A stretch of 51,835 bases of DNA, taken from assembly GCA_947648765.1 (NCBI GenBank), contig CANSOY010000005.1, forward strand, positions 1 through 51,835. The letters are read 5' to 3'. Shown piece after piece: positions 1-51,835 of this stretch. The notes beneath the pieces are model-generated. The model was given only the letters and a program-made list of their open reading frames with translations. It had not been told where the DNA came from and did no database searches. The translations under genes were made by a program, and so were the position numbers. This stretch comes from an uncultured Clostridium sp. Lineage in GTDB: Bacteria; Bacillota; Clostridia; TANB77; CAG-508. The stretch's first letter is position 1, and each line of letters starts with the position of its first letter.

Positions 1-76
<76 letters not shown>

Positions 77-97
77 ATATATTTTTTCTACTTTCCT

Positions 98-126
98 AGT
101 ATACGCCCTTCTCTAGGCTTTGTCAA
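98..126 (-). promoter_or_regulatory. sigma-A promoter of the initiator tRNA
   Basis: TTGACA, a 17-bp spacer and TATACT read leftwards, with the -10 box about 20 bp upstream of the tRNA 5' end. Confidence 0.8.
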
Positions 127-237
127 CCCATTTGTCGCAATAATTGCAAGAAATTGAAAAAAATTGCTCTCTTTTCCGCTTCTCTCTCCAATTCCCCACA
201 ATTTCAATATATGCATTTTTTCTCGTTTTATTCCATT

Positions 238-903
238 TTATTTCACTTTAATCAAATTCTTGATCTGATTAAACTTACTATCGCCAATCCCACTTACGTT
301 TTTAATATCCTCAATCGCCTTAAAGTTCCCATGTTCTTTTCGGTAATCTATAATCTTCTGTGCCGTTGCTTCTCCTATTCCTGGTAGTGTAGTCAACTCC
401 CCTTGATCTGCCTTGTTGATATTTACCACGCTAGCTTTTTTTGTACTAGCTTCCTCTTTTTTCACTTCTGATATTGCTCCTTCTTCCACAACTTCTCCGC
501 TGTCCTCGCTCACATATTCTCCTTCTTCTTTTTCTCCTTTTCGTGGAATACACAATTTCACCCCATCTTCTAGTACATATGCCAAGTTCAGCTTGTCTAA
601 ATCTGCTTCTTCCGTAGCACCTCCTGCTTTCTCAATCGCATCTGCAATTCTCTCTCCTTCTGTCAATCTTACAATTCCCGGATTTTGTACTGCTCCAGAT
701 ACATGTACTACCACCAATTTATCCATATCAATCTTCTCCTGCTTTACCACATTTGTTTCATTCACAATTCCCAATTCTGGTTCTACTACTTCTACCTCGT
801 CATCTTTCCAAAGGAAGAAATAACAGAAAAGTCCTGTTATTCCTAGCACTGCTAAGATAATGATTACTAATTTTTTGTTTTCTAATACTTGATTTACATC
901 CAT
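238..903 (-). CDS. ComEA-like DNA-binding protein (SLBB + helix-hairpin-helix)
   Basis: Membrane-anchored protein of the ComEA type, which in competent Bacillota binds incoming double-stranded DNA outside the membrane. Order in the 221-aa product: transmembrane segment 12-32, SLBB fold about 62-120 (motif VSGAVQNPG), acidic linker, and a C-terminal tandem helix-hairpin-helix 160-218 (VNINKA, LPGIGEATA, VSGIG). I chose the ATG at 903 because GAAAGGAA lies 8 bases upstream; an in-frame ATG 12 codons earlier lacks such a site. No other competence genes are in view, so a role in transformation is inferred from the family only. It is divergent from the carboxypeptidase gene. Confidence 0.88.
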   Translation of the reverse strand: MDVNQVLENKKLVIIILAVLGITGLFCYFFLWKDDEVEVVEPELGIVNETNVVKQEKIDMDKLVVVHVSGAVQNPGIVRLTEGERIADAIEKAGGATEEADLDKLNLAYVLEDGVKLCIPRKGEKEEGEYVSEDSGEVVEEGAISEVKKEEASTKKASVVNINKADQGELTTLPGIGEATAQKIIDYRKEHGNFKAIEDIKNVSGIGDSKFNQIKNLIKVK

Positions 904-933
904 ATTTTTATTCCTTTCTTTTTTGCTCGCCTC

Positions 934-962
934 TTGCAATCTTGTCCATTTTATTTTACAAT
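934..962 (+). promoter_or_regulatory. probable promoter of the carboxypeptidase gene
   Basis: TTGCAA, 17 bp, TACAAT, ending about 45 bp before the start codon at 1007. Confidence 0.55.
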
Positions 963-1006
963 TATGTCTATGAAATAAATTGATACAAAACTAAGGGAGC
1001 TATTTC

Positions 1007-2374
1007 ATGTCTAAATTTTTCCGTTATTTATCTACCGTATTTCTTACGGTTCTAATTATATTTACCGCCACTCGTCCTGCTTATGCAGGTACTAGCGTTT
1101 TGCCAAAAGTAGACTTGCCACATAATGAACTTGGCTTTGCCCTCTACTCACCACATATTCTTTTGATGGAAGCTTCTTCTGGTAAAGTGCTTTACGAATA
1201 CCACGCAAGTGAGGAGATTTATCCAGCCAGCACCACTAAAATTATGACAGCTATTCTTGCCCTAGAAAATTGCAAATTGTCTGATGTGGCAACCGTTAGT
1301 CATAATGCTGTTCACTCCATTCCATCTGGTTATGCAAGTGCCAATTTGCAAGAAGGAGAGGAACTAACCGTTAGCCAATTACTTCATGCTTTACTCATTC
1401 CGTCTGCGAATGATGCAGCTGTTGTTTTGGCTGAACACATTGCTGGTTCTGTTGAAGATTTTGCAGAGATGATGAACACAAGAGCTCTTGAACTTGGCTG
1501 TACGAATACACATTTTGTAAATCCAAATGGTATTCATGCGGAAAACCATACAACAACCACTTATGATATGGCTTTAATTGGTCGTTATGCCATGCAGAAT
1601 ACTACCTTCCGTAGCATTGTACAAAAAACGCAGTATACTCTGCCGACTACCAACAAGTATGATAAAGAGGACCGTATTTTCCGTACAACAAATGAACTCC
1701 TTCGTTCCGGAAAATATTCCTATTCCTATTGTACTGGCGGTAAGACCGGTTACACCAATCCTGCTGGAAGTTGCATTGTGGTAAGTGCTAAGCAAGATGA
1801 CCGTGAGTTTATTGTTTCTATTATGGGGGCTAGTAAGAATGAAAATTCAGAACAAAGCCGTGAATTAGATTGTAAAAGTCTTTTTGAATATGCTTTTGAA
1901 AATTATCAAGCGACAGAGCTTGTTTCTGGTAATACTGTTGTTTCTAGTATTCAAGTGCCTGGCGCTACACAAAGTACGAAAGATTTAGAGGTATATGCCA
2001 AAGATTCCATTCATGCGATTTTAGAAAAAGATGCTTCTGGCGAAGTTAATGTTTCTTCCGAAATTGTTCTTCGCGAGAATTTGCAAGCTCCTTTTTCAGA
2101 AGGTGAAGTGGTTGGTAGTATTATTTATTCGGTAGATGATACAACCTACGAGACTGAATTGATTGCCTCTCATGATGTTTATCGTATTGATTATATTAAA
2201 ATCCTATTATATATTTTACTGGCTATTTTTATCCTGATGATGCTTACTACTTTTGGTGAAATGCATCGAAAGAAGAAACGAGATAATCCCTCGAAAAAGA
2301 AGAAAAAGAGTAAAGGTCGCCATTATGCTGGCGGGAATTATCGTTATATGCAATTACATGTTTACGAAAAGTAA
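1007..2374 (+). CDS. serine-type D-Ala-D-Ala carboxypeptidase (PBP5/DacF family)
   Basis: Low-molecular-weight penicillin-binding protein that trims the terminal D-Ala from peptidoglycan stem peptides at the outer membrane face. All three active-site motifs are present in the 455 residues: SxxK (S75-T-T-K78, with the acylated serine), SxN (S133-A-N135) and KTG (K246-T-G). A signal peptide ends after AYA (about residue 27). The C-terminus has a hydrophobic helix near 393-415 followed by a lysine-rich tail, so it appears anchored by a true transmembrane helix rather than the amphipathic helix of classical PBP5. AGGGAG precedes the ATG. It is monocistronic, closed by the terminator at 2373. Confidence 0.95.
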   Translation: MSKFFRYLSTVFLTVLIIFTATRPAYAGTSVLPKVDLPHNELGFALYSPHILLMEASSGKVLYEYHASEEIYPASTTKIMTAILALENCKLSDVATVSHNAVHSIPSGYASANLQEGEELTVSQLLHALLIPSANDAAVVLAEHIAGSVEDFAEMMNTRALELGCTNTHFVNPNGIHAENHTTTTYDMALIGRYAMQNTTFRSIVQKTQYTLPTTNKYDKEDRIFRTTNELLRSGKYSYSYCTGGKTGYTNPAGSCIVVSAKQDDREFIVSIMGASKNENSEQSRELDCKSLFEYAFENYQATELVSGNTVVSSIQVPGATQSTKDLEVYAKDSIHAILEKDASGEVNVSSEIVLRENLQAPFSEGEVVGSIIYSVDDTTYETELIASHDVYRIDYIKILLYILLAIFILMMLTTFGEMHRKKKRDNPSKKKKKSKGRHYAGGNYRYMQLHVYEK

Positions 2375-2413
2375 AAAATGGAGTACAATTTTAACTTGTG
2401 CTCCATTTTTTAT
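2373..2413 (+). terminator. intrinsic terminator after the carboxypeptidase gene
   Basis: Inverted repeat AAAATGGAG...CTCCATTTT with a T run on either side; it may also serve the converging LCP gene. Confidence 0.8.
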
Positions 2414-2418
2414 TTCTT

Positions 2419-2772
2419 TTATTGTTTCGTTTGATTCGTTGGTTTTACTGTTGTATTGGTTGATGTGGTTGTATTTGTTTTATTTGTGGTTTGATTAGTT
2501 GGCTTATTCGTACCAGTAGAAGGCTTGTTTTCTGGTTTTGGTGTTGTAGTTGTTGGTTCTTCTACTGTACTGGTTACAGGATTTTGTGTGGTTGTTGTAG
2601 TCTCATTTTTTGGTTTTGATGTTACTTTGTTTGTCGTTGTGTTATTCTTTTTTGGTGTTGATGTTTTTGCGGCTCCATCTTGAATTGGTGTTTTGATGGC
2701 TTCTTCTCCAAATAGAGTGGTTACAACTTCAGTCGCTTTTTTTTTATTAAAAATATAAAACCACACATTATT
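2419..2772 (-). pseudogene. C-terminal part of the LCP protein, separated by an in-frame TGA
   Basis: This stretch is in the same frame as the LCP gene to its right and continues it after the single TGA at 2773-2775. Read through, the protein runs LPGTPYL-stop-NNVWFYIFNKK...TTLFGE, which is how LCP proteins normally continue (a final beta strand, then a helix). The remainder is a low-complexity Thr/Asn/Pro/Lys tail (repeats such as TTTTPKPENK), probably a wall-spanning extracellular spacer. The only ATG is just after the TGA and has no convincing ribosome binding site, so I do not treat it as an independent gene. Confidence 0.7.
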
Positions 2773-3810
2773 TCATAAATATGGCGTTCCTGGTAACATA
2801 TCGGTTACCAAATCTTCTGTGTTGAAATCTACTGCATATGGTACATAGTCTTTTAATGTCTTAAAGTCTAAATTGGTTTCGATACTACTTTCTGCAATAT
2901 CGATAAATTTGTTGATGTTAAATAAATTGGATAACGTGAAGAATTGTTTGAATGCAGTTTGTAAAAATTCTCTTTGGGTTCTCATTCTTCCTAAGTCTTG
3001 CTCTCCATATTCTTGTGGATAAGTTGTCCCATTATTGTTATGGCGAAAACGCAATACTTGTTCTGCTTGATCTCCATTTAGTTTTTGTTTTCCTGCTTTT
3101 AGGTGGATGTATAGGTCTTGTGATTCATCATCATAATCCATATCGATTGGTACGTCAAATTCTACTCCGCCCATTGCATCGACTAATTTTACAAGTGCAT
3201 CTGTATCAACTACTAGATAATATGGTATTTCCATTCCCGTTACACGGTTAATCGCAAGCAAGGTCTTATCTACTCCTAATTGATAGCGTGAGTTGATTTT
3301 ATCTGATGCTCTTGCTTTTTCTTTATCTTTCCCAATGAAGGTATCTCTTGGTACGGATAACATAGAGGCTTGTTGTGTTTTAGGATCATACGAACATACC
3401 ATAATGGTATCGGTCATAAAATCGCTTTTGCCAAGGAGTAAGAATTGTAGCGGTGGCAAATCTTTTAGTTTTTGCTCGTCTTTTCCTCCTACTGCTGTTA
3501 CAACAGCACCTTTGATGCCTCCCCCATTTTTCCAAATGGTATATCCTAAGACACTTCCTGCAATTAAAAGGAGCAATAGCAAGGCAAGGATTACTTTGGT
3601 TCTCATGCGCATTTTTCTTTTCTTTTTTGTCGTGGTCTCTTCTTTCTTTCCCTTTGTCTGTTTACCTGCTAGTTTGCCTTTCGTTGTTTTTTTCTTTTTC
3701 ATCATTTCTTCTAAGTTAACTTCTTCTATATCTACTTTCGCACCTTTTTTAGTTGGTTTTTTGCTGGTTTTCTTGGCTGTCTTTTTCGGTGCATTTTTCT
3801 CTTCTTTCAA
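2773..3810 (-). CDS. LytR-CpsA-Psr (LCP) family glycopolymer ligase, truncated by TGA
   Basis: LCP enzymes transfer undecaprenyl-linked teichoic acid or capsule polymers onto peptidoglycan outside the cell. The product has a long Lys-rich cytoplasmic segment (1-71), one transmembrane helix (72-93) and the LCP domain (about 120-310). Visible conserved parts are LLLGKSD, SVPRDT (152-157), the DKIN motif, LRFRH (253-257) and DLGRMRTQREFL (272-283), which hold the phosphate-binding arginines and acidic residues. The start is TTG with AGGAGTG 8 bases upstream. The domain core is complete, but the reading frame meets a TGA at 2773 before the last strand and Thr-rich tail. Read-through, mutation and sequencing error are all possible. 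Confidence 0.85.
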   Translation of the reverse strand: MKEEKNAPKKTAKKTSKKPTKKGAKVDIEEVNLEEMMKKKKTTKGKLAGKQTKGKKEETTTKKKRKMRMRTKVILALLLLLLIAGSVLGYTIWKNGGGIKGAVVTAVGGKDEQKLKDLPPLQFLLLGKSDFMTDTIMVCSYDPKTQQASMLSVPRDTFIGKDKEKARASDKINSRYQLGVDKTLLAINRVTGMEIPYYLVVDTDALVKLVDAMGGVEFDVPIDMDYDDESQDLYIHLKAGKQKLNGDQAEQVLRFRHNNNGTTYPQEYGEQDLGRMRTQREFLQTAFKQFFTLSNLFNINKFIDIAESSIETNLDFKTLKDYVPYAVDFNTEDLVTDMLPGTPYL

Positions 3811-3851
3811 ATCCAGTCACTCCTATATTCCATTTTCTAGTAAAAGTATAC

Positions 3852-3891
3852 CAAAAAGAAAAAGCAATAGCAAGGTTCACTATTACTTTTT
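3852..3891 (-). terminator. terminator between cvpA-like gene and LCP gene
   Basis: On the reverse strand AAAAAGTAATAG pairs with CTATTGCTTTTT and is followed by a T-rich tail; it lies just past the CvpA stop codon. Confidence 0.75.
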
Positions 3892-3915
3892 CAGAAAAAT
3901 TTAAGAATTTCATTT

Positions 3916-4584
3916 TTAGAAAATTAGTTTTAGAATGATGTTATTGTTGTAAATTTGTCCTCCGATAGCTGCTTTGTTTACAGCTGACAATACTTCTGCA
4001 GAGTCAAACATCGGTGATACGAAGGAAAGAATCGCAAATGCAACATAAATGATTACGAGTCCTTCTAATATTCCATAGAAAACGCCTCCGATTTTGTCCA
4101 TTTGCTTGATAACTGGTAGTTTCACAATAAGTTCTAGGATGGATTTTGCAAAGATTAAGATAACACGTGCTAGGATAAATACCAGAATCCATGTTCCTGC
4201 ATTGATAATAATATCTGCTACACTTTTAGCTGCTTGTTTTGCCGCCTCTTCGGTATTTCCTTTATTTTCTGCTACGGCTTCTTGGATGTATTTGGTCATT
4301 ACCTCTGGCATGCTCGAGTTTTCTCTCATTGCTTCTTCTACATTTCCACTTGTTTGGTCAACAAATCCTACCATTTTTTCTTCAATGGCTTTTTGGATGT
4401 TGTCGTCAATTTGGGTATGGTTGATAATGAGTAATGAAATTGGTTTGAATAGGACAAATGCAATCACAAGTGCAAGGACAAAGGATACGATTTTTAGAAG
4501 CGATTTTGTTAGTCCTCTAAAATAGCCTAAGATTGCACATAATGCAATAATTCCAACAATGATTAAATCAACGATTAGGGTCAT
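3916..4584 (-). CDS. CvpA family membrane protein
   Basis: A 222-aa integral membrane protein with the CvpA layout: an N-terminal pair of helices (about 5-22 and 28-50, with the GYFRGLTKSL loop typical of the family), a soluble acidic segment (about 60-115), then two more helices (about 128-150 and 163-195). CvpA is linked to colicin V export and envelope homeostasis in Proteobacteria; in Bacillota the role is not settled. AAGGAGG stands close before the ATG. The upstream DUF5711-like gene ends 11 bases before it, so the two are probably one operon. Confidence 0.85.
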   Translation of the reverse strand: MTLIVDLIIVGIIALCAILGYFRGLTKSLLKIVSFVLALVIAFVLFKPISLLIINHTQIDDNIQKAIEEKMVGFVDQTSGNVEEAMRENSSMPEVMTKYIQEAVAENKGNTEEAAKQAAKSVADIIINAGTWILVFILARVILIFAKSILELIVKLPVIKQMDKIGGVFYGILEGLVIIYVAFAILSFVSPMFDSAEVLSAVNKAAIGGQIYNNNIILKLIF

Positions 4585-4595
4585 TTTTTACCTCC

Positions 4596-6014
4596 TTATA
4601 AATTGATAATTTCGACTTGGTCTCGATAGACAATTCCGGCAATACTGCCATTTATGACAATATCTTTGATGGCGCGGGAGCCAGAATATCTTTTGACAAT
4701 CCAACCAGAGTCATTTAGGAATTCTACTTCTGTACCCATATTGAGAATAATCATATTACCATAAGCGCTTGTACTTTTCGCAATTCCGGCAACAGTATGA
4801 ATGTTTTTCTTTTTGCTATTGGTGTTTACAATCTCTAAAATGGTGTTTGCTTTGAATAGACCAGAGGATTTTTCTAATACACGATAAACAGAATTGTTTA
4901 GCCCTACTTCTGCAAAGTTTGCTTTTCCCTGGTCATCTTCTAATTTTAGCAATTCTTCATCTCCATTTACGGTAGTAATATGAATAGATGTATCATACAA
5001 GCAAATGAGTCTTCCTCGAGATTGGAATGAAATATCAATCAATAAATCTCCTGCATTTGCTTTATGGGTATAGACAATGGAATCTTTTGGGTTGTTTTGT
5101 GCCTTGGATAGTTCGACTAATTTGATTAAGGATTGTATCTGGGTTCCAGTTGTGTCGATTTCTGCAATTCCCAAATATTTATTATCATCGGATAGGGCAA
5201 TATCTGCTACCGATGTGGTTGCAAGGTAAATCTTAAAGAGTTCTTTTCCTTTATCGTCAAACACAGCGACAATGGATTTATACGAAGTTCCTGTAATGAC
5301 AATCGCTGTATAGCCGTTTTTATTGACTGTGATACGAGCAATATCTCCTTCAATATCGTTGTCCCATATGACATTGCTACGCTCTAGTAGATACAGTTGT
5401 GAACTACTCTTTTCTCCAATGGCTAGGTATTTTCCATTGGCACAATAGATTGGGTCGTTTACCTTAATGTTTGCTTCTCCCGTTAAATTTCCAACGGAAT
5501 TATAGATGGATAGTTTGTTTTCTGCTAAAACGCTGATCGAATTATCATAAGCAATTACTTTTGGATTTTTGCCAGCATCTAATGGAATGGATACTAGGTC
5601 TTCAGATTGCTTATTCTTGCGGAAAATGTATTCGTCCATAATATTCTGGAATGGTTCATAAGTGAAATATAAAGAAGCCACCAGAAAACTAAGGATTAGA
5701 ATGATTCCCGCTATCACAAGCCATTTTTTATGGTTTTTAATGTTTTTCCCTAGTTTTGCTATTTTTTCTTTGAAACTTTCTGGTTCTTTTTCTGGCTTTT
5801 TTCCCTTTGTCTTCTTTTTTTCTGGTTCCTCTGGTAGTCCTGTAATCGTAAATTCGAGCATATCATGAAGTGGCTCTTCTGAGTTTTCCTTTTTGGTTTG
5901 CTTTGGCTTAAATTCTACTTTTTTTACCTTTTCTTTGGCTCGTTTCCCATTCTTTTTTCCGTGCTTTTTCCGCTTCTCTTTCTCGTTCAAATTCTTCTTG
6001 TCCAATAAACTCAA
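4596..6014 (-). CDS. DUF5711-like membrane protein with extracytoplasmic beta-propeller
   Basis: The product has a very basic N-terminus (1-95), one transmembrane helix (about 98-118) and a roughly 350-residue outer region made of repeating beta-strand units of about 40 residues (ISVLAENKLSIYNSVGN, YLAIGEKSSSQLYLL and similar), as in an eight-strand-type propeller. This matches DUF5711-type proteins of clostridia, whose function is unknown. The open frame begins only at an internal TTG without a ribosome binding site. The likely true start is the ATG at 6105 in another frame (see next entry), so the gene seems frameshifted in its Lys/Glu-rich leader. It is followed at 11 bp by the CvpA gene. 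Confidence 0.7.
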   Translation of the reverse strand: MSLLDKKNLNEKEKRKKHGKKNGKRAKEKVKKVEFKPKQTKKENSEEPLHDMLEFTITGLPEEPEKKKTKGKKPEKEPESFKEKIAKLGKNIKNHKKWLVIAGIILILSFLVASLYFTYEPFQNIMDEYIFRKNKQSEDLVSIPLDAGKNPKVIAYDNSISVLAENKLSIYNSVGNLTGEANIKVNDPIYCANGKYLAIGEKSSSQLYLLERSNVIWDNDIEGDIARITVNKNGYTAIVITGTSYKSIVAVFDDKGKELFKIYLATTSVADIALSDDNKYLGIAEIDTTGTQIQSLIKLVELSKAQNNPKDSIVYTHKANAGDLLIDISFQSRGRLICLYDTSIHITTVNGDEELLKLEDDQGKANFAEVGLNNSVYRVLEKSSGLFKANTILEIVNTNSKKKNIHTVAGIAKSTSAYGNMIILNMGTEVEFLNDSGWIVKRYSGSRAIKDIVINGSIAGIVYRDQVEIINL

Positions 6015-6105
6015 TCTCTATTTTTTGTGGTTGTTTCTCTTTTTTCTTTTTTTCTTTTTTTAGTTTTACTTCTTTTTTTTCTGGTTTTTGTTTCTTTTCT
6101 TTCAT
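5908..6105 (-). pseudogene. 5' end of the DUF5711-like gene in a shifted frame
   Basis: A 65-codon frame starts at an ATG preceded by AGAAGGTGAGAG, the only good initiation site for this transcript, and encodes a Lys/Glu-rich leader (EIEFIGQEEFERE). It overlaps the downstream frame by about 107 bases and then stops. Both frames are Lys-rich here, so the slip point cannot be placed exactly; A runs near 5950-5980 are the likely spot. The alternative is a real short leader ORF that couples translation. Confidence 0.55.
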
Positions 6106-6150
6106 TCTCTCACCTTCTTTTGTTCTCTCGCTTTCCTAGTTATGTATAAT

Positions 6151-7197
6151 TTATACTATTTTTACTTTTTTTTCAATACTTTCCTTACATTTATATCGGA
6201 TTAGGAAGACAATTTGTAGGCTCCCAAAAATTCCAAGTAATGGGTATAACCTTTCGACTAGATTCGAAAATCCAATGAAAGAAACAAATATCGAACTGAT
6301 ACACACGCATTTTAGTAGAAAAAGTTTGCTTTTTTCCGTCTTTTTTGCCGCGTTTTCTAATAGTCCAAAACAAATGGCGATAGCAGAGGTATAGATGGAA
6401 ATGGCTATCATAATGCCATACAAAAATGGATAATATATACCATATTTTCGTGCAATTTGTACGACCGGGATATCGCTTACATAATCTGCCTGGCTCCCCT
6501 GCATTAGGATATGAAATACACATAGGGCTAGGATGGCAATTAAAATAGCGGTTATGCTTGCTATTTTTGCATTTCCTTTTCGGTGTTTTTCATTTTTTAG
6601 TCCAATCAACACGGGTACCAGCAGGATTCCATTGTAACTGGCATATAGGATGGCATTTCCAATTCCCCAGCATACGTTTTTGTCAAAATTCATTCCGAGA
6701 TTTAACGTTTCTGGGATATGGTTATCCACATTTTGTATTCCCATGTGGATAATGAAACAGATTAAAATAGGAATAGCTAGCGAATTTGCTTTTTCAATTC
6801 CTTGCATAGATTTTTTGCAAGTAAAGTAGGTACATCCGCTTAGGATAATTGCTCCTATCAAGAGTGGTACATCAAATTCTTGCTTGAGATACGCACCAAA
6901 TCCAGCTACCATGATATAGAATTCGAGTAGGATAAATAGGTTAATCATGGTATGAACCACTTTCATGCCTTTTGGCTTCCCGATGATTTCTTCTAAAAAT
7001 TCTCGATAATTTTGAACCTGCTTATGGTCTAGTATGCGAAAGGTTTTCCAAATTAAATAGCCAAATAAAAGGGCGGATATTAGAATTCCCAAAACACCTA
7101 TCGTGCCATATTGATAAAAAAAGTATGCAATTTCTTTTCCAGAGGCAAAGCCTGCCCCGATTAGGCTTCCGATGATAACCCAAATGGTTTGAAACAT
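6151..7197 (-). CDS. YkvI-type membrane transporter (LeuT-fold, APC superfamily)
   Basis: About 348 residues with ten or so hydrophobic helices. The N-terminus IGSLIGAGFASGKEIAYFF is the hallmark of the YkvI group, where the broken first helix with GxGFASGxE forms the substrate site of a LeuT fold. The substrate is unknown. I place the start at the ATG at 7197, since AGGAGG lies 6 bases upstream; an in-frame ATG at 7212 overlaps that same site and would not be used. The binding site sits inside a terminator-like hairpin (7198-7232), suggesting control of this gene. Confidence 0.8.
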   Translation of the reverse strand: MFQTIWVIIGSLIGAGFASGKEIAYFFYQYGTIGVLGILISALLFGYLIWKTFRILDHKQVQNYREFLEEIIGKPKGMKVVHTMINLFILLEFYIMVAGFGAYLKQEFDVPLLIGAIILSGCTYFTCKKSMQGIEKANSLAIPILICFIIHMGIQNVDNHIPETLNLGMNFDKNVCWGIGNAILYASYNGILLVPVLIGLKNEKHRKGNAKIASITAILIAILALCVFHILMQGSQADYVSDIPVVQIARKYGIYYPFLYGIMIAISIYTSAIAICFGLLENAAKKTEKSKLFLLKCVCISSIFVSFIGFSNLVERLYPLLGIFGSLQIVFLIRYKCKESIEKKVKIV

Positions 7198-7232
7198 AAA
7201 AAACCTCCTCATAGAACTAGTCTATGAGGAAG
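7198..7232 (-). terminator. terminator hairpin that also buries the ykvI-like ribosome binding site
   Basis: Reverse-strand 12-bp stem (7221-7232 with 7204-7215, loop CTAGT) followed directly by T6 and then ATG of the transporter. The 3' arm contains the AGGAGG, so the folded form both ends ABC-operon transcription and blocks ribosome binding. Confidence 0.7.
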
Positions 7233-7244
7233 GCCATCATAATA

Positions 7245-8714
7245 TTATTTCTTTCTTCTACGAACTTGCCAAATGACAAATCCTGCGACTACAATCGCAA
7301 GTGGAATTAAGAAGATAATCGCAAGAACTACATTGTTTTGGAATTGAGTTGGTGTGTAGTTAACGGTTTCATAGTTTTTGCGGATACGAATTTGATCTTC
7401 TTTTTCTTCTGAATACGCAATTGAATTTAGTAGTAGGTCTTTGTTATTATATAGCGTTGCAATTGTAATGTATTGTGAACCTGCATTAATTTGTGCATCT
7501 GTTGCAAATATATTATTGGAAAATGCAATCAATTTTGATGTTTTTACATTGTCTGGATTTTCGTTTGCTTCTTCCTCTGTCGAGAGTGTTTTCGTAAAAA
7601 TTGCTCCTACAGTTTGTGTTCCCACTTGGTCAGAAGCTTGTGCTCTTTCTGTAGTAATCGTAAAATCTGTACGGTAAAAGGCTTCTGCAGATGTGGTTAA
7701 AAATTCATCAACCGTTACATTTAATTCTTCTAGTTTTTCACTGGCTGCTGTTGTTAATTTTCCGGCAGATGCAAATAGGACAAATCCAGAATTTGAAATA
7801 TCTTGGGTGATTGGATTATATGAGATGTTTGGTAAGATTAGTTGTGGATTTTCCATAATCATACGGTTAGCATCTTGTTCGATTACCATTCCTGGATGGA
7901 ATTCTACTCCGTAGAGGTTTAGAATTTTTCTGGTATTTGGTAGGTCTAATTCGTTAATCGTTGGGTCTTGCATCCAAATGATGTTTCCACCACGGTTAAT
8001 ATAGTTGGTTAGTTTTTCTACTTCTGTATCATAAAAATCTAGCGTTGGTGTCGCTACAATAATGGTTTGGCAAGTTTCTGGGATATCGGTTGCCATCAAA
8101 TTTAGTTCTTGAATTTCCATAACCTCATTTTGAATATATGCTGAAATGGTCATCATTTGCTGTTGAATGGAATATTCATTATGTCCTGTTAAGAAATAGA
8201 TAACTGGCTTTTCTTCGCTCGTTACATCTAAGATGGCATTGGTTATTTTTTGCTCGGAAATGTCAATCGTATTCCATGTCGTTGTATCATAGGTGAATAA
8301 GTCATTGTAGGTTAGGATTTTATCTCTTTCGCCTGCTTTTACAATAATAACTTGGTTTCCTTCTTCAATTCCATACAATTTGGCAATGTCCGCTCTTTCA
8401 TTGGAAAGGACTGCTTCTACGGTAATTTTCTCGTTGGTTTCGTGATATTGTCTTGCAAGGTTCATCATTAAATCACTATCCGTATAGTTGACAAAATAGA
8501 TATGTACCTCTTTTTCAAGTCCTTTCATTAGGTCTTTGGATTCATTAGAAAGGGTATAAATTTGTTCTTTGGTAAAATCCCAGTTGCTAATTTCAATCGT
8601 AGAAACCCATAGGTTTAAGGCAATAAAGGCGAGTACAATAATAGCAACTAATAAAGTAGTTAAAACGGTGTCTCTAAGCCATTTTTTCTTAATTATTTCA
8701 ATTATTTTTTTCAC
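7245..8714 (-). CDS. GldG-like ABC transporter auxiliary protein
   Basis: A 489-aa protein anchored by an N-terminal helix (about 17-37) and a C-terminal helix (about 460-482), with a large outer region between them. The segment FLTGHNEYS, then IIVATPTLDFYDTEVEKLTNYINRGG and WMQDP, is typical of the GldG/DUF4350-type fold that accompanies Gld-like ABC-2 exporters. The family is known from gliding Bacteroidetes, but related trios are common in Bacillota without gliding; the substrate is unknown. Its start lies 12 bp after the permease stop, so it is the third gene of a three-gene operon. Confidence 0.82.
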   Translation of the reverse strand: MKKIIEIIKKKWLRDTVLTTLLVAIIVLAFIALNLWVSTIEISNWDFTKEQIYTLSNESKDLMKGLEKEVHIYFVNYTDSDLMMNLARQYHETNEKITVEAVLSNERADIAKLYGIEEGNQVIIVKAGERDKILTYNDLFTYDTTTWNTIDISEQKITNAILDVTSEEKPVIYFLTGHNEYSIQQQMMTISAYIQNEVMEIQELNLMATDIPETCQTIIVATPTLDFYDTEVEKLTNYINRGGNIIWMQDPTINELDLPNTRKILNLYGVEFHPGMVIEQDANRMIMENPQLILPNISYNPITQDISNSGFVLFASAGKLTTAASEKLEELNVTVDEFLTTSAEAFYRTDFTITTERAQASDQVGTQTVGAIFTKTLSTEEEANENPDNVKTSKLIAFSNNIFATDAQINAGSQYITIATLYNNKDLLLNSIAYSEEKEDQIRIRKNYETVNYTPTQFQNNVVLAIIFLIPLAIVVAGFVIWQVRRRKK

Positions 8715-8726
8715 GTTTTTCTCCTC

Positions 8727-9410
8727 CTATTTCAGATTCTTTTTTCTTTGTAAGACCATCATGGTTAATAGGATGAAAATAACGGTGAAGGATCCTAGTA
8801 ACACAAGACTAGCAAGTGAGATGGTTCCTGCTGGGAATGAGCTGGTAAATGCGTTTACTAAAGAAAATGTTTGCATACTTGGAATAAAGTTCGGAATAAA
8901 CCATAAAACAAGTAATACAACAGTTGTTAGAATTTCTGCAATAATTTGGTTTTCGGTTAAACTGGAGGCAAACATTCCAAAAGCAATATAACTACTGCAA
9001 AGTAGAGTAAAGCCTAATAGGGTAACAAGTGCTGTTACAAGGTTTGGGGAACCAAAATACATTAAAATTCCAAAATAAATAAAGGTTAATAGTTCTGAAA
9101 TGAGAACAACAATAAGTGCTGCGAAGAATTTTCCAAGTGTGATGGCTGTTACACTTCTTGGCGATGTTAAAATCAGTTGCTCAGTTCCATTTTTCTTTTC
9201 TTCTGCAAACAATCTCATGGTTAGCACTGGTACTAGAAATGTAACTATGGTGGTTAGCGAATAGAACATATTTCCAAAATTGGTTGTTCCATAAACATAT
9301 ACATCCAAGTAGAAGAAAATACTGTATACTGCTAAGAATAGCCCAACAAATATATATCCAATTGGAGATAAAAAGTAACTTTTTACTTCTTTTTTAATAA
9401 TGGCCCACAT
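8727..9410 (-). CDS. ABC-2 type permease (GldF-like)
   Basis: A 227-aa polytopic protein with six hydrophobic helices. The N-terminal IIKKEVKSYFLSPIGYIFVG and the motif RLFAEEKKNGTEQLILTSPRS are characteristic of GldF-like ABC-2 permeases, where the EExxxGTxExLLTxP loop contacts the ATPase. It would form the membrane channel with the ATP-binding protein encoded 2 bp upstream and the GldG-like protein downstream. Confidence 0.88.
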   Translation of the reverse strand: MWAIIKKEVKSYFLSPIGYIFVGLFLAVYSIFFYLDVYVYGTTNFGNMFYSLTTIVTFLVPVLTMRLFAEEKKNGTEQLILTSPRSVTAITLGKFFAALIVVLISELLTFIYFGILMYFGSPNLVTALVTLLGFTLLCSSYIAFGMFASSLTENQIIAEILTTVVLLVLWFIPNFIPSMQTFSLVNAFTSSFPAGTISLASLVLLGSFTVIFILLTMMVLQRKKNLK

Positions 9411-9412
9411 AT

Positions 9413-10450
9413 TTATTTTTCCTCCTTTTTCTTCTTATCTTTTTTCTCGGTTTTTGTTTCCTTTGCCTTTTTTTCTTTTTTTGTTTTTTCTGTTTTTGCT
9501 TCTGGTTCGGTTTTTCTTTCTTTGTTGATTAAGCCTAAGAACGCATCTTCTAGCGTTGCTTCTGCTTTTTTCAATTCAAAAATAGTAATGTCTTTCTTTG
9601 GTAAAACCTCGAATAGTTTCTTACGGATATCTACTTTTTCGTCTGATGAGATGGTATATTGTTTGGTTCCGTCTGTATTTTCTTTCTTTAATTCAATTTG
9701 TTTAATTTCTGGAATTTCCTTCTTTAAGTCTTTCATGTGATTGTTTTTATCTTCTACTGTAAGGAGTAGGACATTGTCTACTTTTGCTTTGTTTTCTAGA
9801 TTTTCTGGTGTATCGATTGCAACAATTTTTCCTTTATTGATAATGAGAACTCGTTTACTTACTTGGCTAACTTCGGATAAAATATGGGAACTGAGCAAAA
9901 TGGTATGTGTTTTTCCAAGTTCGCGAATGAGGTTACGAATTTCTGCTACTTGTTTTGGGTCTAGTCCTACCGTTGGTTCGTCCAAGATTAGTACCTTTGG
10001 ATTACCTACTAATGCACCTGCCATACTAACTCTTTGTTTGTATCCTCTTGACAAATTGCGAATAAGTTTTTTCTGTACATCGACTAATCCTGTTGCTTCC
10101 ATAACTCTTTGAATTTCTGCTTTCTTATCTGCTCTTTTGACCCCTTTTAGGTCTGCCATATATTGAATAAATTCGCGTACTGTTAATTCTGGATAAAGTG
10201 GTACGTTTTCTGGCATATATCCAATTTGTTTTTTCGCTTGTTTTGGTTTTTTTGAGATATCATAACCTTCCACGATAATGCTTCCTTCAGTCGGTTCAAT
10301 GTAGCCTGTTATCATATTCATCGTGGTGGATTTTCCGGCTCCGTTTGGCCCTAAAAATCCTAGGATTTCTCCATCATTTACTGTAAAGTTCAAATCTTGC
10401 ACGGCTTCGAAATTTCCATACTTTTTCGTGATATTTTTTACTTCGATCAA
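9413..10450 (-). CDS. ABC transporter ATP-binding protein (GldA-like)
   Basis: Nucleotide-binding subunit of the exporter. Walker A is GPNGAGKST (34-42), the signature is LSRGYKQR (133-140, the LSRG variant usual in this subgroup), Walker B is VLILDEP (153-159), and the switch histidine is in LLSSHIL. The last 35-40 residues are almost only Lys, Glu and Thr, an unusual appended tail beyond the normal length of about 300. AGGAGG precedes the ATG. First gene of the operon with permease and GldG-like protein. Confidence 0.9.
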   Translation of the reverse strand: MIEVKNITKKYGNFEAVQDLNFTVNDGEILGFLGPNGAGKSTTMNMITGYIEPTEGSIIVEGYDISKKPKQAKKQIGYMPENVPLYPELTVREFIQYMADLKGVKRADKKAEIQRVMEATGLVDVQKKLIRNLSRGYKQRVSMAGALVGNPKVLILDEPTVGLDPKQVAEIRNLIRELGKTHTILLSSHILSEVSQVSKRVLIINKGKIVAIDTPENLENKAKVDNVLLLTVEDKNNHMKDLKKEIPEIKQIELKKENTDGTKQYTISSDEKVDIRKKLFEVLPKKDITIFELKKAEATLEDAFLGLINKERKTEPEAKTEKTKKEKKAKETKTEKKDKKKKEEK

Positions 10451-10569
10451 AACTTTCTCCTCCTATCTATTCTTTCCGTAAGTTTTCCGCTTCATTTTAT
10501 CATTTTCTAAATGGGCTTGCAAGAATATTTTTGTTTTTTCACATAGAATTCACAATTTTGCAGAAGAGA

Positions 10570-10598
10570 TTGCTTTTTTGCTCTTTTTTTGGTACAAT
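10570..10598 (+). promoter_or_regulatory. sigma-A promoter of the yhbY-like gene
   Basis: TTGCTT, 17 bp, TACAAT, about 30 bp before the start codon. Confidence 0.7.
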
Positions 10599-10629
10599 AT
10601 TTCTATTGAAAAAAGAAAGGATTTTTATT

Positions 10630-10920
10630 ATGACTAGTAAACAAAGAGCATATTTACGTGGACTTGCTAACACGATAGACCCTATTTTTCAAATTGGAAA
10701 GAATGGCTTAACCGATGTTTTAATTCAGCAATTAGACGATGCGCTTGAGGCTCGTGAGTTGATTAAAATTACGATTTTAGAAACAGCACCAGAAAATGTA
10801 AAAGATTTAGGAAACAAGATTTCCGAAAGAACGAATAGTATTTTTGTGCAAGCAGTTGGTAACAAGATTACTCTTTTCCGTCAGAAAAAGAAAAATTCAA
10901 AAATCAACTTACCAAATTAG
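10630..10920 (+). CDS. yhbY: YhbY family RNA-binding protein (CRM domain)
   Basis: A 96-aa single-domain protein of the YhbY/CRS1-YhbY type, which associates with pre-50S ribosomal particles. The family pattern runs through the whole length: LTSKQRAYLRGLAN at the N-terminus, IGKNGLTD (the GxxG RNA-binding loop) and the final QAVGNKITLFR strand. I use the ATG at 10630, with GAAAGG 8 bases upstream; in-frame codons before it belong to the promoter region. Monocistronic between its promoter and the terminator at 10927. Confidence 0.92.
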   Translation: MTSKQRAYLRGLANTIDPIFQIGKNGLTDVLIQQLDDALEARELIKITILETAPENVKDLGNKISERTNSIFVQAVGNKITLFRQKKKNSKINLPN

Positions 10921-10926
10921 AGAAGT

Positions 10927-10973
10927 CATAAATCCTATTTTCTTGCATTTTTCATAGGATTTATGATTTTTTT
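10927..10973 (+). terminator. terminator after yhbY
   Basis: 12-bp stem CATAAATCCTAT / ATAGGATTTATG followed by a T run. Confidence 0.85.
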
Positions 10974-10974
10974 A

Positions 10975-11003
10975 TTGACTTTTTTGGTAAAAAGTGTTAC
11001 TAT
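10975..11003 (+). promoter_or_regulatory. promoter of tRNA-Arg(TCT)
   Basis: TTGACT, 17 bp, TACTAT, directly after the yhbY terminator and 12 bp before the tRNA. Confidence 0.75.
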
Positions 11004-11015
11004 ATTATTTGTTAT

Positions 11016-11092
<77 letters not shown>

Positions 11093-11100
11093 CAAACAAA

Positions 11101-11146
11101 ATACTGTAAGGTTTTCCAAGACTTAACCTTACAGTATTTTTCATTT
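11101..11146 (+). terminator. terminator after tRNA-Arg(TCT)
   Basis: 13-bp perfect stem (11101-11113 with 11125-11137) followed by T5. Confidence 0.85.
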
Positions 11147-11176
11147 TTCCCCACTTTTTTCCAATTGACTTTTCGT

Positions 11177-11845
11177 CTAAATTGTAATAGAAGGAAAATC
11201 CTTCGCCATTTGTTGGTATTCAAAGTCATTTGTATTTGGATTTTTCGATAAATGTGCTTTTACGGCTTGCAACTGCTTTTGATTTACCGTAAACACTTCC
11301 CCTGAAATATGGATACCTAAACCGTAGAATAACGTACTAGCACTCCAGTTTTTACTGGTTTCCGAGGCAGTAAAGATACTAACTCTAAATTTATTCAGTG
11401 GGTCTAGTTTTGCATACTCTTGTATGGTTTGATTAAGGTCATGTGTGATTGGTTGTGGTCCAACAGCTTCAGTAAGAATATAGATATTGTTTTGCATGCC
11501 GATGTTTTCTTGTATTTTCTTTGAAATTTGCGCACAAATATAACGTTCTACATAATCATCTGAAAAATTTTCATCCTTTGTATCAATTGCTGCTGAAAAT
11601 ACAATATCTGGCTCGTCTTCTGCATACGCAGCCACTTCATAATAGGCTTGCCCTATTTTTTTCGGATAGATTTCTAGAATAGCAATATTTTTATGATATC
11701 TTTCACTTAATTTTTCGGTTGCTTCTTTTGCTCTTCCTGTGTCACTATTGCCTGTTACAAATTTTCCTGCAGAAATAGCACAAATTCCTACGATAACGGC
11801 TAGAACAATCCCAATGATTAGAAATATTGTCTTTTGATTTTTCAT
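11177..11845 (-). CDS. membrane-anchored protein of unknown function
   Basis: I do not recognise this 222-aa protein. It has a short basic N-terminus, one hydrophobic helix (about 6-25) and a soluble remainder that should lie outside the cell, with mixed alpha/beta character (YHKNIAILEIYPKKIGQAYYEVAAYAEDEP, then a helix around the ICAQISKKIQENIG stretch). There is no lipobox. It is a single gene between tRNA-Arg(TCT) and the decayed toxin-antitoxin module, with AT-rich codon use like its neighbours. Confidence 0.7.
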   Translation of the reverse strand: MKNQKTIFLIIGIVLAVIVGICAISAGKFVTGNSDTGRAKEATEKLSERYHKNIAILEIYPKKIGQAYYEVAAYAEDEPDIVFSAAIDTKDENFSDDYVERYICAQISKKIQENIGMQNNIYILTEAVGPQPITHDLNQTIQEYAKLDPLNKFRVSIFTASETSKNWSASTLFYGLGIHISGEVFTVNQKQLQAVKAHLSKNPNTNDFEYQQMAKDFPSITI

Positions 11846-11997
11846 TTCTTATCCCCTCTTTCTTTCGTTCTTAAATTCATTCTATCATTTTATTTCTTTT
11901 TTTGAAACCTCTGCCATCTAAAATATTCTATTTCTAAATTTTACATAATCTGTTTCATTTATATATGCGTTAAAATTTAATGAAAGAGGTGATATTT

Positions 11998-12269
11998 ATG
12001 GCACAAACATTAGTTAATTTTAGAATTGATGAAACAACAAAAAAACAATTAGAAGAGATTTGTAATGAATTAGGACTTACACTATCTACTGCTTTTAATA
12101 TATTTGCAAAAAAGTAATTCGCGAAAAAAGGATCCCATTTGATGTTTCGATTGACCCTTTTTATTCTGAAACAAATCAAAAAGCAATCGAGAAATCCATT
12201 CAGCAATTAAAAAAAGGAAAAATAGTTGTTAAATCTATGGAGAAATTAGAGGCGATGGAAAATCCTTAA
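11998..12269 (+). pseudogene. frameshifted RelB/DinJ-type antitoxin
   Basis: The first 38 codons (AQTLVNFRIDE, LGLTLSTAFNIFAKK) are a clear DinJ/RelB ribbon-helix-helix N-terminus, preceded by GAAAGAGGTG. The frame then stops at TAA (12114-12116). Adding one base after the AAAAAAG run restores the usual continuation VIREKRIPFDVSIDPFYS and KSMEKLEAMENP up to a stop at 12267. So one base, probably a G near 12114, is missing. A working DinJ would bind its own promoter and neutralise the partner RNase toxin; the version seen here lacks the toxin-binding half. Confidence 0.8.
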
Positions 12270-12354
12270 TATTAGTTTTACTGTTCAGGCTTGGGAAGAA
12301 TATTACAGTTGGCAATTACAGGATAAAAAAATTTCTATCAAAAGCAAGAAGTAG
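12257..12354 (+). pseudogene. remnant of a YoeB/Txe-type toxin
   Basis: Directly after the antitoxin frame, about 30 codons read ISFTVQAWEEYYSWQLQDKK, the conserved start of the YoeB/Txe ribosome-dependent mRNA interferase (usually about 85 residues). A TAG stop follows soon after, no start codon is in frame, and the catalytic C-terminus is gone. The sequence runs straight into a terminator hairpin, so this is a dead fragment. Confidence 0.7.
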
Positions 12355-12397
12355 CAAAATTGAAATTCTTTGCCACCTCTTGCTTTCTTATTTTTTA
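12342..12397 (+). terminator. terminator after the decayed toxin-antitoxin module
   Basis: Long imperfect hairpin with outer stem AAGCAAGA / TCTTGCTT and an inner 7-of-8 bp stem, then TCTTATTTTTT. Confidence 0.65.
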
Positions 12398-12461
12398 TAA
12401 AATCTCCATTCAAAATTGCTTTTTCGATTACTTTATGGTATTTTTTTGTAGGGAGGTTTTT

Positions 12462-13664
12462 ATGAACACCAAAAATTATCAAAGACGTTCTAAAAAACGT
12501 AAACGTAAATTGAATTATCGCAGGATTTTCTTATTCCTGCTTATTATCTGCCTATTTATTTTCCTATTTTCAAAAATAACGGCCAAAAAGGATACAGCCG
12601 GTGGAAGTTCTTCCAAATTTGCTTCTTCTCCTGTGGAACCAGAGAAAAAGCCAGATACTACTATCCATATTGCTGCGATTGGAGATATTATGTGTCATGG
12701 TCCAAATTACCAAGCAGCCTATGTTGCTTCTGAAAAGACCTATGATTTTACTCCTTTCTTCCGTCAAATTACCCCACATACCTCCGCAGCAGATATCGCG
12801 ATTGGAAATTTGGAAACAACTTTTGCTGGTAGTGCTCGTGGTTACAGCGGTTACCCTACTTTCAATTCGCCTTCTCAATTAGGCGATGCCGTAAAGGGTA
12901 TGGGAATTGATGTTGTATCCACTGCAAATAATCACTGTATGGATAAGGGTTATTCTGGTATTGTAAACACACTTAAAACCTTAGACGAAATTGGAATTTC
13001 CCATACTGGAACCTATGCATCAGCAGAAGCGCAAAAAGAAATTTTAGTAAAAGATGTGAAAGGAGTTCAAATTGCATTTCTTTCCTTTACCTATGGAACC
13101 AATGGAATTGCCATTCCTTCGGATAAATCTTATAGTGTAAATTTAATTGATAAAGACCTCATTTTATCCCAAATTCAAGCAGCAAAAGAAAAAAATATAG
13201 ATTTAATTTGTGTCAGTATGCACTGGGGAATTGAATACCAGACTTCACCAAATGCAGAGCAAAAAGAGTTAGCAGATTTTCTATTTGCGAATGATGTGGA
13301 TATTATCTTGGGAAGCCATCCTCACGTTTTGCAAAAGATGGAGAAACGTACGGTTACAAAAGAAGACGGTTCTACCAAAGATGGTTTCGTGATTTATTCA
13401 CTTGGTAACTTTTTCTCCAATCAAAAAGATACTGGAACAAAAGACTCTGTTATCTTAGATATTCAAGTAACAAAATCTGGCGAAACAGATAAAATGTCGA
13501 TTGATAGCGTAAGTTTCACGCCAATCTATTGCTATAAAGGAAATAATACTTATGAGCTGATTGATTTGAAAAAAGCAGTTGCTAACGGTTCTACGAGTAA
13601 AACTTTGCTTGATGTTTACCAAAGTGCTTTAGACCGTATTAACAAAACCATTATTGCACAATAA
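12462..13664 (+). CDS. CapA family protein (poly-gamma-glutamate-type metallophosphoesterase fold)
   Basis: A 400-aa protein with a basic N-terminus, a transmembrane anchor (about 25-43) and an outer CapA/PgsA domain. Recognisable metal-site motifs are IGDIMCHG, IGNLETTF, TANNHCMDKG (NNH), MHWGIEY, GSHPHVLQ and YSLGNFFS. In Bacillus CapA takes part in polyglutamate capsule synthesis or export; many gut clostridia have lone copies of unknown role, as here, with no capB/capC nearby. The ATG at 12462 is preceded by AGGGAGG; an upstream in-frame ATG lies in the terminator region and lacks such a site. Confidence 0.88.
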   Translation: MNTKNYQRRSKKRKRKLNYRRIFLFLLIICLFIFLFSKITAKKDTAGGSSSKFASSPVEPEKKPDTTIHIAAIGDIMCHGPNYQAAYVASEKTYDFTPFFRQITPHTSAADIAIGNLETTFAGSARGYSGYPTFNSPSQLGDAVKGMGIDVVSTANNHCMDKGYSGIVNTLKTLDEIGISHTGTYASAEAQKEILVKDVKGVQIAFLSFTYGTNGIAIPSDKSYSVNLIDKDLILSQIQAAKEKNIDLICVSMHWGIEYQTSPNAEQKELADFLFANDVDIILGSHPHVLQKMEKRTVTKEDGSTKDGFVIYSLGNFFSNQKDTGTKDSVILDIQVTKSGETDKMSIDSVSFTPIYCYKGNNTYELIDLKKAVANGSTSKTLLDVYQSALDRINKTIIAQ

Positions 13665-13667
13665 CGT

Positions 13668-13698
13668 AAAAGACCACTTCGGACGGTGGTCTTTTTTT
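13668..13698 (+). terminator. terminator after capA-like gene
   Basis: AAGACCAC / GTGGTCTT stem with loop TTCGGACG region and T7. Confidence 0.85.
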
Positions 13699-13724
13699 GA
13701 CCTTTTTCGACATTTTCCAAAAAC

Positions 13725-13753
13725 TTGCATTTTTATCCAATATATGGTATAAT
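13725..13753 (+). promoter_or_regulatory. promoter of the 62-codon Cys-rich ORF
   Basis: TTGCAT, 17 bp, perfect TATAAT, about 30 bp upstream of the GTG start. Confidence 0.8.
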
Positions 13754-13784
13754 AAAGAGATTCCAATAAAAGGAGGAATACATC

Positions 13785-13973
13785 GTGGAGAAAAACATCA
13801 TCGCAAGCAAACACTGCACTCGGAATTGTACGGTATGTGAAGAGAGAATCTTCTGTGCCGAGAGTCGGTTCATTCCGACAAGTGCCCACGCTCCGGTCGT
13901 AAAGCGTCCGTTGGAAACTCATTCCGACCGCTACACACCGCGTGCGGTACCTATTTTCGCAAGCAGTCGTTAA
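13785..13973 (+). CDS. small Cys-rich protein of unknown function, GC-rich
   Basis: A 62-codon ORF that starts at GTG with AAAGGAGG optimally placed, has its own consensus promoter and ends before a strong terminator, so it looks like a complete small transcription unit. The N-terminal half carries C-x3-C-x2-C-x5-C (CTRNCTVCEERIFC, about residues 11-24), a spacing compatible with a metal or Fe-S site; the rest is basic and Pro/Ser-rich. I do not recognise the family. Its base composition is much richer in G and C than flanking genes, suggesting recent arrival. A non-coding RNA function cannot be excluded. Confidence 0.55.
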   Translation: MEKNIIASKHCTRNCTVCEERIFCAESRFIPTSAHAPVVKRPLETHSDRYTPRAVPIFASSR

Positions 13974-13999
13974 CCCCGTGACCCTATCTCCGCAAAAGA

Positions 14000-14030
14000 G
14001 ACCAGACAATGTCTGGTCCCTTCTTTTTTA
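14000..14030. terminator. bidirectional terminator
   Basis: GACCAGAC-AAT-GTCTGGTC stem-loop with T-rich tails on both strands, between the small Cys-rich ORF (+) and the aminopeptidase gene (-). Confidence 0.8.
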
Positions 14031-15443
14031 ATTTTGATAAAATGCATGATAAGCTCGATAGGCTTCATATACATCAAATTTGCTGGTTACTTCATAAGGA
14101 GAGTGCATGGATAATACTGGCACTCCACAATCAATTACGTCCATTCCCTTATTTGCTAAGATATAGGCTATGGTTCCGCCTCCACCAACATCTACTTTTC
14201 CTAATTCTGCAACTTGGTATACAATATCGTTGGTTTCTAGGATTGATCGTACTTGTGCTACAAACTCTGCATTGGCATCCGATGCTCCGGATTTTCCTCT
14301 TGCTCCTGTATATTTGTTCATGCCAATTCCTTTTCCAATAAAAGAAGCATTGTTCTTTTCGGATACTTGTGCATAAATTGGGTCAAAACCTGCATCTACA
14401 TCAGCAGATAACATTTTGGAATTGCAAAATACTTTTTCTAATAGGTTTGGTCGATTAACACCAGCTTTATTTAATAATTCTGAAACAAAGGTGTCAAACA
14501 CATGGGATTCCATTCCTGTATTTCCAACACTTCCAATTTCTTCTTTGTCGGAGATGATGCAAATGGCTGTCTTTTCTGGATTTTCAATTTGGAATAGAGC
14601 TGTTGCTGCAGTATAAACACAAACTTTATCGTCCTGTCCATAAGCTGCAATCATACTGCTGTCAAAGCCAAGGCTTCTTGCTTCAAATGCTGGTACAAGT
14701 TCGATTTCTGCACTTAGGAAATCTTTTTCTGTAATGCCATATTTTTGGTGTAAGATATCTAAAATATTTAGTTTTACTTTTTCACTTATTTTTTCATCAT
14801 TAAATGGAATACTGCCAATGAGTAAGTTTAAGTTTTCTCCGTTAATGACTTCGGTTGCTTTTTTCCCCATTTGTTCTTGTGCTAAATGTGGCAATAGGTC
14901 TGTAATGGTAAAGATTGGGTCGTTTTTATCTTCTCCCACGCAAATCGGGATGGTTTGTCCATCGGTTTTTACAACTACGCCATGGATGGCAAGTGGAATG
15001 GTTGTCCATTGATATTTCTTAATTCCACCATAATAATGGGTTTTGAAATAGGCAAATCCACCGTCTTCGTAGATTGGGTTTGGTTTTAGGTCTAGTCTTG
15101 GAGAATCTCCATGCGCTCCAATGACATTAAGCCCTTCCTCGATTGGTCTGTTTCCAATGATGGCAAGGTACATACTTTTTCCTTTATTGCTGTAATATAC
15201 CTTATCTCCTGGATGTAGTTCACTTACATGGTTGATGTTTTGAAACCCTCTTTCTTCTGCCATTTTGGTTACACTTGCTACAATTTCTCTTTCGGTTTTG
15301 GATTTTGTCATAAAATCCATATATCCATTACAATATTCATAAATCTCATTTTTTCTTTCTTCGCTGATGGTTTCCCATCCGTTTTCTTTTTTATGAAATA
15401 GTTGTTCTTTTAGGATTTCTCCTTGTGTTTTGTTTTCTTCCAT
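14028..15443 (-). CDS. M18 family aminopeptidase
   Basis: A 471-aa cytoplasmic zinc aminopeptidase of the aspartyl-aminopeptidase family, expected to remove acidic or other N-terminal residues from peptides. The zinc ligands and catalytic region are visible: GAHGDSPR (H111), the SDKEEIGSVGNTGM segment with the catalytic glutamates, SADVDAGFDP, and the C-terminal SMHSPYE. Length is normal for bacterial M18 enzymes. AAAGGAG precedes the ATG. It is a single gene facing left, sharing a terminator with the small Cys-rich ORF. Confidence 0.93.
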   Translation of the reverse strand: MEENKTQGEILKEQLFHKKENGWETISEERKNEIYEYCNGYMDFMTKSKTEREIVASVTKMAEERGFQNINHVSELHPGDKVYYSNKGKSMYLAIIGNRPIEEGLNVIGAHGDSPRLDLKPNPIYEDGGFAYFKTHYYGGIKKYQWTTIPLAIHGVVVKTDGQTIPICVGEDKNDPIFTITDLLPHLAQEQMGKKATEVINGENLNLLIGSIPFNDEKISEKVKLNILDILHQKYGITEKDFLSAEIELVPAFEARSLGFDSSMIAAYGQDDKVCVYTAATALFQIENPEKTAICIISDKEEIGSVGNTGMESHVFDTFVSELLNKAGVNRPNLLEKVFCNSKMLSADVDAGFDPIYAQVSEKNNASFIGKGIGMNKYTGARGKSGASDANAEFVAQVRSILETNDIVYQVAELGKVDVGGGGTIAYILANKGMDVIDCGVPVLSMHSPYEVTSKFDVYEAYRAYHAFYQN

Positions 15444-15668
15444 TTTGTTCTCCTTTCGTACTTTTTTCTTTGAAGCGATTATAGCACATTGTGTTTGGAA
15501 TTTCTACTAAAATCGCATACTTTCTTTCGACCTTTTTCGCCTTTGGAACTGGCGTTTTTCCCAAATTGTGCTTTTGGTTCCTGTATTTACCTCTTTACAA
15601 ATATTTCATTTTATAGTTTAATATATCTGTTAGAAATTTATTTTTCGACAGATTTTGAGGGGGATATT

Positions 15669-17315
15669 ATGAGTGATCCAGTGATTACCAAAGAGGATAA
15701 AAAAGTACTAAAAGAAGCAGAAACCATCATTGAAAATGCAGGAGAGCCAAAAAAATTAAAGATTAAATTAACTTGGATTATTTCTGCTGTTTGTATTCTG
15801 GCTATTCTTTTGCTACTTCTTTCGACTGGTTTTGCGCTTTTGAATATTGGGTCTGACCGTATTGTAAAAGGCGTATATATTAAAGGAATTGATGTTTCCA
15901 ATTTAACGCCAGAAGAAGCAACGAAAAAAGTTACAGACTCTTTATCTGCTCTTCTTGGTATGGATTTAACACTTGTTCATAATGAGGAAGAAATCACTTT
16001 ATCTCCTGCTGATTTTTATGCAAGTTTTGATATCGAACAGGCCGTTACTTTGGCTTACCAAGTCGGTCGTACCGGTAATATTTTCGAGCAAAATTTTCAA
16101 ATTTTGAATGCGCTTGCTTCTCAATATGACATTCTTCCAGGTTTGTCGTATTCACCAGATCTTTTGGCAGAGAAGTTATCTCAAATTGAACAATCTTTGC
16201 CAGATTATGTGGTACAACCATCTTATTCTATTGATGGAAACGAGTTGAAAATCCAAAAGGGAAAACAGGGTGTAGCCATTGAAAAGGCTGTTATAACAGA
16301 GGAAATTGTTACCATATTAAGTAATTTAGAAAACACCACGAAAAAGATTACACTTCCAACGACTACCGTTATCCCAGATGAATTAGATATGGGTGCACTT
16401 TATCAAGAAGTGCACAAAGATGCGGTCGATGCTTATTATACCAGAGACCCATTTACCGTTCATCCATCTTCCAATGGGGTAGATTTTGCCATTTCTTTAG
16501 ATGAAGCCAAAGCACAATATGCAGAGGCTGGAGAGGAATATGTCATTCCTTTGAAAGTCGTTTATCCAAAAGTTTCTACCAATCAAATTGGAAATGAGGC
16601 TTTTCCAGACCAGTTGGCTACTTTTTCTACCAAATTTAGTACGAAAAATACCAATCGTTCTACGAATATCCGTCTAGCTGTAAAGAAGATTAATGGATCT
16701 GTTTTAATGCCTGGACAATCTTTCTCCTATAACCAAACCGTTGGAAAACGTACAATTGCTGCTGGTTTCAAAGTAGCTGGCGTTTATGCAAATGGAGAAG
16801 TTACCGAAGGCGTTGGTGGTGGTATCTGCCAAGTTTCTTCTACTCTATATAATTCGGTACTTCTTTCTAATTTAGAAGTCGTAGAAAGACATAATCACTC
16901 TTTTAATCCTGGCTATGTTCCGGCAGGACAAGATGCTACTGTTTCTTGGGGTGGGCCAGATTTCAAGTTTAAGAATAATCGTTCTTATCCAGTTCGTATT
17001 GTTGCTTCTGTAAGTGGTGGTACCATTACGGTTCAGATTTTTGGTATGAAACAAGATGATGATTATACCGTAAGAATTAAATCTTCTGTGATTGGCTCCA
17101 TTCCATTTAAGACCACTTACAAAACAGATGGAAGCCTTGCACCTGGTGAAACGAAGGTGTTGCAAAAGGGTTCAAATGGAGTGAAGAGTGTAACTTACAA
17201 GATTTTATCCAAAAACGGACAGGAAGTTTCTCGCAAGGAAATTTCTCGTGATATCTATAACCCGCACAATAAAATAATTGCAACTGGAGGAGAAGCCGCA
17301 CCAGCTGCTCAATAA
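15669..17315 (+). CDS. VanW family protein with peptidoglycan-binding and G5 domains
   Basis: A 548-aa extracytoplasmic protein. Order: cytoplasmic N-terminus, transmembrane helix (about 37-60), YoaR-like putative peptidoglycan-binding region (about 75-300), VanW domain (about 330-470; FSYNQTVGKRT, GVGGGICQVSSTLYN, ERHNHSF, YVPAGQDATVSWGGPDFKFKN), and a C-terminal G5 domain (about 480-543; PGETKVLQKGSNG, YNPHNKIIATG). VanW is named after glycopeptide-resistance clusters, but its activity is uncertain; no van genes are here. The ATG at 15669 is preceded by GAGGGGGAT; the longer in-frame ORF to 15489 has no such site. Confidence 0.9.
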   Translation: MSDPVITKEDKKVLKEAETIIENAGEPKKLKIKLTWIISAVCILAILLLLLSTGFALLNIGSDRIVKGVYIKGIDVSNLTPEEATKKVTDSLSALLGMDLTLVHNEEEITLSPADFYASFDIEQAVTLAYQVGRTGNIFEQNFQILNALASQYDILPGLSYSPDLLAEKLSQIEQSLPDYVVQPSYSIDGNELKIQKGKQGVAIEKAVITEEIVTILSNLENTTKKITLPTTTVIPDELDMGALYQEVHKDAVDAYYTRDPFTVHPSSNGVDFAISLDEAKAQYAEAGEEYVIPLKVVYPKVSTNQIGNEAFPDQLATFSTKFSTKNTNRSTNIRLAVKKINGSVLMPGQSFSYNQTVGKRTIAAGFKVAGVYANGEVTEGVGGGICQVSSTLYNSVLLSNLEVVERHNHSFNPGYVPAGQDATVSWGGPDFKFKNNRSYPVRIVASVSGGTITVQIFGMKQDDDYTVRIKSSVIGSIPFKTTYKTDGSLAPGETKVLQKGSNGVKSVTYKILSKNGQEVSRKEISRDIYNPHNKIIATGGEAAPAAQ

Positions 17316-17322
17316 AGAAAAG

Positions 17323-17352
17323 AAAAAGAAGGAGTTTCTGCTCCTTCTTTTG
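17323..17352 (+). terminator. terminator after vanW-like gene
   Basis: AAGAAGGAG / CTCCTTCTT stem, loop TTTCTG, then a T-rich tail. Confidence 0.8.
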
Positions 17353-17447
17353 TCGTTTTTTGTGTTTTTTTGTCCTTTTCTCTTTCCTTTCTTTTGCATT
17401 TTCGGTATACTGTTATCGTATATTTTAACAATAGAAGGGAGTTTTTT

Positions 17448-18128
17448 ATGAAATATGAAATTATGGGCGGGACGGTTCCTGCTGTTGAGTTCCAATTAAA
17501 CAAAAATGAGGCTATTTTCTCACAAAAAGGGGGCATGGCTTGGCAAACCGAAGGGATTGATATGAAGACAAATGCTCATGGTGGTGTTATGAAGAGCCTT
17601 GGTAGAATGTTTGCTGGGGAGTCTATTTTTATGAATACTTATACCGCAACGCGAGATGATGCTAGAGTAGCTTTTGCGACAACTGTTCCTGGGGATATTA
17701 TTCCTCTTAATTTGACGGATTCTCCAAATGGCTTTATGCTTCAAAAGGGCTGTTTCCTTTGTGCAGAACCTACCGTTAATCTTAACATTGCTTTAACCAA
17801 ACGTTTTTCTGCTGGTTTACTTGGTGGAGAAGGATTTGTTCTTCAAAAGGCAACTGGTACTGGAATGGTCTTTCTTGAAGTAGATGGGGACCCGATTGAA
17901 AAAGTACTTGCTCCTGGCGAAGTGCTAAAAGTAGATACTGGCAATGTTGTTGGTTTTGAAACGAGCGTTTCTTATGAAGTTGAAACCGTAAAAGGGCTTG
18001 GCAATATTTTCTTAGGGGGGGAAGGTCTTTTCCTAACCAAATTAGTTGGTCCTGGTAAGGTTATTATCCAAACACAAAACTTTGGCGATTTTGCTGGTAG
18101 AATTTTATCTTTATTGCCTCGAAATTAG
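17448..18128 (+). CDS. AIM24 / TIGR00266 family protein
   Basis: A 226-aa all-beta protein of the AIM24 (TIGR00266) family, widespread in bacteria and of unknown biochemical role. Characteristic glycine-rich repeats are visible: GGMAWQTEGIDM, AGESIFMNTYTA, VPGDIIPLNL, LLGGEGFVLQKATGTG, FLGGEGLFLTKLVGPG and the final QTQNF. There is no signal peptide. The ATG at 17448 has GAAGGGAG 7 bases upstream; the ORF extends further but only through the promoter region. Single gene. Confidence 0.9.
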   Translation: MKYEIMGGTVPAVEFQLNKNEAIFSQKGGMAWQTEGIDMKTNAHGGVMKSLGRMFAGESIFMNTYTATRDDARVAFATTVPGDIIPLNLTDSPNGFMLQKGCFLCAEPTVNLNIALTKRFSAGLLGGEGFVLQKATGTGMVFLEVDGDPIEKVLAPGEVLKVDTGNVVGFETSVSYEVETVKGLGNIFLGGEGLFLTKLVGPGKVIIQTQNFGDFAGRILSLLPRN

Positions 18129-18139
18129 AAAACATATAA

Positions 18140-18176
18140 GAACGGCACCCACGTATGTGAATACCGTTCTTTTTTT
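18140..18176 (+). terminator. terminator after AIM24 gene
   Basis: GAACGG / CCGTTC stem with T7. Confidence 0.75.
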
Positions 18177-18184
18177 GCTGGAGT

Positions 18185-18496
18185 TTACTGGAACTTGCAT
18201 TCCTTCCGGTTCGTCCAGAACTCACATCTCCCCATTTTCGGACATTTTTCACACTCATAGTAGTAGTCCATAGGGCAGCAGTAGTACAGGACTTTGCACT
18301 GCTCCGGGTCATAGGCTGCCGTTGTATGTTCCAAAAAGCGCTTTATGTTCTTCTCCCTGGAGGAGAACGCGCCTCCAACGCCGTAGATGTTCAAGACAAC
18401 GACATTTTCGTCGCCAATGTCCTTGCTCGCTCCCGTGGGAGTTAGATAGCCATCTGGCGTTTGCAGGATGAACCGGCAGTAGGCATGGCTTGCCAT
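18185..18496 (-). CDS. Cys-rich protein of unknown function, GC-rich
   Basis: A 103-aa protein starting at the ATG at 18496, with AAGGAGTG upstream. It has its own promoter and a 5' leader of about 90 bases. The C-terminal third is very rich in Cys and Tyr: VLYYCCPMDYYYECEKCPKM followed by GRCEFWTNRKEC, eight cysteines in about 37 residues, suggesting a zinc-ribbon-like or Fe-S site. No transmembrane segment or signal peptide is seen. I do not recognise the family. Codon use is clearly GC-richer than in flanking housekeeping genes. It sits beside tRNA-Arg(ACG). Confidence 0.65.
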   Translation of the reverse strand: MASHAYCRFILQTPDGYLTPTGASKDIGDENVVVLNIYGVGGAFSSREKNIKRFLEHTTAAYDPEQCKVLYYCCPMDYYYECEKCPKMGRCEFWTNRKECKFQ

Positions 18497-18590
18497 TTGT
18501 TTCACTCCTTTTTTACTCGGTTGTAACACAATCGAGTGATTGATTTGGTACATTGCTTGAATTCGTTGTACCGACGAATGAACTGGCTGT

Positions 18591-18619
18591 ATTTTATCAT
18601 ATTTTACATAAAATTGCAA
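18591..18619 (-). promoter_or_regulatory. promoter of the GC-rich Cys-rich gene
   Basis: TTGCAA, 17 bp, TAAAAT on the reverse strand. The following leader contains an ATTCGT...ACGAAT hairpin. Confidence 0.6.
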
Positions 18620-18633
18620 ATGGTGATGAAGGC

Positions 18634-18686
18634 AAAAAATAAAGAACCATACTTTCTTCTTTTCTCAAGAGTTCGTATGCTTCTTT
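18634..18686 (-). terminator. terminator after tRNA-Arg(ACG)
   Basis: Reverse strand AAAGAAGCATAC pairs with GTATGGTTCTTT and is followed by ATTTTTTG. Confidence 0.7.
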
Positions 18687-18688
18687 AT

Positions 18689-18765
18689 TGGTGTACCTGG
18701 AGGGATTCGAACCCCCGATCTGCAAGTTCGTAGCCTGCCATTCTATCCAGCTAAACTACAGGTAC
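18689..18765 (-). tRNA. tRNA-Arg (ACG)
   Basis: Complete reverse-strand cloverleaf, anticodon ACG in loop CTACGAA, T-loop TTCGAAT, encoded CCA at 18689-18691. Confidence 0.95.
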
Positions 18766-18779
18766 GTCACAGTATTTTT

Positions 18780-18808
18780 ATTATACCTCGTTTTATTGGA
18801 TTATTCAA
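18780..18808 (-). promoter_or_regulatory. promoter of tRNA-Arg(ACG)
   Basis: TTGAAT, 17 bp, TATAAT on the reverse strand, 14 bp upstream of the tRNA. It lies back to back with the tRNA-Pro promoter. Confidence 0.75.
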
Positions 18809-18836
18809 GTATTTTTAAGAAAAAGTTGAAAAATAC

Positions 18837-18865
18837 TTGCAAAGCATTTGAATTTGTGCTATATT
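18837..18865 (+). promoter_or_regulatory. promoter of tRNA-Pro(TGG)
   Basis: TTGCAA, 17 bp, TATATT, 15 bp before the tRNA. Confidence 0.7.
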
Positions 18866-18880
18866 ATATAGGTACTTTAT

Positions 18881-18956
18881 CGAGGCGTAGCGCAGTTGGT
18901 AGCGCGCGTGGTTTGGGACCATGAGGTCGCAGGTTCGATTCCTGTCGCCTCGACCA
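18881..18956 (+). tRNA. tRNA-Pro (TGG), integration target
   Basis: Cloverleaf with acceptor CGAGGCG/CGCCTCG, anticodon TGG in loop TTTGGGA, and encoded CCA. Its last 13 bases recur at 30338-30350, marking it as the attachment site of the adjacent mobile element; the tRNA is left intact. Confidence 0.96.
18944..18956 (+). repeat. attL direct repeat (tRNA-Pro 3' end)
   Basis: GTCGCCTCGACCA, identical to 30338-30350 and in the same orientation. Confidence 0.85.
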
Positions 18957-18961
18957 CTTAA

Positions 18962-18990
18962 GGGACTTTTTCAAAGTCTCTTATTTTTTT
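18962..18990 (+). terminator. terminator for tRNA-Pro(TGG) supplied by the element
   Basis: GGGACTTT-TTC-AAAGTCTC stem followed by a T run, just inside attL. Confidence 0.7.
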
Positions 18991-19087
18991 GCAAAGTTTG
19001 AAAGAGGCTATTTATCCGCATTTTTTTACTTTTGACTTTCTCGGACTTTCTGAAATTTTTTGATAATTTTTCATTCTTTCTCTCATT

Positions 19088-19139
19088 AACACTCCGCTTT
19101 TTTATTTTTTACAATTCGGAGTGTTTTTTGAACACTCCG
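19088..19139. repeat. three-arm inverted/direct repeat near attL
   Basis: AACACTCCG (19088-19096), CGGAGTGTT (19117-19125), AACACTCCG (19131-19139). The middle arm can pair with either outer arm. The first pairing is followed by TTTTT and could terminate + strand transcription; the second favours the integrase direction. They could also be integrase arm-binding sites. Confidence 0.55.
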
Positions 19140-19167
19140 AATATTTTTCAGTATTTTCTAGGCTTTC

Positions 19168-19590
19168 TTATCTTTCCATGTCATTTACAAGATTATTTTC
19201 TTTTTCATGTGATAAGTTATTTTTTTCGTAATATTTATCTACTTTATTTATTTCTTCTTCTTTGAAACGATTAAAAACAGAAGTATATGTATTAAGAGTT
19301 ATACTCACATCACTATGTCCCATTAGTTTTTGTAATACAACTGGGCTCATTCCTGCTTCTATACATCTAGTAGCATAAGTATGTCTTAAACTATGTGTTG
19401 TAATTCCGGTTATTTCAAAATTTTCCTTTAATATCTTTTTTAATTGTCTATTAACATTTCTTTCATCAACATAATTTTCATTTGGGCTTAGAAATAATTG
19501 GTTATCTTTGTTATTCTTCGCTATTTCTAACTGTTCTTCTATAAATGGCTTTAGTATTTTAGGAAGAGGTATGCTTCTTTCTCCGAGGAT
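19168..19590 (-). pseudogene. C-terminal half of the tyrosine integrase, shifted frame
   Basis: From the frameshift near 19586 to the TAA at 19168 this frame encodes ERSIPLPKIL, the catalytic HSLRHTYATR (HxxR) and LMGHSDVSITLNTYT with the GHS and the nucleophilic Tyr of phage-type recombinases. It has no start of its own except an internal ATG at 19350. It belongs to the N-terminal frame at 19559-20362; together they equal a normal 390-400-aa Tn916-family integrase. Confidence 0.8.
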
Positions 19591-20362
19591 ATGTTTTTGT
19601 TGTATCGCCTATTATTACATTTCCATCTTCGTCAGTCGTCAAGGAATTTGTTATGTTGATTACATTATGTTTCAAATCTATATTTCTAATTTGTAAGGCT
19701 AATGCTTCTCCAACTCTCATACCAGTAAACATTTGTATTAAAGAGACATTCTTATATGGTTCTGTTTCTGGTGTCGTTTTCATTATATATCTTGAAAAAG
19801 CCTGTTGCTCTTCTATTGTTAAAGCCCTTACCAGTTTATCCTTTTTCAAACTCTTTGGTTTTATGACTTCTTTCATTGGATTTTCTTCTGTTAAATATCC
19901 TTTATTACTAGCATAAGTAAATGCTTGGTTTATTTCACTAAATATCTTTTTTATGTATGAATTACTGTAATGTTTCATAGAATTCAAATATGTTTGTATT
20001 TCTTCGCTAGTTAGTTCGTCAATTCTCTTATCTACAATTTGCGATGTTCTATAAATAAGTGCTATTGTTTCATTAACTCTTCTATATTGACCTTTAGAAA
20101 CTTTATTCATATCGAATTTTCGTTTTATATTCGCTTTCATAAGTTCCCCTAAAGGAATTCTGTTTTTAGCGATATATATTGGATTACTTTTCTGATACAT
20201 AATCGCTTTCAGAACTTTTTTTGCTTCATCTTCAGTTTTTAATACTTTTGTTCTCCTAATTTTTTTCCCTGTTTCTTTATCTTGTTCATAATATTGAGCA
20301 ATCCATTTTTTCTTCGTTTTGTCGTAGTATACACTTCCTTGACTTTCTCCTTTTTTGGGCAT
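19559..20362 (-). pseudogene. int: N-terminal part of the tyrosine integrase (frameshifted)
   Basis: Encodes the AP2-like arm-binding N-terminus (GSVYYDKTKKKWIAQYYE), the core-binding SAM-like domain and the start of the catalytic domain (MFTGMRVGEALALQ, containing the first catalytic Arg). The frame then breaks at about 19586-19592: after DTTKTY it runs into HTSS-stop instead of SERSIPLP. One surplus base, most simply a C of the CC pair, restores the frame. The integrase would catalyse site-specific insertion into tRNA-Pro and, with the excisionase, excision. It faces attL, as usual for tRNA-integrating elements. Confidence 0.85.
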
Positions 20363-20417
20363 AGAAACTCTCCTTCTCTATGAATTTGCAAAAGGGGTTC
20401 CTATTAAATTTCTACTT

Positions 20418-20642
20418 TTAGTCTCGTTTTTCCATTTTCCATAATAGATATGCTAATAGTGTTACTGTTTTAGTTTTACCAATATTGACCGATGGAAAAT
20501 CTTCTCTTTTGAACAGCAGATTAGCAAGATTTTCTCCCATCATTAAATCTTGTGCTACATCTTTTACGGTAAGATTACGCCACGGATTGTCTATGTTCTT
20601 TATAGCCTCTCTTAATATCCTTTCTTTTGTTTCTGTATCCAT
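20418..20642 (-). CDS. excisionase-like small HTH protein
   Basis: A 74-aa protein whose pattern LFKREDFPSVNIGKT matches the recognition helix and wing of excisionase-type (helix_turn_helix_17) proteins, which bend DNA to steer the integrase towards excision. It is encoded 55 bp upstream of the integrase on the same strand, the standard position for xis. The N-terminal half (KERILREAIKNIDNPWRNLTVKDVAQDL) looks like a small helical extension. Identification rests on this motif and the position. Confidence 0.65.
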   Translation of the reverse strand: MDTETKERILREAIKNIDNPWRNLTVKDVAQDLMMGENLANLLFKREDFPSVNIGKTKTVTLLAYLLWKMEKRD

Positions 20643-20753
20643 CTTCTCCCTCCTATCTTTCTTTATTTAAGTGTTGTATAGAACACTTTTCGCTTCTATA
20701 TAATAAAAGACAAGAAAACCTTAGAAGAACTACAATTTGGTATAAAGTCAAAA

Positions 20754-20796
20754 AAAACTAAAAACAAATTGGATTTTCCAATTTATTTTTAGTTTT
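20754..20796 (-). terminator. strong inverted repeat between xis-like gene and XRE gene
   Basis: 19-bp arms (20754-20772 and 20778-20796) with one mismatch and a 5-base loop. On the reverse strand the stem is followed by T8, so it should terminate leftward transcription before the xis/int genes, or act as an attenuator in their leader. Confidence 0.6.
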
Positions 20797-20836
20797 GCAT
20801 TGTCTCTTTATTAGAGATAATTGTTTCAAAAAATAA

Positions 20837-20855
20837 TTATAGAATATTCCTATAA
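20837..20855. promoter_or_regulatory. operator-like palindrome before XRE gene
   Basis: Near-perfect palindrome TTATAGAATATTCCTATAA centred 29 bases before the ATG of the XRE gene; probably its autoregulatory site. Confidence 0.45.
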
Positions 20856-20874
20856 TAATTTTTTAGGTGGTTGT

Positions 20875-21120
20875 ATGAAGATAAGTAAGTATAACAATAG
20901 AAAAAATGTTTCTGGCGATGTTTTAAGGGCTTTACGCATTAAGGCTAATCTTTCGCAAGCCGATGTAGCAAAAGAGCTCCAATTATTAGGTATTGGTCTT
21001 ACTAGAAAGGAAATCTCAAAAATAGAAAATGGCGATAGGTTGGTGCAAGACTTTGAACTATTTGCTTTTGCCAAAATTTTTGATGTTTCTGCTGACCTTT
21101 TTAATTCCACTAATCTTTAG
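20875..21120 (+). CDS. XRE-family transcriptional regulator
   Basis: An 81-aa protein that is essentially one Cro/C1-type helix-turn-helix: LRALRIKANLSQADVAKELQLLGIGLTR (split across the turn) and ISKIENGDRLV, then ELFAFAKIFDVSADLFN. I start it at the ATG at 20875, with AGGTGG upstream; the longer ORF to 20821 lacks a site. It is divergent from xis/int and probably controls the excision genes, as in other integrative elements; this is inference from position. Confidence 0.85.
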   Translation: MKISKYNNRKNVSGDVLRALRIKANLSQADVAKELQLLGIGLTRKEISKIENGDRLVQDFELFAFAKIFDVSADLFNSTNL

Positions 21121-21484
21121 GTAGAAAAACCTTTTCCCACAGGTTTTTCTTTTTTATTTCTTCTTCGTCCATACATTCTAGTAGCAAATTAACTGCGTCA
21201 TGAAAACCACATTTATAGTATTTATCATTTTCATATCCGTGTAGTAACATCTCACGTTGTGCATAAGTGTCAAATAATTCCATTAGTGTTTCTTTCGTAT
21301 TCTTGAAAGTATTGGGTAGACTGTTGATACAGTCTACTACTATTGTATAATTTATATTATAATCTTTTACCAGTTCTGCTCGCTCTTGTTTTTCTTTTGC
21401 TGTAATCTCACAAATCTCATTTGCTCTTTCTTGATATAATTTGTTTAACATACTTTCAAACTTTTTTTCTACCGATTTCCTCAT
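21110..21484 (-). CDS. hypothetical protein, DUF6809-like
   Basis: A 124-aa acidic, mainly helical protein. The pattern LNKLYQERANE at the N-terminus and KYYKCGFHDAVNLLLECM near the C-terminus resembles small DUF6809-type proteins often found on integrative elements of gut Bacillota; function unknown. It ends overlapping by 11 bp the convergent XRE gene. It has its own promoter at 21517-21545. Confidence 0.6.
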   Translation of the reverse strand: MRKSVEKKFESMLNKLYQERANEICEITAKEKQERAELVKDYNINYTIVVDCINSLPNTFKNTKETLMELFDTYAQREMLLHGYENDKYYKCGFHDAVNLLLECMDEEEIKKKNLWEKVFLPKD

Positions 21485-21516
21485 TCTATCCCCCCTTTCG
21501 CTAAATATTCCTTTCC

Positions 21517-21545
21517 ATTGTATACTTATCGAAATCGTTTTTCAA
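21517..21545 (-). promoter_or_regulatory. promoter of the DUF6809-like gene
   Basis: TTGAAA, 17 bp, TACAAT on the reverse strand. CGTTTTT occurs three times just upstream (21536-21577), possible operator half-sites for the divergent XRE regulator. Confidence 0.6.
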
Positions 21546-21628
21546 GGGAAAATAGCGTTTTTACGCAAACGTTTTTGACTGGGTTTTGTTATACTTTTTT
21601 TGAATATCATTGAAATAGGGGAATACCA

Positions 21629-21865
21629 ATGCTATTATCCGAAGCAGTTAAAAAGAGAATTTTAGTCTTATTAGAGGAAAGAAAAATAAACTTACATAAA
21701 TTATGCTTAAATTCTGGAATTTCATATTCTACTTTAAGTAGTTTTTTGTATGGTAGAACTAGAACTCCAAATCTTGCTACCATACTGCACATTTGTGAAG
21801 GATTTAATATGGATTTAGTAGATTTCTTTGACGACAAGATTTTCAAAAATGTAGAAGAAGATTAA
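21629..21865 (+). CDS. small XRE-family regulator
   Basis: A 78-aa Cro/C1-type protein: KKRILVLLEERKINLHKLCLNSGISYSTLSSFLYGRTRTPNLATILHICEGFNM covers the five-helix domain, with ISYSTLSSFLYG as recognition helix. AGGGGA precedes the ATG. It is divergent from the DUF6809-like gene and followed by a bidirectional terminator. Confidence 0.85.
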   Translation: MLLSEAVKKRILVLLEERKINLHKLCLNSGISYSTLSSFLYGRTRTPNLATILHICEGFNMDLVDFFDDKIFKNVEED

Positions 21866-21904
21866 AAGAGTAAGAATTGAAATATAATTCTTACTCTTTT
21901 GGTT
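21864..21904. terminator. bidirectional terminator
   Basis: 15-bp perfect stem AAAAGAGTAAGAATT / AATTCTTACTCTTTT between the XRE gene (+) and the anchored-protein gene (-). Confidence 0.85.
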
Positions 21905-21909
21905 TATTG

Positions 21910-22512
21910 TTAATTCATTTCTGTTGCTCCATTTAAGTCTGGCTTTTGAATGTCTGCGTCTGTTACTGTTCCAATCTCATAGGTAAACTTTGCTATACCT
22001 TCCGAAGTCTGTGCTTTAATTACCAATGCAGTTACTTTTTCTACCCACACAGTCGTAGTGTTTTCTACAGTAAATTCGTAGCAATATTTATTTTCAAACT
22101 GAACAGAACGAATTGATGTTTTTAGCACTTCATTTAATGTTGGCTTAGTAGCCATATAAGTAGTAAAAGTATTCATTTCGATTAAACTTGCACTATTTTT
22201 GTTTACACTTTTTTGTCCATATAGTTCATATACTGTTAATTTTTCTTCTCCATTTCTATACATTGTTACTTTAGAATTTTTTCCCATCTTTACTAGAAAG
22301 TGTTCATTGTCTTTTGCCCAAACTTCTGTGTCTGTTCCATTTTCTAGTTCTTGGTCAACTCTCATGTGATAATTGCCAAGTGCCCTTGTTTTTAGTCCTT
22401 TGCTTGTTAAGTCATTCAATATGCTAACTTTATGAATTATAAAGCCCACCAAAACTGCTACAATAAGTAATACAACAACTGCTACTACTATGATAATTTT
22501 CTTTTTGTCCAT
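21910..22512 (-). CDS. membrane-anchored LolA/LppX-like protein, cassette copy 1
   Basis: A 200-aa protein with MDKKK, a transmembrane anchor (about 5-27) and an outer domain of repeated beta strands (TDTEVWAKDNEHFLVKM, KVTMYRNGEEKLTVYELYG, YCYEFTVENTTTVWVEKVTALVIKA, TYEIGTVTDADIQKPDL). Strand order and the closing VTDADxQKPDL resemble the LolA/LppX half-barrel found in anchored clostridial proteins that bind hydrophobic ligands; this is a fold impression, not a proven match. It is divergent from a GC-rich secreted-protein gene and has a paralogue at 23466-24074. AAAGGGG precedes the ATG. Confidence 0.7.
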   Translation of the reverse strand: MDKKKIIIVVAVVVLLIVAVLVGFIIHKVSILNDLTSKGLKTRALGNYHMRVDQELENGTDTEVWAKDNEHFLVKMGKNSKVTMYRNGEEKLTVYELYGQKSVNKNSASLIEMNTFTTYMATKPTLNEVLKTSIRSVQFENKYCYEFTVENTTTVWVEKVTALVIKAQTSEGIAKFTYEIGTVTDADIQKPDLNGATEMN

Positions 22513-22611
22513 CTCTTTTTCCCCTTTCTTAATTTATTATACTATAACAATATCACTATTTCTTTTTCTTGTCTATCTTTTTTATCTCAAATTGTAAAAA
22601 GCATAAAAAAA

Positions 22612-22660
22612 TGTCGTTTTTTGTCGAATTATGTCATACGTTTTTTATTGACTTTTGTCG
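22612..22660 (+). promoter_or_regulatory. phased TGTCR repeats, cassette copy 1
   Basis: TGTCG, TGTCG and TGTCA begin at 22612, 22622 and 22632 (exactly 10-bp period), with a further TGTCG at 22656 inside the promoter spacer. The same set recurs in copy 2. Direct repeats with one helical turn are typical of OmpR/PhoB-type activators. Confidence 0.6.
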
Positions 22661-22676
22661 AAAACGGTACTATACT
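22648..22676 (+). promoter_or_regulatory. promoter of secreted-protein gene, copy 1
   Basis: TTGACT, 17 bp, TATACT; identical in copy 2. Confidence 0.8.
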
Positions 22677-22703
22677 AATAAAGGTTTTTTTGTAACCACT
22701 TTA

Positions 22704-22745
22704 ATTACTATATGTTGAGGTGCACTGCACCTTTGCATTAGTAAT
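22704..22745 (+). promoter_or_regulatory. conserved 5' leader hairpin, copy 1
   Basis: ATTACTA...TAGTAAT outer stem enclosing AGGTGCA-C-TGCACCT. Copy 2 differs at two stem positions, yet both changes keep pairing as G-U wobbles, so RNA structure seems to be selected. Confidence 0.6.
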
Positions 22746-22790
22746 AGAATGTAGTACATTAACCAACGGACAAGAAAGGTAAGGTTTAAC

Positions 22791-23309
22791 ATGAAGAAAT
22801 TTTTGGCACTTTTGATGGCTCTTACGCTCTCCCTGTCCATGGCCGTCCCGGCTTTCGCCACGGGTGTCGCCGAGGACGCTGATGTTTCCGCCGGCGTGGT
22901 CGTTTACGAGGACGAGAATTTCGTCGTTTACGATATGCGCTCTGACGCGACCGCCGCCAGCCCCAGAGCTATGACCTATGGGAATAAGTGGTTTGAAGCC
23001 AGCAATGGTATTCAGAACGACGATTTCACCATTCAGGTCAATATCCGTGAGAAGTTCGGTGTTACATTCGGCATTGAGTCTTCTTCCACGAAGTCCAGTG
23101 CCGGCGTCTATCTGAACCGTCCGGATGGGAAGACTGTCATGTTTGACGACGGCACTGCGTATTGCGAGCTAGGAAATGTCGACGGCCGGTGGGTCTCCGA
23201 GGTAAAGAAAACGGTTAGCGGCCAGCCTACTGGTACATGGACCGTCAAGGTGGGACCCGTAAAGGCTGTGGCAGGCACGCGGGTTATGTGCTGGATTTAC
23301 GACGCTTAA
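22791..23309 (+). CDS. GC-rich secreted protein of unknown function, cassette copy 1
   Basis: A 172-aa protein with a textbook signal peptide (KKFLALLMALTLSLS, cleavage after AFA near residue 23). The mature part is acidic, then all-beta (FTIQVNIREKFGVTFGIES, SAGVYLNRPDGKTVMFDDG, GTWTVKVGPVKAVAGTRVMCWIY), like a small jelly-roll or PPC-type sandwich; no active-site motif is evident. Its DNA is far richer in G+C than the rest of the element (34 of 60 bases in the line from 22801), so it came from another genome while its leader is AT-rich. AAAGGTAAGG precedes the ATG. Paralogue at 24355. Toxin, adhesin and ligand-binding roles are all open. Confidence 0.75.
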   Translation: MKKFLALLMALTLSLSMAVPAFATGVAEDADVSAGVVVYEDENFVVYDMRSDATAASPRAMTYGNKWFEASNGIQNDDFTIQVNIREKFGVTFGIESSSTKSSAGVYLNRPDGKTVMFDDGTAYCELGNVDGRWVSEVKKTVSGQPTGTWTVKVGPVKAVAGTRVMCWIYDA

Positions 23310-23384
23310 TCCACGCGCACCGGCAAACGACACAACAACTGAATATTGTAAGTAAGTAACAAACGGCTGATTACTACATTCTTT

Positions 23385-23424
23385 GGAAGGGAGAACTGCT
23401 ATGCGGATCTCCCTTCCGCTTTTT
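23385..23424 (+). terminator. terminator of secreted-protein gene, copy 1
   Basis: GGAAGGGAGA / TCTCCCTTCC stem followed by GCTTTTTG; nearly identical in copy 2. Confidence 0.85.
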
Positions 23425-23429
23425 GTTGT

Positions 23430-23463
23430 ATACAGAAAACCACCCATTTTACGGGTGGTTTTG
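23430..23463 (-). terminator. terminator of the second anchored-protein gene
   Basis: Reverse strand AAAACCACCC / GGGTGGTTTT right after the stop codon. Confidence 0.8.
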
Positions 23464-23465
23464 AT

Positions 23466-24074
23466 TTATTGTTCATTTATTTCTGTATATCCAGTTAAGT
23501 CTGGCTTTTGAACGTCTGCGTCTGTTACAGTGCCAATTTCATACGAAATTTCTGAGGATATATTTTTTAGTACTAGCCCGGTTGCTTTTTCTACAATAAT
23601 CGTATTTTCTACACCGTCCATTTTTCTCTTGATTTCATAACCATTTTTGTTATGAAATTCAATAGAACGAACTGTTGCTCCCATGGCTTCTTTCCATACA
23701 TTACTTTGGTCTACTTCTTGTGTAAAAGTTAATAATGATGCTCTACCCATTTCATTTTTCTTTACCTGCTTTTGACCTCTTACATTTGTTGCTCTAAAAC
23801 TTTCTTCTCCATTTTGATAGAATATTGTTTCCCAATCTTCTGTCGCCATTTTTACTAAGTAATGTGTTTCGTCTTTTGACCAGACCTCCATTTTTTGTCT
23901 GTTTTGTCCAGTTGGGTTAACTATCATATGGAAATTAGTAGTTTTGTCAGTTTCACTCGCTTTTTCTAATAGGTTATTAAAAACACTAACTTTACGAATT
24001 GTGATAACTGTAAAAATAGCAACGATAAGTAGAACAACAACTATGAGTGCTATAATGATTTTCTTTTTGTCCAT
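23466..24074 (-). CDS. membrane-anchored LolA/LppX-like protein, cassette copy 2
   Basis: A 202-aa paralogue of the 21910-22512 product: same MDKKKIII start and anchor helix, same strand pattern (KMEVWSKDETHYLVKM, TIFYQNGEESF, RSIEFHNKNGYE) and the same ending YEIGTVTDADVQKPDL. The middle has diverged strongly, so the duplication is old compared with the near-identical control region. It is divergent from the second secreted-protein gene. Role unknown; it may act with, or protect against, its neighbour. Confidence 0.7.
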   Translation of the reverse strand: MDKKKIIIALIVVVLLIVAIFTVITIRKVSVFNNLLEKASETDKTTNFHMIVNPTGQNRQKMEVWSKDETHYLVKMATEDWETIFYQNGEESFRATNVRGQKQVKKNEMGRASLLTFTQEVDQSNVWKEAMGATVRSIEFHNKNGYEIKRKMDGVENTIIVEKATGLVLKNISSEISYEIGTVTDADVQKPDLTGYTEINEQ

Positions 24075-24173
24075 ACCATTTACCCCTTTCTTAATTTTTA
24101 TACTATAACAATATCACTATCTTGTTTTTTTGTCTATCTTTTTTATCTTAAATTGTAAAAAATCTGAAAACTA

Positions 24174-24223
24174 TGTCATTTTTTTGTCGAATTATGTCGT
24201 ATGGTTTTTGTTGACTTTTGTCG
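24174..24223 (+). promoter_or_regulatory. phased TGTCR repeats, cassette copy 2
   Basis: TGTCA, TGTCG, TGTCG at 24174, 24185 and 24195 (11- and 10-bp steps), plus TGTCG at 24219; the last interval (24 bp) equals that in copy 1. Confidence 0.6.
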
Positions 24224-24239
24224 AAAACGGTACTATACT
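24211..24239 (+). promoter_or_regulatory. promoter of secreted-protein gene, copy 2
   Basis: TTGACT, 17 bp, TATACT, identical to copy 1. Confidence 0.8.
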
Positions 24240-24266
24240 AATAAAGTTTTTTTAGTAACCACTTTA

Positions 24267-24308
24267 ATTACTATATGCGGAGGTGCAGTGTGCCTTTGCA
24301 TTAGTAAT
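24267..24308 (+). promoter_or_regulatory. conserved 5' leader hairpin, copy 2
   Basis: Same ATTACTA/TAGTAAT outer stem; inner stem AGGTGCA-G-TGTGCCT keeps all seven pairs using two G-U wobbles. Confidence 0.6.
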
Positions 24309-24354
24309 AGCATGTAGTACATCAGCCGCTAGACAAGAAAGGTAAGGTATACAC

Positions 24355-24849
24355 ATGAAGAAATTTTTGGCACTTTTGATGGCTCTTACGCTCTGTCTGT
24401 CTATGGCTGCCCCGGCTTTCGCCGCCGGCGTCGCCGAGGACGATAACGTTTCCGCCGCCACGGTCGTTTATGAAGACGACAAGATTGTCGTCTACGACGC
24501 CCGTGGCACGGACTACGGTTATGTCTGGTTTGACAGCAAAGGTTCCCTTCAAGAGGACAATATCTATGTCAACACCGGCTTGAGTGGCACGGTTAGGATG
24601 ACTCTCGGTATCGAGTCGTCCTCGAAAAAGTCCCACGCTTTCGTCTATGTCTACAACCCGAACGGTACAATGCTTTATTTGAAGAACGACATGACCGGCA
24701 CCTACACTTGCGAGTTGGGTGACTACGAAGGCGGCTGGGTGGCTGAACAGAAGTTTACATTTACCGGACAGCCTTCTGGCACTTACAGAATCAACGTACA
24801 CAATGTCTATGCTCCGGCGGGCACTCGTGTTATGTGCTGGATTTACTGA
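24355..24849 (+). CDS. GC-rich secreted protein of unknown function, cassette copy 2
   Basis: A 164-aa paralogue of the 22791-23309 product: almost the same signal peptide, acidic start of the mature part (VAEDDNVSAATVVYEDD), then the same beta pattern (RMTLGIESSSKKS, FVYVYNPNGTMLYL, YTCELGDYEGGWVAEQKF, GQPSGTYRIN) and the identical end GTRVMCWIY. It stops at TGA two codons earlier than copy 1. Codon use is GC-rich as in copy 1. The conserved single Cys and Trp in MCWIY and the shared CELG may form the only disulphide. Function unknown. Confidence 0.75.
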   Translation: MKKFLALLMALTLCLSMAAPAFAAGVAEDDNVSAATVVYEDDKIVVYDARGTDYGYVWFDSKGSLQEDNIYVNTGLSGTVRMTLGIESSSKKSHAFVYVYNPNGTMLYLKNDMTGTYTCELGDYEGGWVAEQKFTFTGQPSGTYRINVHNVYAPAGTRVMCWIY

Positions 24850-24927
24850 TTTAATCCAAGCACGCCGGCAAACGACACAACAACTGAATATCGTAAGTAA
24901 CTAACAACTGGCTGATGACTACATTCT

Positions 24928-24968
24928 GGAAGGGAGAACCGCTATGCGGATCTCCCTTCCGTCTTTTA
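24928..24968 (+). terminator. terminator of secreted-protein gene, copy 2
   Basis: GGAAGGGAGA / TCTCCCTTCC with inner CCGC-TAT-GCGG, then GTCTTTTATC. Confidence 0.8.
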
Positions 24969-26360
24969 TCTTTCAAATCCTATCTTAGGTTCCATATCTA
25001 CTTTGCTTTTTTCTTTGTATGACCTTTTTATTAAGTCTTCTCTAAATTCTTCAATTTGCTTATCTGTTAGGCTTTTGAAACCACTATTTTCATAGTCGTC
25101 GCCAACTACAAAGCAGTTTCCTGCGATACAATCAAAATCAAATACTATATTCGGGTCTAACTTGTCAATTTTTCCTTCCTCGTTGCAAATAAGTACAGCG
25201 TCTTTGTAGGGCATAACCTCGATACGACCTTGTACTAATTTTTGCTCTGCTTTTAATGTATTCGGAATTTTCATTTCTACTGGTAGTTTTCCAACTGCCT
25301 TATATAAAATTCTCAAAAATTCTTCCTTATTTTCTTCTCCTGTTGCTTCTAAATCTGTTATCATTTCGTGGATTTCATTTTCTGGTATTTCTTGCATATA
25401 TTTTTCGCTCCTTTCACAAACTCTTTTTCCAATCTTTTTTTCTTCAAAATATAGTCCTTTATATGGGGCTTTGGTTATTAGTGGTATTTTGTTCAATACT
25501 GCCTCTCCATTTTCTTCATGATACCAAGCAATATCTCTTAAAACTCCGTCTGTTAGCAGGTCAAAACTTTTTAATGCTACTTTACTATCAGTTGTGGCAA
25601 TAAAAGCATGAGCGCCACCGCAAGTTCTTCCCATATTTCGCAGATAACCTGTTATTTGTTGATTACTCATATTTAGAAATTTGTTTGGTATATCTAGTAT
25701 CATTCTTGGTGTAAAGTGCGTATCTGTTAAGACCGCAGTAGAGTAATTAGGATTGCCTACAACATTCTGCATTAACTTTACTAAATCTTTTCGGCTTAGT
25801 ATTTTTAGTCCTGAAAGTCCTTTTCGCTCTGCTTGCTTTTGTATTGCAAAGTTATTGTTATATGTATGCTGTTTTCTTGTTATAAAAATCTGCTCGTCTA
25901 TTATTTCAAGCCAAGTATATCCAGTTAGTGAAACAATCAGGTGAGCCTTAAAACCCGGTAAGTTTTCGTAGAATTTTTTAGTCATTCCTAGGTCGGAATA
26001 GGAAGGACTTTCATTTTCGCTTGTGTGATTATGCACCATATAATAACCATCTGCTTTAAGCCTTCTCATTCTATCTTTCATTTTATAAAAGCATTGTTTT
26101 GCTCTATTTGCACCATCTCTAGTTCCTGTAAAGCAAACTGTATTGTTAGGAATTTTTGAGGTTACTGCTTCTTGTCCAACTATTCGATTTTTGTTTACAT
26201 ATATAATTCTAAAGGTTTCATATCTTACATCTCTGAAAATTTGTCCTAACTCTGCTAGGTTTTCTCTGTTGTTAATTTGTATATGGTTTAGGTTTATATA
26301 TCCTTTCTTTTCAAAACTAGACATTAGGCTCTGATATTGAACTCTCGGTATTCTATTCAT
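24966..26360 (-). CDS. JAB/RadC-like (MPN+) domain protein
   Basis: A 464-aa protein whose N-terminal third is a JAB metalloprotease-like domain: E64 followed by VHNH (H110-N-H112) and S120-x2-D123, which fits H-x-H-x7-S-x2-D exactly, in the setting MVHNHTSENESPSYSDLGMTKKF typical of RadC-like JAB domains. About 330 further residues have no motif I recognise, ending with an acidic region. RadC-like JAB proteins are frequent on phages and integrative elements, where their role is unclear. It is the last gene of a leftward run with the small HTH and sigma-like genes, 11 bp after the former. Confidence 0.78.
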   Translation of the reverse strand: MNRIPRVQYQSLMSSFEKKGYINLNHIQINNRENLAELGQIFRDVRYETFRIIYVNKNRIVGQEAVTSKIPNNTVCFTGTRDGANRAKQCFYKMKDRMRRLKADGYYMVHNHTSENESPSYSDLGMTKKFYENLPGFKAHLIVSLTGYTWLEIIDEQIFITRKQHTYNNNFAIQKQAERKGLSGLKILSRKDLVKLMQNVVGNPNYSTAVLTDTHFTPRMILDIPNKFLNMSNQQITGYLRNMGRTCGGAHAFIATTDSKVALKSFDLLTDGVLRDIAWYHEENGEAVLNKIPLITKAPYKGLYFEEKKIGKRVCERSEKYMQEIPENEIHEMITDLEATGEENKEEFLRILYKAVGKLPVEMKIPNTLKAEQKLVQGRIEVMPYKDAVLICNEEGKIDKLDPNIVFDFDCIAGNCFVVGDDYENSGFKSLTDKQIEEFREDLIKRSYKEKSKVDMEPKIGFER

Positions 26361-26371
26361 TTTTTATCTCC

Positions 26372-26563
26372 TTATATCTGAAATCTTTTTATTGCATTTA
26401 TTGTTTCTTCTTCTAATTCGTGTTTCAATTCTTCTTTCAATTCGCCATTTACAAATGAATAGGTATGTATCATTGACTTATACTTATCTAGTAATCTTTC
26501 AATGGCTTCTGTTTGGTTGTCTTTTGCGTCTAATATAATAACTTCCAATTCTTCATTTTCCAT
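26372..26563 (-). CDS. small helix-turn-helix protein, HTH_16 type
   Basis: A 63-aa protein matching the conjugative-transposon HTH_16 pattern (IILDAKDNQTEAIERLLDKYKSMIHTYSF, ELEEETINAIKRF), which resembles the first part of a sigma-70-like factor. Such proteins are encoded next to a sigma-like partner on Tn916-family elements and help control transfer genes. Its start overlaps the upstream sigma-like gene by 11 bp (ATGGAAAATGA), implying coupled translation. Confidence 0.8.
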   Translation of the reverse strand: MENEELEVIILDAKDNQTEAIERLLDKYKSMIHTYSFVNGELKEELKHELEEETINAIKRFQI

Positions 26564-26960
26564 TTCTTGCCCTCAAATTCTTCTTAAAATTTTTAATTGC
26601 CTTTTCCTTTAGTTTCTTTACATTACTTGCAGAAGTTCCCAATATCTTGCCAACTTGTTCAGCAGTTAATTCGTCAACAACCAGTAAATACAAAGCCTTT
26701 TTTTGTCTTTTGTCTACCTTTTTCATAGCCTCGTAATACTCACGGTTCGTAAATGCTTTTTCGGGGCAATCACTGCTAATATCTAAAATTTCTAGTTCGT
26801 CTTTTGCTTTCTCTAAATACTTCTGCAAAGATACTTTTTGCTCAATAATCTCGTTAAATTCTTCTTGCACTGCTTGCTCTTTCTCTTGTTTTCGGTGTTT
26901 GTAGCCTCTTAATGTCTTTTTGAGATAGGCTGTAAGTCGTTTTTCCAAATCATTGTTCAT
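26553..26960 (-). CDS. sigma-70 region-4-like factor of integrative-element type
   Basis: A 135-aa protein. The N-terminal half is a charged helical region, and the C-terminal half is a region-4-type HTH: YYEAMKKVDKRQKKALYLLVVDELTAEQVGKILGTSASNVKKLKEKAIKNFKK. This is the ORF7-like sigma factor form of Tn916-type elements, expected to direct RNA polymerase to element promoters. It ends in TGA overlapping the next ATG. GAAAGGAG precedes its start. Confidence 0.82.
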   Translation of the reverse strand: MNNDLEKRLTAYLKKTLRGYKHRKQEKEQAVQEEFNEIIEQKVSLQKYLEKAKDELEILDISSDCPEKAFTNREYYEAMKKVDKRQKKALYLLVVDELTAEQVGKILGTSASNVKKLKEKAIKNFKKNLRARNGK

Positions 26961-27130
26961 TTTTATTCTCCTTTCATTCCTGTTTCAAAGCGCTGTATGT
27001 TTCACATAATACGCTAAGAAACAGGGAAGAGAGCATTTGTTTGAAAAAACTCCGATTTTTTGAAAAATTTTCATAAAAAAATAACCCTTGAAATTTTAAT
27101 TTCAAGAGTTATTTTTTAGATATTCCTGCT

Positions 27131-27853
27131 TTATATTGTTACAACATATTCTGTCATTTTCTTAGGTTTCATATCCCAATATTTTGTTTCTACCATGTCT
27201 TTTGCTTCTATTTCTGTTATTCTTAATTGTTCAAATATCTTTCCTAATTCTTCCTTGCTTTTCTCTAGTCTAGATGTTAGGATACACTTTCTTGCAGTTG
27301 GTTTATGTGTGTTATCCGAAATTCCTAAAAAAATACCAGAGTATTGCTCATCTTCTAATGAATGTAAATCTATTTCAATCTGGAACTTGTCTAAGCCCGG
27401 ATTGTTTATAGCATTAGTTAGGCAAAAGAAAGCCGTATTATAATTACTTTCTAAAATTCCCAGATATTCTTGTTTATACTTGTTTCCATATAAGCCATTT
27501 TTCATAAGCACATAATTTTCATATTCCTTTTCTTCTATTTCGAGTGTAGAAACAATCAATCCATTTTTGCTAATATAATATAAGTATAGTACATTTGTAG
27601 TAAACGGATTTCCATTTTTCTCTTTTTCTAAGCCTGTTACATTTCTTCTGCATAAATCGTTTATATCGACATTTAGCACATTGCAAATTTCCATTATTGT
27701 ATAAATATCCGCTATTATTTCATTCTTTTCGTATCTAGTAATAGTGGCTTTACTTTTGTTAATTGCATCTGCCAAATCTTGAATGTTCATACCTCGTTTT
27801 TTTCGATAATCTCTTATCTTTTCTCCTATGTACTGCATATTCGTATCGTACAT
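27131..27853 (-). CDS. XRE-family regulator with a large C-terminal domain
   Basis: A 240-aa protein starting at the ATG at 27853 (AAGGGGGA upstream; an in-frame ATG nine codons earlier lacks a site). Residues about 7-62 are a Cro/C1-type HTH (IRDYRKKRGMNIQDLADAINKSKATITRYEKNE). The remaining 180 residues are unfamiliar, alpha/beta in character, and may be a sensor or oligomerisation domain. It lies at the head of the leftward sigma/HTH/JAB genes and divergent to the RNA locus at 27924, so it may control both. Confidence 0.82.
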   Translation of the reverse strand: MYDTNMQYIGEKIRDYRKKRGMNIQDLADAINKSKATITRYEKNEIIADIYTIMEICNVLNVDINDLCRRNVTGLEKEKNGNPFTTNVLYLYYISKNGLIVSTLEIEEKEYENYVLMKNGLYGNKYKQEYLGILESNYNTAFFCLTNAINNPGLDKFQIEIDLHSLEDEQYSGIFLGISDNTHKPTARKCILTSRLEKSKEELGKIFEQLRITEIEAKDMVETKYWDMKPKKMTEYVVTI

Positions 27854-27923
27854 ATTATTCCCCCTTATATGGCATCGCATTTACATAATTATTATAGCAC
27901 AAATACCCGGGCTTTTCAATAGG

Positions 27924-27952
27924 TTGACATAATTTAGTAAATATGGTATTAT
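27924..27952 (+). promoter_or_regulatory. promoter of the structured leader
   Basis: TTGACA, 17 bp, TATTAT; the transcript would run into the long hairpin. Confidence 0.75.
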
Positions 27953-27991
27953 TAAGTTGTACATATAGTACATTGGGAACTGTTCTAAATT

Positions 27992-28084
27992 TATAGATAT
28001 ATCCCAAGAAGCATTAAATGCTCTAGAATTGACACTTTTTATTTTCCATTCCTCTAGCATTTAATGCTGGGGGATTTATCTATA
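27992..28084 (+). ncRNA. long stem-loop in an untranslated leader
   Basis: Arms 27992-28020 and 28057-28084 pair as TATAGATA, ATCCC, a short bulge, then AGCATTAAATGCT, giving roughly 26 pairs around a 36-base loop. It lies downstream of a consensus promoter and outside any ORF. It could be a regulatory RNA structure, a transfer or replication origin hairpin, or a protein-binding cruciform; I do not recognise an RNA class. Confidence 0.6.
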
Positions 28085-28180
28085 CCATAAGGCTGTTTTG
28101 TCCTTGAGTATATTGGTCTAAATAAAAAGTTTTATTCTATACTATTAGTACAAATATATCAAAGAAAGGATAACGGACTT

Positions 28181-28261
28181 ATGAAAAATTTTGGACGGAG
28201 ATGGTTGCGCCTAAGGCAACCGATTATTCCCAAGAGAGAGTTCAGCCTTGAACTCTCTTAA
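28181..28261 (+). CDS. possible 26-codon leader ORF
   Basis: ATG with AAAGAAAGGA 9-10 bases upstream, encoding MKNFGRRWLRLRQPIIP plus nine more residues, ending in TAA. The peptide is basic (several Arg) and has no known match that I can recall. The DNA contains two strong hairpins (28203-28221, GGTTGC/GCAACC; 28235-28258, 10-bp stem). Either the ORF is a small peptide gene or leader peptide, or it is fortuitous within a structured RNA. Confidence 0.35.
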   Translation: MKNFGRRWLRLRQPIIPKREFSLELS

Positions 28262-28264
28262 CTT

Positions 28265-28293
28265 TTGACAAATATACAAATAAATGTTATAAT
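28265..28293 (+). promoter_or_regulatory. perfect consensus promoter of a small RNA
   Basis: TTGACA, 17 bp, TATAAT: both hexamers match sigma-A consensus exactly. Confidence 0.85.
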
Positions 28294-28299
28294 ATAAGT

Positions 28300-28384
28300 G
28301 GGAATAATCTTAATCACATTTTTTATAAGTCAGCAAATCTAATATTCAAAAATACCATATTCGTTGAACGAATATGGTATTTTT
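28300..28384 (+). ncRNA. candidate 85-nt small RNA
   Basis: Region between a perfect promoter and a strong terminator with no ORF. The expected 5' end GGGAATAATC (28300-28309) is exactly complementary to GATTATTCCC at 28222-28231 in the upstream candidate ORF, so it could pair with that transcript. Class unknown; expression is inferred from the signals only. Confidence 0.55.
28348..28384 (+). terminator. terminator of the small RNA
   Basis: About 16-bp perfect stem (AATACCATATTCGTT with AACGAATATGGTATT) followed by T5. Confidence 0.88.
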
Positions 28385-28587
28385 GTTGCTTAAAAATCAA
28401 CTTTTTCTTGATTTTTACATTTTTTATCTTTTTTAGGCATAAATTTTATTGGTTTGTTGCGTTTTATGCAATTTTTCATTGAATTACCCTCTTTTTGTTA
28501 CCTCTGGTGCAACCCATTTCTTTTTTGAAAAATATCAAAAAAAGTATTAACATAATATCATAATATTTCAAAAGGGGGAACTTTAAT

Positions 28588-28953
28588 ATGGATTTTCAAA
28601 AAGTTACACCAAAGAAGATTGATATGTTTTTAGATAATGTACTTTCTCGACTAGGATTAAATTATGCTAACTCTGGTACTCGCTATATGAAAGAACTTGT
28701 TAAGATAGCCTTTTTTACTAATATACTAGATATAAAGTACCAAGACTTAATCATTTTACTTGGAAAGCAAGAAAACCTTACAATCGAAAAGATAACAAGC
28801 AATATATACAGTGCTGTCCATTCTATCAATATATCACTTGCAAAAAGAAATTTCAAAGACATTTTTCATATGGATTTTGACCAGTTCTTTCTTACGCCGA
28901 AACATCTGACTATTCTATTACTCAATACATTAAATCGTATTTACAAGAATTAG
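28588..28953 (+). CDS. Spo0A C-terminal-domain-like protein
   Basis: A 121-aa protein resembling the DNA-binding effector domain of Spo0A without a receiver domain. Points of match: KKIDMFLDNVLSRLGLNYANSGTRYM corresponds to the first helices (LG...G..Y), IEKITSNIYSAVHSIN to the recognition-helix region, and the end FFLTPKHLTILLLNTLNRI to the final helix pair. The usual aromatic/charged recognition residues differ, so target sequence would differ. Such stand-alone proteins occur on clostridial mobile elements; here it may regulate transfer genes. AAAGGGGGA precedes the ATG. It converges with the relaxase gene. Confidence 0.7.
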   Translation: MDFQKVTPKKIDMFLDNVLSRLGLNYANSGTRYMKELVKIAFFTNILDIKYQDLIILLGKQENLTIEKITSNIYSAVHSINISLAKRNFKDIFHMDFDQFFLTPKHLTILLLNTLNRIYKN

Positions 28954-28964
28954 CCTTACTAAAC

Positions 28965-29006
28965 AAAAGGTATCTAGCAGTGAAAAATCTGCTAGATACC
29001 TTTTTG
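28965..29006. terminator. bidirectional terminator
   Basis: 15-bp stem AAAGGTATCTAGCAG / CTGCTAGATACCTTT between the Spo0A-like gene (+) and the relaxase gene (-). Confidence 0.88.
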
Positions 29007-29007
29007 C

Positions 29008-29940
29008 TTAGCGTATCTTTTCTAATAATCTCAATAACTTTTCTTTTGATATATTAAAGGTGTTCTCCATTGTATAATATAATTCTTTAATGTACATTTG
29101 CAATTTCTTTATCTTGCTTTTTAGGTTCATATTTTCTTTTTCTATTTTTTCTATCTTGCTTTCATAGTCATTACATTTTTCAAAAGTGTTTGCAGAGCGA
29201 ATACAATATTCTCTTAATTGATTGCAGTGCTCTACTAATCTTTGATTTTCTGCTCTAACTTCTTCTAGTGAGTTCGACTGACTTTCTTTAATTGGTGTAT
29301 TTTCGATTTTCTCTTTCATTTGTTCATAGCCAGTTACACTCTTCAATTTTTCTACTGTTAGATGTTCTGCATTTTCTTTTCCTCTTTCTAGTTCAAAGCC
29401 TTGTTCTACCATATATTGATAAAAGGCATCTTGTAAATCCCTGTAACTATTTTTTCCTTTCCAAAATTCACTACACGCTAATTTATCTATTGGATTTCCC
29501 TTTTTATCTTTCGTATGAACCACAGGTAAAAAAGTCAAGTGCATATGTGGAGTGCGTTCGTCCATATGTACTTTTGCTGATAATATGTATTGTTCTCCTA
29601 AATTTTTATAGTTGCAGACAAACGAATAGGCTGTTTCAAAAAATCTCTTTGTTTCTTCTGTGCCAATTTGCTCAAAGAACTCTTTATCTGACGTTATAAT
29701 ATATTCGCATACGACATTACTAACTTTCTTTATTTGTCCTTTCAAATGGTACTTTTCTTTTATATCCTTAAATAACTTTTCATAGGTGGTTGTCGCTCTT
29801 TTCAAAGAGTAGTTTTCTTTTGATTTCTTTTTATCTATATCTTGGTTGGAATAGTTTGTATTTTTTCTTTCGTTGTGGCGATATATTCCTGCTAAGTTGC
29901 TCAATTTATAATTAGCATTTCTTACGATAGCGTAACTCAT
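29008..29940 (-). CDS. mob: MOBV relaxase (Pre/Mob family)
   Basis: A 310-aa mobilization protein that would nick oriT and lead the single strand into a helper conjugation pore. The N-terminal motif I region (YAIVRNANYKLSNLAGIYRHNER) is followed by the metal-binding motif HMDERTPHMH (H125-H134), which has the HxDExTPHxH form of MOBV. A coiled-coil-like C-terminus (about 225-305) is usual for the family. It faces away from attR with oriT-like hairpins just upstream. GGGAGG precedes the ATG. Confidence 0.92.
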   Translation of the reverse strand: MSYAIVRNANYKLSNLAGIYRHNERKNTNYSNQDIDKKKSKENYSLKRATTTYEKLFKDIKEKYHLKGQIKKVSNVVCEYIITSDKEFFEQIGTEETKRFFETAYSFVCNYKNLGEQYILSAKVHMDERTPHMHLTFLPVVHTKDKKGNPIDKLACSEFWKGKNSYRDLQDAFYQYMVEQGFELERGKENAEHLTVEKLKSVTGYEQMKEKIENTPIKESQSNSLEEVRAENQRLVEHCNQLREYCIRSANTFEKCNDYESKIEKIEKENMNLKSKIKKLQMYIKELYYTMENTFNISKEKLLRLLEKIR

Positions 29941-29983
29941 ACAAAACCTCCCTTGAAATTTCTAAAAAAACACTTACGACAAG

Positions 29984-30046
29984 GTGTTCTAACACACTAG
30001 AACACTTTTTTCAAAAGTGTTCTGCGGTGGCGGGGCAAAACGCCCC
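29984..30046. other. oriT-like hairpin region upstream of the relaxase gene
   Basis: Three repeat arms GTGTTCT (29984), AGAACAC (29999) and GTGTTCT (30017) allow two exclusive hairpins, the second with an 11-bp stem (29999-30009/30013-30023). Next comes GGGGC-AAAAC-GCCCC (30032-30046). Position immediately upstream of a MOBV gene and GC-rich stem suggest the transfer origin; the nick site cannot be placed. Confidence 0.5.
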
Positions 30047-30060
30047 TGCACCCCTTTCGC

Positions 30061-30337
30061 ATAGTCCTATTTTTCTACTCTTTCAACTCCTTTCCTTTTT
30101 TAGATATCGCTATTCTATCACTAGAATTGCTACACAATTCCAGTGATAAAAAATCACCCACCTTAATGAATTATGGGGGTAATTTTTCGGCTTCTTCGTC
30201 AAATTTTTCTACAAAGAGCCTTCCTATATTTGTTCTTTATTACATTATCTAATTAAAGCATAATAGTTTACAACTGATTAACTCTCCTTTTTTTTTACGA
30301 ACACTTATCTACTCTGCTTTTTAGATAATTAGCAATG
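30061..30337. other. gene-free right end of the element
   Basis: AT-rich sequence between the oriT-like region and attR. I see no ORF with a ribosome binding site. An imperfect inverted repeat (TATCACTAGAATTG / CAATTCCAGTGATA, 30115-30148) is the only structure noticed. Confidence 0.5.
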
Positions 30338-30350
30338 GTCGCCTCGACCA
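30338..30350 (+). repeat. attR direct repeat
   Basis: GTCGCCTCGACCA, identical to the 3' end of tRNA-Pro(TGG) at 18944-18956; similarity continues weakly as yTTA. Confidence 0.85.
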
Positions 30351-30373
30351 TTTATAACTATAATAAACTGCTT

Positions 30374-30406
30374 GAATAGCAAGGCATTAAATGCTTTGCT
30401 ATTTTT
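30374..30406 (+). terminator. probable original tRNA-Pro(TGG) terminator, displaced by the element
   Basis: ATAGCAAgGCATT / ATGCttTGCTAT hairpin followed by T5, 25 bp beyond attR, where the terminator of the uninterrupted tRNA gene would lie. Confidence 0.6.
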
Positions 30407-30503
30407 GTTTTTCAACTAAAGAGTGATGAGAAAGTGGTTTTTCTATTCTTTTATGTGTATTCTTATTTGTAAAAAGACATTCATTTTATCAGTAATTTTC
30501 TTA

Positions 30504-31814
30504 TCATTTCTGTAAAATAGATGCCAGAGGAGCCCCCAATGGGGGCTCCTCTTCATAGAATTTCTCCTCATATTTTAAGTAAATTTGCTTCAGTTCTTCG
30601 ATTACCTGTTCTACTTGTTCTATGGTAATCTCCATTCCCTCGTACTTTTCCAAAACTCCGCCAGGAATTCTGCCATACAAGTAGCTGTCCAACCCATCAA
30701 TGCGTTGTGTTTCGTAAATGGTCTGGCTATTGGCTTCGTAGCAGTAGCACAAGTACCAATCGTATCGCTCCGTACTATAGGTGCTGACATCTCGTTTTTG
30801 AATAACGATTTTCGAGATGTTTTCCTTGGACAGCTCCACTACTTCAATGTTGAAATCCAACTCCTCTTGGCTGATTGCATCTCGGCTCCGTCCGAAGTTC
30901 TGTCCATAGGTCTTTTCCAATTTGGGATTGGATATGCCCGCATAGCGCTTGCCGTCTTTCCAGTAGATTTGATACTTAAGGTTTTCCTCTCCTCTTACAA
31001 AGCAGTCTTCTGCTATCTGGACATTGTTATCTACCTTAACCAGACGTATCCACGGTGCTTCTGTGTTTGGACAGTAGTAGAGATAATACAGGTCATTCCA
31101 ATTATTTAAGATATAGTAGAAATTTACTTCCTCTATCGTTCCTTCGGATAGGCTTTCCCCTTCTCCAACTTGTTGTCCGTTGCGGTAGAACATGAATTGG
31201 TTGCCTACCTGAAGAAATGTCATATCTCCGCCATAGGGGCGAATTTCTTGATAGTCCAACTCGATTCCGAATAGGTCGATGTACTCTCCCCAAAAGAAGT
31301 TACGCCCATCATAGAAGCCGGTATCCGCCTCAACAGCAACTCGCCCTAAGCAACGGTTGATACCTTCTGAGCCGTAGATAACAATACTATCGCCATTTCG
31401 GTAGAAGGACAGGTTGCTTATAAAACTGTCTTCCAACCCTGCGTAGTAGTCTTGTGCCATTTTTTTGACCGTAACAATGATTTCCGAATAGCCCTCCACA
31501 TTTTTTTCAATGCGGATGACTTCTCTACCTTGGGCGGTATACACAATGTCTAAGTCTTCTTCTGAATTGAGCATTGCATCGATGTCTTGCTGAATTTGCT
31601 TCGGGATATGCTCTGTATAGGGCTGTGCCGTAATGTCTGCGGGGTCTTGGTCCAGAAACTTCAAAAGTTGCTCACAGGACCGAGTAATATGTTCGTCTTG
31701 CACGGTTGCTCTACTTTTTTGGGAGGTTTTGCTAATGGATGCGCCTGCTACCAAAAGGGCTATGGCAAGCCAAACCCAAATGGCTGTGTTGTTTTGTTTC
31801 CGATGTCTTTCCAT
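30504..31814 (-). CDS. GC-rich membrane-anchored orphan protein
   Basis: I do not recognise this 436-aa protein. It has an N-terminal transmembrane helix (about 11-27), an acidic helical segment, then a long region rich in Tyr, Glu and beta strands (DSFISNLSFYRNGDSIVIYG, QVGNQFMFYRNGQQVGEGE, LYYLYYCPNTEAPWIRLVKV), probably extracytoplasmic. Base composition is clearly richer in G and C than neighbouring genes and it ends in TGA-TAA, whereas native genes here end in TAA or TAG. The last codons contain a perfect inverted repeat (GAGGAGCCCCCA...), looking like a terminator absorbed into the ORF. AGGAG precedes the ATG. It lies between attR and tRNA-Pro(CGG). Confidence 0.65.
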   Translation of the reverse strand: MERHRKQNNTAIWVWLAIALLVAGASISKTSQKSRATVQDEHITRSCEQLLKFLDQDPADITAQPYTEHIPKQIQQDIDAMLNSEEDLDIVYTAQGREVIRIEKNVEGYSEIIVTVKKMAQDYYAGLEDSFISNLSFYRNGDSIVIYGSEGINRCLGRVAVEADTGFYDGRNFFWGEYIDLFGIELDYQEIRPYGGDMTFLQVGNQFMFYRNGQQVGEGESLSEGTIEEVNFYYILNNWNDLYYLYYCPNTEAPWIRLVKVDNNVQIAEDCFVRGEENLKYQIYWKDGKRYAGISNPKLEKTYGQNFGRSRDAISQEELDFNIEVVELSKENISKIVIQKRDVSTYSTERYDWYLCYCYEANSQTIYETQRIDGLDSYLYGRIPGGVLEKYEGMEITIEQVEQVIEELKQIYLKYEEKFYEEEPPLGAPLASILQK

Positions 31815-31977
31815 TTCTTTTTCTCCTATTTTTTTCGATTTTTTGGAATGCTGGGATAAACTCTAGGCTCCTTTCTTTCCGGAAAATTCTTCCGTTATTT
31901 TACTTGTGTAACGTTTGCTATTATATCACAGAAAAAGGATTTTTCATAGTTTCTCTTGTATTTTCGATATTTTCACA

Positions 31978-32006
31978 TTGACTTTTGAACGGATTTATCA
32001 TACAAT
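31978..32006 (+). promoter_or_regulatory. promoter of tRNA-Pro(CGG)
   Basis: TTGACT, 17 bp, TACAAT, 14 bp before the tRNA. Confidence 0.75.
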
Positions 32007-32020
32007 CTTCATTGGTATAG

Positions 32021-32096
32021 CAAGGCGTAGCGCAGTTGGTAGCGCGTATGGTTCGGGACCATAAGGTCGTGGGTTCGATTCCCGTCGCCTTGACCA
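32021..32096 (+). tRNA. tRNA-Pro (CGG)
   Basis: Cloverleaf with acceptor CAAGGCG/CGCCTTG, anticodon CGG in loop TTCGGGA, encoded CCA. The 3' end differs from tRNA-Pro(TGG) at one base of the 13-bp att core. Confidence 0.96.
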
Positions 32097-32099
32097 TAA

Positions 32100-32834
32100 C
32101 TAAAAACCTTTCTGCAGAAAATCATTCTTGTTAGAATGATTTTTTTCTCGAATTAGAATCATAGGGGTTCTTTCTTGTCCTTGCCCTGCTGGGTTATCTT
32201 TGATAAGTCCTTTTAGTTCTTCTTTGGTTAAAAAAATTCCATCGGATTTTCCTAAAATTTCTTGTCCTAAATCATTCGAGTCTACAATCATACAAGAAAT
32301 TCCTAATTTTTGTTCAATTTCATTGCATACTCCGTCTGGATTTTCTGGTAATTCTATTCCAATGTCTTCATATTCTTTCCAAACATGTCCATAAAAGCCA
32401 TCTAGTCCGCTCACTTCTTGTCCTACGATTTCATAGAATACGCCTTTTTTTCCGAATAATTTGGTAATACCACTGGCAATACTTGCCCATAGCACTTTCA
32501 AAAGTCCTACTTTGTTAATAGCATATTGCATTTTAATACTTTCGCCCACTCCAATTCCAGTGCTTGGATGGCTTGCAAATTTGGATAAAAACTTTGCCCA
32601 AAATCCAACCTTCAATTCTTCTCGTTTGACAATACGATTTTGACAAATGCTAATAATTTTCTCGCTAATGGATAAAATATCTCCCTCTTCATAAAGGGCT
32701 CCTGCATATTCTGCTACCACATCGATATAGTTGTCGTTTTGGGTAATAAATCTCGTTTGAATAGCATGCCTTAGATAGGTTTTACCATTTGCTTGAATTT
32801 CTATCTTCTTTCCCGGATTTGCTATAAATTCCAT
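32100..32834 (-). CDS. coenzyme F420:L-glutamate ligase-like (CofE-type) protein
   Basis: A 244-aa protein of the F420_ligase family. Typical parts are GDILSISEKIISICQNRIV near the N-terminus, the central GIGVGESIKMQYAI, GLDGFYGHVWKEYEDIGI, and MIVDSNDLGQEILGKSDGI (the IVDSND segment). True CofE adds glutamate to F420-0 in archaea and actinobacteria; low-GC clostridia usually lack F420, and no cof/fbi genes are here, so this is probably a GTP-dependent glutamyl ligase-like protein of other use. Start set at the ATG at 32834, preceded by AGGAGG; a GTG/ATG six codons upstream lies over that site. Confidence 0.82.
   Translation of the reverse strand: MEFIANPGKKIEIQANGKTYLRHAIQTRFITQNDNYIDVVAEYAGALYEEGDILSISEKIISICQNRIVKREELKVGFWAKFLSKFASHPSTGIGVGESIKMQYAINKVGLLKVLWASIASGITKLFGKKGVFYEIVGQEVSGLDGFYGHVWKEYEDIGIELPENPDGVCNEIEQKLGISCMIVDSNDLGQEILGKSDGIFLTKEELKGLIKDNPAGQGQERTPMILIREKNHSNKNDFLQKGF
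32117..32146 (+). terminator. tRNA-Pro(CGG) terminator inside the convergent gene
   Basis: AAATCATTC-TTGTTA-GAATGATTT then T4; it overlaps the last codons of the CofE-like gene on the other strand. Confidence 0.7.
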
Positions 32835-32983
32835 ACTTTTTCCTCCTACCACTTTTGTATTGTTTTTACCTTAGCACGGAGTTGTTTCGGAGTTGTTTAT
32901 GGATTGTTTCGTTTTTGTATCTTTTGTTGTGTTTTTCGCTGTCTTATGATAGGATTAAGAAAAAAATAAAGGAGGTTGTTTGA

Positions 32984-34978
32984 TTGAAAAAGAAAAAAAT
33001 TCGTTTTCTTGTAATTCCGCTTCTTATCTTGGCTATTCTCCTTGTGGCTTTGGGCGTCTTTTTCGTCTTTCGTGAGCCAAAAAGCGAATTAAAAACAATT
33101 CGTTCGCAAAAAGAATTGGAAAAAATTTATGAGGGGAAACAAACTGCAACCAAAGAGTTTTGGACTTATGTTTTTGGTATGCCTTTTTCCTTTTTAGCAC
33201 AAATTCCAAGTCCTCTTGCGGGTTCTTCGATTGACATGGCTGTCAATGATGCGACTTCTAGCACCATTGGTCCAAGTTCGATTTCTGGTGTAGAAAGTTC
33301 TACTTCAAAAGACTTTTCGAAAACCAATATCCAAGTAGAAAATGTGGATGAAGCAGATATTACCAAAACTGATGGCGATTATATTTACTCGCTCTCTGGT
33401 ACAGACGTTATGATTACGGATGTGCGCAATCCAGAGAATTTACAAGTGGTTTCTCGCATTTCATCGAATAGCACAGTAGCACCAGAGGATTTAATTTTAG
33501 CCGGAAATCATTTGGTGGTTATTTCTTCGGATACTTCCGCTCGTAGCCAAACTGCTACTTCGGTTCGTATCTATGATATTCATAACAAAGAAAAACCTAG
33601 TCTTGTGAAAAGTTTTACGTTATATGCCCCATACTATACTTCACGCTATATGAATAACAAACTCTATGTAATCTCATCTGGCTATCTTCACAAAGAGGAT
33701 GGAAAAATATTGATTCATTACACAGAAGATTTTGCTTCTCGAGAAATCCCATTAAATCATATGCAGTACTTTACGGACGTTCCTTCTCGTAAGCAAACCC
33801 TTATATCCATGGTGGATTTAACCAAGCCAACAGAGAATATCCATCTAAATTCGTATTTCTTAGACATTTCTAATTCGTATGTGTCTGAACACAATATTTA
33901 TTTGTTTGACCAAGATTATGAGTATGGAAATTATGCTCCACCAATTTCTTCTCTTTTTGGGTTGAAAGGAGCAATCGGTCCTTTTGTGTATAACTCCGAT
34001 GATTTATATACCAGTCGTTCCATCACAAAAGTATCGAAGTTTAAGATTTTAGAAGATGGCTCCATTTCCTTTGCCACACAGGGAAAAGTGGAAGGAAAGA
34101 CCATCAATCAATATTCTTTTGACGAGCATAATGGTCAATTAAGATTGGCTTTATATGATTTCCAAGGTTCTCGTATTGTTATCTTGGACGAAAACTTGAA
34201 GGAAATTGGCAAAACGCTTGATTTAGCCAAAGGCGAAACCATGTATTCTTCTCGTTTTATGGGAGATAAAGCATATCTTGTTACTTACCAAACGGTGGAC
34301 CCATTGTATGTTGTAGATTTATCTGACCCTACTCATCCTCGTGCTCTTGGCGAATTAAAAATTCCTGGATATAGTACTTATCTTCATCCTTATGACGAGA
34401 ACCATATCATTGGAATTGGAATGGAAACACAGGAAAATGTAGTGCGTGATACCAGTGGAAAAGTGCTTCGTACAACCTCTACGATTGTTGGTATGAAAAT
34501 GGCTTTGTTTGATGTTTCCGATGTAGCAAACCCAGTTCAAGTTTCGAGTACCATCATTGGCGACCGTCGCACAACTTCTGCTATTTTAACCAATCCAAAG
34601 GCTTTACTGTTCTCAAAAGAAAAAGAATTGATTGCAATTCCAATTAACAATTTTGCAGAGGATTTTGGTATTTCTTCATCAGCTACCAGTTACGCTTCTG
34701 TTGTTCAGTCTTACACCAACTATGCAAAACCTTACATTTCAGAGGGTTATGCTGTTTACCGTATCAATCTGCAAGAAGGCTTTACCTTAAAAGGTGTTAT
34801 TACACATGAAAAAACCACTACCAGAAATTACTGGCGTAACAATTCAAAATTATTACGTGGATTATATATCGGCCAAGATTTGTTTACAGTTTCGGAAAAT
34901 GGTATTAAGGTAAATGATTTAGATTCTCTTACATTAAAGAATGAGCTTGTATTTTCGGCTCGTTCCAACCATTCTTAA
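32984..34978 (+). CDS. secreted beta-propeller domain protein
   Basis: A 664-aa protein with an N-terminal anchor or uncleaved signal (about 6-29) and a large beta-propeller belonging to the group marked by NVDEADITKTDGDYIYSLSG (Beta_propel). Repeats such as VMITDVRNPENLQVVSRI, VRIYDIHNKEKPSLVKSF, LYVVDLSDPTHPRALGELKI and MALFDVSDVANPVQVS are the propeller blades. The family is common in clostridia and archaea; function unknown, probably at the cell surface. The start is TTG at 32984 with AAAGGAGG 8 bases upstream. It is followed 15 bp later by the DUF4190 gene. Confidence 0.88.
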   Translation: MKKKKIRFLVIPLLILAILLVALGVFFVFREPKSELKTIRSQKELEKIYEGKQTATKEFWTYVFGMPFSFLAQIPSPLAGSSIDMAVNDATSSTIGPSSISGVESSTSKDFSKTNIQVENVDEADITKTDGDYIYSLSGTDVMITDVRNPENLQVVSRISSNSTVAPEDLILAGNHLVVISSDTSARSQTATSVRIYDIHNKEKPSLVKSFTLYAPYYTSRYMNNKLYVISSGYLHKEDGKILIHYTEDFASREIPLNHMQYFTDVPSRKQTLISMVDLTKPTENIHLNSYFLDISNSYVSEHNIYLFDQDYEYGNYAPPISSLFGLKGAIGPFVYNSDDLYTSRSITKVSKFKILEDGSISFATQGKVEGKTINQYSFDEHNGQLRLALYDFQGSRIVILDENLKEIGKTLDLAKGETMYSSRFMGDKAYLVTYQTVDPLYVVDLSDPTHPRALGELKIPGYSTYLHPYDENHIIGIGMETQENVVRDTSGKVLRTTSTIVGMKMALFDVSDVANPVQVSSTIIGDRRTTSAILTNPKALLFSKEKELIAIPINNFAEDFGISSSATSYASVVQSYTNYAKPYISEGYAVYRINLQEGFTLKGVITHEKTTTRNYWRNNSKLLRGLYIGQDLFTVSENGIKVNDLDSLTLKNELVFSARSNHS

Positions 34979-34993
34979 AAGGAGGAATTTACA

Positions 34994-35251
34994 ATGGAGA
35001 AAAATAATGCAAATCAATCTGCGATGGGGATTGCTTCTCTTGTTCTTGGTATTATCTCAATTTTAACCGCTTTATTTTGGTATCTTACTTTGCCGACTGG
35101 TATTTTAGCAATCGTTTTTGGTGTGAAATCCATTCACAAAGTAGGTAGTAAGTTAGGAAAAGCAGGTATGATTACCGGGATTGTAGGGTTATCTGTTTTC
35201 GTATTTATTTATCTTAGCCTTATACTTATCTTAGCACTTGCAAATCTTTAG
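34994..35251 (+). CDS. DUF4190-type small membrane protein
   Basis: An 85-aa protein with two hydrophobic hairpin segments: SAMGIASLVLGIISILTALFWYLTLPTGILAIVFG, then GKAGMITGIVGLSVFVFIYLSLILIL, the DUF4190 arrangement. Function unknown. AGGAGG precedes the ATG; probably co-transcribed with the beta-propeller gene and ended by the terminator at 35263. Confidence 0.85.
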   Translation: MEKNNANQSAMGIASLVLGIISILTALFWYLTLPTGILAIVFGVKSIHKVGSKLGKAGMITGIVGLSVFVFIYLSLILILALANL

Positions 35252-35262
35252 AATAAAATTAC

Positions 35263-35298
35263 CAAAAGCCCAGTACACGCTTGTACTAGGCTTTTTCT
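35263..35298. terminator. bidirectional terminator
   Basis: AAAAGCC(c)AGTAC / GTACTaGGCTTTTT, between DUF4190 (+) and the HtrA-like gene (-). Confidence 0.8.
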
Positions 35299-36427
35299 AT
35301 TGTTTTTTTTCGAGTGTTACGGATATTTCTTTTTCTGTATTTCTTCGTAATAGTTTTATGGTTATGGTATCTCCCGGATTTTTTGTGTAGATATATTCAC
35401 GTAAGTGGCACATTTTTTGCATTTCTTTTCCGTCAATGTGAGTAATGACATCTTTTTTGAAAATTCCTGCTTTTTCTGCTGCTGAGCCTGCTATAACATT
35501 TTCTACATAAATTCCGGCTTGCCAGTTTAGTTCTTCCTCTAAATAGGGAAGCACATTTTTATCAAAGGCAAAAATGCCAAGGCTTGCTTCTTCAAATTGA
35601 TTGGTTTGCTCTAATTTTGCTAAAATTGGCTTTACCAAGTTGATTGGCACAGCAAAGCCAATTCCTTCTGCTGACGTTATTTTTATCGTGTTAATTCCAA
35701 CCACTTCTCCATTTGCATTGATAAGCGGTCCTCCGCTATTGCCTGGATTGATGGTCGCATCCGTTTGAATTAAATTGCTCATATAGATTTCTTGGTTATT
35801 TTCAGTGAATTTAATGGTTCGGTCTTTCGCACTTACAATTCCTTTGGTAACCGTTTTTTGAAATTCGTAGCCAATCGGGTTTCCAATCGCATATACTTCG
35901 CTTGCGATTTTTATTTCTTCCGAATTTCCAATTTGTGCATAAGGAAATAGTCCTCCACTAATTTTCAAGATGGCTAAATCGAGGTTGTTGTCCGACCAAA
36001 TGACATCTGCTTTATATTGATTTCCTAAATCCAATGTTACATAGCAATTACTATATTTTTCTCCTGCTACATGGGCATTGGTTAGAATATATCCTTTTTC
36101 GGATACTAAAATTCCGCTTCCTAGCCCTAATTCACTTGTGCTTTCTGTACGAAAAATGGTGCTCTCCGTATTTCTCAATTTTGAGATTCCAACAACAGCA
36201 TGGTTAATTTGTTCAATTTTTTCTTGGATAGTGGTTTCTTCTTTTCGATCTGCTTGCTGTATCGTTGCACTGGTTCGTATTCCTTGAACCACACTCATTT
36301 CTTCTTTTTCGATTTCGTCAAAGGCTAAATAACTAACCACAAAAGTTCCAAATCCTACACCTAAAATACAGATTGCGATTATGATTTTTAAGATGGCTTG
36401 CTTTTTCGAGATATGATAATATTCCAT
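35297..36427 (-). CDS. HtrA/DegP-like S1C serine protease with PDZ domain
   Basis: A 376-aa membrane-anchored protease for damaged envelope proteins. Anchor helix about 12-34; trypsin-like domain with the triad H119 (LTNAHVAG), D150 (NNLDLAIL) and S231 (NPGNSGGP); C-terminal PDZ domain (about 275-370; GIYVENVIAGSAAEKAGIFKKDVITHIDG). Length and layout are typical of Bacillota HtrA with one PDZ. AAAGGAG precedes the ATG. Single gene. Confidence 0.93.
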   Translation of the reverse strand: MEYYHISKKQAILKIIIAICILGVGFGTFVVSYLAFDEIEKEEMSVVQGIRTSATIQQADRKEETTIQEKIEQINHAVVGISKLRNTESTIFRTESTSELGLGSGILVSEKGYILTNAHVAGEKYSNCYVTLDLGNQYKADVIWSDNNLDLAILKISGGLFPYAQIGNSEEIKIASEVYAIGNPIGYEFQKTVTKGIVSAKDRTIKFTENNQEIYMSNLIQTDATINPGNSGGPLINANGEVVGINTIKITSAEGIGFAVPINLVKPILAKLEQTNQFEEASLGIFAFDKNVLPYLEEELNWQAGIYVENVIAGSAAEKAGIFKKDVITHIDGKEMQKMCHLREYIYTKNPGDTITIKLLRRNTEKEISVTLEKKQ

Positions 36428-36473
36428 ATTTTCTCCTTTAATCGTATTCTTTCCATCTTTTTTTGGTTCTAAA

Positions 36474-36508
36474 CAAAAAAGTATATAAGTTTTGGCTTAT
36501 ATACTTTC
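36474..36508 (-). terminator. terminator after the AMP-ligase gene
   Basis: Reverse strand AAAGTATATAAG / CTTATATACTTT with T tail. Confidence 0.8.
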
Positions 36509-36514
36509 CTTTCT

Positions 36515-38218
36515 TTATTTTGTTTTTTGGATTTCTACATATCTTTTTACTTTTTGTGTCGTGGTTTTAGCAAGTGGTTCTTCTGAAATAATGACTTCTT
36601 TAATATGCTTTACGGCTGGTAGCGTTTCATTGATTTTTTGCACTTCTTTCCATACAATTTCTTTTTTCTCTTCTTGCGTTTTTCCTTCGAGTGCATTTTC
36701 ACTGCATACAACTTTTGCACATAAACTGGTATCCATCGAGTTTCGGTTTCGTGCAAATACCATACTTTCTTCTACCATGTCCAGTTTATTGATTAAAAAT
36801 TCTAGTTCTTGTGGGTAAATGTTTTTTCCGTTTTTCAAAACAATAATATCGCTTTTTCTGCCGGAGATGTATAGATATCCCTTTTTATCTAAGTAACCAA
36901 AATCTCCAGTTGAGAACCAACCATCGTGCATTGTTTTTTTCGTGGCTTCTTCGTTTTCATAATAGCCGAGCATAACACTTGGTCCCTTGACTGTAATTTC
37001 TCCTATACCATCACTGTCTGGGTCTACAATCTTTAATTCCAAATTGGATAGCGGAAATCCAATCGAACCTGGCTTTTTCTTAGTATCGCTTTCGCAAGAA
37101 ACAACAGGCGAGGTTTCGGTTAGTCCATAGCCTTGTACTAATTCAATTCCGAAATCGTTAAAGCCTTGGATAATCTTTTTATCGAGTGGTGCCGCTCCGA
37201 CAAAGACAATTCGCAAATACCCGCCTAATTGGTCTAGAATTGGTTTGAATACTTTTCTTCGGATATCAATTCCGAGTTTGGCTAATATTTTAGTTAATCC
37301 AATCATGAATTTGATTAACTTGGTTTTGCCTTGTTCTTCAATCCCTTTCCAGATTTTTTTGTGCATACTTTCTAAGATGAGTGGCACGCCAATAAATGCA
37401 CTTACTTGGAATTCTTGCATATTTTTGGGAATACTTTTTAGACCTTCACAAAAGGCAATCGTGGAGCGGAAGTAGGTTCCCACTAAGAAGGTTATGGTAC
37501 ATTCTAAGGTATGATGAATTGGCAAGATGGAAAGTAGAGTATCGGTTGGTAACATACGAGAATACATACCGATTGCCTGTACATTGGAGCAAATATTTCT
37601 TTGGGATAGCATAACCCCTTTTGGTGTGCTTGTGGTTCCTGAAGTAAAGAGAATGATGGATATTTTTTCTGGGTCGATGGTTATTGCTTCATATGCTCGG
37701 TTTCCGTCTTTACGCATCTTTCTTCCTCTTAATCGTAGTTCTTCATAGGAAATACAGTCTGCTTCTGTGGTTTCGTCCATGACGATAATATGTTTTAATT
37801 GGCTATCTTTTGTATTTTTGATAGCTGAAATATATTTTGCTTCACATACTACCGCTTCTGCTCCGCTTCTTTGAAGTAAGGATTGCAATTCATTTTCTGG
37901 CAAGGCTTTATCTAATGGAACAATGATCATATCACCGGTTGTAACAGCAAGATAAGTCGTACACCATTCATATCGATTACTACTAATCAAGGCAATTTTT
38001 TTACCTTGCAAGCCTAAGTCAAGAAGACTGGTGCTAAGTGCTTCAATATCTTTTTTGAAAGTGGAGTAGGTTTTGCACACATATTCTATGTTTTCTTTGT
38101 CGTATTTGATTTTGTATTTGTAGGCAATGTGGCTTGGGTCTACTTTTTCAGTTCTAGCAATGAGTTCTCGAAAATCTCGAATTGGTTCTGCTTCATAAGA
38201 GGCTCTTTTATCTTTCAT
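36515..38218 (-). CDS. AMP-forming acyl-CoA synthetase / long-chain fatty acid ligase-like
   Basis: A 567-aa ANL-superfamily enzyme that would adenylate a carboxylate (probably a fatty acid) and pass it to CoA or a carrier. Motifs: ILFTSGTTSTPKG (phosphate-binding loop), LVQGYGLTETSPVV, DGWFSTGDFGYLD, GRKSDIIVLKNGKNIYPQELE, and the C-terminal catalytic lysine in TTTQKVKR. I start at the ATG at 38218 (GGAAGGTG upstream); the ORF extends 21 codons further without a site. It is divergent from the peptide synthetase and could supply the acyl group for its first condensation domain; this is inference. Confidence 0.88.
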   Translation of the reverse strand: MKDKRASYEAEPIRDFRELIARTEKVDPSHIAYKYKIKYDKENIEYVCKTYSTFKKDIEALSTSLLDLGLQGKKIALISSNRYEWCTTYLAVTTGDMIIVPLDKALPENELQSLLQRSGAEAVVCEAKYISAIKNTKDSQLKHIIVMDETTEADCISYEELRLRGRKMRKDGNRAYEAITIDPEKISIILFTSGTTSTPKGVMLSQRNICSNVQAIGMYSRMLPTDTLLSILPIHHTLECTITFLVGTYFRSTIAFCEGLKSIPKNMQEFQVSAFIGVPLILESMHKKIWKGIEEQGKTKLIKFMIGLTKILAKLGIDIRRKVFKPILDQLGGYLRIVFVGAAPLDKKIIQGFNDFGIELVQGYGLTETSPVVSCESDTKKKPGSIGFPLSNLELKIVDPDSDGIGEITVKGPSVMLGYYENEEATKKTMHDGWFSTGDFGYLDKKGYLYISGRKSDIIVLKNGKNIYPQELEFLINKLDMVEESMVFARNRNSMDTSLCAKVVCSENALEGKTQEEKKEIVWKEVQKINETLPAVKHIKEVIISEEPLAKTTTQKVKRYVEIQKTK

Positions 38219-38281
38219 TTTTTCACCTTCCTGTTTTATTTTTTCTGTTTTTATTCTATCGAAAAAGTACTTTTTGCGCAA

Positions 38282-38443
38282 CCTTTTTTTGAAATTCGCA
38301 TCTTTTGTTACATTCTCATTACAAACACATTTCTTTTTGGTAACATTTGGCGAAAATCGTTTTATTTCTGCGGTTTTCAGTTATAATTAGTGTGTATTAT
38401 TAGGACTTTTGTCCAATTACGGATGTTGAATTAGGAGGATCCT
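38282..38443 (+). promoter_or_regulatory. intergenic control region of the peptide synthetase
   Basis: Contains a TATAAT at 38382-38387 without a clear -35 box at 17 bp, a GGAC-TTTT-GTCC mini-hairpin near 38404-38415, and AGGAGG before the ATG. The weak -35 suggests that an activator may be needed. Confidence 0.35.
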
Positions 38444-38881
38444 ATGAAAGAAAATTTTTACCCTTTGACTGCTCCACAAAAATCGATTTATGCAACGGAG
38501 CAATACTTTGCAAATACGGCTATCAATACCATTTGTGGTTATACCTTTATCACAGATGTTGTGGATTTTGATGTTTTGCAAAGGGCAATTTATGAAATGG
38601 TAAAAAGTAATGATGCAATGCGTTTCAGGCTAGCGGAAGATGGCAATTCTGTTTCACAATTTGTTCGCAGTTTCGAGCCTTTTCCCATTGCTCTAGTAGA
38701 CCTTGCGTCTAAAGAGGATTTAGAAAAGAAAGCACTGGAAATGGCAAATACTCCTTTTATTCAGACAAGTCAGTATTTGTTTCAATTCTTGTTTTTTAGA
38801 CTTCCAGATGGCTCTGGTGGTTTTATTGTAAATGTCCACCATTTCATTCGGGGACTCTTGGTCTTTGGGGTTAATTGCTAA
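38444..38881 (+). pseudogene. 5' part of the NRPS gene: N-terminal half of the first condensation domain
   Basis: Codes for LTAPQKSIYATEQYF up to VNVHHFI, the first half of a starter-type condensation domain. It then shifts out of frame within the catalytic HHxxxD motif and stops 13 codons later. Removing one G from CGGGG at about 38850-38854 joins HHFIR to DSWSLGLIAKE in the downstream frame and restores HHxxxDxWS. AGGAGG before the ATG at 38444 marks the true start of the whole gene. Confidence 0.85.
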
Positions 38882-41800
38882 AGAAGTAACCACCATTTAT
38901 TCCGAATTGCTTTCTGGAACTTATATCGAAAAAAATTATCCTTCTTACTTGGATTATATCCAAGCGGAGGAAACCTATTTACAAAGTGATAAATACCAAA
39001 AGGATAAATTATATTGGGATACGCAATTTCAAACCATTCCAGAGATTGCTTCTCTTAGTGTGCGTCAAGCAAAGGAAAAAGAGATTACTTGTGCAGGAGC
39101 TCGTGCAAAGTTTTCTTTCTCTGCCGAGGATTTAGCAGAGGTTCGTGCTTTTTGCGACTCGCATAAGATTTCGGTTTATAACTTTTTTATTGCCGTGTAT
39201 TCGTTTTATGTTTCGCGCGTTAGCAATTTATCTGATTTTGTGATTGGTACGCCAATCTTAAATCGTACCAATTTTGACCAAAAACATACAATGGGTATGT
39301 TTATTAACGTTGCGCCTTTACGCGTAGCAGTAAATGAGCAAGTTTCTTTTGTGGATTTTGCAAAACACATTAGTGTTGATACCATGTCCATTTTTAGACA
39401 TCAACGTTATTCTTACCAAACCGTTTTGGAGGATATCCGAAAAAGAGATGCTTCCATTCCGAATTTATATAACGTGGTTCTTTCTTACCAAATTACCAAA
39501 ACAACGGAAGAAAGTAACCATATCCATTATTCAACGGATTGGATTTTTAATGGTAATGCTTCGGATGAATTACAAATTCATATGTTTGATTTGAACGAAG
39601 CCTCGAATATGACGGTTGCTTATGATTACAAAACAAGTGCATTTTCTGCGGATGAGGTTGCTTCTATCCATCACCGAATTGTAACCATTATGAAGCAAGT
39701 TATCTCCGATGAGGCAGTTTTGCTACAAGAACTTGAAATTGTTACACCAGAGGAAAAAACACAAATTTTAGCGGATTTTAATGATACTTTCGTAGACTAT
39801 CCACGTAACCAAACCATTGTAGATTTATTTGAAAAGCAAGTAGAAAAAACGCCAAATGAAATTGCAGTTGTTTTTGAAGATCAAAAACTAACTTACCGAG
39901 AATTAAATAAAAAAGCAAATGCTTTGGCAAAAGTTTTATTGCAGAAAAATGTTCAAGTAGGAGATATTGTCGCCATTTACTTACATAAATCTCTTGAAGT
40001 AGTAGTATCCATGTTTGCTATTCTAAAAGCAGGTGCTGCTTTTTTGCCACTTGATACTGACTATCCAAAAGACCGCCTTGATTATATCCTACAGAACTCT
40101 ACGCCAAAATTGATTTTATCTTCCAAGGATTTAGCACCAGACCTTTCACTTCCGCTTCTGTTGGTAGATTTAGCCGAAGATTTTTATACGACGCAAGAGA
40201 AAAATAATTTGCACTTAGCACTTACGCCAGAAAACCTTATGTATGTGATGTACACTTCTGGTTCTACTGGAAATCCAAAAGGCGTTATGGTAAAGCATAA
40301 AAATATTATTCGTTTGGCAGCTTTTCCAAATTTCATTACATTTGCTGAAAAAGAAGTAATGGTACAAACCGGTACCATTGTATTTGATGCCTGCATTTTT
40401 GAGATATTTGGCTGTTTATTGCACGGCTTTTCATTACATATTTTGAAGAAAGAATTTCTTTTGGATACTTTCTCTTTTGCTGATTTCTTAGAGAAACAAA
40501 AGGTTACTATTTTGTTTTTAACAACAGGATTATTCAATCAATTTGGATTGCAACACCCATCTATGTTTCAACATCTCAACTATTTATTAACTGGTGGAGA
40601 TGTTATTTCCAAAGAGAGTATGCAAAAAATTCTGGCTTGTAATCCGAAACTAAAAATCATTAACTGCTACGGGCCTACGGAAAACGGCTCTTATTCTACT
40701 TGCTATCCAATCCATGGAGATGAAAAAATCATTCCGATTGGAAAGCCAATTACCAATTCTACTGTTTATGTTGTACAACAAAATCACCTATGCCCTGTTG
40801 GCGTTCCTGGCGAACTATGGGTGGGTGGCGACGGACTTGCCAAAGGATACTTCCATCGCCCTGATTTAACACAGCAGCAATTTATTGCCAATCCTTTTGG
40901 CGAAGGAATGCTTTACAAAACAGGCGATTTGGTAAAGTGGTTGCCAGATGGAAATTTAGAATTTTTAGGAAGAATCGATAATCAAGTAAAAGTTCGTGGC
41001 TTCCGCATTGAACTTTCTGAAATTGACCGAAAAATTTTATTAGATACCAGTATTAAACAATCTTTGACAGTTGTAAGAAATATTCATCAATCAAAGGTCA
41101 TTTGTTCTTATCTTGTATCTGACCGAGAAATTTCAATCAAAGACTTAAAAGCCACTTTGGCAAAGTCTTTGCCAAGTTATATGATACCTGCTTTTATCAT
41201 GCAACTACCTGCTTTTCCACTGAATATCAATGGAAAAACAGATGTAAAAGCATTTCCTTTACCAGATGAAACAAACCTTCGTAAAGAAATTGTACCCGCT
41301 CGAAACGAACTCGACACTTTACTAATCCATACATTAGAAAAAGTATTACAAATTACCAATATTAGTTTGGCAGACTCATTCTTTGAATTAGGTGGCGACT
41401 CCTTATCTGCTATCTCATTTACACTTTTCTTGTCACAGGATTTAGGACTTCAAATTACCGTAAATGATGTTTTTCATTATCCTGTACTCCAAGATTTATC
41501 GGATTATATCGCAACCTTATCCAAAGAAACCATAACATCGGCTATCAAACCTGCTTCTAAGCGAGAATATTATCCAACTTCAAATGCACAAAGAAGAATT
41601 TACTATGCTTCTAGTATGGAGCAAAATTCAATCTTATATAATACAGCAGGTGGCATTATTGTTGACAAAGTGCTGGATATTCCTTTGTTACAAAAATGTT
41701 TTCAAACTTTAATTACTCGTCACGAAGTTTTACGTACTCGTTTTTGTATGATGGCGGAAAATATTGTTCAAGTAGTCGAAGACCACGTAGATTTTACCTT

Positions 41801-44800
41801 GTCTTATGAAAAACAAATCGTAACCGATGACTTTCATACGATTTATACCAATTTTGTGAAGCCATTTGATTTATCGAGTGCACCTTTGCTTCGTGCAAAA
41901 GTAGTAGCCTTACCAGAGAACAAAATGCTACTTTTATTAGATATGCACCATATTATCAGTGATGGTACTTCTTTAAGCATTTTACTACAAGAACTTTGCG
42001 ATTTATATAATGGAAAAATATTACCAGAAAAGCAAATTGGTTACAAAGATTTTTCTTTGTGGGAAAGAGAACAGTTAAAAACAGAAGAATACCAACAAGC
42101 AAAAGATTTTTGGGTAAGCCAATTTGAAAGTGAAATTCCTTTATTAAATATGCCAACCACTTTCCCAAGACCTTCTTTGCAAAGTTTTGAAGGAGCAAAT
42201 TATTACACCAACCTATCTTCTGAAATGTTTGAAAAAATCAATATCGTTGCAAAGCAATTAGGAATTACACCATATATGTTCATGCTTTCTGCCTTTTATA
42301 TTTTGCTTTCAAAATATACTTCGCAAGACGATATTGTTATTGGTACTCCAGTGGCGAACCGTGAATTACCAGAACTTTCGCAAATGATTGGGATGTTTGT
42401 TAATACCCTTGCTTTACGAAATAAAGTAGACCATTCCATTTGTTTTGCAGATTTCACAAAACAGATAAAAGATTACTGCTTATCTGCTTTTGCTAACCAA
42501 GCCTATCCTTTTGATGAATTGGTGAAAGCGTTAAATGTCAAAAGAGATCCGAGTCGAAATCCTTTATTTGATGTGATGTTTATTTACCAGAATAATGGTT
42601 ATCCAACTATTCATTTTGACGACACACAAGCAGAATACTTTATTCCAAATGGAAATGTTTCAAAATTTGATTTAAGTTTAGAAATTATTCCTACGGAAAA
42701 GCAGTTTTCACTACGTTTTGAATATGGCACTAAATTATTTAGTGAAGATTTTATCCAAAAGTTTGCCAACCATTATATCAATGTTTTAACAACAATTTTG
42801 GAAAATACCGCGATTAAAATAGCAGATATTGACCTTCTTTCGCCAGAAGAAAGAATTCAGATATTGCAAAATTTTAATGCTACTGATTTAGCACTTCCAG
42901 AAAAGAAAAGCATTGTCGATTTATTAGAAGAACAAGTTGAAAAAACACCAGACCGAATTGCACTTGTTTTTGAAAATCAGAAACTAACTTATCGTGAGTT
43001 TAATGAAAAGGCAAATGCTTTAGCAAGGTTCTTAGTAGAACAAGGAATTTCCCGTAATTCCATTGTTGGCATTATGCTTCCTCGTTCTTTGGAAATGATG
43101 ATTAGTATTTTTGCAATTCTAAAATCTGGTGCTGCTTATTTACCAATCGACCCGACTTATCCTAAAAATCGAATTACTTATATTGTAAAAGATAGTAATT
43201 TGAAAATACTTTTAACAAAAGATAATTCTTTATTTTTGAAAAATATTGATACCATTGATGTTTCCTTAAAGACTAGTAAAATCTATGATACCTATGGGAA
43301 ACAAAATTTGAAACTTTCCATTTTACCAGAAGATTTATCCTATATTATTTATACTTCTGGTTCTACTGGAAATCCGAAAGGTGTTAAATTAAAACATTTA
43401 TCTTTGCTTAATTTGGTTTACCACTGCAATAATTATGTAGAGTATTTGAAGAATAACAGTTATCGTTCTGTTGTTTCAATTACAACGGTTAGTTTTGATA
43501 TTTTCATTTTTGAAACTCTCATTTCTTTGCAACGAGGATTAAAATTAGTCATTGCCAATGAACGAGAAAAAGATGTTCCTGCTCTTTTAGATCAGCTAAT
43601 TGAAAAAGAAAAAATTGAAATTATCCAAACAACACCTTCTCGTATGCAAATTTTTTGCAGTAATTTGCAAGATATGCCACATTTTCATAATTTGAAATTT
43701 ATTACACTTGCAGGCGAACAATTACCAATTTCATTAGCAAAATCCTTAAAGGCTGCTACTGATTGTACCATTTATAACGGATATGGTCCAAGTGAAACAA
43801 CTGTGTTTTCGACTCTTACTGATGTTACCAATAAAGATTTTATGACAATCGGAAAACCACTTGCCAATACACAAATTTATATCTTAAATCCAGACCATCA
43901 AGCCTGTCCAGTTGGTGTTCCTGGTGAAATTTGTATTAGTGGAAATGGTGTCGGTTATGGTTATATTGGAAAAGATGATTTAACCCAAAAATCTTTTATT
44001 CCAAATCCATTTCTTCCATCTTCTACTTTGTATCGAACAGGAGATTTAGGATATTACCAAGAAAATGGAGAAATTGTTTGTTTAGGAAGAATTGACCATC
44101 AGATCAAAATTAGAGGTTTACGAATTGAGTTAGATGAAATTGAAAAAATTATTTTGAGTTTCAAAGGAATTGAAAAAGTCGTTGTTACTACCAGTACCGG
44201 TTCGTTAAATCGCCAGATTTTGTGTGCTTACTTTATCGCTAAGAGTAGAGTTTCGATTTCAGAATTAAAACAATATATTGCTATGTTTTTACCAAATTAT
44301 ATGGTGCCAACTTATATCGCACAATTAGCAGATTTCAAATATACACCAAATGGAAAGGTAGATAAAAAAGCATTACCAGAACCTACTTTTGCAAATGAAA
44401 AGAAATATTATAAAGCACCAAAAACCAATACAGAATATATGCTTCTTCAAATCTGGGAAAGCCTACTTTGCATTTCTCCGATTAGCACCTCGGATAATTT
44501 CTTTGATATTGGTGGCGACTCTCTACTTGCGATTAAAATGCAAATGGAATTATTGCGACAAAACATCAATATTTCATACGCTGAAATCTTTAAGTATAAT
44601 ACCATTCATAGTTTAGCTGCTATGATTGATAAAACACTTAATATTACCGATGACTTGCCAAATTTATTCGATTTATATGACTATTCTAATATTGACCATT
44701 TGTTGCAAGAAAATATTCATCGCAATTTAACCAATCTTTCGGTTCAACCGATTGGCAATGTTTTGCTAACTGGTGTAACTGGATTTTTGGGAATTCATCT

Positions 44801-45869
44801 TCTTGCTTATTTACTGGAAAATACGGATGTTAAAATTTATTGCTTAATCCGAAAAGACCCAAGCACTTCTTTAGTAGACAAGATTTTGCGAAAATTGCAT
44901 TACTACTTTGGCGAAAAATATGATGCTTTTGTTCAAAAACGTATTATTGCAATTAACTCCGATTTAAGCAAAAATAATTTGGGACTTACCAGCGAAAAAT
45001 TGAGTACATTAAATGAGCAAATCTCTTGTGTGATTAACTGTGCTGCGATTGTAAAGCATTATGGAAATTACAAAGATTTTGAAAAAATCAATGTAATTGC
45101 TGTTAAGAAGTTAGTGGATTTCTGCAAAAAATACCATAAAAAATTAGTGCAAATTTCTACCTTAAGTGTTTCGGGTAATACGATGTTTGATTTTGCCATG
45201 AACCAACAAAAATATGATACAAATGTTACTTTTAACGAGTCTAATTTATACATCGGTCAATCTTTAGAAAATGTTTATGTACGAAGTAAATTTGAGGCAG
45301 AAAAAATAATTTTGACAGAAGTTTATCAGAAAAAACTTGATGCACTTATTTTAAGAATTGGAAATATTACCAATCGTTTTTCAGACGGAAAGTTCCAGCA
45401 AAATGCGAGTGAAAATGCTTTTGCCAATAAAATAAAAGCATTTATGGAAATTGCTGCACTTCCAGATTATGTCATGGATAAATATATGGAGTTTAGTCCT
45501 GTGGATTGTGTGGCAGAAGCTGTTATCAAAGCGATTGAACACGCAGATACCAATGTTTCTGTACTCCATATCTATAACCCAAATCATGTTTACTTAAAAG
45601 ACTTTGTCCAATTATTACCGCCTCAATATGCCTTGGCGGTTGTCCAAGAGAAAGAATTCAAAAATATTATTGACAACTTGTTGAAAAACGATGAAAAAAG
45701 GTATATCATTTCTAATATACTGAATGATTTAGACAGTGAGCGTAAATTAGTTTATGATACCCAAATCAATATTCAAAGTAAATTTTCACAAAATTTCTTA
45801 AAACAAAGTAATTTTACCTGGCCTACTATTACCAAGGAATACATTGAAAATTTATTAAAAAATTTATAA
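38832..45869 (+). CDS. dimodular nonribosomal peptide synthetase with terminal thioester reductase (C-A-T-C-A-T-R)
   Basis: Joined to the preceding fragment this is a roughly 2470-aa assembly line. Domains by nucleotide: rest of C1 (DSWSLG at 38854), A1 (about 39810-41280; YTSGSTGNPKG, YKTGDLVKW, GRIDNQVKVRG), T1 (GGDSL near 41391), C2 (41570-42850; HHIISDG), A2 (42900-44400; YTSGSTGNPKG, YRTGDLGYY, GRIDHQIKIRG), T2 (GGDSL near 44511), and R (from 44760; LTGVTGFLG NAD(P)-binding loop, YVRSK near 45278). Family knowledge: a starter C plus a terminal R gives an N-acyl dipeptide aldehyde. Aligned by eye with GrsA, the A1 pocket reads D-A-F-F-L-G-C-S-Y, suggesting an aliphatic or aromatic residue; A2 reads D-I-F-Q-T-A-G-V-F, which I cannot assign. 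No phosphopantetheinyl transferase is in the window. Confidence 0.9.
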   Translation: MSTISFGDSWSLGLIAKEVTTIYSELLSGTYIEKNYPSYLDYIQAEETYLQSDKYQKDKLYWDTQFQTIPEIASLSVRQAKEKEITCAGARAKFSFSAEDLAEVRAFCDSHKISVYNFFIAVYSFYVSRVSNLSDFVIGTPILNRTNFDQKHTMGMFINVAPLRVAVNEQVSFVDFAKHISVDTMSIFRHQRYSYQTVLEDIRKRDASIPNLYNVVLSYQITKTTEESNHIHYSTDWIFNGNASDELQIHMFDLNEASNMTVAYDYKTSAFSADEVASIHHRIVTIMKQVISDEAVLLQELEIVTPEEKTQILADFNDTFVDYPRNQTIVDLFEKQVEKTPNEIAVVFEDQKLTYRELNKKANALAKVLLQKNVQVGDIVAIYLHKSLEVVVSMFAILKAGAAFLPLDTDYPKDRLDYILQNSTPKLILSSKDLAPDLSLPLLLVDLAEDFYTTQEKNNLHLALTPENLMYVMYTSGSTGNPKGVMVKHKNIIRLAAFPNFITFAEKEVMVQTGTIVFDACIFEIFGCLLHGFSLHILKKEFLLDTFSFADFLEKQKVTILFLTTGLFNQFGLQHPSMFQHLNYLLTGGDVISKESMQKILACNPKLKIINCYGPTENGSYSTCYPIHGDEKIIPIGKPITNSTVYVVQQNHLCPVGVPGELWVGGDGLAKGYFHRPDLTQQQFIANPFGEGMLYKTGDLVKWLPDGNLEFLGRIDNQVKVRGFRIELSEIDRKILLDTSIKQSLTVVRNIHQSKVICSYLVSDREISIKDLKATLAKSLPSYMIPAFIMQLPAFPLNINGKTDVKAFPLPDETNLRKEIVPARNELDTLLIHTLEKVLQITNISLADSFFELGGDSLSAISFTLFLSQDLGLQITVNDVFHYPVLQDLSDYIATLSKETITSAIKPASKREYYPTSNAQRRIYYASSMEQNSILYNTAGGIIVDKVLDIPLLQKCFQTLITRHEVLRTRFCMMAENIVQVVEDHVDFTLSYEKQIVTDDFHTIYTNFVKPFDLSSAPLLRAKVVALPENKMLLLLDMHHIISDGTSLSILLQELCDLYNGKILPEKQIGYKDFSLWEREQLKTEEYQQAKDFWVSQFESEIPLLNMPTTFPRPSLQSFEGANYYTNLSSEMFEKINIVAKQLGITPYMFMLSAFYILLSKYTSQDDIVIGTPVANRELPELSQMIGMFVNTLALRNKVDHSICFADFTKQIKDYCLSAFANQAYPFDELVKALNVKRDPSRNPLFDVMFIYQNNGYPTIHFDDTQAEYFIPNGNVSKFDLSLEIIPTEKQFSLRFEYGTKLFSEDFIQKFANHYINVLTTILENTAIKIADIDLLSPEERIQILQNFNATDLALPEKKSIVDLLEEQVEKTPDRIALVFENQKLTYREFNEKANALARFLVEQGISRNSIVGIMLPRSLEMMISIFAILKSGAAYLPIDPTYPKNRITYIVKDSNLKILLTKDNSLFLKNIDTIDVSLKTSKIYDTYGKQNLKLSILPEDLSYIIYTSGSTGNPKGVKLKHLSLLNLVYHCNNYVEYLKNNSYRSVVSITTVSFDIFIFETLISLQRGLKLVIANEREKDVPALLDQLIEKEKIEIIQTTPSRMQIFCSNLQDMPHFHNLKFITLAGEQLPISLAKSLKAATDCTIYNGYGPSETTVFSTLTDVTNKDFMTIGKPLANTQIYILNPDHQACPVGVPGEICISGNGVGYGYIGKDDLTQKSFIPNPFLPSSTLYRTGDLGYYQENGEIVCLGRIDHQIKIRGLRIELDEIEKIILSFKGIEKVVVTTSTGSLNRQILCAYFIAKSRVSISELKQYIAMFLPNYMVPTYIAQLADFKYTPNGKVDKKALPEPTFANEKKYYKAPKTNTEYMLLQIWESLLCISPISTSDNFFDIGGDSLLAIKMQMELLRQNINISYAEIFKYNTIHSLAAMIDKTLNITDDLPNLFDLYDYSNIDHLLQENIHRNLTNLSVQPIGNVLLTGVTGFLGIHLLAYLLENTDVKIYCLIRKDPSTSLVDKILRKLHYYFGEKYDAFVQKRIIAINSDLSKNNLGLTSEKLSTLNEQISCVINCAAIVKHYGNYKDFEKINVIAVKKLVDFCKKYHKKLVQISTLSVSGNTMFDFAMNQQKYDTNVTFNESNLYIGQSLENVYVRSKFEAEKIILTEVYQKKLDALILRIGNITNRFSDGKFQQNASENAFANKIKAFMEIAALPDYVMDKYMEFSPVDCVAEAVIKAIEHADTNVSVLHIYNPNHVYLKDFVQLLPPQYALAVVQEKEFKNIIDNLLKNDEKRYIISNILNDLDSERKLVYDTQINIQSKFSQNFLKQSNFTWPTITKEYIENLLKNL

Positions 45870-45884
45870 ACAAAGGATGAGAAA

Positions 45885-47690
45885 ATGATGAGTGGAATTG
45901 TGAATTTAATCATGTTAATTATGGCTGCTATTATTACTTTTGTCTTATTTTTATTTATGAAGCGAAATACAACAAAAAGCCAATTAACACGTACTTTTAC
46001 TTGGAATATTATCTTAATTCTTATTTGGATTATCCCTTTAATTTTTCAAGTATTATTAACAGAAAAATTACATATTTCACCCATTGTTTTCGAGTACTTT
46101 ACTTATGTTGGCACTTGCTTTTTACCGGTTTCGTTATTTTTTACAAGTTTAGTATTTGCCAACACCAAAATTAAATTTAAAGATGCTCATTTGCTTTTGT
46201 TTATTGTTCCAGTCATTTCTCTATGTGTCTTGTGGACAAATAATGTCCATCATTTATTTTATGAAATTTATTCTACAAATTTAGAAGAAACCGTAACTGG
46301 ACCATATACCATTGTTCATTTCATTTATACATATGGACTATTTGATTTAGCCCTTAGTATTTTTTTGAGATACTCGATTAAAAACGCCGGGTTCTTTTCA
46401 AGGCAATCTATCTTAATCCTTTTAGGTGCTTTGATTCCAATTGTCGTTAATATTTTAGGAACATTTAATATTATTCCAATGACCATATACATCACACCAA
46501 TTTGCTTTACATTTACTATGTTTTTCTTTGCACTTGCTATTTTCAAATTCAAGTTTTTGAGTTCAACTCCAATCGCTTTGCAAAGAATTGTAGACCGTAT
46601 GTCCGATAGTTATGTTGTCTTAGATGAAAACAATACGGTTTTGGATTTCAATGAAACTTTTTTGAAAACATTTGGTCTAAATGCAACAACAACTAGAAAT
46701 CGAGATTTTATTAAATTAGTACAACTTAGTCAATCGACTTTAGATGAATTGGTATTGACTTTACAAAAGTCTAGAAAATCTTCTAAAACGTTTACGTTTG
46801 AAAAGGCTTTTGAGCGTTTGAATAAATATTTCCATGTTGAAGTCAATAGTATTACAAACCAAGGAAATTTTTTAGGAACCCTCATTCTTTTCAAAGATAT
46901 TACACAGCATATTGAGGATATGAATACCATTAAAGAAAATCAAAATCTATTAACTGAACGAGAACGTCTTGCTTCTTTAGGACAAATGATTGGTGGTATC
47001 GCACACAACTTAAAAACACCAATTATGTCCATTTCTGGAGCAGCAGAAGGTCTTACCGATTTAGTAAAGGAATATGATATTTCCATCGGAGATCCAGAAG
47101 TAACCAATCAAGACCACCACGATATTGCCAAAGATATGTATACTTGGATTGGAAAGATTAAAGAATACACCGAATATATGTCAGATGTTATTACTGCTGT
47201 TAAAGGGCAAGCTGTTGTTATGTCAGAACAAGATTCTTACCATTTCACTGTAGATGAATTGGTAAAACGTGTTTCGATTTTAATGCGTCATGAATTGAAA
47301 AATGCTCTTGTTAATCTGAAAACAACCATTGAAATTGATAAAGATACACAACTAAAAGGAAATGTTAATAGTTTAGTACAAGTTATTAACAATATGATCT
47401 CCAATAGTATTCAAGCCTATAACGGAAAAACAGACGAGAATATTGAATTTACCATTTCAAAGGATAATTCCCATGTTATTCTTTCAATCAAAGATTATGC
47501 TGGTGGACTTCCAAAAGAAGTAGCAGATAAGTTATTCAAAGAAATGATAACAACCAAAGGAAAAAACGGAACTGGACTAGGATTATTTATGTCTTATTCC
47601 AATATTCGTGCCCATTTTAACGGAAATATTACCGTTGACACAGAAGAAGGAGTTGGCTCTACTTTTCATATTTACTTGCCAATCGAATAG
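45885..47690 (+). CDS. sensor histidine kinase with 7TM N-terminus and PAS domain
   Basis: A 601-aa kinase: N-terminal seven-helix membrane sensor (about 5-225, 7TMR-HK type), PAS (about 230-345; SDSYVVLDENNTVLDFNETF), dimerisation domain with phospho-accepting His about 373 (GGIAHNLKTPIMS), and ATPase domain (NMISNSIQAY, DYAGGLP, GTGLGLFMS). It starts 16 bp after the synthetase stop with AAAGGATGAG upstream, and a terminator follows, so it is co-transcribed with the NRPS. The partner is probably the HD-GYP regulator encoded next. It may sense an envelope or small-molecule cue related to the product; that is inference. Confidence 0.92.
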   Translation: MMSGIVNLIMLIMAAIITFVLFLFMKRNTTKSQLTRTFTWNIILILIWIIPLIFQVLLTEKLHISPIVFEYFTYVGTCFLPVSLFFTSLVFANTKIKFKDAHLLLFIVPVISLCVLWTNNVHHLFYEIYSTNLEETVTGPYTIVHFIYTYGLFDLALSIFLRYSIKNAGFFSRQSILILLGALIPIVVNILGTFNIIPMTIYITPICFTFTMFFFALAIFKFKFLSSTPIALQRIVDRMSDSYVVLDENNTVLDFNETFLKTFGLNATTTRNRDFIKLVQLSQSTLDELVLTLQKSRKSSKTFTFEKAFERLNKYFHVEVNSITNQGNFLGTLILFKDITQHIEDMNTIKENQNLLTERERLASLGQMIGGIAHNLKTPIMSISGAAEGLTDLVKEYDISIGDPEVTNQDHHDIAKDMYTWIGKIKEYTEYMSDVITAVKGQAVVMSEQDSYHFTVDELVKRVSILMRHELKNALVNLKTTIEIDKDTQLKGNVNSLVQVINNMISNSIQAYNGKTDENIEFTISKDNSHVILSIKDYAGGLPKEVADKLFKEMITTKGKNGTGLGLFMSYSNIRAHFNGNITVDTEEGVGSTFHIYLPIE

Positions 47691-47692
47691 AG

Positions 47693-47738
47693 AAAAACGG
47701 AGGATATTCGTCAAAAATATCTTCCGTTTTTGATTTTT
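47693..47738 (+). terminator. terminator of the NRPS-kinase operon
   Basis: AAAAACGGAgGATATT / AATATCTTCCGTTTTT stem with T tail. Confidence 0.85.
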
Positions 47739-47771
47739 TGAAAAGATTTCCTATAATTTTTGTGTTTTTGA

Positions 47772-47800
47772 TTGCTTTTTCCACAATTTATCAATATAAT
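47772..47800 (+). promoter_or_regulatory. promoter of the HD-GYP regulator gene
   Basis: TTGCTT, 17 bp, TATAAT, 30 bp before the GTG start. Confidence 0.7.
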
Positions 47801-47830
47801 GGGTACAAGTTATAAGCGGGGTGATAATTC

Positions 47831-48883
47831 GTGAGAAAAAGTATTCAGGAAACACCTTCTACTGGCTATCGTATCTTAGCAGTTGATGATGAAGAAGGTA
47901 TTGTTGACTCTTTATCCATCCTTCTAAAACGATCTGGTTATGAATTTATTGGTATAACGGATCCAGTGGAGGCTATTGAAAGAGTTAGAAATGAACACTT
48001 TGACCTTATGGTATTAGACTTTATTATGAGTCCGATTCATGGCGATAAGGTTGTTGAAGAAATTCGTAAATTTAATAAAGATTTATATATTTTATTATTA
48101 ACCGGACACAAGGACCTTGCTCCTCCTCTTGACACCATCCGTCGTTTAGATATTCAAGGATATTGTGAAAAGAGTGATAAGTTTGACCAGTTGCTTTTGC
48201 TCATTGAGTCTGGCATAAAATCCATTTCTCAAATGAATGAGATTAAGAAAATTAACAAAGAATTAACTGGTATGTATGAGAAACTAGAGCAAGCCTATAT
48301 GGAAAGTATCCAAACTTTAAGGTTTGCCGTTGAAGCAAAAGATGCCTATACACGAGGACATTCTGATCGTGTTTCGGAATATTCCATTTTAATTGGGAAA
48401 CACTTAGGATTATCTGCAGAAGATATTAAAACATTAAAAGTTGGCGGATTATTCCATGATATTGGTAAAATTGGTATTCCAGATAGTATTTTGCGAAAAG
48501 AGTCTAGACTAGACGATAGTGAATATTCGCAAATTAAAAACCATCCATCCATTGGTGCACATATTCTTTGCAATGCGGAGATTTTCCGTGAGATTATCCC
48601 GATTGTAAAACACCATCACGAGAAATATGATGGTACTGGATATCCAAGTAGATTAGCTGGAGAAAATATTCCATTTTTAGCCAGAATTGCCGCTGTTGCA
48701 GATACTTTTGATGCCATGTCTTCTCGAAGAACTTATCGTGATGCGCTACCGATTGATGTGGTAAAAGCTGAAATTACTCGTTGCTCTGGTACACAATTCG
48801 ATCCACAAATTGCAAAAGCCTTTTTAGAGATTTTGGAAACGAAATACGATAAAATTCAAGAAATTCAAAGAAAATATAGTTAA
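47831..48883 (+). CDS. response regulator with HD-GYP output domain
   Basis: A 350-aa protein. Receiver domain (about 13-130) has the acidic pair VDDE, phospho-acceptor D63 (MVLDFIM) and the conserved Lys in YCEKSDKF. A coiled linker follows, then an HD-GYP domain (about 160-345) with HSDRVSEYS, HD in LFHDIGKIGIPD (about 208-209), HHHEKYDGTGYP (GYP about 270-272) and ADTFDAMSSRRTYR. HD-GYP domains usually hydrolyse cyclic di-GMP. Start GTG with GGGGTG upstream. It is the likely target of the upstream kinase. Confidence 0.92.
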   Translation: MRKSIQETPSTGYRILAVDDEEGIVDSLSILLKRSGYEFIGITDPVEAIERVRNEHFDLMVLDFIMSPIHGDKVVEEIRKFNKDLYILLLTGHKDLAPPLDTIRRLDIQGYCEKSDKFDQLLLLIESGIKSISQMNEIKKINKELTGMYEKLEQAYMESIQTLRFAVEAKDAYTRGHSDRVSEYSILIGKHLGLSAEDIKTLKVGGLFHDIGKIGIPDSILRKESRLDDSEYSQIKNHPSIGAHILCNAEIFREIIPIVKHHHEKYDGTGYPSRLAGENIPFLARIAAVADTFDAMSSRRTYRDALPIDVVKAEITRCSGTQFDPQIAKAFLEILETKYDKIQEIQRKYS

Positions 48884-48897
48884 GGTTCGAGGTTTTT

Positions 48898-49662
48898 ATG
48901 AAATCTTATCAAGTACGAACAAGGGCAAAAGAATTTTTAACAGGTGGTTGGAAAACCTTTGCATTTACATCTTTACTTTATTTGGTTTTCCTACTACTTG
49001 TTTCTTATGTTCCTAGGTTGTTAAAAGTCCCATATATTCTATGTATTATCCTCCAAAACGGATGTAATATCTTTTTTTCTTATGGGCTTTTTTCTGTTTT
49101 TTGGCACTATTCACGAGGGCAAGACGTACGTTTTTTTGATTTTGCAATCATTGCTCTAAAAAATATAAAGCGCGCCTTTCTCTTGTTTTTCTATACAGCA
49201 TTAAGACTAATCCTACCATTCCTTGGTGTTATCATTTCTACTGTACTAATTGCAAGTTCTGTTACAGGTTCTCTCATTTATGCTTCACAGGATTTAGGTA
49301 GCTCCCCATTTTTAATTGCAGTTTTTATTATTTCGATTATTTTAGCTGTTGTATCTTATGTTGTTTTTTTCGTAAAATCACTTTATTATGTTTTTAGTAA
49401 TTTGATTGCGATTGAACATCCCGAATTATCTGAAAAAGATTGTGTAATAAAAAGCAAAGAAATGATGAAGGGACACCGTATTCAATATCTAAAATTATTA
49501 TTTAGTTTTATTGGATGGTTTATTGTTGGAATATTTACTTTACTAATCGGATTCATTTGGATATTTCCTTATTTGCAAATGTCTATTATTGCATTTTATG
49601 AAATTATAAAAAATGGAGAAATAAACAAAAAGAAAAAACATCGAAATAAAAAGAAAAAATAA
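48898..49662 (+). CDS. DUF975 family membrane protein
   Basis: A 254-aa polytopic protein with five to six helices. ELSEKDCVIKSKEMMKGHRIQYLKLLFSFIGW, then FPYLQMSIIAFYEII, is the signature of DUF975; function unknown. A Lys-rich tail ends the protein. It starts 14 bp after the HD-GYP regulator stop and is probably in the same operon. Confidence 0.88.
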   Translation: MKSYQVRTRAKEFLTGGWKTFAFTSLLYLVFLLLVSYVPRLLKVPYILCIILQNGCNIFFSYGLFSVFWHYSRGQDVRFFDFAIIALKNIKRAFLLFFYTALRLILPFLGVIISTVLIASSVTGSLIYASQDLGSSPFLIAVFIISIILAVVSYVVFFVKSLYYVFSNLIAIEHPELSEKDCVIKSKEMMKGHRIQYLKLLFSFIGWFIVGIFTLLIGFIWIFPYLQMSIIAFYEIIKNGEINKKKKHRNKKKK

Positions 49663-49692
49663 AACGCATTTTATGTGTTTTATTTTTTTATT
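49661..49692 (+). terminator. terminator after DUF975 gene
   Basis: AAAACGCAT-TTT-ATGTGTTTT followed by a T run. Confidence 0.75.
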
Positions 49693-51498
49693 CGTATTTT
49701 ATTTTTCACATATATCCTTTCTTGTTTTCAATCATTCATTTAATTTCTTGTTTTACTGCTTCTGAATTGCTAACAGCAGACTTTTTCCTTGCTCTATTCC
49801 CTCATTATTTCTACTTTTATCCACAGATTTCCACTGCACTTATTTTGTCTTTTTGAAATTCGCACCGGTTTTCTCTCATTTTAGAAGTAAACGTAATGCC
49901 ATTTCGTGTGTTTGTTCCAAATAACCGGTCTTTTTCCTTTTCTCTCACTTGTCCCTAACCCTACCCGTCCTATTTAAGCAGCAAATTATTTCATTTTTTC
50001 TTGTTTTTTCCTCCATTTCTGCAAAATCCTTTTGGGAGTGCCTTGTCATATTTCCAAGTTTTCATTTTGATTTTTCATTTTCGTCAAAATTATTTTTTCT
50101 CGCCAACTTCATTTCGCTTTTGCGTCTTTCTTTTTCTCAAAAAACATCCTTTTTTATTTTAATTTTATTTGAATTTGTTTCTTTTTTTATTTTATCGATT
50201 CTTTTTTATTATTTTAATTTCTAATTTAATTTTATTTTTTTAATTTAATCTAATTATTTATTGTTTTTCATTTTTATAAAATGTTTTTTAATTTATTTTA
50301 ATGAAAGATATTTTTATAAATTACTTTTATTTTTTTATTAAACTTTTTTAATTTATTTTTTGTTTTTTATTGTAGTTTATTTTTTATTTTAATTCAATTG
50401 TTTTTTATTTTCCCAAATTTAATTTTATTTTTTATTTCTTTTTTCTATTTTCGTTTTTGACAATTCTTTTTTAATTCTAATAAATTTTCTATTTTTTTGC
50501 TTTTTCTCATTTTGCCAAGCGTCTCTATCTTTTAATTTGTATTTTGCTTGTTACTTTTCCTGAATAGCTGTAACTTTTTTCCACTTCTATGTCATTTCTT
50601 GTACTAGTGGCTTCTGTTTCCGTATTTTATCCTTGTGTATTGTCTGTGAACATAATAACTTTTAATTCGTTTTTCAATTTTAATTGCTATTTTTAGATTT
50701 TTCTTCTTGCCCCTAGTCCTAGACAACCGGTTTTTATATCGTTTTTTCTTCGGTTTTTTCATTATTTTTTATCTTGTTTTTTCTTACTCCTTTTTAGGCT
50801 TTTTCATATTGTCAATTTTTTATTTTCCGGTCTGCCAAAATTTTGCTTAAATCTTCCCTTTATTTTTCTCATTCCTCTATTCGTCTTTTTTATCCCTTTA
50901 TTTTCTTGTATTTTGATTTACTTTGCTAATTTCTATTTTTATTTTCTTATATTTTCAATTTTAATTTTTACTTTTTGATTTTTTCTATCTTTTTTATTTG
51001 CTATTTACCAATTCAATTTTTGATTTATTTGTTATTATTCTTTTTTTATTTGTTTTTAGTTTTATATTTTCTTTTTATTTTTTCGATTATCTTTTATTTT
51101 TCTTTTTTCATTATTTCTTTTTATCTTAATTTTATTTTATCAATTTATTTTTTATTGTTTTTATTTTATTTCTATTTTTTATTTATTATTTCTTTTTATA
51201 TTTTGTTTTTTCTTTTTATGAATTGTTTATCTATTCTCAAATTCATCCCAGAATCTTTTTTCTATCCTCTTTTATTTCTGCAAAACATTTCTCTTTTTCT
51301 TTTCCACAGAAAAATCTGCCTTGTTTTCCTCTATTTTGCGTTTTCCACAAGCTTATTTTTGTGCTATTTATCTGGGTTTTCGTCATTTTCCTGTTTTATG
51401 CTATTTTTTTTTTCGATTTCTTTTGGTTTTACTTTTTTATTCTTGGTTTATTCTTTTTTTATTTTATTCTTAAATTTATTTTATTTATTTTTAATCAG
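49693..51498. other. 1.8-kb T-rich gene-free region
   Basis: Extremely AT-rich and strand-asymmetric: the line from 50221 has 38 T, 18 A and 4 G/C in 60 bases. Long open frames here (for example 50975-51511) encode only Phe/Leu/Ile/Tyr low-complexity sequence without a ribosome binding site, so I call no gene. The first 500 bases are less extreme. No repeats, tRNAs or conserved motifs were seen. Confidence 0.7.
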
Positions 51499-51532
51499 AA
51501 AAATGTTATAGATATTTTTCTATAACATTTTT
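51499..51532 (-). terminator. terminator after tex
   Basis: 14-bp stem AAAAATGTTATAGA / TCTATAACATTTTT with a T tail on the reverse strand. Confidence 0.8.
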
Positions 51533-51538
51533 TCTTTT

Positions 51539-51835
51539 TTATATTTTCATACTTAATTTTACTTTTTGTTTTTCTTTATCAATTCCAATTACTTTTACTT
51601 TTACAATATCTCCAACACTCACAATATCTGATGGATTTTTTACAAATTGTGTACTCATTTCCGAAATATGTACAAGTCCATCATGTTTTACTCCAATATC
51701 TACAAATGCTCCAAAATCGATTACATTTCTTACGGTTCCATTTAGGATTTGTCCTTCTTGTAAATCTTCAAACTTTAATACATCACTTCTTAATATTGGT
51801 TTTGGCATGTCTTCTCTTGGATCTCTTCCTGGTTT
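51539..51835 (-). CDS. tex: 3' end of tex (S1 RNA-binding domain), cut by the window edge
   Basis: The reverse-strand frame continues to the window end: KPGRDPREDMPKPILRSDV, then EGQILNGTVRNVIDFGAFVDIGVKHDGLVHISEMS and VGDIVKVKVIGIDKEKQKVKLSMKI. This is the C-terminal S1 domain of the transcription accessory protein Tex, including the GRDPR motif that precedes it. Only the last 98 codons are visible; the ATG within is internal. Tex binds RNA and is widely conserved. Confidence 0.9.
   Translation of the reverse strand, partial: KPGRDPREDMPKPILRSDVLKFEDLQEGQILNGTVRNVIDFGAFVDIGVKHDGLVHISEMSTQFVKNPSDIVSVGDIVKVKVIGIDKEKQKVKLSMKI

What the first reader, a model, noticed from the sequence alone, without database searches (positions are those of the whole stretch)
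38444..45869. Gut-type NRPS predicted to release a dipeptide aldehyde
C-A-T-C-A-T-R architecture with a starter C domain and a reductase end is the form known from gut clostridia to make N-acylated dipeptide aldehydes, which can inhibit cysteine or serine proteases or cyclise to pyrazinones. The A2 pocket reading (D-I-F-Q-T-A-G-V-F) is one I cannot assign, so the product may be new.
Basis: partly seen in the sequence, partly recalled or inferred. Interest (0 to 1): 0.75.

Follow-up and report, generated by a model that had tools for sequence, protein, structure and literature searches.

The report
NRPS paired with its own kinase
The gut bacterium's peptide-aldehyde assembly line is real (although its first domain is split by a frameshift here), but the larger finding is that throughout its bacterial order this enzyme is almost always kept beside a membrane sensor kinase whose sensing part changes in step with the enzyme's amino-acid choice, which suggests it makes a cell-to-cell signal rather than mainly a host-protease poison.

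Summary
The NRPS is real: C-A-T-C-A-T-R, nearest to AusA. It is not one intact ORF. A frameshift splits it inside C1's HHxxxD motif (38444-38881 / 38832-45869); close relatives are intact. The A2 code DIFQTAGVF is read correctly, but it recurs throughout the clade.

A 7TM-PAS histidine kinase starts 15 bp after the NRPS stop, followed by an HD-GYP response regulator. Among 292 genomes of the family, NRPS and kinase are both present in 209, both absent in 75 and discordant in 8. All 139 family-type loci with room have the kinase directly downstream (median gap 12 bp). The pairing persists in other families of the order.

The sensor covaries with the last module's A code and with R, after controlling for the kinase domain. 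The kinase domain itself does not. A second, unrelated sensor class paired with one-module NRPSs shows the same. Two loci nearly identical in C1, kinase domain and regulator differ across the block from A1 to the sensor, like comQXP pherotypes.

Best reading: a signalling cassette, rpfF-rpfC-rpfG-like in logic, whose signal is a nonribosomal peptide aldehyde. No experiment supports this yet. Linkage of A2, R and sensor is not fully excluded.

The parts
38444..38881 (+). N-terminal part of condensation domain C1 (first frame, ends in the HHxxxD motif)
   Evidence: ORF; Pfam Condensation positions 2-141; ribosome-binding-like AGGAGG upstream
38844..38860 (+). Frame change inside the C1 HHxxxD[A/S/G] motif (short G run)
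   Evidence: sequence; intact in L168 (HHLIGDS)
38832..45869 (+). Main NRPS frame, 2345 aa: rest of C1, A1, T1, C2, A2, T2, R
   Evidence: ORF; Pfam
39801..41276 (+). Adenylation domain A1, code DAFFLGCSY
41325..41513 (+). Thiolation domain T1 (LGGDS)
41562..42863 (+). Condensation domain C2 (HHIISDG)
42888..44381 (+). Adenylation domain A2, code DIFQTAGVF
44400..44650 (+). Thiolation domain T2 (IGGDS)
   Evidence: two PP-binding stretches
44745..45866 (+). Terminal thioester reductase R, AusA-like, NAD(P)-binding and YxxxK motifs intact
45885..47690 (+). Histidine kinase directly downstream: 7TM sensor (aa 1-228), PAS (229-343), HisKA/HATPase (344-601)
   Evidence: Pfam HisKA_7TM, PAS, HisKA, HATPase_c; AF2 models, pLDDT 82.7 whole and 93.6 sensor alone
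47693..47731 (+). Terminator-like hairpin (16 pairs plus T tract) closing a probable NRPS-kinase operon
   Evidence: consensus scan only
47831..48883 (+). Response regulator with HD-GYP domain (putative c-di-GMP phosphodiesterase; HD, HHE..DG.GYP and acceptor Asp present)
   Evidence: Pfam Response_reg plus HD_5; NosR-type c-di-GMP PDE model below cut-off; sequence

Best explanation
The locus is a small-molecule signalling cassette. The NRPS makes a short, probably N-acylated, peptide aldehyde. The 7TM-PAS histidine kinase encoded immediately downstream in the same probable operon senses that product, or a close derivative, from the cell surface. It then passes phosphate to the HD-GYP response regulator, which lowers cyclic di-GMP. 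The identity of the last amino acid loaded by the NRPS and the receptor's sensing domain evolve together, so different species carry different signal-receptor types (pherotypes). Shown here: domain content, order-wide pairing, joint gain and loss, and covariation of the sensor, but not the kinase domain, with the last module and R. Inferred: aldehyde release, acylation, ligand binding, phosphotransfer to this regulator, and c-di-GMP output. In this particular assembly C1 is frameshifted, so the window's own copy may be silent or may be a sequencing casualty.
For: (1) Joint presence and absence in 292 genomes of the family: both 209, NRPS only 4, kinase only 4, neither 75. One NRPS-only genome (G040) has the kinase cut by its contig end. 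19 genera hold NRPS+ and NRPS- species, and 71 of their 74 NRPS- species also lack the kinase. The response regulator tracks too: 207/6/17/62. (2) Control: the divergent neighbour gene, an acyl-CoA ligase, is matched in 292/292 genomes and is not linked. (3) Adjacency: 139 of 139 family-type loci with room have the kinase directly downstream, median gap 12 bp. In four other families of the order 18 of 20 kinase loci have an NRPS-R directly upstream, even where the kinase domain is only 31-36% identical. (4) Covariation: in 68 two-module loci, sensor distance controlled for kinase distance correlates with A2 code (0.43), A2 (0.43) and R (0.51), but not with A1 code (0.05); kinase-domain distance does not correlate with A2 code (-0.04) or A2 (-0.15) once the sensor is controlled. 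In 14 of 14 pairs with similar sensors but diverged kinase domains the A2 code is the same (background 241 of 2125, p 8.5e-14); the A1 code shows nothing. (5) Replicate in a second, unrelated sensor class (26 loci, one-module NRPS): sensor vs code 0.37, p 0.0005; kinase vs code not significant. That class never occurs with multi-module NRPSs, 0/15 against 75/82. (6) Allele-swap block: L093 and L168 are 87% identical in C1, 97% in the kinase domain and 98% in the regulator, but 38-50% in A1, A2, R and the 7TM sensor. (7) Residues covarying with the A2 code concentrate in helices 1-3 of the sensor, most in their outer halves (N-out topology inferred).
Against: No product, binding or phosphotransfer has been measured. 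A2, R and the sensor are neighbours on the chromosome, so co-transfer by recombination could produce part of the covariation; once both A2 and R domain distances are controlled, the 9-residue code adds nothing (0.02). Some pairs with the same A2 code have different sensors. The regulator is adjacent in only 94 of 137 loci and absent from the f5 loci. The Mantel and MI tests handle shared ancestry only through kinase and regulator distances. Nearly all genomes are MAGs. The window's own C1 is frameshifted.
Confidence: 0.68

Rival explanations
1. Host- or competitor-directed protease inhibitor: the product is a secreted peptide aldehyde that inhibits host or bacterial proteases, and the kinase merely switches on the cluster in response to an unrelated environmental cue.
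For: Gut NRPS products of this type are known dipeptide aldehydes and protease inhibitors (ruminopeptin and the Fischbach-group compounds, reviewed in PMC12327764). The R domain is AusA-like.
Against: A cue unrelated to the product would not make the sensor covary with the last module's specificity and R. The regulator has an HD-GYP output and no DNA-binding domain, so it is not an obvious cluster activator.
Confidence: 0.15
2. Pure linkage: NRPS and kinase form one mobile or recombining operon; sensor and A2-R move together only because they are adjacent, with no ligand relationship.
For: Adjacent genes with a 12-bp gap; the code effect is not separable from A2 plus R distances.
Against: C1, about 5 kb away, tracks the sensor better than the nearer C2 does (partial r 0.40 vs 0.13). 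The kinase domain, also adjacent to the sensor, does not track A2. At equal R divergence, with A2 diverged, loci with the same A2 code have closer sensors, and L085/L120 share sensor (76%) and code while A2 is 58% and R 53% identical. Linkage alone does not explain joint loss in 19 genera or retention with a replaced kinase domain in f5.
Confidence: 0.12
3. Self-protection or envelope monitoring: the kinase senses damage done by the reactive aldehyde, or the aldehyde itself, to protect the producer.
For: Producer-linked kinases are common for antimicrobial clusters (general knowledge); the sensor still appears ligand-matched.
Against: No transporter or detoxification gene was seen between the NRPS, the kinase and the regulator in the window, and the output domain is HD-GYP.
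Confidence: 0.05

Closest known systems
RpfF-RpfC-RpfG (DSF system of Xanthomonas; PMC5391125, PMC3749722)
   Same: Same three-part logic: signal synthase, multi-TM histidine kinase, HD-GYP response regulator.
   Different: The synthase is an NRPS with a reductase end instead of the DSF synthase RpfF; the sensor is HisKA_7TM-PAS or another membrane sensor; no sequence homology of synthase or sensor is claimed.
ComQXPA pherotype system of Bacillus subtilis (PMC4408185)
   Same: Signal-making genes and the sensor part of the kinase are polymorphic in step, with conserved flanks: here an A1-to-sensor block between conserved C1 and conserved kinase/regulator.
   Different: The signal is nonribosomal rather than a modified ribosomal peptide; the output is HD-GYP rather than a DNA-binding regulator.
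Gut dipeptide-aldehyde NRPSs (ruminopeptin rup and the Fischbach-group clusters; PMC12327764)
   Same: Short NRPS ending in a reductase, from gut Clostridia, with a predicted N-acyl dipeptide aldehyde.
   Different: Relatives outside the order (L242, L243, L245) sit next to an acyl-CoA ligase and have no such kinase at the locus. In this order the constant partner is a histidine kinase.
AusA of Staphylococcus aureus (aureusimine/phevalin)
   Same: Closest named NRPS model (1628 bits, cut-off 2500) and second-closest solved R domain.
   Different: AusA is A-T-C-A-T-R without a starting C domain (general knowledge); no linked kinase is known to me.

Membership tests
Gut dipeptide-aldehyde NRPS | C-A-T-C-A-T-R architecture | tested here: met
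   Pfam; but in two frames in this assembly, one frame in L168
Gut dipeptide-aldehyde NRPS | Intact SDR-type terminal reductase related to aldehyde-releasing R domains | tested here: met
   Motifs; nearest solved R domains 6vtj then AusA, ahead of MxaA. Two- versus four-electron release itself was not tested, and no tree was built
Gut dipeptide-aldehyde NRPS | Starter C that N-acylates the first residue | tested here: inconclusive
   C1 weakly similar to all solved C domains; motif HHxxxD[A/S] in the clade; frameshifted in the window
Gut dipeptide-aldehyde NRPS | Peptide aldehyde product | not testable with these tools
   needs heterologous expression and mass spectrometry
Synthase-sensor kinase-HD-GYP signalling system (Rpf-like logic) | Synthase gene, multi-TM histidine kinase and HD-GYP regulator encoded together | tested here: met
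   Window genes; 139/139 loci for the kinase, 94/137 for the regulator nearby
Synthase-sensor kinase-HD-GYP signalling system (Rpf-like logic) | Kinase detects the synthase's product | not testable with these tools
   Only indirect support: covariation of sensor with last module and R
RpfF-RpfC-RpfG (DSF) family proper | RpfF enoyl-CoA-hydratase-type synthase | tested here: not met
   The synthase position is held by an NRPS; so the cassette works like, but is not, an Rpf system
ComQXPA-type pherotype system | Polymorphic signal and sensor segments between conserved flanks | tested here: met
   L093/L168 and related pairs. The ComX/ComQ components are absent, so this is an analogy and not membership

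The most novel reading that the evidence does not exclude
An entire order of uncultured gut Clostridia communicates with nonribosomal peptide aldehydes. Each species' NRPS and its own membrane kinase form a matched signal-receptor pair, new pairs arise by swapping a block from A1 to the sensor, and the last-module code together with the receptor sequence can be read as a pherotype code. On this view the gut 'protease-inhibitor' aldehydes of this clade are primarily bacterial pheromones.
Probability: 0.55. Interest if true: 0.92.

Novelty: new variant of a known kind. Interest (0 to 1): 0.82.

Why it matters
Why gut Clostridia so often carry short reductase-terminated NRPSs is, to my knowledge, unsettled; known members are discussed as host-protease inhibitors (PMC12327764). 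A receptor gene that is gained and lost with the NRPS, and that covaries with its specificity, turns this into a directly testable question, giving a candidate ligand-receptor pair in each of about 200 species searched. If true, it would be a large family of nonribosomal-peptide pheromone systems with cognate kinases and readable pherotypes, and would offer orthogonal sensors for gut bacteria. Literature searches found no description of this pairing, but only open-licence papers are held and Guo et al. 2017 could not be read.

Tried and rejected
Acyl-CoA ligase 36515-38281 as the dedicated acyl supplier: rejected as specifically linked, since homologues at the same threshold occur in 292/292 genomes including those without the NRPS. 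A direct effect of the 9-residue A2 code beyond the A2 and R domains: not separable (partial r 0.02). A1 code as a determinant of the 7TM sensor: no support (0.05, ns). Fold search of the whole kinase: only soluble kinase/PAS matches; sensor alone: only weak, non-significant GPCR-like 7-helix matches, TM-score about 0.4-0.6, best E 0.005, not used as evidence of homology. C1 typing by solved relatives: inconclusive. Promoter-like matches: no more than in shuffles. The Guo 2017 paper is not held. Palindrome search upstream of the NRPS: nothing notable. Two- versus four-electron R phylogeny: not done as a tree, only nearest-neighbour ranking.

Full report
WHAT WAS CLAIMED AND WHAT IS THERE. The finding named a C-A-T-C-A-T-R NRPS at 38444-45869. 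Pfam confirms two condensation, two adenylation and two carrier domains and a terminal NAD_binding_4 reductase. They lie in two overlapping frames, 38444-38881 and 38832-45869. The frame changes within the C1 catalytic motif: 'NVHHFIR' belongs to the first frame and 'GDSWSLGLI' to the second. The closest relative found, L168 (69% identity in R), has one 2466-aa frame and reads HHLIGDS there. The break is therefore peculiar to this assembly. One assembly cannot tell a real mutation from an error. It is the only condensation-domain gene found in this 1.67-Mb, 112-contig genome. A PPTase-like ACPS gene exists, with one in-frame TAG in the match.

CHEMISTRY. The A codes are DAFFLGCSY (A1) and DIFQTAGVF (A2). 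The first resembles codes I remember for branched aliphatic residues; the second I cannot assign either. It is not special to this locus: close variants (DIFQ[TVMI]AG[VI]F) occur as first, last or only modules in many relatives, and about 30 distinct codes occupy the A2 position, so modules have been reshuffled. The R domain has its cofactor and catalytic motifs. Its nearest solved relatives are the archaeal M. ruminantium PCP-R and AusA R, ahead of MxaA, and NCBIfam's best whole-protein model is AusA. Two-electron release of an aldehyde is the likely outcome but was not tested. C1 as an acylating starter domain is plausible and unproven; the clade's C1 motif is mostly HHxxxD[A/S] and C2's is HHxxxDG.

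THE MISSED PARTNER. Fifteen bases after the NRPS stop begins a 601-aa histidine kinase with a HisKA_7TM sensor, a PAS domain and a full catalytic core. A terminator-like hairpin follows it, then a response regulator with an HD-GYP domain. AlphaFold2 gives seven membrane helices for the sensor (pLDDT 93.6, pTM 0.89).

THE PAIRING IS NOT CHANCE. Searches with the R domain and with the kinase over the same 292 genomes of the family (39 genera) each hit 213. The overlap is 209; 4 have only the NRPS, 4 only the kinase, and 75 neither. Nineteen genera contain both NRPS+ and NRPS- species, and 71 of the 74 NRPS- species in them also lack the kinase. The regulator behaves similarly, with 17 genomes keeping it alone. 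The divergent neighbour, an acyl-CoA ligase, served as a control: it matches in 292 of 292 genomes. Of the fetched family-type loci with at least 2.5 kb beyond the NRPS, 139 of 139 have the kinase directly downstream, median gap 12 bp. In other families of the order 18 of 20 kinase loci have the NRPS-R directly upstream. In one of these families (f5) the sensor is 30-40% identical to the window's (35-40% in all but one locus) and the kinase domain only 31-36%, as if the kinase core had been exchanged under a retained sensor; no HD-GYP regulator is adjacent there. Outside the order the relatives L242, L243 and L245 carry an acyl-CoA ligase beside the NRPS and no such kinase at the locus.

THE SENSOR FOLLOWS THE PRODUCT END OF THE NRPS. 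In 68 two-module loci, sensor distance, with kinase-domain distance controlled, correlates with R (0.51), A2 (0.43), A2 code (0.43) and C1 (0.40), weakly with C2 (0.13), and not with A1 code (0.05). Kinase-domain distance, with sensor distance controlled, does not correlate with A2 (-0.15) or A2 code (-0.04). At every matched kinase distance, same-A2-code pairs have closer sensors. Among pairs with similar sensors (distance <0.42) but diverged kinase domains (>0.22), 14 of 14 share the A2 code against 241 of 2125 otherwise; the A1 code shows no such effect. The signal along the kinase peaks at residues 41-90, helices 2 and 3, and is higher in the outer than in the inner halves if the N-terminus is outside; that topology is inferred.

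REPLICATE AND SWAPS. A second sensor class (about 670 aa, no HisKA_7TM match, a weak HAMP match in some) sits behind one-module C-A-T-R enzymes only: 15 one-module and 0 multi-module, against 7 and 75 for the 7TM class, p 1e-12. Two of those seven one-module exceptions are cut by contig ends. In 26 loci of the second class, sensor distance again follows the A code (0.37, p 0.0005) and R (0.54), and kinase distance does not. L093 and L168 are nearly identical at both ends (C1 87%, kinase 97%, regulator 98%) but 38-50% identical across A1, A2, R and the 7TM sensor (C2 65%), with different codes. This is the pattern of a swapped specificity block, as described for comQXP pherotypes (PMC4408185).

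HOW IT MOST LIKELY WORKS. Shown: the parts, their order, their joint inheritance and the covariation. Inferred: the NRPS makes a lipid-like peptide aldehyde; the membrane sensor binds it near the outer ends of its first helices; the kinase phosphorylates the HD-GYP regulator; c-di-GMP falls. GGDEF-domain genes exist in the genome. The closest logic is rpfF-rpfC-rpfG, with an NRPS in the synthase position.

LIMITS. A2, R and sensor are physically adjacent, and the code effect vanishes once whole-domain A2 and R distances are controlled, so linkage contributes to an unknown extent. Ancestry is controlled only through kinase and regulator distances; the permutation and MI statistics are not tree-based. 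The regulator is not always adjacent. Nearly all data come from MAGs of uncultured gut Clostridia (record titles name rabbit, chicken, goat, sheep and mouse material). From memory I would guess a GTDB lineage such as CAG-508/TANB77, but this was not tested. Twelve of 88 two-module relatives are also split over more than one frame, so breaks in these genes are not rare. The library searched holds only open-licence papers, so absence of a prior description is not proof of novelty.

Noticed in passing
L054, L070, L074, L077, L078, L080, L089, L129, L164, L193, L232, L246: 12 of 88 two-module NRPSs in relatives are spread over more than one frame, several with a C-terminal ORF of 1560-1740 aa; either split genes, MAG errors or frequent inactivation.
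   Followed up: no
L250-L258 (family f5): Sensor mostly 35-40% identical to the window's, kinase domain only 31-36% identical, and no HD-GYP regulator next door: the kinase core and output seem to have been replaced while the NRPS-sensor pair was kept.
   Followed up: partly
G233 loci L083, L084, L085; G264: G233 carries three NRPS, three kinase and three regulator matches, i.e. probably three cassettes; G264 has five R-domain and four kinase matches but one regulator.
   Followed up: no
L242:10840-12552, L245:10432-11994, L243:5416-7074: In relatives outside the order the NRPS is flanked by an acyl-CoA ligase instead of a kinase, as expected for acyl-starter peptide aldehyde clusters.
   Followed up: partly
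window 35297-36427 (-): HtrA-like serine protease with PDZ, found near the cassette in 13 of 20 loci first fetched; whether it relates to a protease-inhibiting aldehyde was not tested.
   Followed up: no
17 genomes, e.g. G010, G043, G055, G081, G108: The HD-GYP regulator is present without NRPS or kinase, so it may have other inputs.
   Followed up: no
window 32984-34978 (+): 664-aa protein with no NCBIfam match, conserved in only two of the 20 relatives first fetched.
   Followed up: no
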